From: Halochromatium roseum
GTDB lineage: Bacteria; Pseudomonadota; Gammaproteobacteria; Chromatiales; Chromatiaceae
Length of the DNA: 64,000 nt
Reading direction: 5' to 3'
Assembly: GCF_016653315.1 (NCBI RefSeq)
Contig: NZ_NHSH01000072.1
Location: forward strand, 1-64,000
Positions 1 through 64,000 of this stretch are shown here, in pieces. The notes beneath the pieces were generated by a model, which saw only the letters and a program-made list of their open reading frames with translations, searched no databases and was not told the DNA's origin. The position numbers and the translations under genes were made by a program. Position 1 is the stretch's first letter. The number at the start of each line of letters is the position of its first letter.

Positions 1-145
1 GCGCCGCCCACTTCGTTCCACCGTAACCAACAATTTCTGACAACAGACCCGCAACCCAGCGGCGGTGCTTCTCGTTGAGTTGATCAAAAACCGCCTTGAC
101 GTGCTCTTCTACCGCCTCCGGAATCACAACTTCAACCGCTGCCAT
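1..145 (-). CDS. Transposase, ISAzo13-like, N-terminal part only
   Basis: Only the first 48 codons are inside the window; the gene runs off the left edge. The start is ATG at 145. The visible protein contains LNEKHRRWVAG and then GYGG, which resembles the N-terminal LNEK(Q/T)RR...G(Y/H)GG signature of ISAzo13-family transposases. This is a family resemblance from memory, not a search. The IS end should lie a short way to the right of 145, but I could not identify a terminal inverted repeat because the other end is outside the window. Confidence 0.55.
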   Translation of the reverse strand, partial: MAAVEVVIPEAVEEHVKAVFDQLNEKHRRWVAGLLSEIVGYGGTKWAA

Positions 146-399
146 CTGCTTTCACCCTCGACCCTAACACCACTATAGGCAAGCATACCGACTACAATGA
201 AATCGGGAAACAGTTGATGGACACTTCCTAACCAGCGGGGGCCTGCGCTTCAAGGTCCGTATAGAAGCCGGCCCAGAGCACTGAGACAGCGACGAGTGGT
301 TCGCTCCAACACGCGCGTTGAGCCTGGCGAGCGCCGCTCGCAAGCGGACTAAGGATGCTTGCACGCAGGCGCGGTGAGACAAGCCCGTGGAACCCGGTA
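146..399. other. Non-coding gap between IS fragment and dnaC-like gene
   Basis: No credible gene. An open frame on the minus strand here gives an arginine/serine-rich translation with no recognisable domain. The right end of the IS element probably falls in this stretch. Confidence 0.4.
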
Positions 400-1095
400 T
401 CAAACGCTCTTCAGCACCGTCGAGCCCGATGAGCGGGGTCGTTGCCGATAACTCTCCCAGGCTAAGGCGATCAGCACCGAACCGCCTTCGCAGAGGCGAT
501 CCATGAGTCGCTCGCCAAGGTAGTCGGTGAGCTCATCGCGACTCAGGTTGCTGACCAGCACGGTCGGGCGCAGGTCGCTGTAGCGGGCATCAAGCACATC
601 GAACAGCATCGCCCGGCGTTTGTCAGCGTTGCCGATCGCCATGCCGACCTCATCCATGACCAGCAGATCGACGCGCGTGAGCTGAGCGATGGCCTCGCGC
701 TCGCTGTAGGCGGCATCGGACGCAAAGCTCGCCCGCATCATCCGCAAGGCCTCCGACATCGAGAGCAACAAGACACTGCGACCGGCGGTCAGCACCTCAG
801 CAACGATCGCACAGGCGAGATGGGTCTTGCCGGTACCGGGGGTGCCGACAAGCACCAGACTGTCACCTTGTTGCGAATGCTGCACATGGTCGGCATAGGC
901 CCGACAGAGCCCAAGCACCCGTCGTTGCTCTGCGGTGGTCACCTGATAGTTGGCAAAGGTCTTGTCGCGATAGCGTGCCGGAATCCCGCTGCGCCCGAGC
1001 AGGCGTTCGGAGGCGCGCTGCTGTGCGGCGCGTCGTTCGGCGAGAATCCGCCGCACCTCCTCGCGACCTGGGGCACCCAGTTCCTCAAGCGACAT
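400..1095 (-). CDS. DnaC/IstB-like helicase-loader ATPase
   Basis: AAA+ ATPase of the DnaC type, which loads a replicative helicase on DNA at an element's origin. Counting from the upstream ATG at 1179, Walker A GTPGTGKT is at residues 112-119, Walker B LLVMDEVG near 172-179, and a sensor-1 region LVSNLSRDEL near 208. The ATG at 1095 (protein starting MSLEELGAPG) is preferred because it overlaps the upstream gene by only 11 bases; the ATG at 1179 would overlap it by 95. The C-terminal ERLMDRL...W.SYR is typical of phage DnaC proteins. It is the last gene of a leftward operon with the DnaT-like gene, so a primosome role is likely. Confidence 0.85.
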   Translation of the reverse strand: MSLEELGAPGREEVRRILAERRAAQQRASERLLGRSGIPARYRDKTFANYQVTTAEQRRVLGLCRAYADHVQHSQQGDSLVLVGTPGTGKTHLACAIVAEVLTAGRSVLLLSMSEALRMMRASFASDAAYSEREAIAQLTRVDLLVMDEVGMAIGNADKRRAMLFDVLDARYSDLRPTVLVSNLSRDELTDYLGERLMDRLCEGGSVLIALAWESYRQRPRSSGSTVLKSV

Positions 1096-2002
1096 CACCG
1101 GCGCGCAGCCAGTCGATTTGATCGAGCGGAGTTGTTCCCGCAGCGTAGTCTTTATCGGCCAGTCGCTGACGTGTTTCATGGGTCGACCCCTTGGTCATGC
1201 GCGACTGCAGCAGCTGCAGTCGATTGATGAAGGTGGCATCCCAGCTCTTGCGTGATTCGCCGCAGTCGCGCCAATAGATGATGAATTCATCGATCTGCGC
1301 CTGCACCCAGTCGCGAGTGAGACCGCGCTTGTGCGCCCAGGCATAGACCGACTCACTCGGTTTCCAAGTGGGTGGGATCGGCGCGCTGCGGGCGCGTTGT
1401 TGGTGCGTTGGGGATGCTGGGGGGTCTACAGGGCTCGGTGCCGGTGAAGGCGGTGAGGACGTGACGGGGGCCGGCGCTAGGGCGGCTGGAGGACGCGTCG
1501 CAGCAGCGCTTCCGTCTTGCCGAACCAAGGTCAAATGCTGAGCTTTGCTGGGACTGGTTGCGCTTGGCGCTGGTGTCCGCTTGTGCTCGGCAGGAGGTGG
1601 CGGAGATTGGCGCGCGCTGTCCTTGGGTGCTGGTTCGTCCGCATGGGAAACCTGAGGTGGGCGCGGGAGTGGATCAGCCTCGACAGCAGCCTCAATGGGC
1701 ACCCGGTCATCGGTTGTTGGCACATCTAACGCCGAACACAGCAGCCGGTACCGGGTCGGATACCCGCGGCCGTGGCGTTCTCGCTGCAGGTAACGCCCGT
1801 CCAACCCGGATAGGGCTTTGGTCAGACCGCGCGGCGTCACGGCAGCCAGGGTAGCCAGCTCATGCACCGAGCACTGGCAAGGATGACCGCGATGGAGCTG
1901 CTCGCAGAGGGCCAGCAGCACCAACCGCTGCGACGGCGTGATGCCTGGACACTGCCAGGCCCAGGCGCGCACCGCGTCAATGGGAAGCGGCGTGGTCATC
2001 AC
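1085..2002 (-). CDS. Winged-helix replication protein with DnaT-like C-terminus
   Basis: The first ~70 residues look like a helix-turn-helix/winged-helix of phage replication initiators (GITPSQRLVLLALCEQ, then VHELATLAAVTPRGLTKAL). A long proline/alanine-rich linker follows (about residues 95-205). The C-terminal ~70 residues (WKPSESVYAWAHKRGL...EFIIYWRDCGESRKSWDATF) match the DnaT-type ssDNA-binding domain that pairs with DnaC. The stop overlaps the dnaC-like start and the 5' end overlaps the XRE gene, so the three are probably co-translated. Exact initiator versus adaptor role cannot be told from sequence. Confidence 0.75.
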   Translation of the reverse strand: MMTTPLPIDAVRAWAWQCPGITPSQRLVLLALCEQLHRGHPCQCSVHELATLAAVTPRGLTKALSGLDGRYLQRERHGRGYPTRYRLLCSALDVPTTDDRVPIEAAVEADPLPRPPQVSHADEPAPKDSARQSPPPPAEHKRTPAPSATSPSKAQHLTLVRQDGSAAATRPPAALAPAPVTSSPPSPAPSPVDPPASPTHQQRARSAPIPPTWKPSESVYAWAHKRGLTRDWVQAQIDEFIIYWRDCGESRKSWDATFINRLQLLQSRMTKGSTHETRQRLADKDYAAGTTPLDQIDWLRAGDVA

Positions 2003-2204
2003 GGCGCGGGCTCAGCAGGTCGATCACCTCGACATCCAAGGCCTTGGCAATCTGGGTCAGGCTGTTGAGGGTGGGATTCTCGACCCGGTTCTCCAGACGC
2101 GAAATCCAGCCCTGCGTGACCTTGGCTCGCTGGGCCAATGTGGTTTGGGAATAGCCGAGCTGTTGGCGGCGTTGGCGAATCGTCATTCCGACTGAGCTGC
2201 GCAT
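1977..2204 (-). CDS. Small XRE-family (Cro-like) regulator
   Basis: A 75-residue protein that is almost entirely one XRE helix-turn-helix: RQQLGYSQTTLAQRAKVTQGWISRLENRVENPTLNSLTQIAKAL. It heads the leftward replication operon of element 1 and overlaps the next gene by 26 bases. It probably regulates its own promoter; a 13-bp palindrome (GCCGATTTTCGGC, 2324-2336) lies upstream. A start seven codons downstream (ATG at 2186) is also possible. Confidence 0.8.
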   Translation of the reverse strand: MRSSVGMTIRQRRQQLGYSQTTLAQRAKVTQGWISRLENRVENPTLNSLTQIAKALDVEVIDLLSPRRDDHAASH

Positions 2205-2620
2205 CGAGAACCTCGCAAGCGAACCATCACCAGCGCGGGGGCCTGCTCGATCGACGTCGGCTCAAGCGCGCTGCCAGAGGGATAGGCTAGGCAAAGGGCG
2301 AGGCCGACGCAGTGGGTTTAGATGCCGATTTTCGGCGTGAATTCAGGTTGACAAGACGCTAGAGAGGCGGAAACGGTTGCTGGCACAGCATGCCGGTTTC
2401 ACGCTGCGATCTGTCCACTCGCATGGCGTCGTTGTGGTGGATTTCGGGACGGCTGTAGGAAGCGGCTGTGGTGAGAGGCGAGACCGAGCGCCATGCACGC
2501 GCAGGGGCGCACCGCCGTGCTGTCACTCACTGCTGACAGATCGCTGTCGCCGTCCTGGTCACCGACGAGGGGCGTTCGCGGTGGACGGCCGCCCCTAAGG
2601 CGCGCCATCCCCGCCGAGGA
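2205..2620. other. Intergenic region with one palindrome
   Basis: Both strands have short open frames here, but none shows a domain or ribosome binding site and I reject them. The perfect palindrome GCCGATTTTCGGC at 2324-2336 lies about 120 bp upstream of the small XRE gene and is an operator candidate. Nothing else is visible. Confidence 0.4.
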
Positions 2621-3067
2621 CTAACGCCTCATCTCGAACGCGAACATAAACGTGGTCGCTGCCGCCAGGAAGAGCGAAAAGAAACCCACAGCGTCGAACC
2701 AATGGTGTTGAAGATCGGGCAAGAATCGGGCGATGTACAACGGTAGGATGGCGAGCACCCAAAAGAAGACGCTGCTAATGAGCAGCTTCAGATTTGGCCT
2801 GTCCGTCGGCATTTCGCGGGTCATTGGAGGTTCTGATCGCGACATCACGTAAGCATGGTGCGCCTTGTCGGGATCGACCGGCCCCTGGCCGAACATCGTG
2901 TCGCCGACATGGAAGACGAATCCGCCGTTCTCAGCTCTCTGCAGCGGTGGATACTCGTTGTGCACGGATGCGGTCTCTGGGCTCGCCTGATCCGGATCAA
3001 CAGCCGGTTTGATCTGGTCGGCGAAGCCCCGGATGGCGTCACGAATCTCCTCTTGGCGGGTACTCAT
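2621..3067 (-). CDS. Small protein with two C-terminal membrane segments
   Basis: 148 residues from ATG at 3067 (MSTRQEEIRDAIRG). The first ~90 residues are soluble and acidic. Two hydrophobic segments follow near the C-terminus (LLISSVFFWVLAILPLYIA and FDAVGFFSLFLAAATTFMFAF). I do not recognise the family. It sits leftward next to the repressor gene, where temperate elements often keep exclusion or immunity genes, so a membrane exclusion role is possible but only inferred from position. The longer open frame up to 3349 is rejected because its N-terminal extension is arginine-rich and unstructured. Confidence 0.55.
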   Translation of the reverse strand: MSTRQEEIRDAIRGFADQIKPAVDPDQASPETASVHNEYPPLQRAENGGFVFHVGDTMFGQGPVDPDKAHHAYVMSRSEPPMTREMPTDRPNLKLLISSVFFWVLAILPLYIARFLPDLQHHWFDAVGFFSLFLAAATTFMFAFEMRR

Positions 3068-3285
3068 GGCCTCGGTCCTCAGGTCGATGGGGATCAATGT
3101 AAGACGCACACCGATCGGCTCCCATGGCACCGATCCGGAGACCACGCGCTGCGAAAGGATACCCGACCGCTTCCGATCTGCGAAGCCAGCGGGACTCGTC
3201 GACACCTCAGTAGAACGGAGACGCTGTTTGCGATACGTGCGCTCCGAAGGCTGACGGCGAGGAGAGCGTGTGTCCTCAGCCCACC

Positions 3286-3753
3286 TCAACGGCTCGCGAG
3301 TCGCACCAAGCGGAGCATCGGCTTCTCCGAGATGGACTCGCCATTGCACGCCATCTCGTAGAGCAGCCCGATCAGTTCGGCTTTCTTCTCCGGCGCCATG
3401 CTGCCGCCGATCTCCTCGAGGCCCGCTTCGACGCCGGCGATCACCGAGCCCAGCATCGCCAAATCAAGCCTGTCCTCAACCCCGTCAGGGCGTCCTTCCC
3501 CAGTGGCCAGCCAGCGCAGCGAGACCTGGGTCGTTTGGGCGATTTCCACCAGTTTATCGGCACCAGGCACGCTGGTTCCCGCGAGATACTTGCGGAAGAT
3601 ACTTTCCGAGATTCCACACTTTCGCGCGAAACCCAGGGTGCTCATGCCGCCCTTGATCTCGGCCAGTCGTTGCGGGAAACCGGCGCCATCCCAACCGGGA
3701 TAGCGGGCTGTATCGATGTTTGATGGGGTCTTTGAGGTCTCAACGGCGGACAT
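3286..3753 (-). CDS. XRE-family repressor facing the flhDC-like operon
   Basis: 155 residues from ATG at 3753, preceded by a good ribosome binding site (AAGGA on the minus strand). The N-terminal half holds an XRE helix-turn-helix (FPQRLAEIKGGMSTLGFARKC, GISESIFRKYLAGTSVPGADKLVEIAQ) followed by the common VSLRWLATGEG. The C-terminal part (EKKAELIGLLYEM) is a short helical tail found in similar phage repressors. There is no S24/LexA-type self-cleaving peptidase domain, so SOS induction by cleavage, as for SetR or CI, is not expected directly. It is divergent from the FlhD-like gene with two copies of a 12-bp repeat between them, which suggests it represses that operon. Confidence 0.8.
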   Translation of the reverse strand: MSAVETSKTPSNIDTARYPGWDGAGFPQRLAEIKGGMSTLGFARKCGISESIFRKYLAGTSVPGADKLVEIAQTTQVSLRWLATGEGRPDGVEDRLDLAMLGSVIAGVEAGLEEIGGSMAPEKKAELIGLLYEMACNGESISEKPMLRLVRLASR

Positions 3754-3876
3754 GATCAGCGTCCTTTCCAGGTCAGAATGAACAAAGTGTAACGCTTTAT
3801 CGCGAGTCATTGTTGTGTTTTTCGCGCTGTAGTGCATATCATAGCGCGAACTAAGCTCGATATAACGCTTTATCTG
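3754..3876. promoter_or_regulatory. Divergent repressor/flhDC-like control region
   Basis: TAACGCTTTATC occurs twice in direct orientation, at 3790-3801 and 3863-3874, 73 bp apart, one near each gene start. Between them TTCGCGCT (3821-3828) and AGCGCGAA (3843-3850) form a perfect 8-bp inverted repeat with a 14-bp spacer. A possible rightward promoter is TTGTGT (3813-3818) with TATCAT (3837-3842), whose -10 falls inside the inverted repeat. This layout suits a repressor controlling both directions. Which protein binds which repeat is not shown by sequence. Confidence 0.55.
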
Positions 3877-4197
3877 ATGCCCACAAAGACGGAGGCTGAT
3901 CTGGACCGAGCGGTGGTGACCTTGAATCTGCACTGGCTCCTGAGCGCGCAGGCGCTGGCGCGCTCAGATGTGGAGAAGGCGAGGCTGGTCTACGGTCTTG
4001 ATCTGGAGTTGATCGGCGTGCTGCGCCAGGCCTCGTTCTTGGTGCTGTGCGCCTTGGCGGAGTCGGGGGTGTTGCTGTTTCGACCGCGCTTTCCATCGCG
4101 CTTACTGCATGAGCGCTTGAGCGTTCCCTCGTCGTCGATGGTCGCTTCTGAACTGCAGACGCTGTTGCTGGCTGCCGAGGAGGCGGAGCGCTCATGA
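3877..4197 (+). CDS. FlhD-like transcription activator subunit (SetD/AcaD type)
   Basis: About 106 residues from ATG at 3877. The core LNLHWLLSAQALARSDVEKA, followed by YGLDLELIGVLRQASF and LVLCALAESGVLLFRPRF, aligns by eye with E. coli FlhD (INLSYLLLAQRL...RLGI...LPQMVKLAETNQLVCHFRF). FlhD-type proteins form a hetero-hexamer with FlhC and activate class II promoters. Homologues SetD and AcaD on mobile elements activate conjugation genes. The gene overlaps the FlhC-like gene by ATGA. The upstream GTG at 3832 would place the control repeats inside the coding region, so I prefer 3877, though no strong ribosome site precedes either. Since no flagellar genes are nearby and it sits in a mobile element, a role in element gene activation is inferred. 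Confidence 0.8.
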   Translation: MPTKTEADLDRAVVTLNLHWLLSAQALARSDVEKARLVYGLDLELIGVLRQASFLVLCALAESGVLLFRPRFPSRLLHERLSVPSSSMVASELQTLLLAAEEAERS

Positions 4198-4769
4198 GAC
4201 TGCAGCAATTGGCCCGCACACAGCAGGCCGTCGCGCTGCTCCGATGCGGGATGCGCACGACCTTGGTCCAGCGGATCACGGGTTTGCGGGCTGCGTTGGT
4301 GCGCGAGCTGCACCGGGAGATCCATGCGGACAAGCCCAAGTCTGGACAGCTGCCGAGTACGCACGCGGTGCTGGACTCGGTACTCAGTCAGGCCAGCGCA
4401 TCGCTGTTCATTGCGCTGTATCGGGCGCTCGGTGGTGCCGAGACGGAGCGGCAGATCCAGCTTGAGGCGTTGCTGCAGGCCCATCGGTTGTACCTGGAGC
4501 AGCAGGAGCGCGTCGCGGCTGGTGGCCGGCTGGGACCAGCCATCGATATCAATGCGGCTTGGGTACTGGCCCGGGATCTGACCACCGGGTTGGCGTTGCG
4601 GCGCTTTTGTCGGCAGTGCCGCATCCATTACCTCGCTGCGGACTTTTCGCGCACCGCGTTGCAGTGTCCGATCTGCAGACTCAAGCAACGGGGTGGTTGG
4701 CGAGGACGGGGTGGCGTGCGGCCGGCGAAGGATGATGAGGCCGTTGATGCGCAGCCCCCGGCTCACTGA
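4194..4769 (+). CDS. FlhC-like transcription activator subunit (SetC/AcaC type)
   Basis: 191 residues. The middle contains AHRLYLEQ and INAAWVLARDLTTGLALRRF, closely matching FlhC (AYRLYLEQ...LTRAWTLVRFVESGLLQL). Four cysteines in two CxxC pairs (FCRQC at ~150 and CPIC ~16 residues later) match the zinc site of FlhC. The C-terminal ~30 residues are basic and Gly/Arg-rich, unlike E. coli FlhC. Translationally coupled to the FlhD-like gene. Together they should form a DNA-binding activator complex. The target promoters are unknown; the GTTACCCC repeats at 5423-5449 and 18447-18473 are one candidate class of site. Confidence 0.85.
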   Translation: MRLQQLARTQQAVALLRCGMRTTLVQRITGLRAALVRELHREIHADKPKSGQLPSTHAVLDSVLSQASASLFIALYRALGGAETERQIQLEALLQAHRLYLEQQERVAAGGRLGPAIDINAAWVLARDLTTGLALRRFCRQCRIHYLAADFSRTALQCPICRLKQRGGWRGRGGVRPAKDDEAVDAQPPAH

Positions 4770-5008
4770 CGCCGCTGAGGAGCGCTGTCAAAGAGGCCCC
4801 ACCAGATGAACCCGCCGGCCATGGCTGTGTTCGGCTAGGGATCGCCAAGAAACCGCCCTTCACTCGGTCAACGCTGATCGGCTGCCATCGGCTTGGAACA
4901 CCCTGAATGAGTGAGCGCCGTCTCAAGACCAGAAGGGCCACACCTTTTTCCAGCGAACGGGCGCGAGTCCAGGATCGCGTTTTCCTCCACGACCCAAGCA
5001 GGACGACC

Positions 5009-5260
5009 ATGCAGACACAAACGCAGTGCACCGACAGTACCCCGACTCCCAACGAGCCCCAGGTCGACAACGACCGCTTGATCACTGCCGATGAGGTTCG
5101 GCGTCTGGCTGGCGGCATCAGCGACATGACGTTGTGGCGCTGGATCAAGCTGGGGATCACCCCGGCACCCTTGGTGATCGAGCGTCGCCGTTACTGGTGG
5201 CGATCGGCGGTCGTCGCCTCGCTGACGCACGCAGGACGGGCTAACGCCGAGCAGCTGTGA
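5009..5260 (+). CDS. AlpA-like / excisionase-type DNA-binding protein
   Basis: 83 residues from ATG at 5009, with AGGA five bases upstream. The winged-helix core DRLITADEVRRLAGGISDMTLWRWI...GITPAPLVIERRRYWWRSAVVA is typical of AlpA/MerR-like excisionases that bend att-site DNA or activate integrase genes. It lies about 245 bp from the tRNA-Lys attachment fragment, the usual place for a recombination directionality factor. The open frame extends 34 codons further upstream, but that part has no ribosome site and is unstructured. Confidence 0.75.
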   Translation: MQTQTQCTDSTPTPNEPQVDNDRLITADEVRRLAGGISDMTLWRWIKLGITPAPLVIERRRYWWRSAVVASLTHAGRANAEQL

Positions 5261-5422
5261 GATTGATTAAAGGAGGGGCGGCTGGGAAGTGCTGCGATGG
5301 GAGCCGCTGACAATGACGATCGCCGACCGCCTCCAGTGGTCATCACAACGCGAAGTAGACGGCCAAGCATCCCGACCCAGTGAAGCACCTCGGTCCTGTG
5401 TCAGTGCCTTTCAAACGTCTGC

Positions 5423-5449
5423 AAAATGTTACCCCCAGCGTTACCCCAG
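5423..5449. repeat. 27-bp repeat with two GTTACCCC motifs, copy 1
   Basis: This 27-bp sequence is identical to 18447-18473 inside element 2. It holds two GTTACCCC motifs 12 bp apart (5428-5435 and 5440-5447). It lies between the AlpA-like gene and the tRNA fragment. A shared protein-binding site (replication, recombination or activator) is inferred. Confidence 0.75.
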
Positions 5450-5465
5450 AGGCCTAAAATGAAAA

Positions 5466-5479
5466 ACGGGCTAGCCCGT
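5466..5479 (-). terminator. Terminator downstream of displaced tRNA-Lys end
   Basis: Perfect palindrome ACGGGCTAGCCCGT followed on the minus strand by a T-run (TTTTTC). It lies 25 bp beyond the 3' end of the tRNA-Lys fragment, so it was probably the tRNA terminator before element 2 integrated. Confidence 0.6.
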
Positions 5480-5504
5480 AAAGTAGCTAACCCATTGTTT
5501 TATA

Positions 5505-5549
5505 TGGTGCGCCCTGCAGGGTTCGAACCTGCGACCACCTGATTAAAAG
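5505..5549 (-). pseudogene. tRNA-Lys 3' fragment; left attachment site of element 2
   Basis: Minus-strand reading gives the anticodon-loop end, variable loop, T-arm and CCA end of a tRNA-Lys. 5532-5549 (CGACCACCTGATTAAAAG) is identical to 26719-26736 in the intact tRNA. The T-arm here (GCAGG stem around TTCGAAC) resembles canonical bacterial tRNA-Lys more than the intact copy does. This is what is expected if the element brought its own 3' half and pushed the old one to its far end. Confidence 0.85.
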
Positions 5550-5670
5550 ACCGACTCTCCCGGTTTCGCAAGTCGCTGTCTCGTCTCGCTTTTTCTTCCG
5601 GGTCAACGGCTTACAGTGCCATGCAATTGTTGCGCCTTGTGGCCGTTTGTTGCCGTTTCTGAGCCTCAAC

Positions 5671-5861
5671 TGTGCCGTGAGTGTGCCACGGCACAGCGCT
5701 TTCTTGCTTTGCTGCGTTTGATTCTCAGTTCTCCGCGCAGCAAAATCTCAAGCGTCCGCTCAAAACCCACCATAACCCACCACTAGGCCGTTTTTTGGCC
5801 TTTTTCCTTATACAAGACAAGAGGTTAAGTAGTGGTGGGTTTCCCGCGCAAAACCCACCAC
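5671..5861. repeat. Left-end arm repeats of element 2
   Basis: Contains TGTGCCGTGAGTGTGCCA (5671-5688), which recurs exactly at 26616-26633 near the other end, and AACCCACCA/TGGTGGGTT motifs at 5764-5772, 5774-5782, 5833-5841 and 5852-5860. The last two form an inverted repeat with arms GTGGTGGGTTT and AAACCCACCAC (5832-5861). Similar motifs cluster at the right end. Integrase arm-type sites are the simplest reading. A weak rightward terminator-like GGCC stem with T-run lies at 5785-5806. Confidence 0.6.
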
Positions 5862-5964
5862 ACGCGGTCGATCAGCGCCAGCAAATACCCTCAGCAGGGG
5901 CAATACAACCATGGCGATCAACCCCACGGTCCCGGCAACCGTCAGGGACATCGTGATGGTTCAG

Positions 5965-6017
5965 GGTATGGTCATGTTCACCATACCTTCGCCGATCGTG
6001 GCGTTACCGGGTAACGC
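5965..6017. promoter_or_regulatory. Two adjacent hairpins (GGTATGGT and GCGTTACC)
   Basis: GGTATGGT (5965-5972) pairs with ACCATACC (5980-5987) across a 7-base loop. Immediately to the right, GCGTTACC-G-GGTAACGC (6001-6017) is a perfect palindrome carrying the GTTACC motif seen at 5428, 5440, 18452, 18464 and 18583. Function unknown; a regulatory or recombination site is possible. Confidence 0.4.
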
Positions 6018-6060
6018 GGTAACGGGGATGTCGTGGAGCGTGACCAGATCCAGGTTTGGA

Positions 6061-6405
6061 TTATCTGCGGTGGCAGCGGGTTAGCTTCACCTCGCCGCGC
6101 TCGATGCCAGCCAGGAGGAACCCGGCTTTCTCGCGCTCGACGGCCGCGCGCTTGACGCCGATGCGCTTAGCTTTGGCTTCAGACTCGTTGCCGCGTTTTT
6201 GCTTTGGCTTTGGTGCGGGTTGTGATGGTTCTGCCTCTACCTTCCCGGGTAGCGCCTCAATCTGAGGCGCTACCCGGCTCTGCACCTTCCCGCTATCGTC
6301 GCGCGGCTGTTCGGCTATCTGTGCCTTCGCCGCCTCAGCCCGCTTAGCATTGGCCTCATCGCGCAGACGTTGCTGCTCGGCTCGCCACCAAGCCAGCCAC
6401 AGCAC
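6061..6405 (-). CDS. Hypothetical charged protein
   Basis: 114 residues from a GTG at 6405; an in-frame stop lies just upstream, so no longer start exists. A tryptophan-rich N-terminus (LWLAWWRAEQQRLRDEA) is followed by a Lys/Ala/Glu-rich helical stretch and a proline-rich middle (PSQPAPKPKQKR). I do not recognise a family. It is the leftmost gene of element 2 and ends about 200 bp from the left arm repeats. It may be real but has weak support. Confidence 0.35.
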   Translation of the reverse strand: MLWLAWWRAEQQRLRDEANAKRAEAAKAQIAEQPRDDSGKVQSRVAPQIEALPGKVEAEPSQPAPKPKQKRGNESEAKAKRIGVKRAAVEREKAGFLLAGIERGEVKLTRCHRR

Positions 6406-6522
6406 GGCCTTAGGGGCTCATTGCGCGATTATCGGGCGTCGGGTGCTGTCCAGGTGCGGCTAAGTGGCTGAGGCGCCGTGGCGGGCCTGTGGGCCTAGGT
6501 GCGGGCTGTCTGGCGTTGTACA

Positions 6523-6612
6523 GGCTGCCCCACGCGCGCGCGGGCGCGACCATCTGAAAATGACCCTTTGGCCCGATGTGCCGGGCTGCCCCACGCGCGC
6601 GCGGGCGCGACC
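6523..6612. repeat. 29-bp direct repeat, two copies
   Basis: A 29-bp GC-rich sequence beginning GGCTGCCCCACGCGCGCGCG occurs at 6523-6551 and 6584-6612, offset 61 bp. Because 61 is not a multiple of three, overlapping minus-strand frames both translate a VAPARAWGS-like peptide. Two such frames (6410-6676 and 6495-6689) are open, but I cannot decide whether either is a gene. Confidence 0.7.
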
Positions 6613-6621
6613 GAGTCGGTT

Positions 6622-6643
6622 TTGGCAGTAAATTTACTGCCAA
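6622..6643. promoter_or_regulatory. Perfect 22-bp palindrome
   Basis: Half-site TTGGCAGTAAA is followed directly by its reverse complement, giving an uninterrupted 22-bp palindrome. A-T-rich at the centre and unlike the GC-rich surroundings. An operator or partition-type site is likely; the binding protein is unknown. Confidence 0.6.
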
Positions 6644-6714
6644 CCCGCTCCGTCCCATGCTTCCGATCCGACTCAATCGCTGTCAGCAACGCCTTAACCC
6701 GCCATCTCGGCTCA

Positions 6715-7068
6715 TCAATCTTGGCGAGCGGTGTTGGTCTTGTTCTGGAGCTTCCAGACGTTGTAGATGGGCGGCTCGAAAGACTCGTCGGAAAATTGGA
6801 CTTTGGTGCTTTTTGGAAAATCTTCTAAAATGCACGGAAGTTCCTTTTTCACTACATCAACAGACCCAACCGCCTCGCCAATCTCCTCAGCGGTATAGGC
6901 TTTCAGATACAGATCGCGGATGGTCGCCTTACGCGCTTCGCGGTCGGCTTGGTCAAGGTCTGAGACCCATGACGTAACGGATCGCACGGTAACGGACAGC
7001 AGGCTCGCTAGTGCTTTTTTGCGGTCGGCGTTGCCAAAATTGCAGCGGATTGCCAAGGCGCAGATTTT
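6715..7068 (-). pseudogene. ParB/DNA-methyltransferase-type gene, middle fragment
   Basis: The conserved part reads ALAIRCNFGNADRKKALASL, then SVTVRSVTSWVSDLDQADRE, then YLKAYTAEEIGEAVG, and ends FEPPIYNVWKLQNKTN. This order (HTH, repeated EEIGEAVG helix, then EPPIYNVWK) matches the middle of phage proteins that join a ParB-like domain to a DNA methyltransferase. In those, the next residues are HFGNSEVRW and the methylase. Here the frame stops eight residues later and no methylase follows. The N-terminal part is also absent; upstream sequence (to 7311) is open but unrelated. See the plus-strand piece at 8330-8570. Confidence 0.6.
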
Positions 7069-7110
7069 GCCAGTGGCAATGAGGGGGAGGATGGCAATTG
7101 GCTTGGTGAA

Positions 7111-7260
7111 ATGGCAAAGGCAACAGGGACTCCGCAAAAAACACTCTACAACTGGTGGAAATCCTTCACCACCGAAACCAACCGCAGCATCACACCCAAG
7201 CAAGCCACACCAGAGGATAAATCCGCCTTCTTCGATTGGCTCGAAGCCGCAATGACCTGA
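7111..7260 (+). CDS. Small HTH-like protein (49 aa)
   Basis: A short frame from ATG at 7111: MAKATGTPQKTLYNWWKSF and then a tail ending FFDWLEAAMT. The start looks like a helix-turn-helix. It is one of the few rightward genes in element 2 and overlaps the next frame. The frame is open further upstream without a start codon. Support is modest: residue composition is protein-like and a terminator lies downstream of the pair. Confidence 0.35.
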   Translation: MAKATGTPQKTLYNWWKSFTTETNRSITPKQATPEDKSAFFDWLEAAMT

Positions 7261-7526
7261 CCGGCGCCGAGCGGAAAGCGTTTGCGGCTGAGGTGGGGAG
7301 GTTGATTCCACGGTTGTACGTCGATTCCAGCGGCGACGCAGATTCCACTATGGAACAGAAATGGCTGCTGGAACTGGCAGAGAAATCTGGAATGGGCAAG
7401 TCCGCGCGTGGGGCAGCCGAGAGCCCAAACCTGCGATCTGCCGGTTTGACTGTCGCGCCCGCGCGCGTGGAGCAGCCTCCTCAGCGGCCGCACAGACCAA
7501 GGGCGTTGCGAAGATCGAAACACTAG
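7236..7526 (+). CDS. Hypothetical protein (96 aa)
   Basis: Starts at TTG 7236 within the preceding small gene. The first ~55 residues (DLTGAERKAFAAEVGRLIP, then SSGDADSTMEQKWLLELAEK) look like a soluble helical protein. The C-terminal third is Arg/Pro-rich and may be out of frame. The stop is followed within 4 bp by a terminator-like hairpin, which supports rightward transcription. Family not recognised. Confidence 0.4.
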   Translation: MARSRNDLTGAERKAFAAEVGRLIPRLYVDSSGDADSTMEQKWLLELAEKSGMGKSARGAAESPNLRSAGLTVAPARVEQPPQRPHRPRALRRSKH

Positions 7527-7529
7527 AAT

Positions 7530-7562
7530 GAAAAAGCCCCGCAAAATAGCAGGGCTCTTTCT
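7530..7562 (+). terminator. Terminator hairpin after the rightward gene pair
   Basis: AGCCCCGC and GCAGGGCT pair (one mismatch) around AAAATA, flanked by A-run on the left and CTTTCT on the right, so it may work in both directions. Confidence 0.55.
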
Positions 7563-7864
7563 CCGCATTCCCCGATGTTTCAGGCCCCTACAGGGCGGGA
7601 TTGCTCCCCTCGGTGTCACCAGGCAGCACTTGGTAGCGGGCAAACGTCACCGTCTTGACGGCGGCTGCAGGATGAGCATGGATCGTGCGGCTTGGATTTG
7701 CCAGCGCTGTAAATTGGATGCTTCGCCGTCCCGGGCGGGTCTCCGGGTTTCCCGTGAGCGATGTTACGAGCGAATCGCAACCCTCGATTCGGGGTCCTAG
7801 CCAGGCTTGCGCGTTGGCGTCCGACGAAGCTCAGGTACAGCTTAGACAAGGGGGTCGTCGATGG

Positions 7865-8200
7865 CTACCCCTTTGGTGGTCTAGGCGGCTTCGACCATGC
7901 GCGTGCGCTGCCGTATGGCAAACCGCTGTAGGCCTTGAGCGCGTTCATCATCGGCTCGTGGGCCTCGCGCTTGCCCTTCAGTGCGTCCTGTCTTGGTGGG
8001 TTCGCGTAGAGCTTGGCGATCAGTTTCCGCATGCGGCGAAACTCCATCACAAGCCGATACTTGAACTCGACAACGCGCTCTGTGTTGCGGGTCAGTAGGA
8101 GGACGAATGCGGCCTGATCGTCGCTCAGCAGTGCGACTTCGGTTTGCTGCCCGGCCCCATGAGCCGAAACAACTCGGATTTCAAATCCGAGTTGACCCAT
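7865..8200 (-). CDS. Rha-family phage regulator, N-terminally short
   Basis: 111 residues from ATG at 8200 with AGGGG six bases upstream. LSDDQAAFVLLLTRNTERVVEFKYRLVMEFRRMR is the diagnostic core of the Rha (pRha) family of phage regulatory proteins. Full-length Rha proteins are about twice as long and begin with a DNA-binding half that is missing here. The C-terminus is Pro/Arg-rich. A 25-bp palindrome (8170-8194) overlaps the start of the gene. It may be a shortened but active protein or a remnant. Confidence 0.6.
   Translation of the reverse strand: MGQLGFEIRVVSAHGAGQQTEVALLSDDQAAFVLLLTRNTERVVEFKYRLVMEFRRMRKLIAKLYANPPRQDALKGKREAHEPMMNALKAYSGLPYGSARAWSKPPRPPKG
8170..8194. promoter_or_regulatory. 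25-bp palindrome over the rha-like start
   Basis: CAACTCGGATTT and its reverse complement flank a single central base, giving 12+1+12. It covers codons 3-11 of the Rha-like gene. Operator or mRNA hairpin. Confidence 0.6.
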
Positions 8201-8329
8201 CGAACCCCTGCAGGCTCCACCTCATCAACCAGCTTGCGGTATTGGTTCGCCCCGCTCGGATTGTTCACCGTCCCCTCAGCCGCACCCAGCTTGTGAGGGC
8301 GGCGACGGGGAAGGAGGGGGATACCGCAA

Positions 8330-8570
8330 GAACTGAAGCAAGGCGTTTCGGCGATGCCGGTGAGGTTATCGCTCACTTGATTGAGCAATGTGACAACGAT
8401 GTCACATTACTCCTATCCACCGACAGTAACCGTCGTCTCCACCTCGTCGAACTCAAACAATCCCCGCGCGAATTGTGGCCCATGCTGGCCGGGTTACTGG
8501 TCGAGCATGACTGGTCGGTGAAAGAGGTGAAAGCCGCCGTCGAGCGCCTTGATAACCGCCTGCTTGGCCC
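8330..8570 (+). pseudogene. ParB/DNA-methyltransferase-type gene, N-proximal fragment (inverted)
   Basis: The plus-strand reading contains LHLVELKQSPRELWPMLAGL followed by LVEHDWSVKEVKAAVERL. This resembles the segment of phage ParB-methyltransferase proteins that reads (A/L)ELHxAPRWLWPALV...GWSVxATxxAVE and lies just N-terminal to the HTH found on the opposite strand at 6715-7068. Re-inverting about 7069-8607 would join the two in order on the minus strand. There is no clear start codon for this fragment. Confidence 0.4.
8387..8408. promoter_or_regulatory. AATGTGACA inverted repeat
   Basis: AATGTGACA (8387-8395) and TGTCACATT (8400-8408) are perfect inverted repeats separated by ACGA. They lie inside the decayed plus-strand fragment and about 190 bp upstream of the Rha-like gene. 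Confidence 0.5.
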
Positions 8571-8592
8571 TGCCCAATATCAGTCTAGGCGA

Positions 8593-8613
8593 GCATGGTC
8601 GTGTTGACCATGC
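8593..8613. promoter_or_regulatory. GCATGGTC hairpin
   Basis: GCATGGTC (8593-8600) pairs with GACCATGC (8606-8613) across GTGTT. It sits just beyond the 3' end of the DUF3102-like gene, where it may stop transcription, though no T-run follows. Its core ATGGTCGTGTTGACCAT is 15/17 identical to ATGGTCATGTTCACCAT at 5968-5984. Confidence 0.45.
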
Positions 8614-8623
8614 CCCTCGCGGT

Positions 8624-9685
8624 CTAAGCGTCGACCAGCATCCCGACATCCTGCATCTCGATCGCACCGCGGGCGCCGTCGACCAGATCAGCCAGGCTGC
8701 GCAGTCGGTACTGCAGGCCAGGATGGTCACCAAGGGCGGGATGACGGCGAACGATCTCTGCCACGGCTTTCAAGTCGCGCTCGGTCCCGGCCAGCCAGGT
8801 CGAGTTTATGAACTGCTCGATGACCAGCTGCGGAGACGAGTGCTTGGCCGCGGTGCCGAGCGCCTCCGCGAGCTTCCTGGTCTGATCGTTCAACTGCGCA
8901 TCGCGCAAGTCCAGCCGGTGCGCCATTTCCTTACGTTCCTGCTCCCATTGCTGGCGCTCGCGTTCCAGTTCCTGCAGGCGAGATTCCATCTCGGGGTCGG
9001 CCCGGGTGACGACGCGAGGCGCAACGGCCAGGGCGCCTGTTTCTGCGGCCTCGAGCTTAGCTTGAGCTTCGGCGAGGGATTCCCGTAGTTGGGTCATTTC
9101 TGCAGCGTATTGCCCGACCTGACCGTCTTTCTCCGCAGCAGCCTGCTCCAGCCGCTTGAGCGCTTCGCGGTCCCGCTTGGCGTTGGCTCGGGTCTTTCTG
9201 GTCTTCTCGATCTCATCCTCCCGCGCTTTGCGAATTTCGGCCTCGACTTGCGCTTTGGTAAAGGTCTCGCCGGCTTCCATGCGCGCTTTGAGGTCTTGCT
9301 TAACCCCATCATGGGATGCAGAAGCGATTGCTTTGAGCACGGAGAAGCTGTTCAGAATATTACTCCCGGGAGTAACATTTTCGGCGAGATAGTGGCCGAA
9401 CTCGGCGTAGGTTTTGATCAGCTCGGTTGCCCGCGAATACCCGCTTGGTCTCTGGCTGTTCAGATACTCGATCCAACCTTTTTTGCCGTGCTCTGCTTTC
9501 CATTCGTCTCGCAACGAAGCTAGGTCTCTCCCGGCTTCCAGGCGCAGGATGATTGCTTGCTGAGCAGTCGCGCGAGAGGCATCGTCCTTGGCGAACGCAC
9601 TATGCACCTTGCGTTCAAAGGTAGGTGCCACAGCCAAGCCTTGTTGGTTCATCTCGGTCTCCATCGATGTTGGTGTTTCACTCAT
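8624..9685 (-). CDS. DUF3102-like coiled-coil protein
   Basis: 353 residues. The first ~110 residues (AIILRLEAGRDLASLRDEWK, HGKKGWIEYLNSQ, RATELIKTYAEF) resemble DUF3102, found in plasmid and phage replication/partition regions. Residues ~135-270 are a long charged coiled coil (Glu/Arg/Gln-rich, e.g. ESRLQELERERQQWEQERKE). The C-terminal domain (~275-353) is helical. Its start overlaps the stop of the upstream small gene by ATGA. A DNA-bound scaffold or partition role is possible. An uninterrupted palindrome TTACTCCC/GGGAGTAA lies inside the gene at 9360-9375. Confidence 0.65.
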   Translation of the reverse strand: MSETPTSMETEMNQQGLAVAPTFERKVHSAFAKDDASRATAQQAIILRLEAGRDLASLRDEWKAEHGKKGWIEYLNSQRPSGYSRATELIKTYAEFGHYLAENVTPGSNILNSFSVLKAIASASHDGVKQDLKARMEAGETFTKAQVEAEIRKAREDEIEKTRKTRANAKRDREALKRLEQAAAEKDGQVGQYAAEMTQLRESLAEAQAKLEAAETGALAVAPRVVTRADPEMESRLQELERERQQWEQERKEMAHRLDLRDAQLNDQTRKLAEALGTAAKHSSPQLVIEQFINSTWLAGTERDLKAVAEIVRRHPALGDHPGLQYRLRSLADLVDGARGAIEMQDVGMLVDA

Positions 9686-9849
9686 CGCACAACCCCCGCA
9701 GCTCGGCCAACAGCGTTGCGCAGCTGGGTAGAGCCACGTTCCACGGCCGCTAGACGCTCCCGCAGTTCGCCGATGGTGCGCTCCTGCTCAGCGCATCGGT
9801 CACTGAGCCGACGACGCGCAGCGGCGTTTTGATCTGGATGGGCGGTCAT
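9682..9849 (-). CDS. Small coiled-coil protein (55 aa)
   Basis: MTAHPDQNAAARRRLSDRCA followed by EQERTIGELRERLAAVERG, a short amphipathic coiled coil. The stop overlaps the next start by ATGA, so the pair are co-translated and may interact. An upstream start at 9882 adds 11 residues without better support. Confidence 0.55.
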   Translation of the reverse strand: MTAHPDQNAAARRRLSDRCAEQERTIGELRERLAAVERGSTQLRNAVGRAAGVVR

Positions 9850-9908
9850 TGCTGAGGCAGCAAAATGATACCGCCGTAGCATTTTCAGGTGGCTACCCCC
9901 CTTGGTGC

Positions 9909-10508
9909 TCAGCCCAGGGTTAGTCCGTACTCAGCGTCAATAGCGTTCATCTCGGCCAGTATTCGTTTCGCGGTGACCGGGTCGGCCTCGGTGATCCTCG
10001 CCAGCAGGATGCGATGAAAGCGGGTTACTCGACTCACCGAGAAATACCGCTCTTGACCATCGACCGCGAGTTTCAGAATCGCTGCTCGCGTCTTCAGCGC
10101 CTCACGCAAATCCGCGGGATCGTTGACCGTGATCGTATCGCCGTCGACCGCCGCGGCATGGTCGGTGAGGGCATCGCAATAGCGCAACATGTTGTTGATC
10201 TCGGCCATCAGTTCAATCGGCTGCGCAACGTCTGGCTTGGTAATGGCCTTGGCGTCGACGGCTTTGGCAACCGTCTTGACGCGGGTCTTGTCGGCGTAGG
10301 TCTTCAGTAGATCGCCGGTGGATCGCTCGAGGATGCCTTTCTCGATCAGCTTGTCGCGCTCTTCGCGCACATACCGGCGCCACATTGAATGGCTGATTGA
10401 GTGCGGTCGATCGAAGCGCTCCCATTCGCTGTCACCCCAGCTCAGCAGGTGGTCCTTGATGCGCTGGCGAAGGCGCGGAACGTCGATTTTTGCGGTTCTG
10501 CGAGGCAT
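9909..10508 (-). CDS. Hypothetical helical DNA-binding-like protein
   Basis: 199 residues from ATG at 10508. The first ~60 residues are basic and look like a DNA-binding helical region (RLRQRIKDHLLSWGDSEWER, SMWRRYVREERDKLIEKGIL). The rest is mixed helix. Size and layout recall phage small terminase subunits, but I see no specific motif and there is no large terminase nearby. It is separated from the tail-hub gene by a hairpin and a cluster of GGTTCAG repeats, so it probably has its own promoter. Confidence 0.6.
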   Translation of the reverse strand: MPRRTAKIDVPRLRQRIKDHLLSWGDSEWERFDRPHSISHSMWRRYVREERDKLIEKGILERSTGDLLKTYADKTRVKTVAKAVDAKAITKPDVAQPIELMAEINNMLRYCDALTDHAAAVDGDTITVNDPADLREALKTRAAILKLAVDGQERYFSVSRVTRFHRILLARITEADPVTAKRILAEMNAIDAEYGLTLG

Positions 10509-10509
10509 G

Positions 10510-10546
10510 GGTTCAGTGGTTCAGTTTCGGTTCAGATCGCTGAACC
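10510..10546. promoter_or_regulatory. GGTTCAG repeat cluster upstream of 9909-10508 gene
   Basis: GGTTCAG occurs at 10510-10516, 10518-10524 and 10529-10535, with an inverted copy CTGAACC at 10540-10546. The array ends within 2 bp of the start codon. Probable operator for this leftward transcript. Confidence 0.6.
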
Positions 10547-10589
10547 TGACGTTTTCGCCAGAACTGGCAATGGCTGAAGGGCAGGCGAC

Positions 10590-10618
10590 GCTATTACCGG
10601 CGATCCTGGTAATAGCGC
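10590..10618. terminator. Hairpin after the tail-hub gene
   Basis: CGCTATTACC (10590-10599) and GGTAATAGCG (10609-10618) form a perfect 10-bp stem with a 9-base loop, 9 bp beyond the hub stop codon. No T-run follows, so it may be a processing or rho-dependent site rather than an intrinsic terminator. Confidence 0.5.
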
Positions 10619-10626
10619 CAGCCGCA

Positions 10627-12009
10627 TCACGCCACATCGATCCCACGTTGACGCTCGACCCAATATGCACCCTGCACGTTCTTGCGCCGAACCCACTGAT
10701 CCGACCGGATGTAATGCAGCGTGCAGAGGAAGCGGTTGAACGGCTGGAAGTCATGCACGACTTGCGTGACATAGGCAGACCACCACAACGACTCGCTCTT
10801 TGCGCTGCGCTTGAGTCTGAAGTAGTCGCCGACGCGATAGGACGCATAGCCTTTGACAGTCAATGACCCTCGCTCGAAATTGTGGGTCTGCTCGCCCGCT
10901 TGGATCAGCCACTTCTGCCGTTCCTCGGCCCAGCCTTTGACGCCTTCCTGAGCCTCGTTCTGCTCGGCTTCCCGGTTGTTCATCACCGACAACTGACTCG
11001 GCAGCAGGTGCGTTTCCTCGATCTGAATCCGATCGCCGTATTTCGCGCGCGTCTCCGCGTTGACGACGCCCATACCGTTGGCGACCGACGACGCATAACC
11101 GATGGCCGCGCCCTGTGGTGGCACTACCCAGACATGGTTGACCATCTCCGCGTCGTCCCGGTGGGCATTGAGCGCGACGACATTTGACATCGGGATCTCG
11201 AAAAACCGCAGATCGGCATTCACATCGTCGTCAAAGTCCGGCAGCGGGTTGCCGTCCATGTCAAACCACGGTGCTGGCCTGAACACCAGTTCCGGGTTGT
11301 CTTCGCCTTCGCGGACGAAGAACTCGTTCCAGGGTCTGTCGGCGTAGCGGTCCAGCAGCGACCAGACCGGCCCCTCCTGGCTGAGCGCGGTCGCGGGGAT
11401 GATGGTGCCTCGCTTGACGAAGAATTTCTTTTGGAACTCGTAGCCGGCCGCCGTCATCATCGAATCGGTGGTGATCGTCGCCACTTCCCACAGGAAATCC
11501 CCTGCAGGATGGGCCTTACTGACAAGCTCGGTCCCGACCAAATACTCGTTGAGGAACGTGCTGGCGCCGTCCTTGGTTGGTATGCCCCGGTTTTGAAACG
11601 TGATCCAGGGGTGCAAACGCTCGACAAGGAACAAGCACCCCGCATCATGCGCGACGACCGTCACGAAACGCTGCGGCTTGCCTTGGCCGTCGATGGACTC
11701 GTTACGCCCGACCGAGCGCAGGAAGCCCCGGAACACGACATAGAAGTCTTCCAGGCTCGCGCTCCCTTCGCGCCAGCGTCGCATCGATATCGTGATGGGC
11801 TGAAACGGCTCCCATTGACCATAAGCTGAGTCGCCGTCCAGTGGCATATCGGGAAAGATCAGCTGCGCCTCGCCGGTGGGTGCATAGAGGTTCTTGCTGA
11901 TACGCACCGAACCGCGGTCACCGAGCAAGTGGGTTACGTCGCCGCCGTCGATCTCGACCTTGATCTCGGGTCGGTAGCTGTGGCGCGTTGCGATATTAGA
12001 CTGTGACAT
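10627..12009 (-). CDS. Phage tail hub / baseplate protein
   Basis: 460 residues from ATG at 12009 (MSQSNIATRHSYRPEIKVEI). The N-terminal pattern VEIDGGDVTHLLGDRGSVRISKNLYAP, then ...AQLIFPD..., is typical of tail hub proteins of the gpD/gp27 class that cap the tail tube and connect to the spike. It directly follows the tape-measure gene, with a 14-bp overlap, the standard order in tail operons. The open frame extends to 12387, but that region is out of register coding for the tape measure. No baseplate wedge or fibre gene follows. Confidence 0.65.
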   Translation of the reverse strand: MSQSNIATRHSYRPEIKVEIDGGDVTHLLGDRGSVRISKNLYAPTGEAQLIFPDMPLDGDSAYGQWEPFQPITISMRRWREGSASLEDFYVVFRGFLRSVGRNESIDGQGKPQRFVTVVAHDAGCLFLVERLHPWITFQNRGIPTKDGASTFLNEYLVGTELVSKAHPAGDFLWEVATITTDSMMTAAGYEFQKKFFVKRGTIIPATALSQEGPVWSLLDRYADRPWNEFFVREGEDNPELVFRPAPWFDMDGNPLPDFDDDVNADLRFFEIPMSNVVALNAHRDDAEMVNHVWVVPPQGAAIGYASSVANGMGVVNAETRAKYGDRIQIEETHLLPSQLSVMNNREAEQNEAQEGVKGWAEERQKWLIQAGEQTHNFERGSLTVKGYASYRVGDYFRLKRSAKSESLWWSAYVTQVVHDFQPFNRFLCTLHYIRSDQWVRRKNVQGAYWVERQRGIDVA

Positions 12010-14782
12010 CGTGATTCCAGGTCTTGCGGTCCCGCGTCGATCCCGCCACGAGCGGCTCGGACACAGTGAGGTTGTAGCGCTGCATGTTGACGCTGCCGTC
12101 AGCGGCTGCGGTGCTGATGTTGACGTTGACATCGGCCGCGGCCGATACGGCCTGTTGGCGTGCCTCAGCCCTCTCTTGCTGCTCTTTCTGCTGCTGCTGG
12201 ATCTCGCGGGGCAGGTCGGCCATGCCGGGCAGCATGGCGCCTGTGGATAGCCAGTTGCCGGCGTCGGCGCCGAACTGGCGCATGAACTCCTGCATCCTGT
12301 AGGGAGGGCGGATAAAGTATTCGGTGGTCGTCTTGCCACCACCGACGATCGGGCGCTTGCCGCCGCGCGGTTTCTGGTTGTCGACAATGTCGAGCATGTT
12401 AGGGTCGTCCGGGTCCGTACCCATCACGGTATAGACGTGATCGGAGCCGCGTAGGCCAGCGCCCCAGTCTGCTGTCACCCCGATATCCCCTGCCTGCTGC
12501 TCGCCGATCGGTACCTTATCCCAGCCTTTTCCGAGCAGTTGGTCCACTAAATTCTGAGCACCAAGCTCTGTCTTCACATCAAACCCATTGCGCTGCAGCA
12601 GCGAGCTGGTGTGTGCTGCGCAACCGTTGCTGAGCGTGCCACCACGCAGCCGGCGAGTGTCTTGCTCAACGGCTGGCATGTTCCTCGTGATTCTCTCAAT
12701 CACCGATTGCGTGCTGGCGCTCGACTGAGGCTCTGGCGTCGGGATTGGGTTGGTGCTGGCGCTCGGCTGGCCTAAAGCGCCGGGATTGATCGCATAAGGC
12801 GTCGGGTTGACGCTGCCCTCTGCTGGCGGGATGAGAAAATCCAATGCCGCACCACCTGCCCGCACTGCCCCGTCACCGAGCGCTGGCGCTGCGTCGCGTA
12901 CTGATTGCACTCCGTCCCACATCAGCCCCGCCGGCCCCGTACCAAAGACGCCCATCATTTTGCCGGTCATCTTCCAGGCGAAATTGGCCGCCTTCCCTAA
13001 CATCTCCAGCTCGGTCGCCGCGTCCTCGACGGCTGTTGCAAACCCCTCGACACCCTCCAGGGCCTCGAGCAGCAAGCCTTTCACCGCATGGATGGTCGGT
13101 TGCGCCCGGGCCGCAATGTCCGCCGACTCGTTGGCGATCCCCGCGGTCAGCGATCGGGAGGTGTCGGCTGGTGTCGGCTCGCCGATGCGCTCGCGCCAGC
13201 TGTACTCGCCGCCGGCCGCTTCTTGCTTGCGTTTCTCTTCGAGCATTTTCACGGCGTGCAGGAAGTCGGTCATCGAACCGAGCCCCATATCCTTGAAGCC
13301 TGCCGCCATTGAGCGCAGCGGGTCGTCAGACAGCCCCGTCGGCAGGGCGCCCTGCAGGTAGTCCATCATCATCTCGATTTTGGTCTTGTCGCCGCCCTCG
13401 CCAAAAACCTCGTTTGGTGTCGCGGTCCATGGCTGCTCCATGAACAGTTTCATTTTTGCGTAGTCAAAACCGAGCATCGGCCCGAAGGCCATCGTCGCGG
13501 AAACCTCATCCATCGCGTTCTTGCCGGTTCCCAAACTGGACAACGACGACGTAATCTTGGATGCCGCACCGACCGACATCGCACCGTTGGGACCGTAGAG
13601 CGCGCGCAGCAAAGCCGCTTGGTTCTCCGCTTCAGACAGCGTTGCCTCGCGCCCAAGGTTCTGCTCGATGTTGGCTAGATACTCGACCATCTGCTCGGTC
13701 AGCTGCAGCGCCTGCGCGTTCATGCCAGACCCTTCGATGGTCTGCGCCATGAGATCCTTGAAAGCGTCTCGCTCGCCTTCGTCATCGCCGATGCCAGCTC
13801 GCTCAGCGCGACCGAGCAGACCGACACCCTGTCCAGGCTGCAGACCCATGGCACGCGCCCACTGCCCTGCTGAGGCTGCGCCAGTGAGTGCTGATTCGGT
13901 GTCGTCGCTGTTGGCGGTGCGCATGAACTGCTCGCCGAGCGCCGCGGCATCCGATTGCGCCATCTGCAGCGCTTCGCCCAGATCGCGTGTGCGGTCCATC
14001 AGTCCGCCGAAACCGTCTTTGGCACCGAGCGCTTTGTACTGCGCGTCGACGCTGTTGATCGTGCGCAAATGCTCCCCGTAGCCTTTGGTGAGAACGGCAC
14101 CAGCTGCAGCAACGCCTCCCACCACGGCACCAATGCCTGTCGCTGCGAGCGCGGTTCCGCCTGCCATCGCTGCCGCACCACGCGCGCCTAAGCCGAGTCC
14201 GAGCGCACCGCCCATGCCGGCCTGACCGACGACATGGCGACCGAGTGCCTGACCGCCATAAGCGAGTCCCTGTAGCGCACCGCTGCGGTGCCCTGGACCC
14301 GGCTGTGGCGGCTGAGCGCCTGCCTGATAACCCGGCCCCATAAACCGCTGCCAGTTCATGTCGGCGATGCGCGGATCGCGGTACATGCGTCGAAACTGCT
14401 CCGGGGTCCACTGATCCGGATGCTCGGTGCTCAGCCCATGCTCGCCGGCACGCTTGATGATCGATCGGCCGAAGCTCGAGTTGCGCCGCATCCATTCGAT
14501 GCGGTCTTTGATGTTGTCGAGGTGCTTCTCGACCTCGGCAAACTGACCGGTTGGAAACCGGATGTCAGCGAAGGCACGCCCGGCTTGCCCTGTCTCCTTG
14601 AGCGCGCGGTTGATCTTGTCGATCGCCGAGTTGAAGTCGTGCGCTTCCTGCGGATTGAACGCGCCCGTAACTGATGCGCCCTTGAGCGTCTGCGCCAACT
14701 TGTCGGCGGTCTGCTTGGCCGCGTTCTCGAGCTGCGTAAAGTCGGCCTCGCCTTTGATGCCGATGCGGATGTTTTCTGCCAT
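11996..14782 (-). CDS. Tape-measure protein with embedded cysteine peptidase domain
   Basis: 928 residues; sets tail length and enters the cell during infection in phages. Residues 1-120 are helical (GEADFTQLENAAKQTADKLA). About 185-230 is very Gly/Ala-rich and hydrophobic (GLGARGAAAMAGGTALAATG), a membrane-insertion stretch typical of the family. Residues ~700-850 hold a separate domain with NGCAAHTSSLL (Cys721), GDIGV (Asp766) and GSDHVYTVMG (His782), matching the Cys...His arrangement of NlpC/P60 or CHAP muralytic peptidases. A proline/serine linker (~675-695) precedes it. At 928 residues the tail would be roughly 140 nm by the usual 1.5 angstrom per residue rule, less the peptidase part. 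Confidence 0.8.
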   Translation of the reverse strand: MAENIRIGIKGEADFTQLENAAKQTADKLAQTLKGASVTGAFNPQEAHDFNSAIDKINRALKETGQAGRAFADIRFPTGQFAEVEKHLDNIKDRIEWMRRNSSFGRSIIKRAGEHGLSTEHPDQWTPEQFRRMYRDPRIADMNWQRFMGPGYQAGAQPPQPGPGHRSGALQGLAYGGQALGRHVVGQAGMGGALGLGLGARGAAAMAGGTALAATGIGAVVGGVAAAGAVLTKGYGEHLRTINSVDAQYKALGAKDGFGGLMDRTRDLGEALQMAQSDAAALGEQFMRTANSDDTESALTGAASAGQWARAMGLQPGQGVGLLGRAERAGIGDDEGERDAFKDLMAQTIEGSGMNAQALQLTEQMVEYLANIEQNLGREATLSEAENQAALLRALYGPNGAMSVGAASKITSSLSSLGTGKNAMDEVSATMAFGPMLGFDYAKMKLFMEQPWTATPNEVFGEGGDKTKIEMMMDYLQGALPTGLSDDPLRSMAAGFKDMGLGSMTDFLHAVKMLEEKRKQEAAGGEYSWRERIGEPTPADTSRSLTAGIANESADIAARAQPTIHAVKGLLLEALEGVEGFATAVEDAATELEMLGKAANFAWKMTGKMMGVFGTGPAGLMWDGVQSVRDAAPALGDGAVRAGGAALDFLIPPAEGSVNPTPYAINPGALGQPSASTNPIPTPEPQSSASTQSVIERITRNMPAVEQDTRRLRGGTLSNGCAAHTSSLLQRNGFDVKTELGAQNLVDQLLGKGWDKVPIGEQQAGDIGVTADWGAGLRGSDHVYTVMGTDPDDPNMLDIVDNQKPRGGKRPIVGGGKTTTEYFIRPPYRMQEFMRQFGADAGNWLSTGAMLPGMADLPREIQQQQKEQQERAEARQQAVSAAADVNVNISTAAADGSVNMQRYNLTVSEPLVAGSTRDRKTWNHDVTV

Positions 14783-14877
14783 GTCTTATGTCCTCGGTGA
14801 ATTAGTGCCGGCTTGCTGCAGCGTCGGCCGGCGGCGACGTGGACGGATTTAACCTCCGGTGCAGCTCCGGTGGGCAA

Positions 14878-15072
14878 TCACGATCCCGGTTGCTTCGGCC
14901 GCTGCTCCTGCAGCTGGAGCGCTCGATCGGCCAGCCAGGCAGCAGCGGTTGCGTCACCAAGCCGGGCCGCGCGATCGATCTGCTCGAGCCATTGGTGCCC
15001 GTGGCAGCGGGCCAGGCGCCGAATCTCTTTATCGAGACTCGGAGGCCGGCCTGTTTTTGCTGGCGCGGGCAT
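14878..15072 (-). CDS. Small hypothetical protein (64 aa)
   Basis: MPAPAKTGRPPSLDKEIRRLARCHGHQWLEQ, then DRAARLGDATAAAWLADRA: a basic start followed by two helices. It lies 3 bp after the coiled-coil gene and 95 bp before the tape measure, the position of tail assembly chaperones in many phages. I see no chaperone signature or frameshift site. The longer overlapping frame 14802-15089 is less protein-like. Confidence 0.5.
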   Translation of the reverse strand: MPAPAKTGRPPSLDKEIRRLARCHGHQWLEQIDRAARLGDATAAAWLADRALQLQEQRPKQPGS

Positions 15073-15075
15073 TGA

Positions 15076-15822
15076 TCAGCCCCATGCACCGTGCATCGTC
15101 AGCTCGGCGATCTTCGGATGAACACGGCAGCGCTCGCCATAAGGCGGCTTGGGCTCGATCGATGCCATCGCGATGAGGCGCTCCTGCAACTCGGAGATCA
15201 GCGATACGCGCGCTCTGGCTTGGGCCTCGGCCTGGGCGCGCTGCCACTGGATTTCAGGACCGGACAGACCGACCAGCGTCGGACGATCAGCTTTGACTCG
15301 CGCCAGCATCTCGCCCAGCGCTTGAGCATCTTGCTGGTGGAGGTGCAGCTCGGCGGCGTCGTTGTCGCTGGTGTCGCCGGCTAAGCGGCGGTCAATGATC
15401 TGCTGGCGCTTGGCTTCGACCTCGGCAATGCGCTGCTCAAGATTGGCGACACGCTCAGTCCAGGCGTTCAGGCGCTCCTGAGCCTGCTGAGACTGCTTGC
15501 GGGCGATGATCAGATCGCGGGCGGCGGCGGTGCTGATCGAAACCTTGGGCGGCTCGATCTGGCAAAGGGCCTCGATCTTGGCGCTGATCTCCTTGGTTGC
15601 CTGCAGCGCCAGGGTGTCGGCTTCAGCGTCGATGCTGGTGTCTTGCTCTAGGGCCTCTGGCTGGGCCTGTGCCGCTCTGGCGGCGTCCAGGGCAGCTAGG
15701 GCATGGTCAAGGTCGGCGCGCGGTCCTGTGCTGTCTGAGCCGCGCTCTAAAGCCTGCTCAAGATTGGCGCGAGCGGTTGCGACTTGCTGCTCGGCGCGTT
15801 CGATGGGATCGACTTTCGACAT
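15076..15822 (-). CDS. Coiled-coil protein
   Basis: 248 residues from ATG at 15822, preceded by GAGGAAAG at good spacing. Nearly all is predicted coiled coil: ERAEQQVATARANLEQALER, DHALAALDAARAAQ, RVANLEQRIAEVEAKRQQII. A scaffold-like or tail-associated role is possible from its place before the tape measure, but there is no recognised family. A GTCACGACA site lies 52 bp upstream. Confidence 0.65.
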   Translation of the reverse strand: MSKVDPIERAEQQVATARANLEQALERGSDSTGPRADLDHALAALDAARAAQAQPEALEQDTSIDAEADTLALQATKEISAKIEALCQIEPPKVSISTAAARDLIIARKQSQQAQERLNAWTERVANLEQRIAEVEAKRQQIIDRRLAGDTSDNDAAELHLHQQDAQALGEMLARVKADRPTLVGLSGPEIQWQRAQAEAQARARVSLISELQERLIAMASIEPKPPYGERCRVHPKIAELTMHGAWG

Positions 15823-15873
15823 ACTTTCCTCGGGGTTTTGACCGGGTTTCGGTGGGGTTTCGACCATTAGCAC

Positions 15874-15882
15874 GTCACGACA
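15874..15882. promoter_or_regulatory. GTCACGACA site upstream of 15822 gene
   Basis: Same 9-mer as the inverted copy at 17039-17047 upstream of the 16993 gene. Both lie just after a leftward terminator and before a leftward gene. Confidence 0.45.
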
Positions 15883-15898
15883 CCCCAGCGAGCAAGGC

Positions 15899-15927
15899 AA
15901 AAAAAAGCCCAGCGCAAGGGCCGGGCT
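15899..15927 (-). terminator. Rho-independent terminator after 15953-16471 gene
   Basis: On the minus strand AGCCC...GGGCT forms a GC stem followed by at least seven T. Confidence 0.75.
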
Positions 15928-15952
15928 GTAGGTCTGTCGGTGGCGATGGGGA

Positions 15953-16471
15953 TTACCGGCCTTGCAAGCGCTGCAGCCTGTGCAACGCGAGATTTCGCAA
16001 ACGCAGATCTGCTTCGGCAGCGGTGCGGGTGTCGATCTGGCCTTGCTGCTGTGCATTCCAGACCGTCTCTCTCGCTTTTGCGATCTCGGCGCCGGCATTC
16101 ACACGCGGGGTAGCTCTCCGATTCTGACGTGCAATCGATTTCATCATTTTGGACATCTCTCTCATGGCGCGGGTTGTGCCTTGTTCGCTGTGGTCGATAT
16201 GGGTCATGCTCTTGCGATACTCATAACGCGAAACCGGCATCGTTCCCGGTGCTCGGCGAGCAGGAAACCCTGCTGTAGCTCGGCGGGCCGCAAGAATCTC
16301 GTTGTCGCTCATCGCGCTGTATGACCGGAGCAGCAAGTCCATGTCGCTCATGTCTTCGCTGTAGCCAAACGATTTAGCGACCACACTGCCGCCGATGCGA
16401 TCGATCGCGGCCAGGTCTTCAACGAGTGATTGGAAATTGCTGCATTGTCGAACATCACATGAATAGGTCAT
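15953..16471 (-). CDS. Hypothetical protein (172 aa)
   Basis: Begins MTYSCDVRQCSNFQSLVEDL; has a central SDNEILAARRATAGFPARR and a basic helical C-terminal half (ARQNRRATPRVNAGAEIAKA). The start overlaps the upstream stop by ATGA and the gene ends at a terminator, so it closes a three-gene unit (16993 to 15953). Family not recognised. Confidence 0.6.
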   Translation of the reverse strand: MTYSCDVRQCSNFQSLVEDLAAIDRIGGSVVAKSFGYSEDMSDMDLLLRSYSAMSDNEILAARRATAGFPARRAPGTMPVSRYEYRKSMTHIDHSEQGTTRAMREMSKMMKSIARQNRRATPRVNAGAEIAKARETVWNAQQQGQIDTRTAAEADLRLRNLALHRLQRLQGR

Positions 16472-16656
16472 GCTGCCTTACCTCTGTTTGCTCGCTTGTT
16501 GGTCGCTTTGGCGTGCTGGTGGAAATGAATCACGTCAGAAGCGGTCGCTCGGCCTGTGTCCTCGATCGTCTCGACGGTCGCCTCGGGGTGCATTCTGCGC
16601 ACGATCTCTGCTGCGGCCTCAGCGCTCGGTGCGAGAATCATCAGTTCTCTGGTCAT
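16468..16656 (-). CDS. Small hypothetical protein (62 aa)
   Basis: MTRELMILAPSAEAAAEIVR, then HPEATVETIEDTGRATASDV: a compact alpha/beta-looking protein. It overlaps the upstream zinc-cluster gene by 38 bases and the downstream gene by 4, consistent with a packed element operon. The longer frame (to 16788) has no support for its extra N-terminus. Confidence 0.55.
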   Translation of the reverse strand: MTRELMILAPSAEAAAEIVRRMHPEATVETIEDTGRATASDVIHFHQHAKATNKRANRGKAA

Positions 16657-16993
16657 CATCGATTCGTACCTCGATATAGTAGGCATTGAGTTGTTCAGTG
16701 AGCGTCGGCGGCTTACTGCGGCGCCATTTGCCAGTGATGGTTTCGCGTAGCCGGTTAAAGCACGATATGCAAACGATCTTGAACACAAGGCGCCGATGAT
16801 CCTTCCCGCACCAGGCGCAATGCCTTCCTGTTGCCGTCTTCAGCTTGACGCCAGCATGACCCGCGCCGATCTCGCATCGGTAGCAAGGATGATGCTGGTC
16901 ACCTTGGTGCTTGAGGAAACTCTGAGCGCAAGCGTGCTCGGTCAATCGCAGCGATGGCCGATTCGGGCAATCGAAAAGCGGTGGAAGGTCCAT
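16619..16993 (-). CDS. Zinc-cluster phage protein (124 aa)
   Basis: Contains LFDCPNRPSLRLTEHACAQS, CYRCEIGAGHAG, CAWCGKDHRRLVF and CISCFNR: several CxxC pairs that should bind one or two zinc ions. Similar cysteine-rich proteins (LTEHAC...C..CEIGA.HAG...C..C) occur widely in proteobacterial phages, with no known function as far as I know. First gene of its unit; a TGTCGTGAC cluster lies upstream. Confidence 0.7.
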   Translation of the reverse strand: MDLPPLFDCPNRPSLRLTEHACAQSFLKHQGDQHHPCYRCEIGAGHAGVKLKTATGRHCAWCGKDHRRLVFKIVCISCFNRLRETITGKWRRSKPPTLTEQLNAYYIEVRIDDDQRTDDSRTER

Positions 16994-17004
16994 GCTGTTC
17001 TCGC

Positions 17005-17048
17005 TGTCGTGACTTGTCGTGACAAACCGATTATGTGAGTCACGACAA
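17005..17048. promoter_or_regulatory. TGTCGTGAC cluster upstream of zinc-cluster gene
   Basis: TGTCGTGAC at 17005-17013 and TTGTCGTGAC at 17014-17023 are tandem; the inverted copy GTCACGACAA is at 17039-17048. The 17014 and 17039 copies are perfect 10-bp inverted repeats. Starts 12 bp from the start codon at 16993. Likely operator or activator site. Confidence 0.6.
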
Positions 17049-17071
17049 CTTCAGCGGGGCTGTGCGCGCAA

Positions 17072-17104
17072 TAAAAAACCCGCCGATGTTGCCATGGGCG
17101 GGTT
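17072..17104 (-). terminator. Rho-independent terminator after 17126 gene
   Basis: AACCCGCC (17077-17084) and GGCGGGTT (17097-17104) form an 8-bp stem, followed on the minus strand by a T-run. Confidence 0.8.
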
Positions 17105-17125
17105 GGTTGGTCTCAATCGAGATTG

Positions 17126-17329
17126 CTATGCGGCCGGCAATCGCTCGCCGCGCTCGAGCATATCGATCAGCGCTTCCTCAAGCTGGTGCAGTCCGGCCAG
17201 CACGCGACGAGCACGATTGCGCTGCTCATCAGTCAATTCGCCGTCGCCCGCGATCTGCTCTAGGGTGTCTTTGATGATCGCGTGCATGGTGTCGCCTTCG
17301 TCGATGGCTTCTTGCGTGATGTCGGTCAT
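17126..17329 (-). CDS. Small acidic helical protein (67 aa)
   Basis: MTDITQEAIDEGDTMHAIIK, then DTLEQIAGDGELTDEQRNRA and a helical end. Strongly acidic. Overlaps the upstream stop by ATGA. Last gene before a terminator. Small acidic element proteins often act by binding host proteins, but nothing here shows a target. Confidence 0.6.
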   Translation of the reverse strand: MTDITQEAIDEGDTMHAIIKDTLEQIAGDGELTDEQRNRARRVLAGLHQLEEALIDMLERGERLPAA

Positions 17330-17469
17330 TGTTGGGCTCCTGTGGTGGGTGTGGTCAGGTTTCGCAGTTCGGCGAGCAGGCGTAGCAGGGCCGGCTCGTT
17401 CAGCTTGCGGACTTGGCGAGCGATGTAACGTTCGACCTCGCGCGGCCGATCGGTGCGGGGCCTTGTCAT
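17326..17469 (-). CDS. Small basic protein (47 aa)
   Basis: MTRPRTDRPREVERYIARQV followed by RKLNEPALLRLLAELRNL. Basic helical start, leucine-rich end. Both ends overlap neighbours by ATGA, so it is part of a translationally coupled chain 17591 to 17126. Family not recognised. Confidence 0.5.
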   Translation of the reverse strand: MTRPRTDRPREVERYIARQVRKLNEPALLRLLAELRNLTTPTTGAQQ

Positions 17470-17591
17470 ACCGGTGCACCCCCGAGCGCGAGCACGGCCA
17501 GGGTCACGGAAGTGCAGGCGAGTATGAACGACAGCGCCGTGTTGATGCGCGCCATCAGGGTTAGGGTGTTGGTATGCTGGCGTGTAGCCAT
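17466..17591 (-). CDS. Single-span membrane miniprotein (41 aa)
   Basis: MATRQHTNTLTLMARINTAL then SFILACTSVTLAVLALGGAPV. One hydrophobic segment (about residues 19-37) after a polar N-terminus. The stop overlaps the next ATG by four bases, which supports translation of this very short gene. Its size allows a holin-like, toxin-like or subunit role; none can be chosen from sequence. Confidence 0.5.
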   Translation of the reverse strand: MATRQHTNTLTLMARINTALSFILACTSVTLAVLALGGAPV

Positions 17592-17660
17592 GATTCACCT
17601 CGTACTAGGTGGTTGTGGTGAGGCATCGTTGCCGGGTTCCAGCCGGTGACGGTGCCGTTA

Positions 17661-18212
17661 TCAGCTGTCCTTGCTGCCGCCATCGTCGGCGGGCTTGTCG
17701 TCATCTTTCTTGCGGTACTTCTTGCCAGCCGTGACACCGTGCTCGGTGGTCGGCGGTCGGCAGTCCATTTCCCAGCTGTCCAGATAGCGCTCGTGCTCAT
17801 CGATCTGCGCCAGTGCTGCGGCGTACTTCTCAGTCCGGGCTCGGTCCTTCTCGGTCACCACAGGCAACCGTGACAGGTCCATGTTGTCCTTCAGGTCTGC
17901 AGTCTTGACCGCCCGCGCGATCTGGTCATCAGCACAGCGAGCCACGAAGTCTGCATAGGGCTCGCCGGGCCGCTTGGTCAGGGCCTTGACCGCGATCACA
18001 ACGCGCTCGGGGATGCCTGCCTGCAGAAGATGGGCCGCTGTGGTGTCGGTGTCCTCGAGCACGTCATGCAAGACGGCTGCGGCGCGCTCCTGGTCGGTCT
18101 GCATGGCCGCCATGACGCGCAAGGGGTGCTCAATATACGGCTTGCCAGCTTTGTCCTGCTGGCCCTCGTGCGCCTTGGTGGCGATCTGGATTGCGTTCTC
18201 GACGTAGCTCAT
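17661..18212 (-). CDS. HD-domain (p)ppGpp-hydrolase-like protein
   Basis: 183 residues. AHEGQQDKAGKPYIEHPLRV (residues 14-33), AAVLHDVLEDTD (45-56; His49-Asp50) and KTADLKDNMD (103-112) follow the HD motif set of the SpoT/RelA hydrolase domain and of stand-alone small alarmone hydrolases (MESH1 type). There is no synthetase domain. The last ~35 residues are a charged tail (KKYRKKDDDKPADDGG). Expected reaction: removal of pyrophosphate from (p)ppGpp or a related nucleotide. The stop codon precedes a 69-bp gap; the start overlaps the small RHH-like gene by ATGA. On an element this could lower host alarmone levels. Confidence 0.75.
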   Translation of the reverse strand: MSYVENAIQIATKAHEGQQDKAGKPYIEHPLRVMAAMQTDQERAAAVLHDVLEDTDTTAAHLLQAGIPERVVIAVKALTKRPGEPYADFVARCADDQIARAVKTADLKDNMDLSRLPVVTEKDRARTEKYAAALAQIDEHERYLDSWEMDCRPPTTEHGVTAGKKYRKKDDDKPADDGGSKDS

Positions 18213-18391
18213 AGCTCGTTGTCCTCATCGGCCTTGCGTTCGCGCTCGAAAGCCTTAGTCAGACGCGCGACGTACGCTTTGACGCGCTCGACATCGCGCT
18301 CGGGAATCCAGAAATTCAGCTTGCGATAGCCTTGCTCGGTCTTGCGTTGATGAAACCGGGCTTGGCGTCGTTTGGCGTTTTGGTCTGACAT
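18209..18391 (-). CDS. Small basic ribbon-helix-helix-like protein (60 aa)
   Basis: MSDQNAKRRQARFHQRKTEQ, then GYRKLNFWIPERDVERVKAYV. The pattern of a short strand (KLNFWIP) followed by charged helices resembles ribbon-helix-helix DNA-binding proteins. First gene of the transcript that includes the HD protein, so autoregulation is plausible. Confidence in the fold is limited. Confidence 0.5.
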   Translation of the reverse strand: MSDQNAKRRQARFHQRKTEQGYRKLNFWIPERDVERVKAYVARLTKAFERERKADEDNEL

Positions 18392-18749
18392 GCCGTTAGT
18401 CTGCGCCGTTGATTCTCACAGTGCAAGTGTTTTTTCTAACGCTGCTAAAATGTTACCCCCAGCGTTACCCCAGCCACCATTTACCCCAAGTCAGCTGCTC
18501 CCTATCGGCATGAAAGCCCCGTCATTGCTGGACTTGCGGGATAGGTAGCAGCTGACTACAGATCACCTGCTCCTGAGTGAGTGTTACCCCGGCTGAGGGT
18601 ATCGGCGGGCACGGTGCAGGTTTGCGTTGTGCCGTTGCAACGCGAATGGCATCGCTCAGACCGCTTGCGGCCGCGGCCTCGGTGGCATCGGTAGCTCAGT
18701 GCCGAGCAGGTTGTTCATCATGCCGCGTGCTCCGCCATGGTGATTGCTC
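18392..18749. promoter_or_regulatory. Structured intergenic region with GTTACCCC repeats
   Basis: No gene in 358 bp. 18447-18473 is the second copy of the 27-bp repeat found at 5423-5449. GTTACCCC occurs at 18452, 18464 and 18583, with TTTACCCC at 18479. A large inverted repeat follows: 18489-18506 pairs with 18540-18557 over 18 bp with one mismatch and a 33-base loop. Iteron-like motifs beside a long hairpin, next to the replication genes, make this a candidate replication origin. It must also hold the promoter for the leftward 18391 transcript. Confidence 0.5.
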
Positions 18750-19139
18750 CTAAGCGGCTTGGTATTCGGGGATTCGCGGATCGCTGTCATCGGCTCTGCC
18801 GCCGTGATTGCGGTGCCCCTTGGTGGCTCTGGCGATGATGGCGGGATCGTTCGGGATGACGGTCAATCCAGCCAGGCCATAGATGCAAAAGCGCTCAATC
18901 TCCGTTGCTCCATGCCGCAGTCGCAACGCACGGCCCTCGGGTGTGTCGCGCAACTCGGCGACGTACCGCATCAAATCCGCAGCCTCCAGGCTAGCCCGGA
19001 CGCTCGCTATCGGCGGTAGGCCGCTATAGCTGTCGCAGGTCCGCCAGTGCCGCGCGTAGGGTATGTGTTCGACGTAGTGCGTGCACCAATCCTGATCGTC
19101 CAGGCGTGCGCAGTCCGAGCATCGGATGCGGTTGTTCAC
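18750..19139 (-). CDS. Cysteine-containing hypothetical protein (129 aa)
   Basis: Starts at GTG 19139, overlapping the upstream stop (GTGA). Early residues RCSDCARLDDQDWCTHY and RTCDSY suggest a small metal-binding knuckle. The rest is helical (ASLEAADLMRYVAELRD, EIERFCIYGLAGLTVIPND). It is the last gene of the replication operon. The role is unknown. The longer frame (to 19208) lacks a supported start. Confidence 0.55.
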   Translation of the reverse strand: MNNRIRCSDCARLDDQDWCTHYVEHIPYARHWRTCDSYSGLPPIASVRASLEAADLMRYVAELRDTPEGRALRLRHGATEIERFCIYGLAGLTVIPNDPAIIARATKGHRNHGGRADDSDPRIPEYQAA

Positions 19140-19474
19140 GCGGCTTCCCTCCTTCCCTCGGTCGCTCGATCTAGGTAATACGTCAGTGCGGCCGGGTCGA
19201 CTGCGCACATCTGCATCACCTCGCCGATGATCTGCTTGTCGTGCTCGCCGATGGACGCGAGCCAGGCGCGGATGGTTGCCTCGTCGCCAGCGTCGATGCT
19301 TGACTCGTTGGCGGCGGTCAACAGCGCTAACAGCTCCGCCTTGTGGGCTCGCAACTCTGGCGTGAGCGATGCAATCGCCTCGGGAGGTCCATACAGGTCA
19401 AGCGTCCCCGCTGCGGTGGCGGTGATGGTCACGTCCGCAGCTTTGGCGCGGTCGAGTAAGGTGGCTGCACTCAT
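19136..19474 (-). CDS. TubC-docking-domain-like small protein
   Basis: 112 residues. MSAATLLDRAKAADVTITAT...GTLDLYGPPEAIASLTPELRAHKAELLALL matches the short helical domain annotated as TubC N-terminal docking domain, common next to plasmid and phage primase genes. It overlaps both neighbours by four bases, so it is coupled to the primase-helicase and may bind it. Confidence 0.65.
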   Translation of the reverse strand: MSAATLLDRAKAADVTITATAAGTLDLYGPPEAIASLTPELRAHKAELLALLTAANESSIDAGDEATIRAWLASIGEHDKQIIGEVMQMCAVDPAALTYYLDRATEGRREAA

Positions 19475-22245
19475 AGCGATGCCCTCACTTTCTCGGCTGC
19501 TTGCGGCTTGACCGACTCATCGGCATCTCGCACCAGCGCCCATTGCTGGCGCCCTCGGGAGACCGTTCCTCGGATGATCCGTCGTCCGTCGTGGCGGCGG
19601 TCAACGTGGCGCTCGATCCAGCGACCAAGGATTCGGGGGTTGATGACACCGCGCTGGTCGGCGATCTCACGAACAGCATCATCAAGTGCGGGCCGCGCAT
19701 CGTCCTCGGGTGCGAACTCGCTGTGCTCGGTGGCAGTGATCAGTGCAGCGGTGGTGGTGGGCTTGGTGCCGATCACGGCATCCCATGCCGACAACAGGGC
19801 GCTGAGCTTCGCTGTTTCAGGGTCGAGCGCAAAGGCGCGCTCGGTGGCGGTCAGCGGGTCTGCAAACCGCTTGTCCCATGTCCCGACCCAGCAGACCGTC
19901 TGCCGCACAAGGTCATCCCAAACCTCAAAGGAGGCCGTTCTGCCGGCGCCATGTCTGACGCGGCCGGTGGTGATCCATGCACGCATGATGGTCAGCGCTG
20001 CCGACACAAGTTCCATGCGGCGAGAAAGCACCTGCTCCAATGGGCAGAAATCGAACTCGCGGGCATAGGGTTTCTCGATCCGGGCGTCCAGTCGGGCCGG
20101 GAAGATGCGCCGACAGGTATCGCCGATCAGCCGCAGATTGTTACCTGTAGTTAGGAACAGGCATCGGTTCGGAAGGGTTGCGGTCTGCGAACTGCCAAGG
20201 ATGCGGTCAGAATAGGTCGCGCTCGTCAGGAAGGCGTCTAAGGCCGCATTGCCAAGACCGTCTCTCACGTTGTCCCACAAGATCACGCGATGACCGTCGC
20301 GTAGTGCTGCAAACAGGCGCTTGCGGGCCTCGTCGTCTTGGCTGCCTGCGGGCGGGAGAACCGGAGGCGTATACCCCAGCGATAACGCGGCGATGGCTTG
20401 AGCAAGCAAGGTCTTGCCGGTGCCTGCGCTCGGCGCATCCAGTGCGATACCGGGCGCTGTCGGCAGGCTGGCGCGGACCACTGCGGTCAGCAGCATCGAC
20501 AGCACGACGCCAGCATCCACCTCGTCCACCAGCGGGAACAGCCGGAACGGATGCCATAACGCATCCAGGGCCGTGCGTGCCTGCTCCATCGTCGGCGCAA
20601 CCGGGACCGCCGGGAGGTCTGGCGTATCACTCATCAGCAGCAGTTTTGAGGCAGCGTCATAACCCGGCTCCGCAAGGATGCTGCCATCGGCGCGCAAGGT
20701 CGGCGCGGTTATCACCGCATCCAGTTGAGGCAAACCGCGCTCGCCGTCTTTGGCGACAATCCGCATGGCGGCCCATGCTGGCGCGTCCTGCGGTTCTTCA
20801 TCAGGCGGCGCGTCCGGCTCTGGACCGGCAACCAGGACATAGAACTCGGCGATGCGGTCGAAGTGGTCCACCAGCCAATCACGGTTGACCGGTAGGGTCC
20901 GGGCGTCCTCGGTGACGCGCGCGAGGGATGCACCGTCGCCGTGGTCGTACAGATCGCCTCGGGCGCGCAACAGGTCGAGTACCTGATCCACCACACGCGC
21001 GCGATCACCACGTTTCAGCTCAATCCTGGCGCTCGGGCGCAGCAGCGGGAAGCGTCGTCCGCCGTGGGCATGGCTGTAGATGTACGGGCGTCCACCACTG
21101 CGGAGATTGGCCCAGGCGATGCGTCGATCACTGCCATAGTCAGGTTCCAGCGGATCGCCAAAGCGCTTGCCGTGCCACTTCTGCGGGTTGTCGAGCAGTT
21201 GGCCGACCGTGGGCGTACTGCCATCATCGCAGTGCAAGACGAAATCGCCGGTTAGCTCGCGTTTCTCGCTGGCGCGGGTCAACGCGGCGCGGATCGCTTC
21301 GACGGCGATGCCGTGCTTCTCGGCAATCTTGGGCGCTTCGGTCTCGACCCATTCCTCGCGGGCCGATTTGAGTTGCGGCTTGATGGCCTCGCGGGCGGAT
21401 CGGCGTGCGTTGGTGGCTTGGGTCTTGATCGTGCCATCGGCAGCGGCGATTAGGTCGCGGAGGTCGAGCATGCCCTTTGTATCGCCGTCGATGAACCATC
21501 TTGGCGCTTTGCGCTCGACGCCTTCACCGAGAATCGGCGGCGCTGCGAAATCTAGGCGCTCGGGCTGCCAGACTGAGGCATCTACAAGGCCGCGCTCTAG
21601 CGCTTGCCCCGCCCTGCCGATCTCGATGCGGCCATGTCCAGATGACCACAGCAGCGCCATCAACGCCTTTCCTGCCTCGGGAATCAGCGCGGCATCACGA
21701 ACCGGGATGTAGATGCGCTGCCCGGTGATGCCTGCTTTGCTATCGTCGGTAGTGCACTGGATGCCGCTCGACGCGGACGGGCGCCAAAGCATCGGCGCCG
21801 ACGCGAGGCAGGGAGCAAGACCACGCAAGACCTCGATCAGTGCTTCAGGTTCAAGCGCATGATCCGCGTCGCTGTCGTGGTCCAGCATGAAGATGCCGGG
21901 AGCGCGACGGAACCCAAAGAACTTGCGGGTTCGGGATATTGCTCCGGGCGCCGACTCAAGACGCTTCTCGGAAACAAGGCGCGCTGTCGCTTCAGGCGTT
22001 ACACCAAAGGCCAGCGCTTGACTGACCTTCAGTCCGTCGAGCAGGTCAGCAAATTCACGCAACGACGGAACAGTAACCAGTTCGGCTGTGCCCTCGGTGA
22101 GTTGCGCGCTGGAGGTCTTAACCAGTTTGCCGTTGGTGCCGACCTTGAATTGCTTGGTCAGGATTCGCGGGTTGGTTGCCGTGATCCGGGTCAGCGCGAT
22201 ACCGCGATTCGGCACCGCATGCAGGTTTGAATTGCTGTTGCTCAT
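19471..22245 (-). CDS. Large primase-helicase-like replication protein
   Basis: 924 residues from ATG at 22245. The N-terminal half has GIFMLDHDSDADHALEPEAL and GRIEIGRAGQALERGLVDAS, consistent with the archaeo-eukaryotic-type primase or VirE-like region of element replication proteins. The C-terminal half is an ATPase: Walker A APSAGTGKT (about 604-612), Walker B VILWDNV (~654), followed by LFLTTGNNLRLIGDTCRRIF and an arginine-rich region. A single protein that primes and unwinds would let the element replicate independently, as P4 alpha does. Overlaps the helicase stop by ATGA. The extra 40 codons upstream are rejected. Confidence 0.75.
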   Translation of the reverse strand: MSNSNSNLHAVPNRGIALTRITATNPRILTKQFKVGTNGKLVKTSSAQLTEGTAELVTVPSLREFADLLDGLKVSQALAFGVTPEATARLVSEKRLESAPGAISRTRKFFGFRRAPGIFMLDHDSDADHALEPEALIEVLRGLAPCLASAPMLWRPSASSGIQCTTDDSKAGITGQRIYIPVRDAALIPEAGKALMALLWSSGHGRIEIGRAGQALERGLVDASVWQPERLDFAAPPILGEGVERKAPRWFIDGDTKGMLDLRDLIAAADGTIKTQATNARRSAREAIKPQLKSAREEWVETEAPKIAEKHGIAVEAIRAALTRASEKRELTGDFVLHCDDGSTPTVGQLLDNPQKWHGKRFGDPLEPDYGSDRRIAWANLRSGGRPYIYSHAHGGRRFPLLRPSARIELKRGDRARVVDQVLDLLRARGDLYDHGDGASLARVTEDARTLPVNRDWLVDHFDRIAEFYVLVAGPEPDAPPDEEPQDAPAWAAMRIVAKDGERGLPQLDAVITAPTLRADGSILAEPGYDAASKLLLMSDTPDLPAVPVAPTMEQARTALDALWHPFRLFPLVDEVDAGVVLSMLLTAVVRASLPTAPGIALDAPSAGTGKTLLAQAIAALSLGYTPPVLPPAGSQDDEARKRLFAALRDGHRVILWDNVRDGLGNAALDAFLTSATYSDRILGSSQTATLPNRCLFLTTGNNLRLIGDTCRRIFPARLDARIEKPYAREFDFCPLEQVLSRRMELVSAALTIMRAWITTGRVRHGAGRTASFEVWDDLVRQTVCWVGTWDKRFADPLTATERAFALDPETAKLSALLSAWDAVIGTKPTTTAALITATEHSEFAPEDDARPALDDAVREIADQRGVINPRILGRWIERHVDRRHDGRRIIRGTVSRGRQQWALVRDADESVKPQAAEKVRASL

Positions 22246-23579
22246 GCGGCGACCCTCTGATCCGGATAGCAGCGGGGCGGTAGTTCGCCCGTCAGCAGGG
22301 CGGATAGCGCGGGTCTGGTCAATGCCACATAGGTAAGACGAGCGATGATGTCGGATCGGGTGCATTGACCGATGTCGCCAATGTCGATAAACGCATGTTG
22401 GAAGGTCGATCCTTGGCTCTTGTGAACCGTGCAGGCGTGTGGTGGGCGTAGATCGCTCATCCGCTCCTTAGCGCTGAAAAAATCTTTCCAGGCTTCACGG
22501 CGAGCCTTATCCAGCTCATCAGTTGGGTTGCGGTGGGCCTTGCAGGCTCGCTGCAGCGCGTTCGCCTTGCTGGCATAGTGCGATAACAGCGCCTTTGCGG
22601 CATCTCTGTCGGTTGGGCAAAAAAGGTTGGCAGTCCCTTTTTCGTGCTCCACCTCGACCGAGACCCCACGAACCTCGAAACCTGAGTCGTGGATTGTGCC
22701 CTCGGCGGCATCAAGCACGGTGACGGTCGCCTCGGTCGGCAGGATCACCTTGCCGTACTGCTTGACGGCCTCGTTGACGATGAATTGCTCGCCTTCGGTA
22801 AAAGGGTAGCGGTCAGCGGCAGGACCGACCAAGCGGCGACGGATCACCCGATTGAGTTCAACCACTCTCCGATTGGTCCATGCGATTGCACGGCAGAAAT
22901 CCGAATCGGCGCGGTAGTCGTCGGTGGCAAATGCGTTCAGCATTGCGCTCTCAAACTTGCCGGCTGAGGCGCAGTAGACACCTGGGGCGCGCGGTGTGAT
23001 GACCGGAAATGGGGCGCCGTCGAGCACCTTGCGGAATCCGGTCGCGGTGGCAATCAAGGGATTGTCGAGCGCCTGCCTGTGAATCGTCGTCAGATGCGAC
23101 GTTGGCACCTTGTCGAACGCGGGCGATACAGACTCGAAAATGGGCGGCAATTGATGATTATCGCCGACGTAAAGCACGCGGAAACCGATCTCAGAGGCGT
23201 ACTGGTCAACAACGGCCAGCAGGTCCGAGTCCACCATGCTCGCTTCATCTACGATCACCAGGTCGCCACGCTTGGCCTTTGGGCGGCGCTTGCGCTCGAG
23301 CACCATCCTTCCGCGCTTGTGGTCAGCTTCGGGCTGCAGACCCAGAAGGCTGTGCACGGTCGATGCTTCGCCGTCTGGGCTCATCCTTGCGGCGACCTTG
23401 GCGGCCTTGTGCGTTGTTGCGGAAAGCCGGATCGGCAGCTTGGTCTGGCTGAGGAACTGCCCGACAAGATAGGTTTTGCCGGAACCCGCGGGTCCGCTCA
23501 GGGCGTGCCTGGTGCGATGAGATGCCGTGAAGGCGTGAAGCTCGCGCAGTGCTTGAGCTTGGTCAGGGGATAGAATCAT
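22242..23579 (-). CDS. Dda/RecD-like superfamily 1 helicase
   Basis: 445 residues from ATG at 23579 with GGAGA upstream. Walker A GPAGSGKT (residues 29-36), motif Ia RLSATTHKAAKVA, Walker B VIVDEASMVDSD (108-119), motif III YVGDNHQLPP, and a C-terminal HKSQGSTFQHAFIDIGD...YVALTRP. This is the full motif set of Dda/RecD2 5'-3' helicases, which help start phage replication. First gene of the replication operon. Its ribosome binding site lies inside a perfect palindrome (23587-23605). Confidence 0.85.
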   Translation of the reverse strand: MILSPDQAQALRELHAFTASHRTRHALSGPAGSGKTYLVGQFLSQTKLPIRLSATTHKAAKVAARMSPDGEASTVHSLLGLQPEADHKRGRMVLERKRRPKAKRGDLVIVDEASMVDSDLLAVVDQYASEIGFRVLYVGDNHQLPPIFESVSPAFDKVPTSHLTTIHRQALDNPLIATATGFRKVLDGAPFPVITPRAPGVYCASAGKFESAMLNAFATDDYRADSDFCRAIAWTNRRVVELNRVIRRRLVGPAADRYPFTEGEQFIVNEAVKQYGKVILPTEATVTVLDAAEGTIHDSGFEVRGVSVEVEHEKGTANLFCPTDRDAAKALLSHYASKANALQRACKAHRNPTDELDKARREAWKDFFSAKERMSDLRPPHACTVHKSQGSTFQHAFIDIGDIGQCTRSDIIARLTYVALTRPALSALLTGELPPRCYPDQRVAA

Positions 23580-23586
23580 GTGGTCA

Positions 23587-23605
23587 GTCTCCAAATTTTG
23601 GAGAC
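23587..23605. promoter_or_regulatory. GTCTCCAAA palindrome over the helicase ribosome site
   Basis: GTCTCCAAA-T-TTTGGAGAC, 9+1+9. Read on the minus strand the second arm carries the GGAGA Shine-Dalgarno eight bases before the ATG. It could be an operator or an mRNA hairpin that hides the ribosome site. Confidence 0.55.
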
Positions 23606-23686
23606 CGCCGACGGTTGGCAGAGGCGGACGCAGTTCACCCGCTGATCGGGTAGAATACGAATGCCGGTGCCCAGCCGTTCGTGCGG

Positions 23687-23872
23687 TCAGGGCTTTGCCG
23701 TCGCGGTGTTGCAAGCACTGCGGCGGACGGTTGAAAGCATATCACGTCGCCTAACTGTCAGATCGCAACCCTGACCGGTGTCGCCCGCCGGTCGGGGTTC
23801 ATTTTTCTCGGCGTCAGGCCAGCGGCCGCGCTGCTTCATTTGCCGCAAGGCGCGGCGATCTCGGTTTTTCAT
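23687..23872 (-). CDS. Small basic hypothetical protein (61 aa)
   Basis: MKNRDRRALRQMKQRGRWPD, then DAEKNEPRPAGDTGQGCDLT. Very basic N-terminus. The stop of the upstream gene is followed at once by GGGAG, eight bases before this ATG, which supports translation. No family recognised. Confidence 0.4.
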   Translation of the reverse strand: MKNRDRRALRQMKQRGRWPDAEKNEPRPAGDTGQGCDLTVRRRDMLSTVRRSACNTATAKP

Positions 23873-23884
23873 CTCGCACACTCC

Positions 23885-24112
23885 CTACGCCGCGCTGCGC
23901 TGCTCGACACCGTTGATGCGATCAAGCCACGCGAACCATCGATCCTCATCGATAAAGACGTTGCGTCCTTGACGCAGAATGGCGCCGGAGTCGGCGAGAC
24001 CGTTGGTTTTCTCGTTGAAGATGGCCCAACGAATCGCTGACTCAGTGGGGTACATGCCCGCGTTGCGTTGTTGAAAGTCGCGGACGCGGTAGAGGTTTCG
24101 CTTGGTGCTCAT
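23885..24112 (-). CDS. AlpA-like / excisionase-type protein of element 2
   Basis: 75 residues from ATG at 24112 (GGAGGG four bases upstream). RNLYRVRDFQQRNAGMYPTE, SAIRWAIFNEKTNGLADSGA and ILRQGRNVFIDEDRWFAWLD match small phage DNA-binding proteins that recognise att or promoter DNA with one winged HTH. It lies about 0.7 kb from the integrase gene and probably controls excision or the replication operon. Confidence 0.7.
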   Translation of the reverse strand: MSTKRNLYRVRDFQQRNAGMYPTESAIRWAIFNEKTNGLADSGAILRQGRNVFIDEDRWFAWLDRINGVEQRSAA

Positions 24113-24216
24113 CATGCCCTCCAGTTGTGTGAGCGAGATAGACAGTGGTTAGCCGTCTGTTGCGGGGCATTGTCGGCGCGAGCGATGGGCGTGTAGTGGG
24201 TCGCTGTAACCAGCGA

Positions 24217-24813
24217 TTAGCGGGAACCTTCGCGTTTGGCGATCACCTCTAGTGTGGCGACGATCGCTTCTTGGTCGGGCGGGCTTAACGCCTTGACGGC
24301 GAGGGCGAGGGCGTCCACTTCAGGCTGGGTAAGCGGTTTCGGATGGTGTTTGTGCTCCTGGTGCTCGAAGAGCGCAGGCGGAACCTCAAACACGATCTCA
24401 TCAACAACCTCCCAGTCGTAATACCGTTTGCGAACGATGTCCTCCGACAGTCCGAGCGATTCAGCGGCGACATGAAAGCAGCTCGGACTGTTGCGGTTCT
24501 CCTTGGTGGGGTAGCCTTCGGCACGCGCCGCGTTCACGCGGTCAAGGATCGAGATGGCGTCTTGTTCGCCCGACCTGATCGGCTTCGACCCCTTTCGCCG
24601 CTTCGTGCCAAAGGCTACGTCGGCCGATTCGTCATTGCCGATGCGCTCGATCGCTTCAGTGAACCACTGCGCCAGTGCTGGCGATAGCGGCAACTCACCA
24701 CGCAATATGCCAGAGGCATAGCGCAGCAGCGCGGCCGAACTGTTCCGACCGCCGTTTGCGATCGCGTCCTCGATCGATTGCTCGAACAGTTCCTCGGTGG
24801 TTGGTCGATCCAT
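24217..24813 (-). CDS. Hypothetical protein next to integrase (198 aa)
   Basis: MDRPTTEELFEQSIEDAIAN; middle SGEQDAISILDRVNAARAEG; then SCFHVAAESLGLSEDIVRKRYYDWE, which looks like a helix-turn-helix. AAGGAGGG lies seven bases before the start and overlaps the integrase 3' end, so it is co-transcribed with int. Possibly a regulator of integration; family not recognised. Confidence 0.6.
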   Translation of the reverse strand: MDRPTTEELFEQSIEDAIANGGRNSSAALLRYASGILRGELPLSPALAQWFTEAIERIGNDESADVAFGTKRRKGSKPIRSGEQDAISILDRVNAARAEGYPTKENRNSPSCFHVAAESLGLSEDIVRKRYYDWEVVDEIVFEVPPALFEHQEHKHHPKPLTQPEVDALALAVKALSPPDQEAIVATLEVIAKREGSR

Positions 24814-24816
24814 CGC

Positions 24817-25962
24817 TCAACCCTCCTTGAAGATGCGTGCGTTCATGCGCTCGACCACGCCGGCGGTATGCGCTTCAGAAAGATGGCTGTAGCGCTTCAC
24901 CATTGCCAAGGTCTTGTGACCCAACACCTCGGCGATCTCGGCGAGGCTTGCGCCGTTCATCGCCAGGTAGGACGCTGCCGAGTGCCTGAGATCATGCCAA
25001 TGGAAATCGGTGATCGCGGCTCGCTTCAGCGCGGTCTCGAACGGAGTGCGTAGATCAACCGGCTTGATGCTGCCGTCGTCTTGCTTCTTGCGAGCAGGGA
25101 ATAGGAGGTCGGTATCCAGGCGGCGGACCTTGGCGCGCTCGCGCACCAGCTCCAGGGCGTGACCGGCCAGCGGGAGAACGCGAACCTCGCCGTTCTTGGT
25201 GTCGCTCAAGGTCGCCACGCGCCGGTTGAGGTCGATCTGCGGCCAGCGTAGCGACATGATTTCATCGAGTCTTGCGCCTGTACTGAGCGCCAACACGACA
25301 CAGGTGTAGAGGTCCGGGCTGGTGCTGGCGCGGCAGGCGTTGAGGAATCGGGTCCGCTCGCCGGGTATGACGGTCCCGTTCGGTAGGGTCTCGTCGTCGC
25401 TGAGGAAGCGCACCCGCCCGCGCGGCTCCTTGAGCTTCGTCACCTTCCTTAGCGGGTTGTCCTCGCACCAGCCGTATTCTTTCACGGCAGCCGTGAACAC
25501 ATGGCTTAGAACGGCCAGGTAGCGATTCACGCTCGCCGGACTCCGCGCCTTACCCTCGCCGCGCTTCTTCGGGTCTGTTGCCGCGCTCGGGATCGGCTCA
25601 TCACGCAGCTTGTCGCGGTACTCGCCGATCAGCGCTGGTGTTACGTCCGCAAGCAAGGTGTTGCCGATCTGTTTTTTCCACCACGCGAGCTGTCCCGCTT
25701 GAGTGGCTTGCGTCTTGCCTTTCTTGCTTGGCAGCACATCACGGCTGTAGCGGTCGATCAGGTCGGCGAGGCTATGCCGCTTGGCCTCGGCGGTCTTGAA
25801 GTGCCGTCCTTCACGAATCGCGGCCTCGGTCTGCGCGGCCCATGCCTTTGCGTCTGTCTTGCGCTCAAAGGTGGCGGTCTGCGCCGGGTAGCCTTTGAGG
25901 CGAATCATCACGCGATAGGTGGTCTTGCCGTCGGCGCTCTTGCGGTCTTGGATGGTTGCCAT
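24817..25962 (-). CDS. Tyrosine-recombinase integrase (phage/island type)
   Basis: 381 residues. N-terminal arm-binding region (residues ~1-55; YRVMIRLKGYPAQTATFERK), core-binding SAM-like domain (~65-165) and catalytic domain. Catalytic set: Arg231 (LSTGARLDEI), His323-x-x-Arg326 (HWHDLRHSAASYLAMNG), His349 (VLGHK) and Tyr358 (KRYSHL). It should recombine the tRNA-Lys core at 26719-26736 with its partner. It is 0.73 kb from the tRNA, pointing away from it. The gap in between holds repeat clusters suited to arm binding. Confidence 0.9.
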   Translation of the reverse strand: MATIQDRKSADGKTTYRVMIRLKGYPAQTATFERKTDAKAWAAQTEAAIREGRHFKTAEAKRHSLADLIDRYSRDVLPSKKGKTQATQAGQLAWWKKQIGNTLLADVTPALIGEYRDKLRDEPIPSAATDPKKRGEGKARSPASVNRYLAVLSHVFTAAVKEYGWCEDNPLRKVTKLKEPRGRVRFLSDDETLPNGTVIPGERTRFLNACRASTSPDLYTCVVLALSTGARLDEIMSLRWPQIDLNRRVATLSDTKNGEVRVLPLAGHALELVRERAKVRRLDTDLLFPARKKQDDGSIKPVDLRTPFETALKRAAITDFHWHDLRHSAASYLAMNGASLAEIAEVLGHKTLAMVKRYSHLSEAHTAGVVERMNARIFKEG

Positions 25963-26455
25963 GGACGTTGAATCAGTCGGTTGCGCGGGTTGAAGCCATG
26001 GCTAAAGCCTACAACAAACGACGAAAAAGGCCAACGTCTGATATACAATCCGATGCACCCACAACACAAAAGTCTGTAATTGTTGTGTTTTTCTTCTGAA
26101 TACCGCGCTCGCGGCACACTGACGGCACAGTTGCTCAGCGAAACGGCGTTTTTTGAGAACCCTTGACATCCGTGCTGAGCGACGAAGGAGCGCGGCACAC
26201 GCCCAGAACGGCAAAAAATGGTGGGTTAGTGGTGGGTTTGGCGATCGAAACCCACAACGCTATAACCCATTGTTTTATATAGCAAAAAAGACCCAAAATG
26301 GCCCAAGTGGTGGGTTATGGTGGGTTTTCACCTGGTCGCTGGAGATTTCGTAGCGACGGGAGCGCTCGCGGTGTGTCGCGTGGCACAGTTCGCGCAGGAT
26401 CAGGCGCGCGAGGATGCGCGGGACATGGCGCCGAGTGCGAGGGTGCGCGGAGGGT

Positions 26456-26511
26456 GCGCGGACGAAGAATCAAGGGGTTAGCGGCGCGGACGAAGAATCA
26501 AGGGGTTAGCG
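26456..26511. repeat. 28-bp perfect tandem repeat, two units
   Basis: GCGCGGACGAAGAATCAAGG plus 8 bases, at 26456-26483 and 26484-26511 with no spacer. Immediately to the left is a second short tandem of GAGGGTGCGCG. Function unknown. Confidence 0.8.
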
Positions 26512-26652
26512 CGGCCCAACAACTGTTTGAATTTTTCAGTGGTGGGAGATGGTGGGTTTTACGCTGACATACTGAGAATTTTTTTTGGTTTTTTATTGTG
26601 TATTGTTGTTCTGAGTGTGCCGTGAGTGTGCCAAGCGCTCCCTCCAGGCATC

Positions 26653-26683
26653 AAAAAAGCGCTCCGGTTTACCGTAAGCGCTT
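26653..26683 (-). terminator. Terminator of tRNA-Lys
   Basis: On the minus strand AAGCGCTTACGGT and ACCGGAGCGCTT pair (with a small internal bulge), followed by six T. It is 9 bp past the tRNA 3' end and is supplied by the element. Confidence 0.7.
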
Positions 26684-26691
26684 GATTTGCT

Positions 26692-26767
26692 TGGTGCGCC
26701 CTGTGCGACTCGAACGCACGACCACCTGATTAAAAGTCAGATGCTCTACCAACTGAGCTAAGGGCGC
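26692..26767 (-). tRNA. tRNA-Lys (anticodon UUU)
   Basis: 76 nt, CCA encoded. Acceptor stem GCGCCCT pairs with AGGGCGC. D-loop AGCTCAGTTGGTAGAGC; anticodon loop CTTTTAA gives UUU; T-loop region GTTCGAGTC. Integration site of element 2: the 3' half is element-derived, so the T-arm (TGCG) differs from the displaced original at 5505-5531 (GCAGG), while the acceptor end is identical. Confidence 0.97.
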
Positions 26768-26789
26768 TTTGGAGTAACTCTATCCCGGT

Positions 26790-26837
26790 ATCATACCTCA
26801 TGAAGCGTCCGACTGAAAGTTGCTAGACTTCAGTCGG
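26790..26837. promoter_or_regulatory. tRNA-Lys promoter and adjacent hairpin
   Basis: On the minus strand TATGAT (26795-26790) is a good -10, about 23 bp before the tRNA. Upstream, CCGACTGAA (26809-26817) and TTCAGTCGG (26829-26837) form a perfect 9-bp stem with an 11-base loop between tRNA-Lys and the kinase gene. Confidence 0.5.
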
Positions 26838-26938
26838 TAAGCGGGTGGTCGGTTCAAGCAGTTAGCCGAGCGGACTCGCCTTCTGGTCCCGGGCTCTTGC
26901 CGCCACGGGAGAGGCGGCTTGGGGAGGTCGGGGACAAC

Positions 26939-28309
26939 ATGATGGACGATCGGTCGGGCAATTACCGTCGAGGCGAAGATGCGGTTGCGGAGGATATGGC
27001 GCGGCGGTTTCTGGTCGGCGAGTCGCGTTTGCGGTTGAGCCCCCTTGGCGCGGGGCTCATCAACGAGACGCGTTTGGTGGAGACTGCTGCTCAGCGCTTT
27101 GTTCTGCAGCGTATCAATGGCGCCATCTTCGCAAATGCCAATGCCATTGCGGACAATATCCTGCGGGTGCAGGACTGGCTTTGCACCCATGAGCATATCG
27201 ATGTGCGCTTGCCGCGGCTGATTCCTGCGACCAGTGGTGAGGCGACGCTGCGAGACGCCGATGGTCAGGCCTGGCGGCTGCTGGAGTATGTGGACAACAG
27301 TCGCGTCATCAAGCCCTTGGAGAATCTTGAGCAGGCCGCCGAGGTTGGCCGCGCCCTCGGGCGCTTTCATGCCGCACTGGCCAAGCTCGACCCAAGTCAT
27401 TTGGCGCTCACGCTGCCTGAACTACATGATACCCCCCGCTACAAGGCGAGTCTTGACGCAGTGGTCAGTTCGACCAAGGTGGCCAATCTCACCGAATCTA
27501 CCGAAACCGAAAGGACCGCCGGAATCGGTAGCCAGGCCAATGCTGGCGCGCGAGTGCGTCATCCGACGCGGGATGGCGACGCTGGGCAACAGGCTCATCA
27601 CCAGACGCGACTTGGCGACTGCATTTTACGCCAGGTAGACGCTGAGGTGACGGCGGCACTGCGGCAGATTGAGGCTCGAGCGGCTTCGATCCCGCTACTA
27701 CAACAGGCGCAGGCAGATGGCGTGCTCGCGTCCTACGTGACACATGGCGACCCAAAGCTCGACAACGTCTTATTTGCGCGGAACGAGGATCGTGCCCTGT
27801 GCCTGATTGATCTGGATACCGTACAACCTGGGCTGTTGCACCAGGACATCGCCGATTGTCTGCGCTCCTGTTGCAACCGCAGCGTCGCTGCTCGCCCAAA
27901 CGGCAGCGGCATTCCAAGCCTGAGCGTTGATGCTCCTGGCCATAGCTCTAGCTCTAGCATTGGCCCTAGCCCGCGCGGCACGACGCAACGGGTGAGCCAT
28001 GGCGCACAAGGCGAGGCGAGCGTGCTCTTCGACCTCAGCATCTGCCGGGCGCTGCTGAGCGGCTATGCAGAGTTTGCCGCGCCGCTGTTCGACCGCGCTG
28101 CCGTCGCCCTCCTCTATCCTGCGATCCGGCTGATCCCGCTCGAGCTGGCCATCCGCTTCTTGACCGACTATCTCGAGGGTGATCGCTACTTCCGCGTCAC
28201 CAGCCCGCGGCAGAACCTGGACAAGACCCTGATTCAGCTAGCACTGGTTGAGGACATCGAGACCAAGCACGAGGCCATCGAGAAGATCATCCACGACTGC
28301 TTCGCTTGA
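26939..28309 (+). CDS. Aminoglycoside-phosphotransferase-fold kinase
   Basis: About 456 residues from ATG at 26939. FVLQRINGAIFANANAIADN is the N-lobe; the catalytic loop is VTHGDPKLDNVLF and the metal-binding segment CLIDLDTVQPG. These define the APH/choline-kinase fold; the substrate is unknown and resistance is not implied. Compared with relatives it carries two low-complexity insertions: about residues 180-230 (SSTKVANLTESTETERTAGI...) and about 325-360 (DAPGHSSSSSIGPSPRG). Chromosomal, next to tRNA-Lys, transcribed rightward. Confidence 0.75.
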   Translation: MMDDRSGNYRRGEDAVAEDMARRFLVGESRLRLSPLGAGLINETRLVETAAQRFVLQRINGAIFANANAIADNILRVQDWLCTHEHIDVRLPRLIPATSGEATLRDADGQAWRLLEYVDNSRVIKPLENLEQAAEVGRALGRFHAALAKLDPSHLALTLPELHDTPRYKASLDAVVSSTKVANLTESTETERTAGIGSQANAGARVRHPTRDGDAGQQAHHQTRLGDCILRQVDAEVTAALRQIEARAASIPLLQQAQADGVLASYVTHGDPKLDNVLFARNEDRALCLIDLDTVQPGLLHQDIADCLRSCCNRSVAARPNGSGIPSLSVDAPGHSSSSSIGPSPRGTTQRVSHGAQGEASVLFDLSICRALLSGYAEFAAPLFDRAAVALLYPAIRLIPLELAIRFLTDYLEGDRYFRVTSPRQNLDKTLIQLALVEDIETKHEAIEKIIHDCFA

Positions 28310-28489
28310 GCCTAGCCTTGCACCTAACCTTGAACCTAACCTTGTGGCTAGCCGAGCATGCCACCGCGATGACCATTCAATGTTTCAATCAACGCCCGGT
28401 CAAGCCGGGTGAACGCTGCCTGGACGAGGTGACGGCTCTTCCCTGCGGCATGATCCCCTGACCGGGGCGGTTTCAACCGGGAGATTTCG

Positions 28490-30325
28490 ATGACGCATCA
28501 TCTGACCGAGATCCTGGCGCTGCTGATGGTCATCGGTATCGCCGCGCAATGGATCGGCTGGCGACTGCAGATCCCAGCGATCATCTTACTCAGCCTCAGC
28601 GGGCTGCTGATCGGCCCGGTGTTGGGGATCTTCCGGCCAAGCGAGGCGCTCGGTGACGCCTATCAGCCACTGATCAATCTCGCCGTGGCAGCGATCCTGT
28701 TCGAGGGCGGCTTGTCGTTGCAGTTTGGTGAGCTGAAGCAGGCGGCTTCGGGCGTCAATCGCTTGGTGACCATTGCCGTCGCCTTGAGCCTTGGGCTCAC
28801 GGCCGCCGCCGCACATTGGATCGGCGGCCTATCCTGGGCGGTCGCGCTGATCTTCGCTGTGATCATGGTCGTGACTGGCCCCACGGTGATCTTGCCGCTA
28901 CTGCGCCAGGCGCGGCTGAAGCGACGCCCTGCCTCTTATCTCAAGTGGGAGGGCATCGTCAACGACCCGATCGGCGCCCTGCTCGTGGTGGTGTTGTTCG
29001 ACTATGTGGCCGGCTCTGGCAGCACTCCGCCCCCATTGGACGAGGCCCTCTTGCAGATGGCGATCGGTGTCGCTTCGGCGCTGTTGCTTGGTGGCTTGAG
29101 TGGTTGGCTGTTGGGACGCGCCTTCTTGGCCGGCAAGGTGCCAGAATACCTCAAGGGTGCGATCGCGCTGGTGACCGCAATCGGCGTCTATACGCTGGCC
29201 AACCTGGTGCTCGAGGAGGCTGGCCTGATTGCGGCGACGGTGCTCGGGATCGTGCTCGGTAATATGAACCTGCCAAGCATGGGCGAGATCCGGCGCTTCA
29301 AGGAATACATCAGCATCCTGCTGGTTTCTGGGGTCTTCCTGCTGCTCACGGCAGATCTGGACCCACAGATCATGGCGGCCATGGATTGGCGCAGCGGTGC
29401 ACTGGTGGTCACGGTGATCTTTCTGGTCCGCCCGGCCGCGGTCTGGATCAGCACCATCGGCGCGGGCATGCCTTGGCAGGAACGTGCGCTGGTGGGCTGG
29501 ATCGCGCCGCGTGGCGTGGTGGCCGCAGCCGTTGCTGGTGTCTTTGGGCCGGCGTTGGCCGAGCGCGGCTTCCCAGGCGCGGAGCAGTTGCTGCCGTTGG
29601 TGTTCACGATGATCCTGCTGACGGTGGTCCTGCACGGCTTCAGTCTGGGCTGGATGGCGCGGCGGCTGGACCTGAGTGCTCAGCGTCGCGGCGGCCTGAT
29701 CATTGCCGGCGCCACCGCCTGGAGCAATGGCTTGGCCAAGGCCCTGCATGAGCGTGAAGTGCCCGTGATCGTGGTCGACAATGCTTGGCATCGACTGCGT
29801 GGCGCGCGGCTTGCCGGCGTCACCGTCTATTTTGGGGAAGTGCTCTCGGAGCACGCTGAGTACGCGCTCGAGCTCGGCGCCTATGCGAACCTACTCGCCG
29901 CCAGCAATAACGATGCCTACAACGCCTTGGTCTGCGCCCACTTTGCACCTGAACTGGGCACCCAAAAGGTGTTCCAACTGGCAGCGAGCGAGGCTGCAGA
30001 AACGCGGCGGCCAGCGCCGGCGGCGCGCGGGCGCGTCGCCTTCTCAAGCGAGGTGCACTATGAGGATCTGCAGCGCCACTGGTACCAAGGCTGGGGCTTC
30101 CACGGCACCCGTATCACCGAAAGCTTTGATCTTGAGGCGATGAAGGCCTCGCTGCCGAAGGATGCGATCCCACTGCTGGTGATCGATACTGACAACGAGG
30201 TCAGCCTGATCGAGGCCGATAAACCCTTAAAGGCGGGCCCGGGGCAACGCGTACTCTGGTACGGCTGCAAGCAGCGTTGTGAGCGGGATGCCCCCGAGGC
30301 TCAAGCACCGCAATCGCAACCCTAA
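28490..30325 (+). CDS. Na+/H+ antiporter, CPA family with RCK-type C-terminal domain
   Basis: 611 residues, GGGAG ribosome site. Roughly 12 membrane segments over residues 1-400; WEGIVNDPIGALLVVVLFDY and APRGVVAAAVAGVFGPALAE are signatures of NhaP-type cation:proton antiporters. After residue ~402 a Rossmann-like RCK/TrkA-N domain begins (GGLIIAGATAWSNGLAKALH, VPVIVVDNAWHRL), which would bind a nucleotide and gate transport. Inner membrane; pH or sodium homeostasis. Ends four bases into the convergent CPBP gene. Confidence 0.85.
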   Translation: MTHHLTEILALLMVIGIAAQWIGWRLQIPAIILLSLSGLLIGPVLGIFRPSEALGDAYQPLINLAVAAILFEGGLSLQFGELKQAASGVNRLVTIAVALSLGLTAAAAHWIGGLSWAVALIFAVIMVVTGPTVILPLLRQARLKRRPASYLKWEGIVNDPIGALLVVVLFDYVAGSGSTPPPLDEALLQMAIGVASALLLGGLSGWLLGRAFLAGKVPEYLKGAIALVTAIGVYTLANLVLEEAGLIAATVLGIVLGNMNLPSMGEIRRFKEYISILLVSGVFLLLTADLDPQIMAAMDWRSGALVVTVIFLVRPAAVWISTIGAGMPWQERALVGWIAPRGVVAAAVAGVFGPALAERGFPGAEQLLPLVFTMILLTVVLHGFSLGWMARRLDLSAQRRGGLIIAGATAWSNGLAKALHEREVPVIVVDNAWHRLRGARLAGVTVYFGEVLSEHAEYALELGAYANLLAASNNDAYNALVCAHFAPELGTQKVFQLAASEAAETRRPAPAARGRVAFSSEVHYEDLQRHWYQGWGFHGTRITESFDLEAMKASLPKDAIPLLVIDTDNEVSLIEADKPLKAGPGQRVLWYGCKQRCERDAPEAQAPQSQP

Positions 30326-31287
30326 GACTGCGCACCATCAACCGGCTCGCTGTGGCGATTGCGACCTCGCTGACGCCTGGCTTGCCAGGTTGTCACCTGC
30401 CAATAGCCCCAGGCCAAGAGCCCGATCCAAACCGCGGCCAGCCAGCCGATCACGCCGTCGTATTGGCCGGCGAGAAAGGCGAGTGATGAGGCATCATCGC
30501 CATCGGTGACGCGGCGTGTGAGCTGAATCACGAACACCCAGCCGGCATGCAGACCGATACTCCAGCCGATATGCCCGCTACGCTCGCGCACTAGGGCGAG
30601 GAAGAGGCCGGCGCTGAACAAGGCCACCAGTGAATCCAGATGCTGCCACTGGAACAGGCTTACGAAGACATGCAGAAACATGCTCCAAGTGCCAGCCCAA
30701 TCGAAGACGACGCCCGGCGGCAGTGCGTGCGGTTTGAGAAAATGCACCAGCGCATAGAGCGCGGCCGAGCCGACCGCAGCGGCCCCAACGCTCGCGCGTC
30801 GACGAATGGCGGAATAGAGCGCGCCGCGAAAGAACAGCTCTTCGAGCAGGCCGATCAGCAGCCCACCGATCAGCGCCGCCATGGTCTTCTCGAGCAGGCT
30901 GAGCGGGTGCAAACCGTCGAGGTCAGGGATGCGCACGCCAAGGTAGAGTTCCGCGAGCACGAGAGCGCCGAGGATGGCGACGCCGAGCAGCCAACCACCC
31001 CAAATCGCTCGCAGCAGATCAGCACGCGCCGGTGCAACGCCCAGCGCTTGCCGATTGGCGACTCCCATCAGCCAGAGGAACGGCCAGAGCCCGAGCAAGA
31101 TGAACAGCTGCGCGAGCCGCCCCATGACCCGCTGCGGCTCGTAGCCGATCCAGCCGGTCTGCATCAGTGGATAGGTCAAGGCCGCCGCGAGCAGCAGCGC
31201 GATGAACAGATAGCAAAAGAAGATTAGGGTGGTGCGCAACGCATATCCAGACCCAGACCCAGACCCAGACCCAGACGCATCATGCAT
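30322..31287 (-). CDS. CPBP-family intramembrane metalloprotease
   Basis: 321 residues from ATG at 31287. LLEELFFRGALYSAIRRR (EExxxR motif) and LYALVHFLKPHALPPG with a later histidine form the CPBP/Abi zinc-protease motifs inside a multi-span membrane protein. A repeat of the hexamer CAGACC (about 31246-31276) encodes GSGSGSGSG at residues 5-13, an unusual flexible start. Bacterial members have varied roles (prenyl protease-like, bacteriocin self-immunity); no target can be assigned. It follows the SDR gene by four bases. Confidence 0.8.
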   Translation of the reverse strand: MHDASGSGSGSGSGYALRTTLIFFCYLFIALLLAAALTYPLMQTGWIGYEPQRVMGRLAQLFILLGLWPFLWLMGVANRQALGVAPARADLLRAIWGGWLLGVAILGALVLAELYLGVRIPDLDGLHPLSLLEKTMAALIGGLLIGLLEELFFRGALYSAIRRRASVGAAAVGSAALYALVHFLKPHALPPGVVFDWAGTWSMFLHVFVSLFQWQHLDSLVALFSAGLFLALVRERSGHIGWSIGLHAGWVFVIQLTRRVTDGDDASSLAFLAGQYDGVIGWLAAVWIGLLAWGYWQVTTWQARRQRGRNRHSEPVDGAQS

Positions 31288-31291
31288 CTGC

Positions 31292-31903
31292 TCAACTAAC
31301 CGCTGGCGTCTGCCGCAGGTAGCGATCATCGAGCAGTTGCTGCAGCACAAAGTCCGCCACATCGGCACGTGAGACACGGGTGGCCTTGATCGACTTGTCC
31401 GTGCCGCTCAGATAGGCCCCCGTCGCCGGGCCATCGGTGAGTCCACCTGGGCGCACGATGATCCAGTCGAGGCCGCTGTCGCGGATCAACTGCTCCTGCA
31501 CCTCTTTCGCCGCCATGATCTTCTTCAGCGTCAATTGCATGATCACGCGAAAGAAGGCCGGCACCTGATCACAACTGTCGCCGACGCCCATCGAGGTCAC
31601 CGCGATCAACCGCTTGATCCCAAGACGCTGCATGCCGGCGATGATCTGCTCGCTACCTTCGGCCTCGACAGGCGCCGCGCTGCCATGACTGCCGAGCACG
31701 CAGATCACCGCATCGGTTCCAGTCAGGCAGCGCTCGACTGCAGCGGGGTCAAGGACGTCCCCAGCGATGACCTCGACAGCGTCCGCCGGCTGCAGCTTAT
31801 CGGGCGAGCGCGCCAACACGCGAAAGGCATAGCCCTTGGCAAGCCCCTGGCTGAGCACCTGCTGACCGGTTCCGCCGGTGGCACCAAAGAGCGCGATCTT
31901 CAT
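31292..31903 (-). CDS. NAD(P)-binding SDR-like protein (NmrA/BVR-B type)
   Basis: 203 residues. Dinucleotide-binding start MKIALFGATGGTGQQVLSQG, then VEVIAGDVLDPAAVERCLTG and DWIIVRPGGLTDGPATGAYL, the pattern of atypical short-chain dehydrogenases related to NmrA and flavin reductase. No Tyr-x-x-x-Lys catalytic pair is obvious. Overlaps the ubiG stop by ATGA, so co-translated with ubiG. Confidence 0.8.
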   Translation of the reverse strand: MKIALFGATGGTGQQVLSQGLAKGYAFRVLARSPDKLQPADAVEVIAGDVLDPAAVERCLTGTDAVICVLGSHGSAAPVEAEGSEQIIAGMQRLGIKRLIAVTSMGVGDSCDQVPAFFRVIMQLTLKKIMAAKEVQEQLIRDSGLDWIIVRPGGLTDGPATGAYLSGTDKSIKATRVSRADVADFVLQQLLDDRYLRQTPAVS

Positions 31904-32664
31904 TGTTCGCTTGCCTCAGCGTTGCGTCGGAAAAGCATCATATAGTTCACCGCCATTGAGCTGGTGAAGCTGAACGCACGGGTGAAGGGACTCACGCGCA
32001 CGCCGGTGCGATCGATCGGCACCAACTGCTCGCCAAGCCCGTCCATCAGCTCATCGGGTTTGACCAGCTTGCGGTAATGATGGGTGCCCTTGGGCAGCCA
32101 ACCCATGATCCGCTCGGCGCCAATGATCGCCATCAGCCAAGCGAGCGGGGTGCGGTTGATGGTGGCCACCACCATCACGCCACCAGGACGCACCAGCTGC
32201 GCGCAGTCGGCCAAGAAGCCGGGTAGATCATCAACGTGCTCAACCACCTCCATATTCATCACGGCATCGAAGGTCTTGCCTTCATCGACCAGCTGCCGCG
32301 CGGTCGCCAGCCGATAGTCGATGTCGAGACCGCTCCAGGCGGCATGGATCTGCGAGACCCGGATGTTCTTGTCGGTGATCTCGATGCCGGTGACGCGTGC
32401 GCCGAGCCGCGCCATGGATTCGCTGAGAATGCCGCCGCCGCAGCCGATGTCGAGGATGTCTAGCCCCTCGAGTGGCTGCTTAGCCGTCGCACTGCGGGCG
32501 AAGACCCGACACAGCTGTGCGCGTATGTAGTCGGCCCGGAAGCGGTTCAGCCGATGCAGCGGCCAAAACGGGCCCTGCTCATCCCACCAGCGATGCGCCA
32601 AGCCTTCAAAGTAGGCGACCTCTTTCGGGTCGATGTCAGGAGCACTCAGATGGACCGCCGACAT
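31900..32664 (-). CDS. ubiG: Ubiquinone biosynthesis O-methyltransferase UbiG
   Basis: 254 residues. Class I SAM-binding fold: LDILDIGCGGGILSESMARL (motif I), VTGIEITDKNI, FDAVMNMEVVEHVDDLPGFL. ALRWWDEQGPFWPLHRLN-type N-terminus (HRWWDEQGPFWPLHRLNRFR) is the hallmark of UbiG. It methylates the C5 and final hydroxyls of the ubiquinone ring. Usual length about 240. Confidence 0.95.
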   Translation of the reverse strand: MSAVHLSAPDIDPKEVAYFEGLAHRWWDEQGPFWPLHRLNRFRADYIRAQLCRVFARSATAKQPLEGLDILDIGCGGGILSESMARLGARVTGIEITDKNIRVSQIHAAWSGLDIDYRLATARQLVDEGKTFDAVMNMEVVEHVDDLPGFLADCAQLVRPGGVMVVATINRTPLAWLMAIIGAERIMGWLPKGTHHYRKLVKPDELMDGLGEQLVPIDRTGVRVSPFTRAFSFTSSMAVNYMMLFRRNAEASEQ

Positions 32665-32802
32665 AGTATTTTAAATCTCCATGCTTGGTATCACTGCCCG
32701 GTTGCGCGATGCCGATGTCCGCGGGTCTGCGCACACGCCTGGGCGGATCATCGTGGTGTCAAAGGTCGTGTTTGCCGCTGAGAATTGCAACCCGGGCAAC
32801 GA

Positions 32803-33531
32803 TCACTCCACCTTTAGTGCGCGCACCTGCTCTAACAGCGCAGGGTCGTCCCATTCACGCTCGCCGGTGGCCTTATAGACTAACCGTCCGTCCGGCGCGA
32901 CGACGAAGGTCGTCGGCAGTCCGCGCATGGGCCAGCGCTGGGTGACCTTAGAGTCGGTATCGAGTGGCAGTGGAAAGCTCACCGGGACCTGCTCCAAGAA
33001 AGCCTGCACCGTCTCCACGTCCTCACCCACATTGATCGCAATCATGCCAATGCCCTCTGCTTCGATCTGCTCCCAGGCGCGTTGCATCGAAGGCATTTCG
33101 GCACGACAAGGTGGGCACCAGGTGGCCCAGAAGTTGACGATCAGCGGTTGGCCCTTGAAGTCAGCAAGCCGGTAGACCCTTTCATCAGGCCCGACCAGCT
33201 CGAAAGCGGGCGCATCAGGCTGATCCGGCAACGGCGTCAGGAGCGCACCAGGCTCTGCGGCCATGGCTGCGGGTGCTAGGATGAGCAGAAGTGCACTGAG
33301 GATGAAGGTGCCGATGCCGAATGCCGGTTTGCGGCTGAGCACCACCAGCGAGCGGCTTCGGCTGACTCGGGGCTCCTGCGTCGGTGTCACCTGGCCTCGC
33401 CCCAGGCTCTTGAGGAGCGGCCCCGTGCGGAGTGGACGCTTCAGCGGTGTGTCGATCGAAAGCTGGTTGCTCGAGAGTGGCTTGGTCGGCAGGAGGCTGT
33501 TCGGGCTCGCGCTGTTGGAGGCTGGTTGCAT
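32803..33531 (-). CDS. TlpA/ResA-like thioredoxin, membrane-anchored
   Basis: 242 residues from the longest frame. A hydrophobic segment (GIGTFILSALLLILAPAAMA, residues ~72-91) anchors or exports the protein. The periplasmic domain has FWATWCPPCRAEMPSMQ (CPPC redox site) and GLPTTFVVAPDGRLVY with the conserved cis-Pro. The ~60 residues before the membrane segment are Ser/Pro-rich; GTG codons at 33345 and 33342 could be the true start and would give a normal signal peptide. Likely role: thiol reduction for cytochrome c or other periplasmic proteins. Confidence 0.8.
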   Translation of the reverse strand: MQPASNSASPNSLLPTKPLSSNQLSIDTPLKRPLRTGPLLKSLGRGQVTPTQEPRVSRSRSLVVLSRKPAFGIGTFILSALLLILAPAAMAAEPGALLTPLPDQPDAPAFELVGPDERVYRLADFKGQPLIVNFWATWCPPCRAEMPSMQRAWEQIEAEGIGMIAINVGEDVETVQAFLEQVPVSFPLPLDTDSKVTQRWPMRGLPTTFVVAPDGRLVYKATGEREWDDPALLEQVRALKVE

Positions 33532-33629
33532 GCTGGTCTTCTCGGTCTTGATGTGGATCGACAGTACATCGGCTCTCTGTACGCGACCTTCATGGCGAGT
33601 TCGCCCCAGGATGCGGCTAGCAAGACAGG

Positions 33630-34271
33630 TCAGCCGATGGCAGGGCCCCGCGAGACTGCGGACGAGACACTATTCTCTAGCCGGATGCGTACCGGAGCGA
33701 AGCTGCGGCGGTGTTCGATACAGGGGCCGAGCCGATCTAGCGCCTCGATGTGTGCCTTGGTGCAATAGCCCTTGTGCTGGGCGAAACCATAGCCGGGATG
33801 GCATTGATCGAGCCGCCGCATCTCCTGGTCTCGGGCCACCTTGGCCAAGATTGAGGCGGCACCGATGGATATCAAAGTGCGATCTCCTCGCACCACAGCT
33901 TGGGATTGACAACTGAGCCCCTCGGGACAGCGGTTACCGTCAATCAACGCCAGCGTTGGCGCCACCGCCAACGCATCGAGCGCGCGGCGCATCGCCAGCA
34001 ACGAGGCTTGCAGGATATTGATGCGGTCGATCTCGGCGACCTTGACAAAGGCCACCGCCCAAGCAATCGCGGCATCCTCAATCGCAATCGCCAGTGCCTC
34101 GCGCCGCGTCGCTGAGAGCAGCTTTGAGTCGGCGATTCCAGGTGGGGTATTCGCCGGATCAAGAATCACGGCTGCGGCACAGACCGGCCCCGCGAGTGGA
34201 CCACGTCCCGCCTCATCGACACCCGCGACACGCAGGCTCGGGATGGGTTGTGGTCGTTGTGAGTCAAGCAT
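33630..34271 (-). CDS. rnhB: Ribonuclease HII
   Basis: 213 residues. [20 protein letters not shown] holds the first two acidic residues, [12 protein letters not shown] and [20 protein letters not shown] the others. Cleaves RNA in RNA-DNA hybrids and single ribonucleotides in DNA. Overlaps lpxB by eight bases, the usual gammaproteobacterial order. Confidence 0.95.
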
Positions 34272-35658
34272 GACGAGGACGTTCAGAGCGGTCGGCCAGC
34301 GCTAGGATGGCCTCGGCGGCGCGGTGCGCGGCATGTTGCCGCAGCTCAAGATGGATCTGCCGATAGGCGGCTTCGATCTCGGTACGGCGCTCGGCATCGT
34401 CGAGCAAGTCGAGCACGGCCGGCCCCATGAGATCGGCGCGACAGCGATCTTGAAGAAACTCAGGTGCCAACGCTCGCCCGACCAAGAGATTGGCCATGGC
34501 CGCATAGCGGACCTTGATCAGCCGCAGTCGGGTCACCAGCCAATAGGTCATAGGATGCAGTCGATAGGCGACCAGCATCGGCCGCTTCGCGAGCAGCGCC
34601 TCCAATGTTGCGGTTCCTGAAGCGGTCAGCACTAGATCCGCGGCAGCCATGGCCTCACGACTTTGGCCACTGATCACCTTGAGCGGGAGTTGCGGCGCAA
34701 TCTCGCAGCGCATCGTCTCGAAGCGTTGGAGAAGCGCCTCCGAGACCATCGGGGCGATGAAGCGAAGCCCTGGACGCCGGCGATGACACCAGGTCGCAGT
34801 CTCCAGCATCGGCCGCCCAAGCAGCTCGACCTCGCTGCGTCGGCTGCCGGGAAGGATCGCGATGAGCGCGGTGGTAAGCTCCTCGCGAGACTTGCGCGTG
34901 GGTAGCCCACTCGCCTGTGGCTTGCTCGCCGAGGGCTTGATCGCTTTTGGTGCCACCACTGTCGCCATTGGCACCGCCGCTCCTGAATCCTCCACGCTAG
35001 GCGCATTCGGCAAACCCGCCTGTACCTCAACCGCTTGCACCACAGGCATCGGGTCACTGGCGACGGCAGCTGGCGAATCGATGCTGATGCCGAGCGCGCG
35101 ACGCGCCGCCTCGCGATCTGGTTGCAGCGGAAAATCATCGGCGAGCGGATGACCAATATAGGTGACCGGCACCCGATGCTCGCGCAGGAAGTCAGCCTCA
35201 AATGGAAAGATGCTCAGCATCAGATCAACCGAGCGCCGGATCTGCTTCACCCGCCCAGGGCGCCAGGCCCAGACCGTTGGGCTCACCAGATGCACGCTTG
35301 GGATACCTCGAGCGCGCAAGCGGCGCTCCAGGCCAAGGTTGAAGTCTGGCGCGTCGACACCAACCACCAGCAGTGGATTCAGCAGTTGCAACCTGTGCAC
35401 GAGATCGCGGCGCGCTCGCAGCAGATCCGGTAGCACCTTGGCCACCTCGACCAGTCCCATGACCGAGAGCCGTTCCATCGGCAACAGGGTCTCGCACCCC
35501 GCCGCGAGCATCTTCGGACCGGCAACACCAACGAAGCGCAGCTCCGGACGCCGCTCGCGCAACGCCCTGATCAGCAGCGCACCAAGTTGATCGCCAGAGG
35601 GTTCGTTGGCGACGATGCCGATCAGCGGATGGGGGCGGCTCGCAGCGAGCGTTGGCAC
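34264..35658 (-). CDS. lpxB: Lipid-A-disaccharide synthase with a ~70-residue insertion
   Basis: 464 residues against about 380 for the family; starts at GTG 35658. Joins UDP-diacyl-glucosamine and lipid X. Conserved parts: [13 protein letters not shown] (19-31), [30 protein letters not shown] (169-181), [13 protein letters not shown] (268-280), [10 protein letters not shown]. Between residues ~194 and ~262, where other LpxB proteins go straight from ALGI to ILPGSR, there is an Ala/Pro/Ser/Lys-rich stretch ([15 protein letters not shown]...). All conserved flanks are intact, so it is probably active with a surface loop. Confidence 0.95.
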
Positions 35659-35673
35659 GATGAAGCGATCAGA

Positions 35674-36444
35674 TCAACGCACGATACTGCGCGCACTCGC
35701 ACTGAGGAACGCGGTCATCGCTGCGACTAGGGGCTCTGTCTCAGCGAGTTCATCGAGCGCCTGTGCCGCCTCCTCGAGCTTGAGATTCGACAGATACAGC
35801 AACCGGTAGGCGCGCCGAATGGCGCTGATCTGCTCGGTCGAGAACTGTCGGCGCTTGAGACCCTCGCTATTGATGCCGCGCGGCACCGCAGGATGACCGT
35901 CGATGGTGATATAGGGCGGCACATCCTTGCCGATCACCGAACCCATCGCGCTAAAACTATGCGCACCGATACGACAGAACTGATGCACGATGGTGAAGCC
36001 ACCGAGGATGGCCCAGTCTTCGATCACCACATGGCCGCCAAGGGAGGCGGCGTTGGCCATGATCACCTGGTCGCCAATGATGCAATCATGCGCGACATGG
36101 GTATAGGCCATGAACAGGTTGTCATTGCCGATACGGGTCTCGCCATAGCCCTGAATGGTGCCGCGATGGATGGTCGCTGACTCGCGGACCACATTGCGGT
36201 CGCCCAGGGTCAAGGCCGTCGGCTCACCACCATACTTCTTGTCCTGCGGGTCTTCGCCAACCGACGCAAACTGAAAGATCCGGTTGTCTCGACCGATGAC
36301 CGTCGGCCCGCGCACGACGGCATGGGGGCCAATTCGGGTACCGCGGCCAATGCTGACATCGGCACCGATGATGGCATAGGGTCCAACCTCGACGTCTGAC
36401 TCCAATTGCGCCGACGGATCGACGACCGCGGTTGGATGGATCAA
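35674..36444 (-). CDS. lpxA: UDP-GlcNAc acyltransferase
   Basis: 256 residues, normal length. Left-handed beta-helix hexapeptides from residue 1 (IHPTAVVDPSAQLESDVEVG) to ~190, with HRGTIQGYGETRIGNDNLFM and the catalytic region AHDCIIGDQVIMANAASLGG. First step of lipid A synthesis. 15 bp before lpxB, three after fabZ. Confidence 0.97.
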   Translation of the reverse strand: MIHPTAVVDPSAQLESDVEVGPYAIIGADVSIGRGTRIGPHAVVRGPTVIGRDNRIFQFASVGEDPQDKKYGGEPTALTLGDRNVVRESATIHRGTIQGYGETRIGNDNLFMAYTHVAHDCIIGDQVIMANAASLGGHVVIEDWAILGGFTIVHQFCRIGAHSFSAMGSVIGKDVPPYITIDGHPAVPRGINSEGLKRRQFSTEQISAIRRAYRLLYLSNLKLEEAAQALDELAETEPLVAAMTAFLSASARSIVR

Positions 36445-36447
36445 GGC

Positions 36448-36891
36448 TCAGAAGTCCCGCGCTGTGCACATGATCTCAGCGCTCGCGACCATGCGATCAT
36501 CGACGCGCGCCTCACCGGAGAACTTCCAGATGCCGCGCTTGACGTTACGGATTTGGACGTCGAGGAAGAGTTGATCGCCGGGCTCGACCGGACGTTTGAA
36601 GCGCGCCTTGTCAATGCCGACGAAGTAGTAAAGCGACTTCTCGCCGACCTCCTCTGGTCGCGACTCCATCGCTAGCAGCCCAGTCGCCTGGGCCAGAGCC
36701 TCGATAATCAATACCCCCGGCATCACCGGACGCACCGGGAAATGACCGGCAAAATAAGGCTCATTGAAGGTCACGTTCTTCAAGCCGATCAGTTGCTCAT
36801 TGGGCTTGAACAGCACCACGCGATCGACCAATAGAAACGGATAGCGGTGCGGCAGCAGGCTGAGCACCTTATGGATATCCATGTTAATCAA
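36448..36891 (-). CDS. fabZ: 3-hydroxyacyl-ACP dehydratase
   Basis: 147 residues, hot-dog fold. Catalytic pair in [20 protein letters not shown] (His and Glu). Supplies unsaturated acyl chains for fatty acid synthesis; placed between lpxD and lpxA as in other gammaproteobacteria. Confidence 0.97.
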
Positions 36892-36956
36892 GACTACCTC
36901 CAGAGAGCCGACTGCACGCCAACATCACGCTGTCTCATCACCTTACTCGCTCTTGC

Positions 36957-38000
36957 TCAGTCTGTTTGGTCGCGCTGAGCCTTCTGCAGCTCGGCCACCC
37001 GCTCCTCAAGCCGCCGCAAGCGCTTGGCCATCGCGTCGAGATGCCGAAATCGAGCGATGTTACGTCGCCAATCCGCACTTGGCATGGCTGGGATTCCACT
37101 GCTGTAGGTTCCGGGCTGCTCAAATGATCGGGTCACCATCGCCATGCCCGTGAAGTGCACATCGTCGCCGATCTCGAGGTGCCCGGCCATACCGACGGCG
37201 CCTGCGATGGTGCAGCCCTTGCCAATCCGCGTCGAGCCCGAAATCCCGGAACAAGCCGCCATTGCCGTATGGTCACCAATCTCGACGTTGTGCCCAATCT
37301 GAATCAGATTGTCGATCTTAACCCCATCGCCGACTACCGTCTCACCGATGGCGCCACGATCCACGGCACTGTTGGTGCCAACCTCCACATCGTCGCCAAG
37401 ACGCACGCGCCCGATCTGCGGCACCCGAATCCAGCGCTCGCCGTCACGGGCGAAACCGAATCCTTCGCGACCGATGACCGCACCAGGGTGCAATAGTACA
37501 CGTTTGCCGATGATCGACCGCTCGCAGACGGTCACTGAAGCCACCAAACGCGTCTCGGCGCCGATGAGGCTATCGCGCTGAATCACGCAGTGAGGTCCGA
37601 TCTCAACCCCCGCTGCAATCCGCACCCCTTCCTCGATGACACAGAGCGCGCCGATGGAGGCAGACGGGTGGACCTCGGCGCCTGCCGCAATCACGGCGCT
37701 CGGATGGCACCCGGCGGGCGCGCGGCTGCGCGGATGCAGCAGCTCGGCAGCACGCGCAAATGCCAACACCGGATTGTCGACCAGCAGGCAAGCACAGGGC
37801 GCTTCCGCCGCCAAGGCAGGCGTCACAATGACGGCCCCCGCAGTAGTCTCGCGCAGCGCATGACGAAACTTCTCAGCGCTGACGTAGGTGACAGCGGAAG
37901 GTTTTGCATCGGTCAGCGCACAGACATCATTGATCTCGATGGTGGCGCCGGGATCGCTCAACTCGGCCCCGATTCGAATTGCAAGCTCAGTCAGCAGCAT
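36957..38000 (-). CDS. lpxD: UDP-3-O-(3-hydroxyacyl)glucosamine N-acyltransferase
   Basis: 347 residues. N-terminal uridine-binding domain (to ~100), hexapeptide beta-helix (HPSAVIAAGAEVHPSASIGA ... GHNVEIGDHTAMAACSGISG, with catalytic His), and a C-terminal helix (RLRRLEERVAELQKAQ). Third step of lipid A synthesis. Confidence 0.97.
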   Translation of the reverse strand: MLLTELAIRIGAELSDPGATIEINDVCALTDAKPSAVTYVSAEKFRHALRETTAGAVIVTPALAAEAPCACLLVDNPVLAFARAAELLHPRSRAPAGCHPSAVIAAGAEVHPSASIGALCVIEEGVRIAAGVEIGPHCVIQRDSLIGAETRLVASVTVCERSIIGKRVLLHPGAVIGREGFGFARDGERWIRVPQIGRVRLGDDVEVGTNSAVDRGAIGETVVGDGVKIDNLIQIGHNVEIGDHTAMAACSGISGSTRIGKGCTIAGAVGMAGHLEIGDDVHFTGMAMVTRSFEQPGTYSSGIPAMPSADWRRNIARFRHLDAMAKRLRRLEERVAELQKAQRDQTD

Positions 38001-38051
38001 CGTCTTGGCAGTCTCGAGGCGTCATACGAGGCGAGCACCGCACGGGCGGTC

Positions 38052-38567
38052 TCAGCGCTTCTCAAACACCTCTTTCAAGCGGGCGATCACCTCGTCTGAG
38101 ATATCGGCGCGCGGACTCGTATAGACTACCCCTTCACTCAAGATCAGGTCGAAGCCTTTGTCCTTTGCGACCTGCTCAACAACCTCTTCGACCTGTTGCA
38201 CCAGCTTCGTGCGCAGATCACTCTGGCGCAGCGCGAAGTCCGCCTGCAGCTCCTCCTGCGCATAGCGCAGCCGACGCTCGCGAGCGCGAATATCATTGCG
38301 TAGCCGCGTGGCTTCGTCGGCGCGCATCAAGGCGCCATCACGCTCGAGGCGCGTCTCCAAGCGGGCGATATCTTCCTGCTGCGAGGTCAGTTCCGCCTCG
38401 CGCTCCTGCGCCTCTGCGCTCAGCAGATTGCGCGCGGCCTCGTACTGAGGCGACTCCTCAACGATCCGATTCGGGTCAATCACCGCAATACGGAAGGGCT
38501 CGTCAGCCAGCACCGGGCCGGCGAGTAGCAACAAGAAGGCGGAAGTTATCCAGCGTTGTTTCAACAT
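38052..38567 (-). CDS. skp: Periplasmic chaperone Skp (OmpH)
   Basis: 171 residues. Signal peptide MLKQRWITSAFLLLLAGPVLA, then a long charged coiled coil (EAQEREAELTSQQEDIARLE; RLRYAQEELQADFALRQSDL) that forms the tentacles holding unfolded outer-membrane proteins. Follows bamA by 12 bp. Confidence 0.93.
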   Translation of the reverse strand: MLKQRWITSAFLLLLAGPVLADEPFRIAVIDPNRIVEESPQYEAARNLLSAEAQEREAELTSQQEDIARLETRLERDGALMRADEATRLRNDIRARERRLRYAQEELQADFALRQSDLRTKLVQQVEEVVEQVAKDKGFDLILSEGVVYTSPRADISDEVIARLKEVFEKR

Positions 38568-38579
38568 GGCGATTCGGCT

Positions 38580-40910
38580 CTAGAAGGCCTGGCCGAAAGA
38601 GAATTGAAAGACTTGGGTCTCGTCCTGATCCGTCGAATTGATCGGATAGGCCAGGCTCAAAGATAGGGCACCCACGGGCGAGAGCCACGCAAACGAGACA
38701 CCCGTCGAGTAGCGCAGCTCGCCAAGGTCGAAGCCGGTTGGCGTGACCAATGGGTCGGACTCGGTCCACCAGACATTGCCGAAGTCAAAGAAAGCGCCGA
38801 GGCGAACGGTATTCTCAAAGCGACCGCCGATCGGTGGCGGCGCATAGACCTCTAGCGAGCCGGTGAGCTTTAGGTTGCCGCCGACCGGGTCCTCATTCCC
38901 GCCAATCTCGCGCGGACCGAGCGAGTAGGCGTCGTAGCCGCGCACCGACTGTGGGCCACCCGCGTAGAAATTCTCGAAGAACGGCAATTGCGCGGTATCC
39001 CCATAGCCGGCGCCATAGCCGATATCGCCCTTCGCAGCAAAGGTAAAACGGCGCGTCAGTGGGATGTACTGTCGACCCTGGACATTCAGCCGATAGTACT
39101 GAAGATCGCTGCCCGGGATCGCAATCTCGCCAAATACGCGCTGCAGCGTGCCGCGATTGGGAAAGATGGCCGAATCGCGGCTGTCTTTGGTATAGCTTGC
39201 AGTGACAAAGAAATCATTGAATTTCTCGCCATTGTCCAGCACGAAGTCCTGCGCCAGTGGCGAGGCTCCACCGGGAAAGAAGTGCGTATACTGATAGCGA
39301 AATCCGAGGCCGGCTCGGCTGTTATCGGAGATCGGCACGCCAAAGTTGATCTCAGCAACGCCAACGTCGGTCGTATAATCAGCGCCAGTCAGATCGTCGA
39401 AATTGGTTGCCCTGTAACTCAGATCAAAGCCTCGGCTAATGCCGTCGACCGTATAATAGGGGTTCGTGTAGGCCAGCCGATAGAGTTGCGAGCTGCGACT
39501 CGTATTCAACGCCAACGAGACACGCTTGCCCGTACCAAGAAAGTTATTCTGGGTCACACTGGCATTGAACAAGATGCCCTGCGACTGCGAAAAGCCAACG
39601 CCAGCGAGCAGGTTGCCAGAGGGCCTTTCCTTCACCGTCACATCCACATCCACCTGATCGGCGAGGCCGGGCACAGCTGGTGTTTCGAGCGTGACATCTT
39701 CAAAGTAGCCGAGTCGCTGCAGGCGCTCGCGCGAGCGTTTGACCAGCTCTGTAGAGAACCAGGCCCGCTCCAGCTGGCGCATCTCGCGCCGCAAGACGAC
39801 GTCACGGGTGCGTGTGTTGCCTTCCATGTTGATCCGACGGACGTAGACACGCTTGCCGGGATCGACAAAAAAGGTAATGGTGACCTCCTTGTTCTCTTCA
39901 TCGATTTCTGGCACTGCGTTGACGTTGGCAAAGGCATAGCCCTCACTGCCCAACAATTCCGAGATCCGCTCCGCGCTCTCGGTCGCCTTGATGCGAGAGA
40001 AGTCTTCACCGCGACGCAGGTGGATTAACGGAAATAGCTGCTCGGTCGGCACCGAAGACTCACCCGCGAGCTTGATGTCTTTGACCCGATAGACATCACC
40101 CTCTTCGACAGCGATGGTGACGTACATGCCGTCCTTATCCGGGCTGATCGAGACTTGGGTCGAGGTGATCTGGAAATTGACGTAGCCGCGATCGAGATAG
40201 AAGGAACGCAGATCCTCGAGATCACCACCCAACTTCTGCTTCGAATACTGGTCGTTCTTGGTATAGAACGAGTACCACCGAGTCGTACCTAGCTCGAACT
40301 GCTTCAGTAACTCTTTGTCATCAAAGGCCTCGTTACCGATGATATTGATCTGCTTGATGCGCGCGGTCCGGCCTTCAGTGATCGCGATCCTGACCCCCAC
40401 CCGGTTGCGTTCGAGCGGAGAGACCGTGGATTCGATGTCGACGCCATACTTGCCGGCACCGAAATACTGCCGACGTAGCTCCTGCTCGATGCGATCCAGC
40501 ATGGCTGGATTGAATACCCGACCCTCGGCGAGGCCGATCTCCTCGAGCCCCTGCTTGAGCTGGTCGGTCTTCAGGGATTTGTTACCAGAGATGTCGATCT
40601 GCGCGATGGCCGGGCGCTCGCGCACCACGACAATGAGCACATCACCTTCGCGCTCGACTTTGACATCACTGAAGAAACCGGTCGAATAGAGCGAGCGGAT
40701 GATATTGCCAGTAATGCCGTCGCTCACCCGATCCCCGACTTGCACCGGCAGGTAGTTGAAGATCGTCCCAGCAGCGATACGCTGGAGACCCTCGACGCGA
40801 ATATCGGCAACCTCGAATTCAGCGGCCTGGACGCCGACGGCGAGGAACAGCAAGGCGAAAACCGCTGCCCTCAATCGGCCTACTGCGCTGATAGCGCGAG
40901 ACGACGTCAC
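38580..40910 (-). CDS. bamA: Outer membrane assembly factor BamA
   Basis: 776 residues from GTG at 40910, which has AGGAGG five bases upstream; the frame's first ATG (40967) lacks a ribosome site. Signal peptide to VQAAEF; five POTRA domains (EVADIRVEGLQRIAAGTIFN starts the first) to ~residue 420; then the 16-strand barrel with FFENFYAGGPQSVRGYDAYS (VRGF/Y lid-lock motif) and the terminal strand ending FSFGQAF with the required final Phe. Inserts beta-barrel proteins in the outer membrane. Confidence 0.97.
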   Translation of the reverse strand: MTSSRAISAVGRLRAAVFALLFLAVGVQAAEFEVADIRVEGLQRIAAGTIFNYLPVQVGDRVSDGITGNIIRSLYSTGFFSDVKVEREGDVLIVVVRERPAIAQIDISGNKSLKTDQLKQGLEEIGLAEGRVFNPAMLDRIEQELRRQYFGAGKYGVDIESTVSPLERNRVGVRIAITEGRTARIKQINIIGNEAFDDKELLKQFELGTTRWYSFYTKNDQYSKQKLGGDLEDLRSFYLDRGYVNFQITSTQVSISPDKDGMYVTIAVEEGDVYRVKDIKLAGESSVPTEQLFPLIHLRRGEDFSRIKATESAERISELLGSEGYAFANVNAVPEIDEENKEVTITFFVDPGKRVYVRRINMEGNTRTRDVVLRREMRQLERAWFSTELVKRSRERLQRLGYFEDVTLETPAVPGLADQVDVDVTVKERPSGNLLAGVGFSQSQGILFNASVTQNNFLGTGKRVSLALNTSRSSQLYRLAYTNPYYTVDGISRGFDLSYRATNFDDLTGADYTTDVGVAEINFGVPISDNSRAGLGFRYQYTHFFPGGASPLAQDFVLDNGEKFNDFFVTASYTKDSRDSAIFPNRGTLQRVFGEIAIPGSDLQYYRLNVQGRQYIPLTRRFTFAAKGDIGYGAGYGDTAQLPFFENFYAGGPQSVRGYDAYSLGPREIGGNEDPVGGNLKLTGSLEVYAPPPIGGRFENTVRLGAFFDFGNVWWTESDPLVTPTGFDLGELRYSTGVSFAWLSPVGALSLSLAYPINSTDQDETQVFQFSFGQAF

Positions 40911-41086
40911 ATTGACCTCCTGGACAGGAAACGAACGATTCTTTGAACGATTCTTTAGGGTCGGCAAGGTCAGGCTTGCATGACGCGATCAAAGCAGCTG
41001 ATGGCGACCGACAAGACCCAACGCCTACAAAGCGCTCGAGTATAAGGGATTTACCCAAATCAGCCCAGCGAGATCACACCGGGGGA

Positions 41087-42451
41087 TCAACTCAGAAACC
41101 GTGCGATATCGACGTAGAAGGCCAGCGCCATCAGTGAGATCAGCAACGCAATGCCGATGCGTTGGCCCTGCTCCTGCACCGCCTCAGACAAGGGGCGGCC
41201 GATCGCGCCTTCGATCGCGAAGTAGAGGAGATGACCGCCATCGAGCACCGGGATCGGGAACAGGTTGATCAAGCCGAGACTCACGCTCAGTAGGGCGAGG
41301 AACTGAACGAACGAAGACAAACCGTAGCTCGCGGTCTGACCCGCTGCATTGGCGATACCGATGGGGCTGCTGATGTTCTCGACCGAAGCCTTACCGACCA
41401 GCATCTTGCCGACGATCTGAAGGGTCAAGACCGACACATCGACCACCCGCCGCGCAGCCTGGCCAATGGCCTCGACAGGTCCGTAAGAGACCCAGACCTC
41501 TTGCTCGGCGAGCAACTCGTCGGGGAATTGGACACCCGCGCCGATGCGCCCACTCTGCCCACCGTCGACCTCGACCGACCGTGGGCGGATCGAGAGCGTC
41601 AAGCGCTCTGCCCCGCGCTGGATCAAGAGACGCAAGACCTGATCAGGGTGCGCCTGCACCGTCTCGACCAGCGCCTGCCAATCGCTCATCTCAACGCCAT
41701 CGACTTGCAGCACCTGATCGCCGATCTTCAATCCCGCCTCCGCTGCCGGCTCGCCGGGGACCAGCTCGCCGATGACGGCAGGAATCAAGGGTGATGCGCG
41801 TTGCAGACCAATCGCATCGAGAAAGCCCTGGCCAGGCTCGAGATCGGCAAGCAGGTCGCCGTCTAGCACATGAACCTGTTCGCTGCCATCAGGGCGCCGG
41901 ATACGGATGCTGAGGTCGTCCCCACCGATCCCTTCGGACAGGGTCGTGAGCCAGACGGCGTTCCAGGTCGGCGTCGGACGCTCATCAACCTCAAGCACCA
42001 GATCTCCGGACTCGAAGCCCGCCTTAGCAGCAATGCTTTGCGGCGCCACCTCGCCAATCTCAGGCTTTAGGCCCGACTGCCCCACCATGAACAGCAGCCA
42101 GTAGAGCAGAAAGGCGAACAGGAAATTGAACGCTGGACCGGCGACGACGATGGCCGAGCGCACCCAGAGCTTTTGCCGATTAAAGGCTTGCCCCAACTCG
42201 GCCTCAGGCACGGGCTCTTCTCGCTCGTCAAGCATCTTGACATAACCACCGGCCGGTATCGCCGCGATGACGTACTCGGTCGGATCGGCGCGCCGGCGCC
42301 AGGTCAGCAGCGGACGCCCGAAGCCAATCGAGAACCGCAGAACCTTGACACCGAGCCGACGCGCAACCCAGAAGTGCCCAAATTCGTGCACGGTGACCAG
42401 GACAATGATGGCGACTAGAAAGGCGCCAAGCTTGAGGAGCAGGTCCATCAT
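41087..42451 (-). CDS. rseP: Site-2 protease RseP
   Basis: 454 residues. Zinc motif VTVHEFGHFWVARRLGVKVL near the N-terminus and FPIPVLDGGHLLYFAIE near the C-terminus; two PDZ domains between (FESGDLVLEVDERPTP and LKIGDQVLQVDGVEM). Four membrane spans. Cleaves the anti-sigma factor RseA in the sigma-E envelope response. Seven bases from dxr. Confidence 0.96.
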   Translation of the reverse strand: MMDLLLKLGAFLVAIIVLVTVHEFGHFWVARRLGVKVLRFSIGFGRPLLTWRRRADPTEYVIAAIPAGGYVKMLDEREEPVPEAELGQAFNRQKLWVRSAIVVAGPAFNFLFAFLLYWLLFMVGQSGLKPEIGEVAPQSIAAKAGFESGDLVLEVDERPTPTWNAVWLTTLSEGIGGDDLSIRIRRPDGSEQVHVLDGDLLADLEPGQGFLDAIGLQRASPLIPAVIGELVPGEPAAEAGLKIGDQVLQVDGVEMSDWQALVETVQAHPDQVLRLLIQRGAERLTLSIRPRSVEVDGGQSGRIGAGVQFPDELLAEQEVWVSYGPVEAIGQAARRVVDVSVLTLQIVGKMLVGKASVENISSPIGIANAAGQTASYGLSSFVQFLALLSVSLGLINLFPIPVLDGGHLLYFAIEGAIGRPLSEAVQEQGQRIGIALLISLMALAFYVDIARFLS

Positions 42452-42457
42452 GATGGG

Positions 42458-43645
42458 TTAAGCGACCATCTCGAGCAGGCTTTGTTCCGCAATCTCACGC
42501 GCCCGAGCATCGACTGCAAGCACCTGCTCGAGACCGTTGGCACCCACCGGCACGGCCGGCAGCTGGTCCATGGTGCGCTCGACCAGCGTCGCGATCTGGG
42601 TGAAACCGATCCGCTCGGCCAGGAAACCAGCCACCGCAACCTCATTGGCGGCGTTCAGCACCACCGGAGCGGTACCACCCTCGCCCGCGGCCCGGTACGC
42701 CAATGCGAGACAGGGAAAGCGGTCCAGCGCCGGCGGTTCGAAATCAAGCTGAGCGGTCATAAACAGGTCCAGCGGCTCGACACCAGAGGCCATCCGCTCC
42801 GGCCAAGCCAGGGCGTGCGCAATCGGCGTTCGCATATCCGGATTTCCGAGCTGGGCCAAGACCGAGCCGTCGGAGTACTGCACCATCGAGTGGATCACGC
42901 TCTGCGGATGCACTACGACCTGAATCTTGGCCGGTGAGGTATTGAACAGCCAGCAGGCCTCGATGATCTCCAGGCCTTTATTCATCATGGTCGCGGAATC
43001 CACCGAGATCTTGCGTCCCATCTGCCAATTCGGATGGGCGCAGGCCTGATCCGGCGTCACTGCCGCCAGCGACTCAGGCGCGGCATCACGGAACGGCCCA
43101 CCCGAGGCGGTCAGTAGGATGCGCTCGACGCCACAGTTGCCGAGTCCATCGGCAAAGCTGGGCGGCATGCACTGAAAGATCGCGTTGTGTTCGCTATCGA
43201 TCGGCAGAAGTAAAGCGTTGCTCTCCGCCACCGCCCGCATCATGATGTCCCCGGCCACCACCAGCGCCTCCTTGTTCGCCAGCAAGACGCGCTTACCAGC
43301 ACGGGTCGCCGCCAACGTCGACGGCAGACCTGCCGCGCCAACGATGGCCGCCATCACATAATCGGCCTCGGGCAACGCGGCAACGCTGTTCAACGACTCG
43401 GCACCCGCAAGGACCTCGGGCGGCCGGGACATGTCCGCGAGCCGCTCACGCAACGCGACTGCGGCCGAGGCATCGACCATCACCGCATAGTCAGGCTCTA
43501 CGCGTCGGCATTGCTCGGCCATGCGCTCGACGTTGCGGTGCGCGCTCAGCGCCACCACCCGAAAACGATCTGGATGCCGCAGCACGACATCGAGCGTACT
43601 GACGCCAATAGAGCCGGTCGAACCGAGCACCGTGATACCGATCAT
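42458..43645 (-). CDS. dxr: 1-deoxy-D-xylulose-5-phosphate reductoisomerase
   Basis: 395 residues. NADPH site [35 protein letters not shown] and ASGGPFRDA carry metal/substrate residues; [20 protein letters not shown] is the flexible loop. Second step of the MEP isoprenoid pathway; the next gene but one (uppS) uses its product. Confidence 0.97.
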
Positions 43646-43658
43646 AGCCTCTCCTCCA

Positions 43659-44513
43659 TCATTGCCCGCCGATGAGCCAGATGTAGCCTAGCGCAAAGAT
43701 CGGAGCCGCTGCTGTCAGACTGTCGATGCGATCCAGTATGCCGCCATGGCCGGGCAATAGGGCGCCGGCATCTTTGATTCCACGCCGCCGCTTCAGCAAG
43801 CTCTCGAACAGATCGCCAACCACCGACATCACCGCGGTCAGGACACAGATCAGCACGAGAAGCAACATCTTCACTGCCGACAAGCCAAGCAGAATCGCAA
43901 CGACCGCACCCCAGACAACCGCGGCAGCCAAGCCGGCATAGACGCCAGCACGCGTCTTGCCGGGACTGAGCAGAGCGGACAACTTTGCGCGGCCGAAGCG
44001 CCGCCCACCAAAATAGGCAGCAGAATCCGCGATCCAGATCAGCATCAGCAAACCCAGCGCAACGCCCGGGCCGTTGTCTGGGAGTCGGTGCAACTGCACC
44101 AACGCCAGCCAAGGCGCCACCAGCACCAAGAGACCCAACAGCAACAGCACCGGCTCGATCTGCGTTGGTTGATCGATGCGCTCAATCGAGACCAGCCGCA
44201 CCGAGAGCACCAACCACCAGAGTGCGGCAGCGGCCAGGATAAAGCTATCGAACTGAGTGGCTGCAGCCAGCCAGAGGAAGAGCAGGCAGGCCAGCGTCAG
44301 CGCCACATAGCCAGCGCGCACCGCCCGCGCATCGAACCCCGCCAGCGCCGACCATTCCCAAGCGCCCATGGCGACAAACAGCGCCATCAACAGCGCCACC
44401 CAAGCCGTGGGCAACAGCAGCACGCCGACCATCACCAAGGGCGCTAGCAGGAGCGCGGTCAAAACCCGAGCACGCAACGCGGGCGTCCACCAACCAGCAC
44501 GATCAGACGCCAT
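43659..44513 (-). CDS. cdsA: Phosphatidate cytidylyltransferase
   Basis: 284 residues from ATG at 44513, overlapping uppS by 11 bases. Multi-span membrane protein; C-terminal signature [20 protein letters not shown] followed by [12 protein letters not shown]. Makes CDP-diacylglycerol for phospholipids. Confidence 0.95.
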
Positions 44514-45279
44514 AGACTTTGGCCAGTTCGGTGACCTGTTCACTGGTGAGGCCAAAGCGTCGCTGACGACGCCCGAAATCCTTCAGCGCAGCACCAAAGG
44601 CATCGGCATCAAACTCGGGCCACATCAGATCTGAGAAATAAAACTCGGCGTAGGCCGACTGCCACAGCAGAAAGTTACTGATGCGCTTCTCACCGCCGGT
44701 GCGGATGAACAGATCGGGCTCAGGTAGTCCGGCTGTGCAGAGGCGGGACTCGATGCGCTTCTCATCAATCGCGTCCGGCTCAAGTCGCCCGGCAGACACC
44801 TCTCGGGCCAGGGCGCGGACCGACTGCGCAATATCCCAGCGGCCGCCATAGTTCGCGGCCACCTGAAGCAGCAAGGCATCGCCTTCGCGGGTCGCCGCCT
44901 CGGCCGCAGCCAACTGACGTTGCAGCCTGTCCGAGAACGCGGATAGATCACCAATGAAGCGGAGCTTCACGCCGTGCTCCGCCAGGCGACTCACCTCAGC
45001 CCTCAGGGTACTCATGAAGAGTTCAAGCAAGGTGCTGACCTCAGATTTTGGCCGCCGCCAATTCTCGCTGCTAAACGCAAACAGGGTGAGGATCTTCACG
45101 CCGCTGCGCAGGCTCTGTTCGACCACAGCGCGAACGCTCTTAGCCCCAGCGCGGTGGCCCTGAGTCCTGGGCAAGCCACGTTGCCGCGCCCATCGCCCGT
45201 TGCCATCCATGATGATAGCGACATGATGAGGCACCTTGAACGGGACTCCTTCACGATCGACGACGGGCGCTAGGATCAT
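44503..45279 (-). CDS. uppS: Undecaprenyl diphosphate synthase
   Basis: 258 residues. HVAIIMDGNGRWARQRGLPR (catalytic Asp), FAFSSENWRRP and DLFIRTGGEKRISNFLLWQS are the conserved cis-prenyltransferase blocks. Makes the C55 lipid carrier for peptidoglycan and O-antigen. Confidence 0.97.
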   Translation of the reverse strand: MILAPVVDREGVPFKVPHHVAIIMDGNGRWARQRGLPRTQGHRAGAKSVRAVVEQSLRSGVKILTLFAFSSENWRRPKSEVSTLLELFMSTLRAEVSRLAEHGVKLRFIGDLSAFSDRLQRQLAAAEAATREGDALLLQVAANYGGRWDIAQSVRALAREVSAGRLEPDAIDEKRIESRLCTAGLPEPDLFIRTGGEKRISNFLLWQSAYAEFYFSDLMWPEFDADAFGAALKDFGRRQRRFGLTSEQVTELAKVYGV

Positions 45280-45335
45280 CAGTGATCAGCGAGCTTCACA
45301 AGGCAGCAACCAGAGATGCGGAACAGTGGCCGCAC

Positions 45336-45893
45336 TCAAATCGCCATCAGATCCTGCTCTTTCTCCTCCAAAATCTGATCGACCTCTTTAACGAACTGAT
45401 CGGTCAGTTTTTGAACAATCTCTTGTCCGCGCCGCTCGTCATCTTCAGAGATGAGCTTTTCCTTGACCAGTTCCTTCAGCTCGTGATTAGCGTCGCGACG
45501 AATATTACGCACCGCAACACGTGCCTGTTCCGCTTCTCCCCGAGCGATGCGCTGCAAGTCACGGCGCCGTTCTTCTGTGAGTGCAGGCATCGGCACACGG
45601 ATCACAGTGCCAGCGCTATTCGGGTTGACGCCGAGGTCCGACTGGATGATCGCCTTCTCAACCGCTTGCACCATGTTGCGCTCCCAGGGCGTCACGGTCA
45701 GCGTGCGTGCATCCTCAACGGCGACGTTCGCAACCTGATTGATGGGCACGTCGGAGCCGTAATAGCTCACCTTCAAGTGATCCAGCAACGACGGATGGGC
45801 GCGTCCGGTTCGGATCTTCGCGAGTTCGTGACGCAATGCCTCAGCGCTCTTGGACATCCGATCTGCCGCGTCTTTCTTGATGTCGTCGATCAT
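45336..45893 (-). CDS. frr: Ribosome recycling factor
   Basis: 185 residues, standard length. [20 protein letters not shown] and [20 protein letters not shown] are family landmarks. Overlaps pyrH by four bases. Confidence 0.97.
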
Positions 45894-46618
45894 TGTTGAT
45901 TCCCAGTCACGACCAGCGAGCCAATATCCTCACCCGCCGCCACTCGGGCAAGCGCGCCGGCCTCATAAATGTTCAAGATGCGCAGCGGGATTCCATTGTC
46001 ACGGCAGAGGACGATGGCCGTTGTGTCCATCACCTTGAGCCGTTCGGCGATGGCCTGATCATAGGTCAATCGCTTGTAGAAGGTTGCGTTCGGATTCGTC
46101 ATCGGGTCGTCCGAAAAGACGCCATCGACCTTGGTCGCCTTGACCAGGAGATCAGCGCCGATCTCAACCGCACGCAAGCTTGCGGCTGAGTCAGTCGTAA
46201 AGAAGGGGTTGCCGGTGCCAGCGGCAAAGATGGTCACGAGCCCCTTCTCCAGATGCCGCAGCGCACGCCGGCGAATATAGTCTTCGCAGACCTGATTGAC
46301 CTTCAGTGCCGACATCACTCGGGTTGGCACCGAGCGGCGCTCGAGTGCATCCTGCATCGCGAGCGCATTCATCAGCGTCGCCAACATCCCCATGTGATCG
46401 CCGGTCACGCGGTCCATGCCCTCAGCAGCGAGGGCCGCGCCACGAAAGATGTTTCCGCCGCCGATGACCAACGCCAGCTGTACCCCTTGGCGCGCTAGAT
46501 CGGCAATGTCATCGGCGAGACGTCCCAACAACTTCGGGTCGATACCGCAGGACTCATCGCCGAGCAGCGCCTCGCCGCTCAGCTTCAACAGGATACGCCG
46601 ATAGGGTGTCTGCGGCAC
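45890..46618 (-). CDS. pyrH: UMP kinase
   Basis: 242 residues from GTG at 46618 (GGA a few bases upstream); the frame is open to 46759 but that extension is not conserved. [35 protein letters not shown], and [20 protein letters not shown] are the amino-acid-kinase-fold motifs. Confidence 0.96.
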
Positions 46619-46652
46619 GTTCCGATCCTTAAGCGTTGGATTAATGGTTGCC

Positions 46653-47540
46653 CTAGACCTGACCCGCTTGGGCCTTAACCTCTTCAGCGAAGTTTTCCAC
46701 CTTCTTCTCGACCCCCTCGCCGACCTCCATCCGCACGAACCGCTTGACCTCGGCGCCACGCGCCTTGAGCAGATCGCCGACCTGGGTATCAGGGTCCTTG
46801 ACGAAGGCCTGGCCGAGCAGGGTCACCTCTTCGAGATACTTCCGCATCCGCCCTTCAGTGATCTTATCGATGATGTTGGCCGGTTTGCCACTCTCGAGGG
46901 CCTGAGCCTGGAAGATCTCGCGCTCCTTTGCGAGCGCATCAGCCGGAACCTGTTCGGCCGAGACACAAAGCGGGCTCGACGCTGCGATGTGCATCGCAAT
47001 ATCGCGCCCAAGGGTCTCATCGCCGCCGAGCATCTCGACCAACACGGCGATACGCACGCCATGCCTGTAGCTGTACAGGTCGCCTTCGGGGGCATCGAAA
47101 CGCTGCATGCGACGCACAGCAACATTCTCGCCGATCTTGGCGATCAGCGCCTGCCGCGCCTCCTCGACGGTCTCTCCGGAGCCGCCTGCCAACGGCTGAG
47201 CCGCGAGTGCGACCTCACCCGTTACACCGCTGGTCAGCGCCGTCTCGGCGACTGCGGCAGCGAACCCAGCAAAATGCTCGTCCTTGGCCACAAAGTCGGT
47301 CTCGCTATTGACCTCGACCACGACAGCGGTGCTGCCGTTATCGGCGATACGGAGCTCCGCGACGCCGTCAGCGGCAACCCGCCCGGCCTTCTTCGCAGCC
47401 TTTGCCTGCCCCGACTTGCGCATCGCCTCGATGGCAGCCTCAATATCGCCATTCGTCTCGACCAACGCCTTTTTGCATTCCATCATGCCGGCGCCGGTAC
47501 GCTCGCGCAGCTCCTTGACCAGTGCGGCTGAAATCGCCAT
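46653..47540 (-). CDS. tsf: Elongation factor Ts
   Basis: 295 residues. [20 protein letters not shown] (UBA-like start) and [20 protein letters not shown] (EF-Tu contact) are diagnostic. Nucleotide exchange on EF-Tu. Confidence 0.97.
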
Positions 47541-47566
47541 GAGTCACTCCAACAAAATTGATTGAA

Positions 47567-47596
47567 GCCCGAGACAGTCGCGCAGCGCGCTCGGGC
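47567..47596 (-). promoter_or_regulatory. rpsB-tsf intercistronic hairpin
   Basis: GCCCGAG (47567-47573) pairs with CTCGGGC (47590-47596) in the 80-bp gap between rpsB and tsf. No strong T-run, so more likely an attenuator or mRNA stabiliser than a full stop. Confidence 0.45.
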
Positions 47597-47620
47597 AAGA
47601 TTCGATCTGAATCCGATCGT

Positions 47621-48364
47621 TCAGCCTGCAGCGGCAGCCTCGGGCTCGTCGGCAAGGTCGCGACCGCCGGCCATCGCCGCCGCCGTCTGACGCCCGTCGA
47701 GGATGGCCGAGGCGGCGCCTTCGATGTAGAGCCGGACGGCACGGATCGCGTCGTCGTTGCCAGGGATCACATAGTCGACATGGCTCGGATCGTTGTTGGT
47801 ATCGACAACGCCGACCACTGGCACGCCAAGCTTGTTGGCCTCGTTGACGGCGATCTTCTCGTGACCGACGTCGACCACGAATAAGGCATCAGGCAGACCG
47901 TTCATGTTCTTGATGCCGCCAAGGCTCAGCTCGAGCTTGTCCAGTTCGCGGCGCAGGGTGAGCTGCTCCTTCTTACCGAAGCGCTCGATGCTGCCGTCTT
48001 CGAACATCACCTCGAGCTCTTTGAGCCGCGCAATCGACTGCTTAACGGTCTTGAAGTTGGTCAGCATGCCGCCGAGCCAACGATGATTCACGAAGGGCAT
48101 GTTGCAGCGCGTCGCTTCCTCACGGATTGCGTCTTGCGCCGCCCGCTTGGTGCCGACGAACAGGACCTTGCCACCATTCGCCGCAAGCTTGCCCAGATAA
48201 CCCATCGCCTCCTGATAGAGCGGCAGGGTGCGCTCCAGGTTGACGATATGGATCTTGTTCCGCTGCCCAAAGATGTAGGCCGCCATCTTCGGGTTCCAGT
48301 AACGGGTCTGATGGCCGAAATGGACACCGGCCTGCAGCATATCCCGCATCGATACGTCGCTCAT
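47621..48364 (-). CDS. rpsB: 30S ribosomal protein S2
   Basis: 247 residues from ATG at 48364. [40 protein letters not shown] and [20 protein letters not shown] are conserved S2 segments. Heads the long leftward operon. Confidence 0.97.
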
Positions 48365-48675
48365 GAACCTGTACTCGTGTTGGGTTGGGCCTCCACGCAC
48401 CCCATGATGCAACCTCTTATGAGGCACCCAGCATCATGTGTCGGCACGTGTGTGGCGTATTTTGATTGTCACGCCCTGCAGCCATCGGTCCTTGACCATA
48501 GCCGCCGGCAGCGACATCTCTATCTGGGATAAATACGGAGAACGGAACTGAGGTTGATTGCCCGACTCCGCTGCGTCTTATACCATGGCGGGTTTCATCG
48601 TCGCAAACCACAGCGACGTCGAGAAGACCCTCGTCGTTCTTCACGAGTATTCTCTATCGCGGGACTTTTTACCCT
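48365..48675. promoter_or_regulatory. Divergent rpsB / map control region
   Basis: No gene. Rightward, TTGATT (48555-48560) and TTATAC (48579-48584), 18 bp apart, form a plausible map promoter. The leftward side (48365-48440) is the rpsB leader and can fold (CCCATGATG and related stretches); S2 represses its own operon through such a leader in E. coli, and the same is inferred here. I could not place the rpsB promoter with confidence. Confidence 0.4.
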
Positions 48676-49539
48676 ATGAGTGTTGCCATCAAGAGCGCCG
48701 AGGAAATCGAAAAGATGCGGGTTGCGGGCCGGCTGGCAGCGTCTGTGCTCGAGATGATCGAGCCACACGTGGTGCCCGGCGTTACCACCGACGAGCTCGA
48801 CCGCATCTGCCACGCCTTCATCGTCAACCAGCTCGATGCGATTCCTGCACCGCTCAACTATCGCGGCTTCCCCCGCTCGATCTGCACCTCGGTTAACAAT
48901 CAGGTTTGCCACGGTATTCCTGGCAATAAGCGCCTGAAGAAGGGCGATATCGTCAATATCGATATCACCGTCATCAAGGACGGCTACCACGGTGACACCA
49001 GCAAGATGTTCTACGTCGGCGAGCCGACAGTGCTGGCCCGAAGACTGGTCGAGATCACCCAACAGGCGATGCGTATCGGCATCGCCGCAGCAAGACCAGG
49101 CGCCACGCTTGGCGACATCGGTCATGCGATCCAGACCTTTGTCGAGCGTCATCGTTTCTCGGTGGTGCGCGAGTACTGCGGTCATGGCATCGGACGCGAA
49201 TTCCACGAAGAGCCGCAGGTGCTCCATTACGGCAAGCCAGGCGACGGGCTCCGGCTGCAGGCGGGCATGTGCTTCACGATCGAGCCGATGGTCAATGCCG
49301 GCAAACGCCAGGTCAAACTCCTCCCCGATGGCTGGACCGTGGTCACCAAGGATCGCGCCCTCTCGGCACAGTGGGAGCACACCATCCTGATCACCGACGA
49401 CGGCCACGAGGTCTTAACGCTGCGCCAGGAAGAGCTGGCGCAGGCCGCCGGGTCAGACGCCGAGCAAGGCCCCGAGCAGGCGGTCGAAACAGCCACGGGC
49501 AGCGCAACGCCGGCTCAGCTTCGCACAGGCACCGGATGA
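48676..49539 (+). CDS. map: Methionine aminopeptidase, type I
   Basis: 287 residues. Metal ligands lie in NIDITVIKDGYHGDTSKMF (two Asp), CGHGIGREFHEEPQVLHY (His), MCFTIEPMV (Glu) and QWEHTILI (Glu). Removes N-terminal Met. Tail of ~25 residues (QAAGSDAEQGPEQAVETATG) exceeds the E. coli enzyme. Divergent from rpsB and coupled to glnD by ATGA. Confidence 0.97.
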   Translation: MSVAIKSAEEIEKMRVAGRLAASVLEMIEPHVVPGVTTDELDRICHAFIVNQLDAIPAPLNYRGFPRSICTSVNNQVCHGIPGNKRLKKGDIVNIDITVIKDGYHGDTSKMFYVGEPTVLARRLVEITQQAMRIGIAAARPGATLGDIGHAIQTFVERHRFSVVREYCGHGIGREFHEEPQVLHYGKPGDGLRLQAGMCFTIEPMVNAGKRQVKLLPDGWTVVTKDRALSAQWEHTILITDDGHEVLTLRQEELAQAAGSDAEQGPEQAVETATGSATPAQLRTGTG

Positions 49540-52202
49540 GAACCGAGGGCACGCCTGGATTCGACCTGCTGGAGCGCGAGGCCGAGCTGCTCAGCGCCGA
49601 TCCCGGCAGCGCCCTGAAGGGGTTTCGGCAGACCCTCAAGGAGGGTCGTGAGCGCCTGTTTGAGAGCTACGCACAGGGGGTCCCGGTCGGCCAGCTGCTC
49701 GCCGCGCGCTCCGCGCTGGTCGACATGGTGCTGCGCTGTGCTTGGCAGCGCATCATGCCAGCGCCCAGCGTGGGCGCCCTGATCGCCGTTGGTGGCTATG
49801 GCCGCGCTGAGCTGCATCCGGCATCCGATATCGACCTCTTGATCCTCGTCGACGAAGACTCGCTCGAGTCCTTGCAAGGGCCACTCACCGAGCTCGTGAC
49901 CTTCCTCTGGGATATCGGTGTCGAGCTCGGCCATTCGGTCCGGACCCTATCGGAGTGCGCTACCGCTGCGGCCGATGATCTGACGGTCATCAGCAATCTG
50001 ATCGAGGCCCGTTTCATCACCGGACGCTATGCGCTCTTCGATCAGCTACAGTCAGCCATCGCGCCAGACCAACTCTGGCCCACCGACCGCTTCTTCGAGG
50101 CCAAGATCGATGAGCAGCACAAGCGTTGGCGGCGCTATGGCGAGACCGCCTACAACCTCGAGCCGAACATCAAGGAGAACCCAGGCGGGCTGCGCGACAT
50201 CCAGATGATCTCTTGGGTGACCAAGCGTCACTTCGGATCAGACTCGTTGCATGAGCTGGTCGAGCATGGCTTCCTGACCGAGAGCGAGCATCTCGCCCTA
50301 ATCGAAGGCCGCGCCCTGCTGTGGCGGATTCGCTTTGCGCTGCATCGGCTCACCGGCCGTCACGAAGACCGGCTGCTGTTCGACTATCAGCGCACCCTCG
50401 CCGACCAATTCGGCTACCGTGACCACAACGACAATCTCGCCGTGGAGCAGTTCATGCAGCAGTACTATCGTACGGTGATGGAGCTGAACCGACTCAATGA
50501 GATGCTGCTGCAACTGTTCCGCGAGGCGATCTTGCTGCAGGATCGCATCGGCCCGCCGGAGCCCATCAATCGCCGTTTCCAAAGCCGCGGCGGTTACCTG
50601 GAAGTCACCCACGAGCGCGTCTTTCGACAGCGCCCGATCGCGCTGCTCGAGGTCTTCCATCTGCTGCAGCTGCGCCCGAACCTGCGCGGCGTGCGCGCCT
50701 CGACGATTCGCTTGATCCGCGAAAACCGGCATCGAATCGACGACGACTTCCGGGAAGACGTGCGCGCACGCAGCCTATTCATGGAGATCCTGCGCCATCC
50801 GAGCGGGGTCACCCAAACACTGCGGCGCATGAACCGCTACGGCGTGCTCGCTACCTACATCCCCGCGTTTGCCAATATCGTCGGACGCATGCAGTACGAC
50901 CTCTTCCACGTCTACACCGTCGACGAGCACACCTTACGGGTGCTGCGCAATCTGCGCCGCTTCTCAGTGCCCGAGCACGACAACGAGCTTCCGCTGTGTA
51001 GCGCCGTAGCGAGGCGAGTCCCAAAGCTCGAGATCCTGTATCTCGCTGGTCTCTTCCACGACATCGGCAAAGGCCGCGGCGGCGATCATTCGCTGCTCGG
51101 CGCCCATGACGCCTGGGACTTCTGCCAGCTGCATTATCTCAGCGAGTTCGATAGCCGGCTGGTCGCCTGGCTGGTCGAGCACCATCTATTAATGTCCGTC
51201 ACCGCGCAGCGCAAAGACATCTCAGACCCGGCCGTGATCCAAGCCTTCGCCGAGCAGGTTGGCGACATCAACCGACTCGACTACCTCTACCTACTCACCG
51301 TCGCCGACGTGCGCGGCACCAATCCGAAGCGCTGGAGCAGTTGGAAAGACGCCTTGCTGCGCGAGCTCTATCAAGCCGCTCGGCGCTGCCTTGACCGCGG
51401 ACTCGACAATCCACAAGCGCAGGACGTACTGATCGAGCAAAAGCAGATCGAGGCCATGCGCATCCTCGCGCGCCAAGGTGTCGAGGCCGAGGACTGTCGC
51501 AACCTCTGGTTCCGCTTCTCGGTCGACTTCTTTGCACCCAGCCAGCCGGAGGAGATCGCCTGGCAAACCAAGCGCATCCTCGACGCCAGTCCCGAGGAGC
51601 TGCCGATCGTCAGTCTGCGCCTATTGCCAAACCGCGGTTGTACCGAGATCTTCATCTACACGCAGGACCGCGAGAGCCTGTTCGTGCAGATCACCGCCCT
51701 GCTCGATCAGCGCAACCTCGACATCGTCAACGCCCGCATCATGACCACCGACGACGACATCGCGCTGAACGTCTTCCAAGTGCTCACACGCGACCATGAA
51801 CCCTTGGACGAGGGCGAGCCCAGCGACGATTTGGCAAATGAGCTGCGCCACGAACTCCAGCAACCGCCAAACGCCGAGCTACGCGTCAACCGCCGGCTAC
51901 CGCGTCAACTGCGCTATTTCCCAATCGAAACCCGCATCAGTTTTACCGAGGATGCGACCAATCAACGCACGCTGATGCATCTCACCACGCGTGACCGACC
52001 CGGCCTGCTCGCCGAGATCGGCGCCGTGTTCGAAGGCTGTGACATCCAGGTGCAAGGGGCTAAAATCGCCACGGTCGGCGCCGAGGTGGAAGACGTCTTC
52101 TTCATTGCCACCCGAGATGGAACCCCAGTGCGCTGCGGGCAGACCCTGAGCTGCCTGCGGCGGGAAGTCCATGACCGCCTTGACCAGGCGCCGGGTGGCT
52201 AA
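49536..52202 (+). CDS. glnD: PII uridylyltransferase / uridylyl-removing enzyme
   Basis: 888 residues from ATG at 49536, which overlaps the map stop; the frame's earlier start is inside map. Nucleotidyltransferase motif AVGGYGRAELHPASDIDLLI (~residues 85-104), HD domain GLFHDIGKGRGGDHSLLGAH (~505), two C-terminal ACT domains (EIFIYTQDRESLFVQITALL; HLTTRDRPGLLAEIGAVFEG). Senses glutamine and modifies PII. Confidence 0.96.
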   Translation: MRTEGTPGFDLLEREAELLSADPGSALKGFRQTLKEGRERLFESYAQGVPVGQLLAARSALVDMVLRCAWQRIMPAPSVGALIAVGGYGRAELHPASDIDLLILVDEDSLESLQGPLTELVTFLWDIGVELGHSVRTLSECATAAADDLTVISNLIEARFITGRYALFDQLQSAIAPDQLWPTDRFFEAKIDEQHKRWRRYGETAYNLEPNIKENPGGLRDIQMISWVTKRHFGSDSLHELVEHGFLTESEHLALIEGRALLWRIRFALHRLTGRHEDRLLFDYQRTLADQFGYRDHNDNLAVEQFMQQYYRTVMELNRLNEMLLQLFREAILLQDRIGPPEPINRRFQSRGGYLEVTHERVFRQRPIALLEVFHLLQLRPNLRGVRASTIRLIRENRHRIDDDFREDVRARSLFMEILRHPSGVTQTLRRMNRYGVLATYIPAFANIVGRMQYDLFHVYTVDEHTLRVLRNLRRFSVPEHDNELPLCSAVARRVPKLEILYLAGLFHDIGKGRGGDHSLLGAHDAWDFCQLHYLSEFDSRLVAWLVEHHLLMSVTAQRKDISDPAVIQAFAEQVGDINRLDYLYLLTVADVRGTNPKRWSSWKDALLRELYQAARRCLDRGLDNPQAQDVLIEQKQIEAMRILARQGVEAEDCRNLWFRFSVDFFAPSQPEEIAWQTKRILDASPEELPIVSLRLLPNRGCTEIFIYTQDRESLFVQITALLDQRNLDIVNARIMTTDDDIALNVFQVLTRDHEPLDEGEPSDDLANELRHELQQPPNAELRVNRRLPRQLRYFPIETRISFTEDATNQRTLMHLTTRDRPGLLAEIGAVFEGCDIQVQGAKIATVGAEVEDVFFIATRDGTPVRCGQTLSCLRREVHDRLDQAPGG

Positions 52203-52272
52203 CCTTCTCGCTATTGAAATCCGGCAGACGCATCACAGCTCATTGACGGCAATGCCTTTTTCCGGATCGATC

Positions 52273-52938
52273 ATGTCCATCACACGCCTGCTCACACTCC
52301 TGTTCATCACCCTGTTCTCGAGCGGCCAGAGTGGCGCCGCAGAACGCGAAGATCGCTCTGCAAACGCGGATCAGGGAGTGCAAACAGCGCAAAACGAGCC
52401 CTTGGAACAGGGCGATACCTCGCAACCAGGCATCACTCGCCCCCCCTATCAGCCAGTCCCTCAGGCAGCGCCGTATCAGACGAACGGATCAGCGCCTTAC
52501 ATCCGGCCTGCGCCCATGCCGGCCGCAGGCTTGGCTATCGAGCCGCGGCGAGCGGAGCCGAGCAGCCCACAGTCACAGGTGCCGCGTTGGCTCGAGGAGG
52601 TACGCGCTCAGCGGCGTGCCCTATATGAGCAACGCCGGGCAGCGCATCAAGCGCGCATCGACGCATTCGATCCGATTGGCAGCGCCAAGCGCGATGAGCG
52701 CCATGAGCTGCAGCGACGACACCAAGAAGAGCGGCGCGAGCTGATCGAGAGCGAGCGCCGCCTTTACCTCAATCGCGGCCCTTGGCTCAGCCCCTTGGCT
52801 CCTATGCCTCCGCCTTCAGCCGAACCCGACCCATTGGCCCGCGGCAGTCTCGAATCCCGCAGCCAGCAGCCGGCCCAGGGTAGCAGCCCCCAGACACCCT
52901 CAGACTGGAACAATCTCTGGTATTACAAGGGTTGGTGA
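52273..52938 (+). CDS. Hypothetical exported Arg/Glu-rich protein
   Basis: 221 residues from ATG at 52273. Signal peptide MSITRLLTLLFITLFSSGQS (cleavage after GAA is plausible). A proline-rich low-complexity region (~50-105) leads to a charged helical stretch (RAQRRALYEQRRAAHQARID; HELQRRHQEERRELIESERR). Ends DWNNLWYYKGW. Family not recognised; a periplasmic protein is likely. Confidence 0.65.
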   Translation: MSITRLLTLLFITLFSSGQSGAAEREDRSANADQGVQTAQNEPLEQGDTSQPGITRPPYQPVPQAAPYQTNGSAPYIRPAPMPAAGLAIEPRRAEPSSPQSQVPRWLEEVRAQRRALYEQRRAAHQARIDAFDPIGSAKRDERHELQRRHQEERRELIESERRLYLNRGPWLSPLAPMPPPSAEPDPLARGSLESRSQQPAQGSSPQTPSDWNNLWYYKGW

Positions 52939-52942
52939 CCGG

Positions 52943-53317
52943 TTACGACTGTTCGATCAGCTCAAGCGCATTGGCATCCGGATCACGCGTGAACAGTGCT
53001 CGGCGTCCGGAACGACTCAGGCGATAGGCGATGCCGGCGGCATCGAGCACGGCAGCAACCGCATCAAGATCAGCCACCGTCGCAGCCAGATGCCGATCGC
53101 GCCCACCATGGTCAGGGCGCGCCTCAACCGGATCCGGATTCGGCAGCTCCAGCAGGTGGATCTGCTGCCCACCAAGCTTCAACCAGGCACCGGGATAACC
53201 CAGGTCTGGTCGCCCAGGCTCCACCTCGAGCCCCAGCAAGTCGCGATAGAAGCCCAAGGCGCGCTCAGTGTCGGCGACGATGAGGCTGACATGGTGGATA
53301 GCATGAATCAAACGCAT
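52943..53317 (-). CDS. VOC (glyoxalase-fold) protein
   Basis: 124 residues from ATG at 53317. MRLIHAIHHVSLIVADTERA, FYRDLLGLEVEPGRPDLGYP, GGQQIHLLELPNPDP, and RRALFTRDPDANALELIEQS are the two beta-alpha-beta units with His/Glu metal ligands. Substrate unknown. Convergent with the exported protein, five bases apart. Confidence 0.85.
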   Translation of the reverse strand: MRLIHAIHHVSLIVADTERALGFYRDLLGLEVEPGRPDLGYPGAWLKLGGQQIHLLELPNPDPVEARPDHGGRDRHLAATVADLDAVAAVLDAAGIAYRLSRSGRRALFTRDPDANALELIEQS

Positions 53318-53544
53318 CGAAATCTGCTCCAGTAGGTTGTACCGATTAGCCGAGCACCAGCGTTGAATCAATCGCTTGACCTGCCGGGATGACGACGCGC
53401 CATGAAGCTGAGCGCCAGCACTCGAGTGGAGCAGATCAGCCCCCTGGCCTATACTGGCGGATTGTTCATCGAAACCTTGCTTGATCGAAGCCTTCTTGCA
53501 ACGGCCCCGCAGCTTAACATCCGCAGGTCGACCGCTCGCCCGTC

Positions 53545-54741
53545 ATGAATCCAAACCTCAGCCGCCTACAACCCTATCCATTCGAGAAGCTGGCGGCGCT
53601 GATGCAGGATATCGAGCCGCCGGCCGACATCCCGGCGATCGCGCTCTCGATTGGCGAGCCGAAGCATTCAACGCCATCGTTCATCGCCAACGCGCTGCTC
53701 GCGCATGTGCACCAGCTCTCCGTCTACCCAAGCACACGCGGGCTGATCGAGCTACGCCAGGCGATCGCCGACTGGCTCGGTCGCCGCTACGGGCTTGGCC
53801 CCAGCGGTATCGACCCGCAGACCCAGGTGCTACCGGTCAACGGCACGCGCGAGGCGCTCTTCGCGTTTGCCCAAGCGGTGATCGACCCGCGCGAGGATGC
53901 GCTGGTGCTGATGCCGAACCCCTTCTACCAGATCTACGAAGGTGCCGCACTGCTCGCGGGTGCCACGCCCCATCTGCTCCCCTGCACCGAGGAGACGCAG
54001 TGGCTGCCCGACCTCGAGTCTGTCCCGGAAACGGTTTGGGAGCGATGCCGACTCACCTACATCTGCTCGCCCGGCAATCCGACCGGCGCGGTGATGGATC
54101 AGGCCCAGCTGATGCGGCTGATCGAGCTGGCACAGCGGCACGACTTCATCATCGCCTCCGATGAATGCTACGCCGAACTCTATCTTGACGAGGCGAGTCC
54201 ACCGCCCGGGTTGCTGCAGGCCGCCGCAGCGCTTGGTCTCGACGACTATCGCCGTTGCCTCTGTTTCCATAGCCTGTCGAAACGTTCGAATGCGCCTGGA
54301 CTCCGCTCTGGCTTCGTCGCTGGCGATGCGCAGCTGATCGAGCCGTTCTTCCGGTACCGCACCTACCATGGCTGCGCGATGCCGTTGCAGCATCAGCAGG
54401 CGAGCCTGCTGGCCTGGCAAGATGAGGCGCATGTAATCGAGAATCGGCACCTGTATCGCGAGAAGTTTGCCGCCGTGACCGCAATTCTGGACGGCGTGCT
54501 CGCGTTCAGCACACCACCGGCCGGCTTCTATCTCTGGCCGCATACGCCGATCTCGGATACCGAGTTCGCGCGCCGTCTACTCGCCGAGCAACATCTGCGC
54601 GTGCTGCCCGGGAGCTTCCTGTCGCGCGCCGACGAGCACGGCGACCCCGGCCTGAACCATATCCGCATGGCGCTGGTGCCACCGCTCGATGACTGCATCG
54701 AAGCCGCGGAGCGCATCCGCGCCGTCTGCGAGCGGTTATGA
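53545..54741 (+). CDS. dapC: N-succinyl-diaminopimelate aminotransferase
   Basis: 398 residues, PLP fold type I. ALSIGEPKHSTP at the start is typical of DapC; VNGTREALFAFAQAVID, YICSPGNPTGAVMD, ASDECYAELYLDE and the PLP lysine in HSLSKRSNAPGLRSGFVAG. Third step of the succinylase branch of lysine/DAP synthesis; dapD and dapE follow. Confidence 0.93.
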   Translation: MNPNLSRLQPYPFEKLAALMQDIEPPADIPAIALSIGEPKHSTPSFIANALLAHVHQLSVYPSTRGLIELRQAIADWLGRRYGLGPSGIDPQTQVLPVNGTREALFAFAQAVIDPREDALVLMPNPFYQIYEGAALLAGATPHLLPCTEETQWLPDLESVPETVWERCRLTYICSPGNPTGAVMDQAQLMRLIELAQRHDFIIASDECYAELYLDEASPPPGLLQAAAALGLDDYRRCLCFHSLSKRSNAPGLRSGFVAGDAQLIEPFFRYRTYHGCAMPLQHQQASLLAWQDEAHVIENRHLYREKFAAVTAILDGVLAFSTPPAGFYLWPHTPISDTEFARRLLAEQHLRVLPGSFLSRADEHGDPGLNHIRMALVPPLDDCIEAAERIRAVCERL

Positions 54742-54998
54742 ACAACCACAGATAAACACAGATCAATATGGATAGAAACGGCGAGGATCTATGTCCATCT
54801 GGGGTTCGCAATCTTTGCGGATAAAGCGACAAGGTTTGCCAGAAATGGCCTTAGAAAGTATCCATCAACTTCTTCCCGATTTTATGGCCAGTGTTGAGCG
54901 ATCATCGGTAAGTAGAAAGTGGACAGCCACTTAGCAACGCCTGTCCAACCCCCTTCTCTCCACCGCTCTCTTTTCATTAGTCTCCACAGGAGCCCCCC

Positions 54999-55832
<834 letters not shown>

Positions 55833-55883
55833 GCGCAACCTCCCGCCAGCCCGCCCACCCGGTTTTCGACAAGGTCCCGATCC

Positions 55884-57454
<1,571 letters not shown>

Positions 57455-57516
57455 ACACTCAGCCCCTCATTCACCACTCGCTACCCACCCACTCACTACA
57501 GGAATCCCGCGTTCGT

Positions 57517-59382
57517 CTACCGCGATTTCCGCTGATGCGCATGAGTCGCGAACAGGGTCTTGAAACGCTTGGCGTTCTCGGCACTGTCGAAAGCGGCAAA
57601 GACCTCATTGAAGGTCGCACGCGCGCTGGCCTGATCACTCAGGAGCTGACCAATCAGTGCGCCCATTGCAAGTAAGGTTGCGGGCGGAAGCCCATTCTTG
57701 CTGGCATTGGAGCTCGTGCTAGTGACGCTGGACTTGGCACCGGCACCCGTATTGGCATCGGGATTGGCGCGAGTACCGGCACTGGCATTGACGCTCGACT
57801 CGGCATGCTCGCGCAGATGCTGTGCCTGCACGGCGGTATCCTGAAATCGCCCCAGATTATCCAGCAGTAGCTTGGTCTGTTTGATTTGCTCACGCACCTG
57901 CCCCTTTGGGTACAGGCTCTGGAAAAATTCCATCAGATAGCGCAGCTTCTTGCAGCTCTTGCGCAGCTCATGGAGAGACTCAGGGGGCGAATCCTGGGTG
58001 ATCGCCCTACCCTCCGCGCGCACTCGCTTGAGCATCTTGCGAATGCGCTGATCCGCGACCTGCTTGATCGGCACCGCGGCCTGTTTTGGCAATAGCGCTT
58101 GTCTCGGCAACCCAGCATCACTTGGCAACGGGCTATGACGCGGGTGTGCGTGTCGCTTTTGATCGCGGAAGTCAATCGCTTCAGCGGTCGGCGCTTCAGA
58201 GACCAGCACCTCTGACTCGAGAAAGCAGTGCCAATCTCGTAGCAGGCTGTTGAACGCTGTCGATCCAAGCTCAGCTGCAAGCTGACGCTGAGCCTCCGCA
58301 TGCTGCCAGACGAGCTGCTCATGCAGCGGCTTCAAGTCGCCGCGCAAAGCGGGCGGCAATCGTCGCTCCATATCCGGAAAATCGAGTAGATAGACATCCA
58401 GATCGCGCACTGGACCGGTCACCTGCTGCAGCCAGGCGAAGCGCTGCTTGAAATCAGCGACCAGGGCTTCTGGAAACACACCCTTGATCTGGCTCAGGGC
58501 CGAGCGTGTGCGGCGGGTCGCAACCCGCAGATCATGCAAGAACTCGCTATCGAGATTCTGGCGCGCGCCCTCGAGATTGGCCTCAAGCGTCTCGAGCAGT
58601 CCGCGCAGGATCTGTTTTGTCGCCAGATCGGCACGCTGACCAGGATGGAGCTTCTGATCAAGCTTGGTCGAATAAGCGCCGGGTCGATGACCCGCGGCCA
58701 GCAGCGCCTCCTGTGCCAGCGATTCTTGTGCTAACGGTTCCTCGAGTGCGGATAATCCAAGCCGCTTTTCCAGCACCAGCCGCGCCTGTTCGAAGGCCTC
58801 CGCGTAGCCCCTGATGGGCAGCAGCCTCAGCCGACACCTCAGGTCTCCGTGACGGCCAGCATTCGGCTCTCGGAAGCGGTTCTGCTCGACCACCAGCCGC
58901 ACGACGGTCTTCTCATCCTCATTCAACAAGCGCACAGGCGTCTGTTGCGAGATCACCTCCACCATTGGCAGCAGCCGACGCATCTCAAGCAGAGGCGCAA
59001 GCCGATCCCGCACCGGTCCAGCCGGCATCTCATCAAGCAGCCCAGGCTCGGATTCGAGCGGCTGTATGATCGGCGCAGCATCGGGCTCACGGAGATCGCG
59101 CCAGCACAGTATCGAACGCGCCGGCTGCGCGCCCGCAAACAGACTCATTGTTAGATACGGCGTCGTTGGATCCGGCGACGCCGAGGTCTCACCACAACAG
59201 CCTTCGAGGCTGACATCTGCAACGAACAGCCGCCAGTCGAAGCTGTCGTAAAAGCGACGACTCAGCGTGACGTCCGGTTCTCGCGCAGCAGGGATCAGCT
59301 CATCAATCGCATCGATCAGCGCATGCCGCTCGAGCCCAGATGGGACCAAGAACTCGGCCGCCCCTGAGGTGATTTGGCGCAT
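57517..59382 (-). CDS. CHAD-domain protein with CYTH-like N-terminus
   Basis: 621 residues. Residues 1-~210 resemble a CYTH/triphosphatase-like beta domain (SRRFYDSFDWRLFVADVSLE; EKTVVRLVVEQNRFREPN). Residues ~235-500 are CHAD, a histidine-rich helical polyphosphate-binding domain: LDSEFLHDLRVATRRTRSAL and SLHELRKSCKKLRYLMEFF. Near ~535-575 a low-complexity insertion (SVNASAGTRANPDANTGAGA) is present. CHAD proteins bind polyphosphate granules; a link to phosphate storage is inferred. Convergent with dapE. Confidence 0.85.
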   Translation of the reverse strand: MRQITSGAAEFLVPSGLERHALIDAIDELIPAAREPDVTLSRRFYDSFDWRLFVADVSLEGCCGETSASPDPTTPYLTMSLFAGAQPARSILCWRDLREPDAAPIIQPLESEPGLLDEMPAGPVRDRLAPLLEMRRLLPMVEVISQQTPVRLLNEDEKTVVRLVVEQNRFREPNAGRHGDLRCRLRLLPIRGYAEAFEQARLVLEKRLGLSALEEPLAQESLAQEALLAAGHRPGAYSTKLDQKLHPGQRADLATKQILRGLLETLEANLEGARQNLDSEFLHDLRVATRRTRSALSQIKGVFPEALVADFKQRFAWLQQVTGPVRDLDVYLLDFPDMERRLPPALRGDLKPLHEQLVWQHAEAQRQLAAELGSTAFNSLLRDWHCFLESEVLVSEAPTAEAIDFRDQKRHAHPRHSPLPSDAGLPRQALLPKQAAVPIKQVADQRIRKMLKRVRAEGRAITQDSPPESLHELRKSCKKLRYLMEFFQSLYPKGQVREQIKQTKLLLDNLGRFQDTAVQAQHLREHAESSVNASAGTRANPDANTGAGAKSSVTSTSSNASKNGLPPATLLAMGALIGQLLSDQASARATFNEVFAAFDSAENAKRFKTLFATHAHQRKSR

Positions 59383-59680
59383 CTTATGAAAGCTCTCGAC
59401 AGTGGCTTAGATGGAGGCGATGTCAGTTACAGCTGATTCCACCTGGCAGATCGACAAACACCGAGGCCTCTTGCACACCGCCAGCAGCGCTGGTCGACAA
59501 TAGCAATCCTCCAATATTGTGATCGTTACTCACAGAGCAAGCGACCCGATAAGCCGTTCCGGAGCCTCCGGCCTCTTGCTGCCGCCGTTATCGCAACCAT
59601 GTCACAATCGTTATCTTGATCGACCATGGTGATCGCTCAGGTGAACGCTGAACCATGACTAATCCAGACGAGGTGACTGC

Positions 59681-60649
59681 ATGAGCAAGCTCGATCAACT
59701 CAAGACCATGACCACCGTCGTCGCCGACACCGGCGACTTCGAGGCCATCGCCGAGTACAAGCCGCAAGATTCGACGACCAATCCGTCACTGCTCTATAAG
59801 GCCGCGCAGATGCCAGCCTACCGCCACCTGGTCGAAGACGCGGTGAGTTTTGGCAAGGACAAGGGCAATAACGCCGACGAGCACGCACGTTGGACCATGG
59901 ACAAGCTCGCGGTCAACTTCGGCGCCGAGATCCTCAAGATCGTGCCCGGCCGAGTCTCCACTGAGATCGACGCGCGGCTGTCCTTCGATACCAAGGCCAC
60001 GATCGCCCGCGCCGAGGGCCTGATCGACCTCTACGACCAAGTCGGCATCGATGCTCGCAAGCGGGTGCTGTTCAAGATCGCCTCCACTTGGGAGGGTATT
60101 CGCGCCGCCGAGTATCTCCAGAAGCAGGGTGTGCACTGCAACCTCACGCTCCTGTTCAGCTTCACCCAAGCCGTTGCCTGTGCCGAGGCCGGCGTGACCC
60201 TGATCTCGCCCTTTGTCGGACGCATTCTCGATTGGTACAAGCATGCCGAGAACGTCACAGGCTATCCCGCCGACGAAGACCCCGGCGTCAAATCGGTGAC
60301 CGAGATCTTCAACTATTACAAACGCCATGGTTACGAGACCATCGTCATGGGCGCCAGCTTCCGCAATCTCGACGAGATCCTCGAGCTGGCCGGTTGCGAC
60401 TATCTGACCATCGCGCCTAAGTTCCTCGCCGAGCTTGCCGAGGCCGACGGCCCAGTGCCGCGTAAGCTCGACGCCGAAGCGGCACGTTCGATGGAGATTC
60501 CGAGTGTCAGCTACGATGAGCCGGGCTTCCGTTGGGCCCTGAACGAGGACGCGATGGCCACCGAGAAGCTATCCGAAGGTATCCGACTGTTCGCCGCCGA
60601 CACCCACAAGCTCGAGGAATTTACCCGCGAGATCTGCAAGAACTGCTGA
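59681..60649 (+). CDS. tal: Transaldolase
   Basis: 322 residues with GAGGTGA upstream. [20 protein letters not shown], catalytic Lys in [20 protein letters not shown], and [16 protein letters not shown]. Pentose phosphate pathway, sedoheptulose-7-P plus glyceraldehyde-3-P interconversion. The 298-bp upstream gap has no gene and presumably holds its promoter. Confidence 0.97.
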
Positions 60650-60876
60650 GACGCCTATCCGACTGTACTTACCCGTGGCATTCGCGGCGGAATCCTCACA
60701 GGGCAAGGGATTGCGCGAGCGCAACAGCGATGATGCGCGGGTCTTCGATCCACGGCAAACGGCTCCAGGCCCTCAGCATTCAAACAGCGCCCGCTCATCG
60801 GCGCTGACGCCAATCAGAGCACGCAACACGCAGAGCTTGCCGAGCGTGATAAAGACACACAATCGAGACAGCGAGG

Positions 60877-62088
60877 CTACATCGGGGCCGGGGCCAGCCC
60901 GCGCGCCAGATCGGCCTGAATATCAACCCAATCCTCGAGCCCAATGGCGATCCGGATCAGACCCTCACTAATCCCCGCTGCAGCTCGCGCCTCGGGGCTC
61001 AGCCGGCCGTGGGTGGTCGTCGCCGGATGGGTGATGGTGGTCTTGGTGTCACCAAGGTTTGCCGTGATCGAGAGCATCTGAGTGGCGTCGATGACCGACC
61101 AAGCAGCCTCGCGCGCTCGGCTCGAATGGGCCGATGCCACCTCGAAGGCGATGATGCCGCCACCGGTCTGCTGCTGCGCCTCTGGACCGGCGCTGGGGCC
61201 GTTGGCGATGAGATGATGCTGCGGGTGATCGGGCAGGCCGGGATAGTAGACGCGCGCCACGGCCGGATGTTCGTCGAGCCACTGAGCCAGCAGTTGCGCA
61301 CTCGCGGCATGGGCGCGCATGCGCAATGGCAGTGTCTCCAGTCCCTTCAGAAACAACCAGGCGTTGAACGGGCTGAGCGAGGGACCGGCCGTGCGCACGA
61401 CACCGAACACCTCTTCGCCCACCCGCTTGGCATCGCCGACCACCGCACCGCCAACGCAGCGGCCCTGTCCATCGAGATACTTGGTCGCCGAATGGATCAC
61501 CAGATCGGCACCATGCTCGAGCGGGCGCTGCAGCGCGGGTGTACAGAAGCAGTTATCGATTGCGAGCAGGCAACCCTGCGCGTGGGCAATCTCACTCAAG
61601 GGTCGGATTGCGACCATCTCCGTCAGCGGATTCGATGGCGTCTCGGCGAACAGCAGTTTGGTCTCAGGGCGGATCGCGGCGGCCCAGGCGTCGAGGTCGC
61701 TGAGCGGGACGTAGTCGGTGGCGATGCCGAAGCGCGCAAGGTATTTGTCGAACAGCATGGTGGTGCTGCCGAACAGACTGCGTGCGGCGAGGATGCGATC
61801 TCCAGCCTGCAGCAAGCCCATGCAGGTGGCCAGGATCGCCGCCATCCCGGACGCGGTTGCAACGCAAGACTCGCCGCCCTCGAGCGCTGCGAGCCGTTGC
61901 TCAAAGGCACGTACGGTTGGGTTGGTGAAGCGCGAGTAGATATTCCCCGGCTGCTCGCCAGAAAAGCGCGCGGCGGCCTCAGCGGCACTCTCGAAGACGA
62001 AGCTCGAGGTCGCGAAGATCGGCTCGCAGTGCTCACCCTCAGCGGTACGCTGATGCCCAATGCGGATCGCGCGGGTGGCGAGATTCAT
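60877..62088 (-). CDS. metZ: O-succinylhomoserine sulfhydrylase
   Basis: 403 residues. [20 protein letters not shown] and [20 protein letters not shown] at the start are typical of MetZ; PLP lysine in [20 protein letters not shown]. Makes homocysteine from O-succinylhomoserine and sulfide. Overlaps purF by ATGA, the standard purF-metZ order. Confidence 0.95.
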
Positions 62089-63602
62089 GCGGTGTTGTAG
62101 AGCTCGATCACGGTCTCGTCCTGGCGCGACTGGCGCTCTTCCTTGGCGCCGTCGTTGCGAGCGCGCTCCAGCTCTTCGAGGTAGCCCGGGGTCACATCGC
62201 CCGTTACATAGACCCCATCGAACACCGAGGTATCGAAGCGGTCGACCAAACTCTTGCCACGCTTTTGTACTGCGTCGATGAGATCATCGAGGTCTTGGAA
62301 AAAGAGCCGGTCGGCGCCGAGCGCTTGCTCGATCTCGGCCTCGCTCCGATCATGCGCAATCAGCTCGCTGGCCGAGGGCATATCGATCCCGTAGACGTTC
62401 GGATACCGGACCGGCGGCGCGGCAGACGCGAAGTACACCTTACGCGCACCCGCGTCCCGCGCCATCTGGATGATCTGCTGCGAGGTGGTGCCGCGGACGA
62501 TCGAGTCATCGACCAGCAGCACGTTCTTCTTGCGAAACTCGAGATCGATCGCGTTCAGCTTCTGCCGCACCGATTTCTTCCGCACCTGCTGGCCCGGCAT
62601 GATGAAGGTGCGACCAATGTAGCGATTCTTGATGAAGCCCTCGGCATAGGGCACGCCGAGATGATTGGCCAACTGCAGCGCGGCGGTGCGGCTGGTATCC
62701 GGCACCGGAATCACGACGTCGATATCGTGACTGGGCCAGTCCCGTTTGATCTTGCTCGCCAGCTTCTTGCCCATGCGCGAGCGTGCCTTGTGCACCGAGA
62801 TGTTGTCGATGATCGAGTCTGGCCGCGCGAAGTAGACGAACTCAAAGATACAAGGCGAGAGCACCGGCTGCGGCGCGCATTGCTTGGTGTGCAGATGACC
62901 CTCGACATCGATGAAGACGCACTCACCCGGGGCCACATCGCCGATCAGCTCAAAACCAATGGTATCCAGGGCCACGCTCTCAGAGGCGATGATGTACTCC
63001 TCGCCGGCGTCGGTCTCGCGCTTACCGTAGACGACCGGTCGGATGCCGTGCGGATCTCGGAAGCCGAACACGCCAAAACCGGGGATCATCGCCACCGCTG
63101 CATAGCCACCCCGACAGCGCCGGTGCACGCCCTCAACCGCACGGAAGATGTCTTGCTCGTCGATGCGCAGCTTGTTCTGCAACTGCAGCTCATGCGCGAA
63201 GACGTTGAGCAGGATCTCGGAATCGGACTCGGTATTGATATGCCGGAGATCGTCGACAAAGACGTCACGCTTGAGCTCTTCGGCGTTGGTCAGGTTGCCG
63301 TTGTGCGCCAGCACGATGCCGTAGGGCGAGTTGACGTAGAACGGCTGTGCCTCAGACGAACAAGAGCCGCCAGCGGTCGGATAGCGCACATGGCCAATAC
63401 CCATGTTGCCGCGAAGTCGCAGCATATGCCGGGTGCGGAACACATCGCGCGCCAGCCCCGTGTCTTTGCGCATGTGCAACTTCTTGCTGTCGCTGGTGAC
63501 GATACCGGCGGCATCCTGACCACGATGCTGTAGCACCAGTAAGGCATCGTAGAGGATCTGATTGACAGGCGACTTGCCTACGATGCCAGCTATTCCGCAC
63601 AT
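62085..63602 (-). CDS. purF: Amidophosphoribosyltransferase
   Basis: 505 residues. N-terminal nucleophile Cys2 in [20 protein letters not shown]; glutamine-site [18 protein letters not shown] loop [20 protein letters not shown]. First committed step of purine synthesis; E. coli-like without an Fe-S propeptide. Confidence 0.97.
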
Positions 63603-63614
63603 GGCCTTACTTCC

Positions 63615-64000
63615 TCACAACGCCTTGATGCGCTCGGAGACATCCGGCGGCACCTGCTCCAGCATCCAATCCGCTAGGGTCTTAAATTGATCGAGCAGTT
63701 GCGATTGATCCCACCAAGGATCTTCGGTGACCGGTGTCAGCGAAGCCAAGAAGACCACCAGGGCAACCAGCACCGCGCCCCGCGCAGCGCCAAAGACCAC
63801 GCCAAGCAACCGATCTGTGCCACTCAGCCCCGTCTTATCGACGAGGGTCGCGAGCATATAGCCGAGGATGGCGCCGACGATGAGTACACCGAACACCAGG
63901 ATCAAGACCGCGACCCCGATGCGCACGGACGGCGTCGAGATCCAGGGCGTCAGTTCAAGCGCCACCGGCTCGTAGAACAGCCAGGCCGCCGCCAAGGCAG
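63615..64000 (-). CDS. cvpA: CvpA family protein, N-terminus cut by window edge
   Basis: The C-terminal ~128 residues are visible; E. coli CvpA has 162. Membrane segments IGVAVLILVFGVLIVGAILG and GAVLVALVVFLASL flank the signature VDKTGLSGTDRLLGVVFGAA. Inner-membrane protein usually co-transcribed with purF; 12 bp before it. Confidence 0.9.
   Translation of the reverse strand, partial: ALAAAWLFYEPVALELTPWISTPSVRIGVAVLILVFGVLIVGAILGYMLATLVDKTGLSGTDRLLGVVFGAARGAVLVALVVFLASLTPVTEDPWWDQSQLLDQFKTLADWMLEQVPPDVSERIKAL

Follow-up and report, generated by a model that had tools for sequence, protein, structure and literature searches.

Gene content of the locus

Near the left end of the window, i.e. 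the whole 64-kb stretch of DNA analysed here, two adjacent genes overlapping by 4 nt encode FlhD-like and FlhC-like proteins and face a divergently transcribed helix-turn-helix (HTH) protein. This is followed by genes for a small membrane protein, a small DNA-binding protein and two replication proteins, while an excisionase-like gene and the 3' end of a tRNA-Lys lie beyond flhC (Table 1). The mechanically called flhD ORF opens with a GTG at position 3832; the ATG at 3877 was chosen according to the starts of its orthologues, which also set the limits of the HTH protein (155 aa).

Table 1. Features of the flhDC locus, with positions in the window
Feature	Position	Strand	Evidence
DnaC-like helicase loader, final gene of the repressor-side operon	400..1179	-	phrog_50, 9.6e-66; IstB/AAA
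DnaT/phage O-like replication initiator	1085..2002	-	PF17948 DnaT, 3.8e-14; phrog_391, 5.7e-8
Small XRE/Cro-type DNA-binding protein	1977..2186	-	HTH_3, 1.7e-12 on ORF 1977-2204; kept in relatives
Small membrane protein, C-terminal hydrophobic stretches	2621..3067	-	Hydropathy of 4 members
CI-type HTH repressor candidate	3286..3753	-	Phage_CI_repr, 1.6e-6 on ORF 3286-3933; orthologues aligned
Divergent control region	3754..3876	.	Two copies of the putative operator CGCTTTAT, 3793-3800 and 3866-3873
flhD-like subunit	3877..4197	+	PF05247, 32 bits, E 1.6e-7, cut-off 27
flhC-like subunit, four-cysteine site	4194..4769	+	PF05280, 64.7 bits, E 1.1e-17, cut-off 27
Excisionase/AlpA-like DNA-binding protein, 3' of flhC	4907..5260	+	phrog_66 (excisionase and transcriptional regulator), 8.9e-7
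tRNA-Lys 3' end, attachment scar, end of the flhDC element	5505..5549 (45 nt)	-	45/45 identical to G002
Intact tRNA-Lys, integration target	26692..26767	-	ARAGORN; G002 homology breakpoints

With FlhD and FlhC domains in adjacent genes, both above the curated cut-offs and both also recovered by the whole-genome search, the pair belongs to the FlhDC fold family, and the homology proposed in an earlier note on this DNA was borne out by the HMM search. The same applies to its four-cysteine site, since C139, C142, C158 and C161 of FlhC were invariant in all 12 aligned members. Profiles built from six relatives matched the solved structures of FlhC (2avu, 1.4e-14; 8j56, 5.5e-13) and FlhD (8j56, 6.5e-13). 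The only Pfam match of the window FlhC was to FlhC, with none to DUF2857. The dN/dS values of FlhC (0.17-0.23) and FlhD (0.12-0.35) point to purifying selection on both subunits. One PHROG of unknown function matched the window FlhC at 9.5e-14; however, a tblastn search of 50,697 phage records gave no match, and none was confirmed in viral contigs. A phage origin, i.e. a lysogeny module of a temperate phage, was therefore rejected.

In the Pfam scan, the ORF of the repressor candidate (dN/dS 0.29-0.65) matched HTH families only and not Peptidase_S24, in agreement with the earlier description of a divergent HTH protein lacking a peptidase domain. The arrangement of repressor and FlhD-FlhC genes as a divergon was kept in 21 of 22 related loci, no repressor being found at the remaining one (G222); these loci come from 17 genomes, some of which contribute more than one, and their genes were predicted by a home-made caller. 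The octamer CGCTTTAT was present in the divergent regions of seven out of 12 loci, six of which belong to one genus, with 12 copies in total (mean of 0.16 and maximum of 2 in shuffled sequences), and was missing in the other five; the whole window contains three copies. No sigma-70-like promoter was found by a consensus scan of window positions 2000-5600, and Gibbs sampling of 22 and 17 upstream regions for an FlhDC target motif returned GC-rich noise.

The small membrane protein (148 aa), without a Pfam match, adjoins the repressor in all 13 loci tested in the window's subclade and is a candidate sensor or anti-repressor. Upstream of the small XRE gene, an aligned block was observed in relatives. 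DnaT/DnaC-type replication genes usually adjoin the module in related loci, and the Thiocapsa-type loci harbour DnaC-like loaders 52-56 % identical to that of the window (dN/dS 0.08-0.17), located on the same side of the divergon as the repressor. The excisionase-like ORF also lacked a Pfam match; at the equivalent position of the Thiocapsa locus L067, PF05930 (AlpA) was found (7.4e-9), and in several related loci flhC is followed by an AlpA or integrase gene.

The locus as the end of a tRNA-targeting element

The 45-nt scar is identical throughout to the 3' end of the tRNA-Lys of genome G002, at which the same element stops, and matches the window's own tRNA-Lys at 37 of 45 positions. Homology with G002 breaks at the scar and resumes at position 26692; judging by this comparison, a second element now separates the scar from its tRNA-Lys target. 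The flhDC pair is not part of the phage-like element that follows on the right; it ends a different element, bounded by the scar. In addition to the scar of the window, which places the end of its element at the 3' end of a tRNA, 13 of 22 loci have a tRNA whose 3' end is turned towards the module, 0.7-2.3 kb past the last flhC (tRNA-Ser, five; tRNA-Arg, four; tRNA-Lys, three; tRNA-Gly, one).

A second copy of the tRNA 3' end, which would mark the other attachment site, was looked for in the fetched stretches of 14 loci without success: apart from the scar already known from the window and a tandem tRNA-Arg repeat in G136b, all matches were 11-15 bases long. Since the contig stops 399 bp past dnaC, the far end of the element lies outside it and any transfer genes of the window copy cannot be seen. 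A search of the host genome for the rest of the element with the 4.1 kb beside the module of genome G003 gave only two short matches, both lying in dnaC of the window itself.

Conjugation genes at related loci

At eight of the 15 loci of the window's subclade, the inner side carries the best matches of conjugation genes (panel of eight transfer proteins without TraD and MobH, counting the best match of each). MobH (PF07514) and TraG_N (PF07916), which together with DUF2857 were the only families tested by HMM across the relatives' genomes, were each present in 14 of the 17 module-bearing genomes; the labels TraC, TraU, TraN, TraB, TraF, TraH and MobI in the relatives are presumptive or taken from annotated neighbours. 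In five of the eight transfer-gene stretches, the transfer region contains a further FlhDC pair, and such pairs of the host family fall outside the window's FlhC clade.

On balance, the locus is probably the end that serves integration and regulation in a tRNA-targeting, SXT-like integrative and conjugative element (ICE) of purple sulfur bacteria, or in a transfer-less descendant of one. Less likely, though far from negligible, is that the window copy instead sits in a smaller integrative element, mobilizable or satellite-like, that has no transfer genes itself and behaves like SGI1, where SgaCD switches on excision and replication and a helper supplies conjugation. The helper would be the MobH/TraG-bearing element of the host genome, which has MobH and another FlhDC pair at a separate locus on contig C39 and TraG_N on contig C30. 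Such an element is consistent with G003, in which the module occurs with an integrase gene and a tRNA-Gly in a genome without any MobH or TraG_N match, with the absence of all eight transfer proteins from the 30-52 kb of inner side searched in G029y and G136a (52 kb in the latter), and with the replication genes usually found beside the module. Against it, module and transfer genes share one stretch at the eight loci above, in Thiocapsa-type genomes at different tRNA genes, and in a Thiocystis MAG (G060) the module, the sole FlhC match at E <= 1e-8, adjoins TraF/H/G-type genes.

Decay of the locus into a remnant that is broken at the contig start, buried behind the second element and devoid of its switch function appears quite improbable. 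Window positions 1-266 have no counterpart in G002 or G003, no integrase was found between the excisionase-like gene and the scar, the second element splits the locus from its tRNA, and G003 also holds a truncated flhC copy, all of which would suit such a remnant. However, the six genes compared (flhD, flhC, the repressor candidate, the membrane protein, the small XRE gene and dnaC) are open in three species, and dN/dS is below 1 for five of them, the exception being the small XRE gene with 1.7 and 2.7 where computable, based on too few changes.

Phylogeny of FlhC and comparison with known systems

In the FlhC tree, the groups of which were assigned by score and context before tree building, the window falls into a clade of 22 rows (support 100/97), while the flagellar FlhC proteins form a separate group of nine rows (100/99). 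Next to the window clade stands an 11-row group that includes SetC and AcaC; the join has a support of 85/82, which makes a distant common origin possible; SgaC was left out of the tree. The FlhD tree resolved the group as a whole poorly (57/22). The initial scoring, which covered at most 15 candidates per genome, used a profile (A1) built from six clade members, and its scores therefore favour the window's clade.

The earlier note had asked whether the host also has a chromosomal flhDC, and a second, flagellar-type FlhC does exist on contig C54 (263 bits; assigned to this type by its score and its place in the tree, with no match to a MotA fragment in the surrounding 3.5 kb), the third host FlhC being that of C39, beside MobH/TraD-type genes. 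Nevertheless, the idea that the pair is a relocated copy of the host's flagellar flhDC is hardly credible and is refuted by the FlhC tree, which separates the window from all nine flagellar rows, the host's own included, and, as the earlier note had held for this mobile-element setting, the eight ORFs scanned at and around the pair (400-5260) matched no flagellar family other than FlhD/FlhC themselves. The pair resembles flagellar FlhDC in its domains, the four FlhC cysteines and the adjacent genes, and differs in the clade of its FlhC.

The timing of movement of SXT/R391 ICEs, IncC plasmids and SGI1 is under the control of FlhDC-like activators. The window locus shares with SetCD/SetR of SXT/R391 an FlhDC-like heteromeric activator near an attachment site, a CI-type HTH repressor and, in its relatives, MobH/TraG-type transfer genes. 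In contrast, SetC of R997 is 33.5 % identical to the window FlhC and belongs to a different clade, and the R997 setDC genes adjoin slt, eexS and traG, with several genes between them and the LexA-like repressor, whereas the window flhDC genes directly face their repressor candidate and point towards xis and the tRNA. AcaCD (IncC) and SgaCD (SGI1) are likewise FlhDC-like activators of mobile elements; AcaC, however, lies outside the window's FlhC clade and no neighbourhood of the AcaCD/SgaCD type was found at window positions 400-5260. According to the sections of PMC4542580 dealing with these systems, SetR carries an S24 peptidase, unlike the window repressor candidate, and the Set and Aca families share a hallmark flhDC neighbourhood of a lysozyme-like gene, Srp partition genes, MobI and TraG. 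None of these neighbourhood genes was found among the eight ORFs scanned (400-5260), the far side of the element lying outside the contig.

The SetCD-like logic put forward by the earlier note is plausible in part: the linkage to SXT-like conjugation genes in relatives argues for it, whereas the position of SetC and AcaC outside the clade and the missing hallmark neighbourhood do not. Based on sequence comparison, the pair does not appear to be simply another SetCD/AcaCD, the stretches of five relatives carrying both kinds of pair.

A further connection leads to the BisDC system of ICEclc. In the sister subclade, the divergon is often located beside DUF2857 (BisC-type) genes: five of seven stretches contain a DUF2857 gene together with a mutually alike protein of 530-550 aa, and three of them also ParA. 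Two of these proteins, which presumably resemble BisD, were scanned without a Pfam match. Within the window's own subclade, G060 harbours a DUF2857 gene 4 kb from the module, while the window's genome had no match to this family. As described in the relevant parts of PMC7423338, BisC has a DUF2857 domain, and a ParB domain and no FlhD domain is reported for BisD. Unlike BisDC, the window pair comprises a true FlhD and an FlhC without a DUF2857 match.

Proposed mode of action and implications

The sequences compared show which genes are present and how they are arranged, that FlhC falls into a separate clade, that the element ends at a tRNA and that relatives link the module to conjugation genes; from these we infer repression of flhDC, the targets of activation and the nature of the trigger. 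Most likely, the CI-type repressor, which lacks a self-cleaving domain, occupies operators between itself and flhD and would thereby silence flhDC. Once it is lifted, FlhD and FlhC would form a class II-type activator that turns on the neighbouring AlpA/Xis and integrase functions, and thus excision; further targets may be the tra operons or the replication genes located behind the repressor. The trigger is presumably not self-cleavage of the SetR type.

Tentatively, a single ICE may possess two FlhDC-type master activators from different clades, i.e. one pair in the transfer region with a neighbourhood of the SetCD/AcaCD type, and another, repressor-faced pair at the attachment end that controls excision and replication. 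The attachment-end switch would also be coupled to BisDC-type (ICEclc-like) elements in related bacteria, which would make it a portable switch at the top of the regulatory hierarchy that connects two ICE superfamilies and responds to neither SetR-type self-cleavage nor a known ICEclc input. A clade with a different architecture suggests a second route by which the FlhDC fold was recruited into the control of mobile elements. A natural system in which one element seems to contain two related activators side by side would allow tests of their target specificity and of how they divide the work between them, and the module beside DUF2857 genes in relatives offers a handle on BisDC-type versus FlhDC regulation.

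Identification of the FlhD-FlhC pair and its divergent repressor

The FlhD- and FlhC-like genes opposed by an HTH gene, which the earlier note had recognized by eye, were borne out by several lines of evidence, i.e.: both ORFs pass the curated cut-offs in HMM searches and were recovered independently in whole-genome searches, profiles built from six relatives matched the solved flagellar FlhC and FlhD, and the four cysteines of FlhC are invariant in all 12 aligned members. The two ORFs overlap by 4 nt. The proposal that the repressor lacks a self-cleaving peptidase domain also held, as a Pfam scan of the candidate returned its helix-turn-helix domain and no peptidase match. Comparison among the three nearest species indicates purifying selection on the compared genes (dN/dS 0.17-0.23 for FlhC, 0.12-0.35 for FlhD, 0.29-0.65 for XRE, 0-0.30 for the membrane protein and 0.08-0.17 for DnaC), while the small XRE gene gave values above 1, but with changes too few to judge.

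Features of the regulatory module and of the neighbouring second element
Feature	Position in window	Remarks
Divergent repressor candidate	3286-3753	CI/HTH_3 domain; start set by orthologues
FlhD ORF	3877-4197	above Pfam curated cut-off
FlhC ORF	4194-4769	above Pfam curated cut-off
Second integrative element	5550-26691	between flhDC element and tRNA-Lys
Tail-like protein	10627-12009	second element; weak match
Primase/polymerase-like protein	19471-22245	second element
Dda-like helicase	22242-23579	second element
Integrase of second element	24817-25962	adjoins tRNA

Phylogeny and distribution

The host genome (5.17 Mb, 88 contigs; the window is C72:1-64000 and therefore begins at the contig start) harbours three FlhC-type genes. 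The one on contig C54 scores 263 bits and is of flagellar type, that of the window scores 64 bits, and a third, on C39, scores 57 bits and is accompanied by MobH together with one TraD-type and one ParM-type gene. The C54 gene is called flagellar by score and tree, a search for a MotA fragment nearby having given no match. The C39 gene (stretch L036) belongs to a further FlhDC pair with MobH, and C30 (L145) carries TraG_N with TraF/H-type genes. Among named contigs, the closest are those of Halochromatium salexigens DSM 4395 and Lamprobacter modestohalophilus DSM 25653; genomes G002 and G003 bear the genus label of the host.

An FlhC profile built from six members and run over 210 genomes of the family found 22 full loci in 17 genomes, scoring 189-348 bits, plus a fragment with 143 bits. 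The next-best scores (94-133 bits) included the pairs of transfer regions (type A), followed by flagellar FlhC at 55-59 bits and other matches at 38-64 bits, some from a further group, FlhC2. A set of 369 genomes sampled from the class yielded no score above 113 bits other than the window's own. When 84,980 species, each represented by one genome, were scanned with a pattern, 12 loci emerged, every one of them from a purple sulfur bacterium or a gammaproteobacterial MAG. No such locus was found in phage records and viral contigs, and the 1,248 matching plasmid records were all below 60 % identity (31-38 % for the best 40 of 1,248).

The FlhC tree (69 rows, eight left ungrouped) argues against a displaced copy of the host's own flagellar regulators, a reading that the earlier note had put up for testing: the 22 loci, the window's included, form one group (100/97, branch supports), separate from the nine flagellar rows, which group together (100/99), and from the FlhC2 rows (eight, 100/99). 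Type A, comprising SetC, AcaC and the transfer-region pairs, is split: an 11-row group that contains SetC and AcaC adjoins the window's clade (join 85/82), and the transfer-region pairs of Chromatiaceae, among them the gene on C39 of the host, fall in other parts of the tree. In the FlhD tree (25 rows) the window's subclade is supported (8 rows, 99/98) and the whole group is not (57/22).

G003 also carries a truncated flhC of the window's type (L143:1668-2030), perhaps the trace of a lost ICE; its neighbour gene, which we take to be of a heme-binding type, has its counterpart in the window's genome on C30 near TraG. On an Azospirillum plasmid (L163:5962-6537), an FlhC-like gene adjoins Tad/type II secretion-type pilus genes, with no conjugation genes among those listed for that stretch.

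Gene order in the two subclades

FlhD precedes FlhC in 22/22 loci, and 21 of them have a repressor of this type opposite the pair, none being found facing FlhD in genome G222. As a rule, the window's subclade (15 loci) carries DnaC, DnaT, small XRE, membrane protein and repressor on one strand and FlhD, FlhC, then AlpA/Xis and/or an integrase on the other. The membrane protein adjoins the repressor in 13/13 loci tested (near-identical G002 and G137a left out), and no DnaT turned up next to the module of G177 or G060. In one related element (L042:14813-16488), an AbiEi/AbiEii pair adjoins the replication genes, followed by a 2,664-aa ORF.

In the sister subclade (seven loci: L041, L135, L138, L118, L071, L073, L137) the repressor facing FlhD-FlhC is longer (225 aa in fully called copies), and all seven have a downstream FlhC2 gene in line with the first pair, as a rule with an FlhD-like partner. 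A response regulator lies on the opposite strand between both pairs in 6/7; the one tested by HMM has a receiver and an HD_5 domain and is presumably of the HD-GYP type. Five of the seven stretches contain a DUF2857 gene and a 530-550-aa protein alike in those five (no Pfam match in the two scanned), three of the five also a ParA gene. In three loci FlhC2 precedes the ParA and DUF2857 genes; the whole arrangement is possibly a three-tier cascade. In the first subclade, G060 has a DUF2857 gene 4 kb from its module. The same domain is carried by BisC of ICEclc, whose BisD has a ParB domain (PMC7423338).

Putative operator

The 123 bp gap between repressor and flhD contains two copies of CGCTTTAT (3793-3800 and 3866-3873). 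This octamer occurs in 7/12 such gaps (12 copies), against 0.16 loci on average and at most 2 in shuffles, where the best octamer of any kind reached 4 loci; the surrounding 7-7.5 kb of 15 loci hold a single further occurrence. Since six of the seven loci belong to one genus and five loci lack the octamer, the support is weaker than these numbers suggest; the octamer is nonetheless shared by the window's genus. By eye, one copy is flanked in four Thiocapsa-type loci (G136b, G142, G135b, G029y) by a TTGACA on one side and a hexamer resembling TATAAC/TATAGC on the other; a repressor bound there would block transcription. The upstream gap of the small XRE gene (2205-2620) contains an aligned block in common with Thiocapsa-type loci, possibly a promoter or origin element.

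Attachment end and second element

In G002, sequence homologous to window 267-5549 leads directly into tRNA-Lys, after which the chromosome matches window 26692 onward. Window 5505-5549 is identical to the 3' end of the G002 tRNA-Lys (45/45), versus 37/45 for the window's own tRNA-Lys. Judged from this colinearity and scar, the flhDC element probably once lay directly at tRNA-Lys and the second element entered the same site later, so that the phage-like genes to the right would lie outside the flhDC element. The second element also encodes a 928-aa protein without family match. Window 1-266 has no counterpart in the compared G002 and G003 stretches, the inner side of the element (away from the tRNA) is cut off, and a search for a second attachment repeat found none. 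At 0.7-2.3 kb beyond the final flhC, 13/22 loci have a tRNA gene whose 3' end points at the module (Ser 5, Arg 4, Lys 3, Gly 1), to which the window adds its scar; the remaining eight, some near contig ends, have none.

Association with conjugation genes

The surroundings of all 22 loci were searched for eight transfer proteins taken from Thiocapsa-type genomes, and matches were found in 8/15 loci of the window's subclade (G142, G137b, G136b, G138, G135a, G135b, G060, G029x), the best of them all lying 6-137 kb away towards the inner side. None was found within the inner side searched for G136a (52 kb), G029y (30 kb), G177 (18 kb), G137a (17 kb), G003 (8 kb), G002 (5 kb) and the window (4 kb), nor at the seven sister loci. 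Five of the eight positive loci have a type A flhC in the same stretch, 30-67 kb off on the opposite strand. In G136 the type A gene shares a contig with the module but is 124 kb away, and the transfer region runs in the opposite direction to that of G138; transfer proteins lie 15-20 kb from the module and, by sequence, an integrase-like gene stands between flhC and tRNA-Arg. In G060, a Thiocystis MAG, the module is the only FlhC match at E <= 1e-8 and has TraF/H/G-type genes as neighbours; MobH is on another contig, close to DnaC and the small XRE gene. MobH and TraG_N were each detected in 14/17 module-bearing genomes, and neither in G003, G018 and G066. Type A genes occur in 9/11 genomes with the window's subclade versus 9/199 others (Fisher 1.3e-9, not corrected for kinship) and in 0/6 sister-subclade genomes.

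Proposed role

A search of the open-access literature (titles and abstract starts) found no published description of this repressor/FlhD-FlhC arrangement, which does not establish its absence from print. SetCD and AcaCD switch on xis and tra promoters as class II activators (PMC4344509, PMC4542580), SgaCD reportedly elicits SGI1 excision and replication (PMC8409611), and a review of FlhCD-like activators covers the Set, Aca, Sga, Aqa and Asa families, all with one neighbourhood (PMC4542580). By analogy with SetCD, AcaCD and SgaCD, the window's pair may control excision at the attachment end. With no self-cleaving domain in the repressor, candidates for the trigger would be the conserved, adjacent membrane protein of one subclade and the response regulator of the other. 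In elements that also carry a type A pair, the two FlhDC pairs may, again by analogy, divide the labour.
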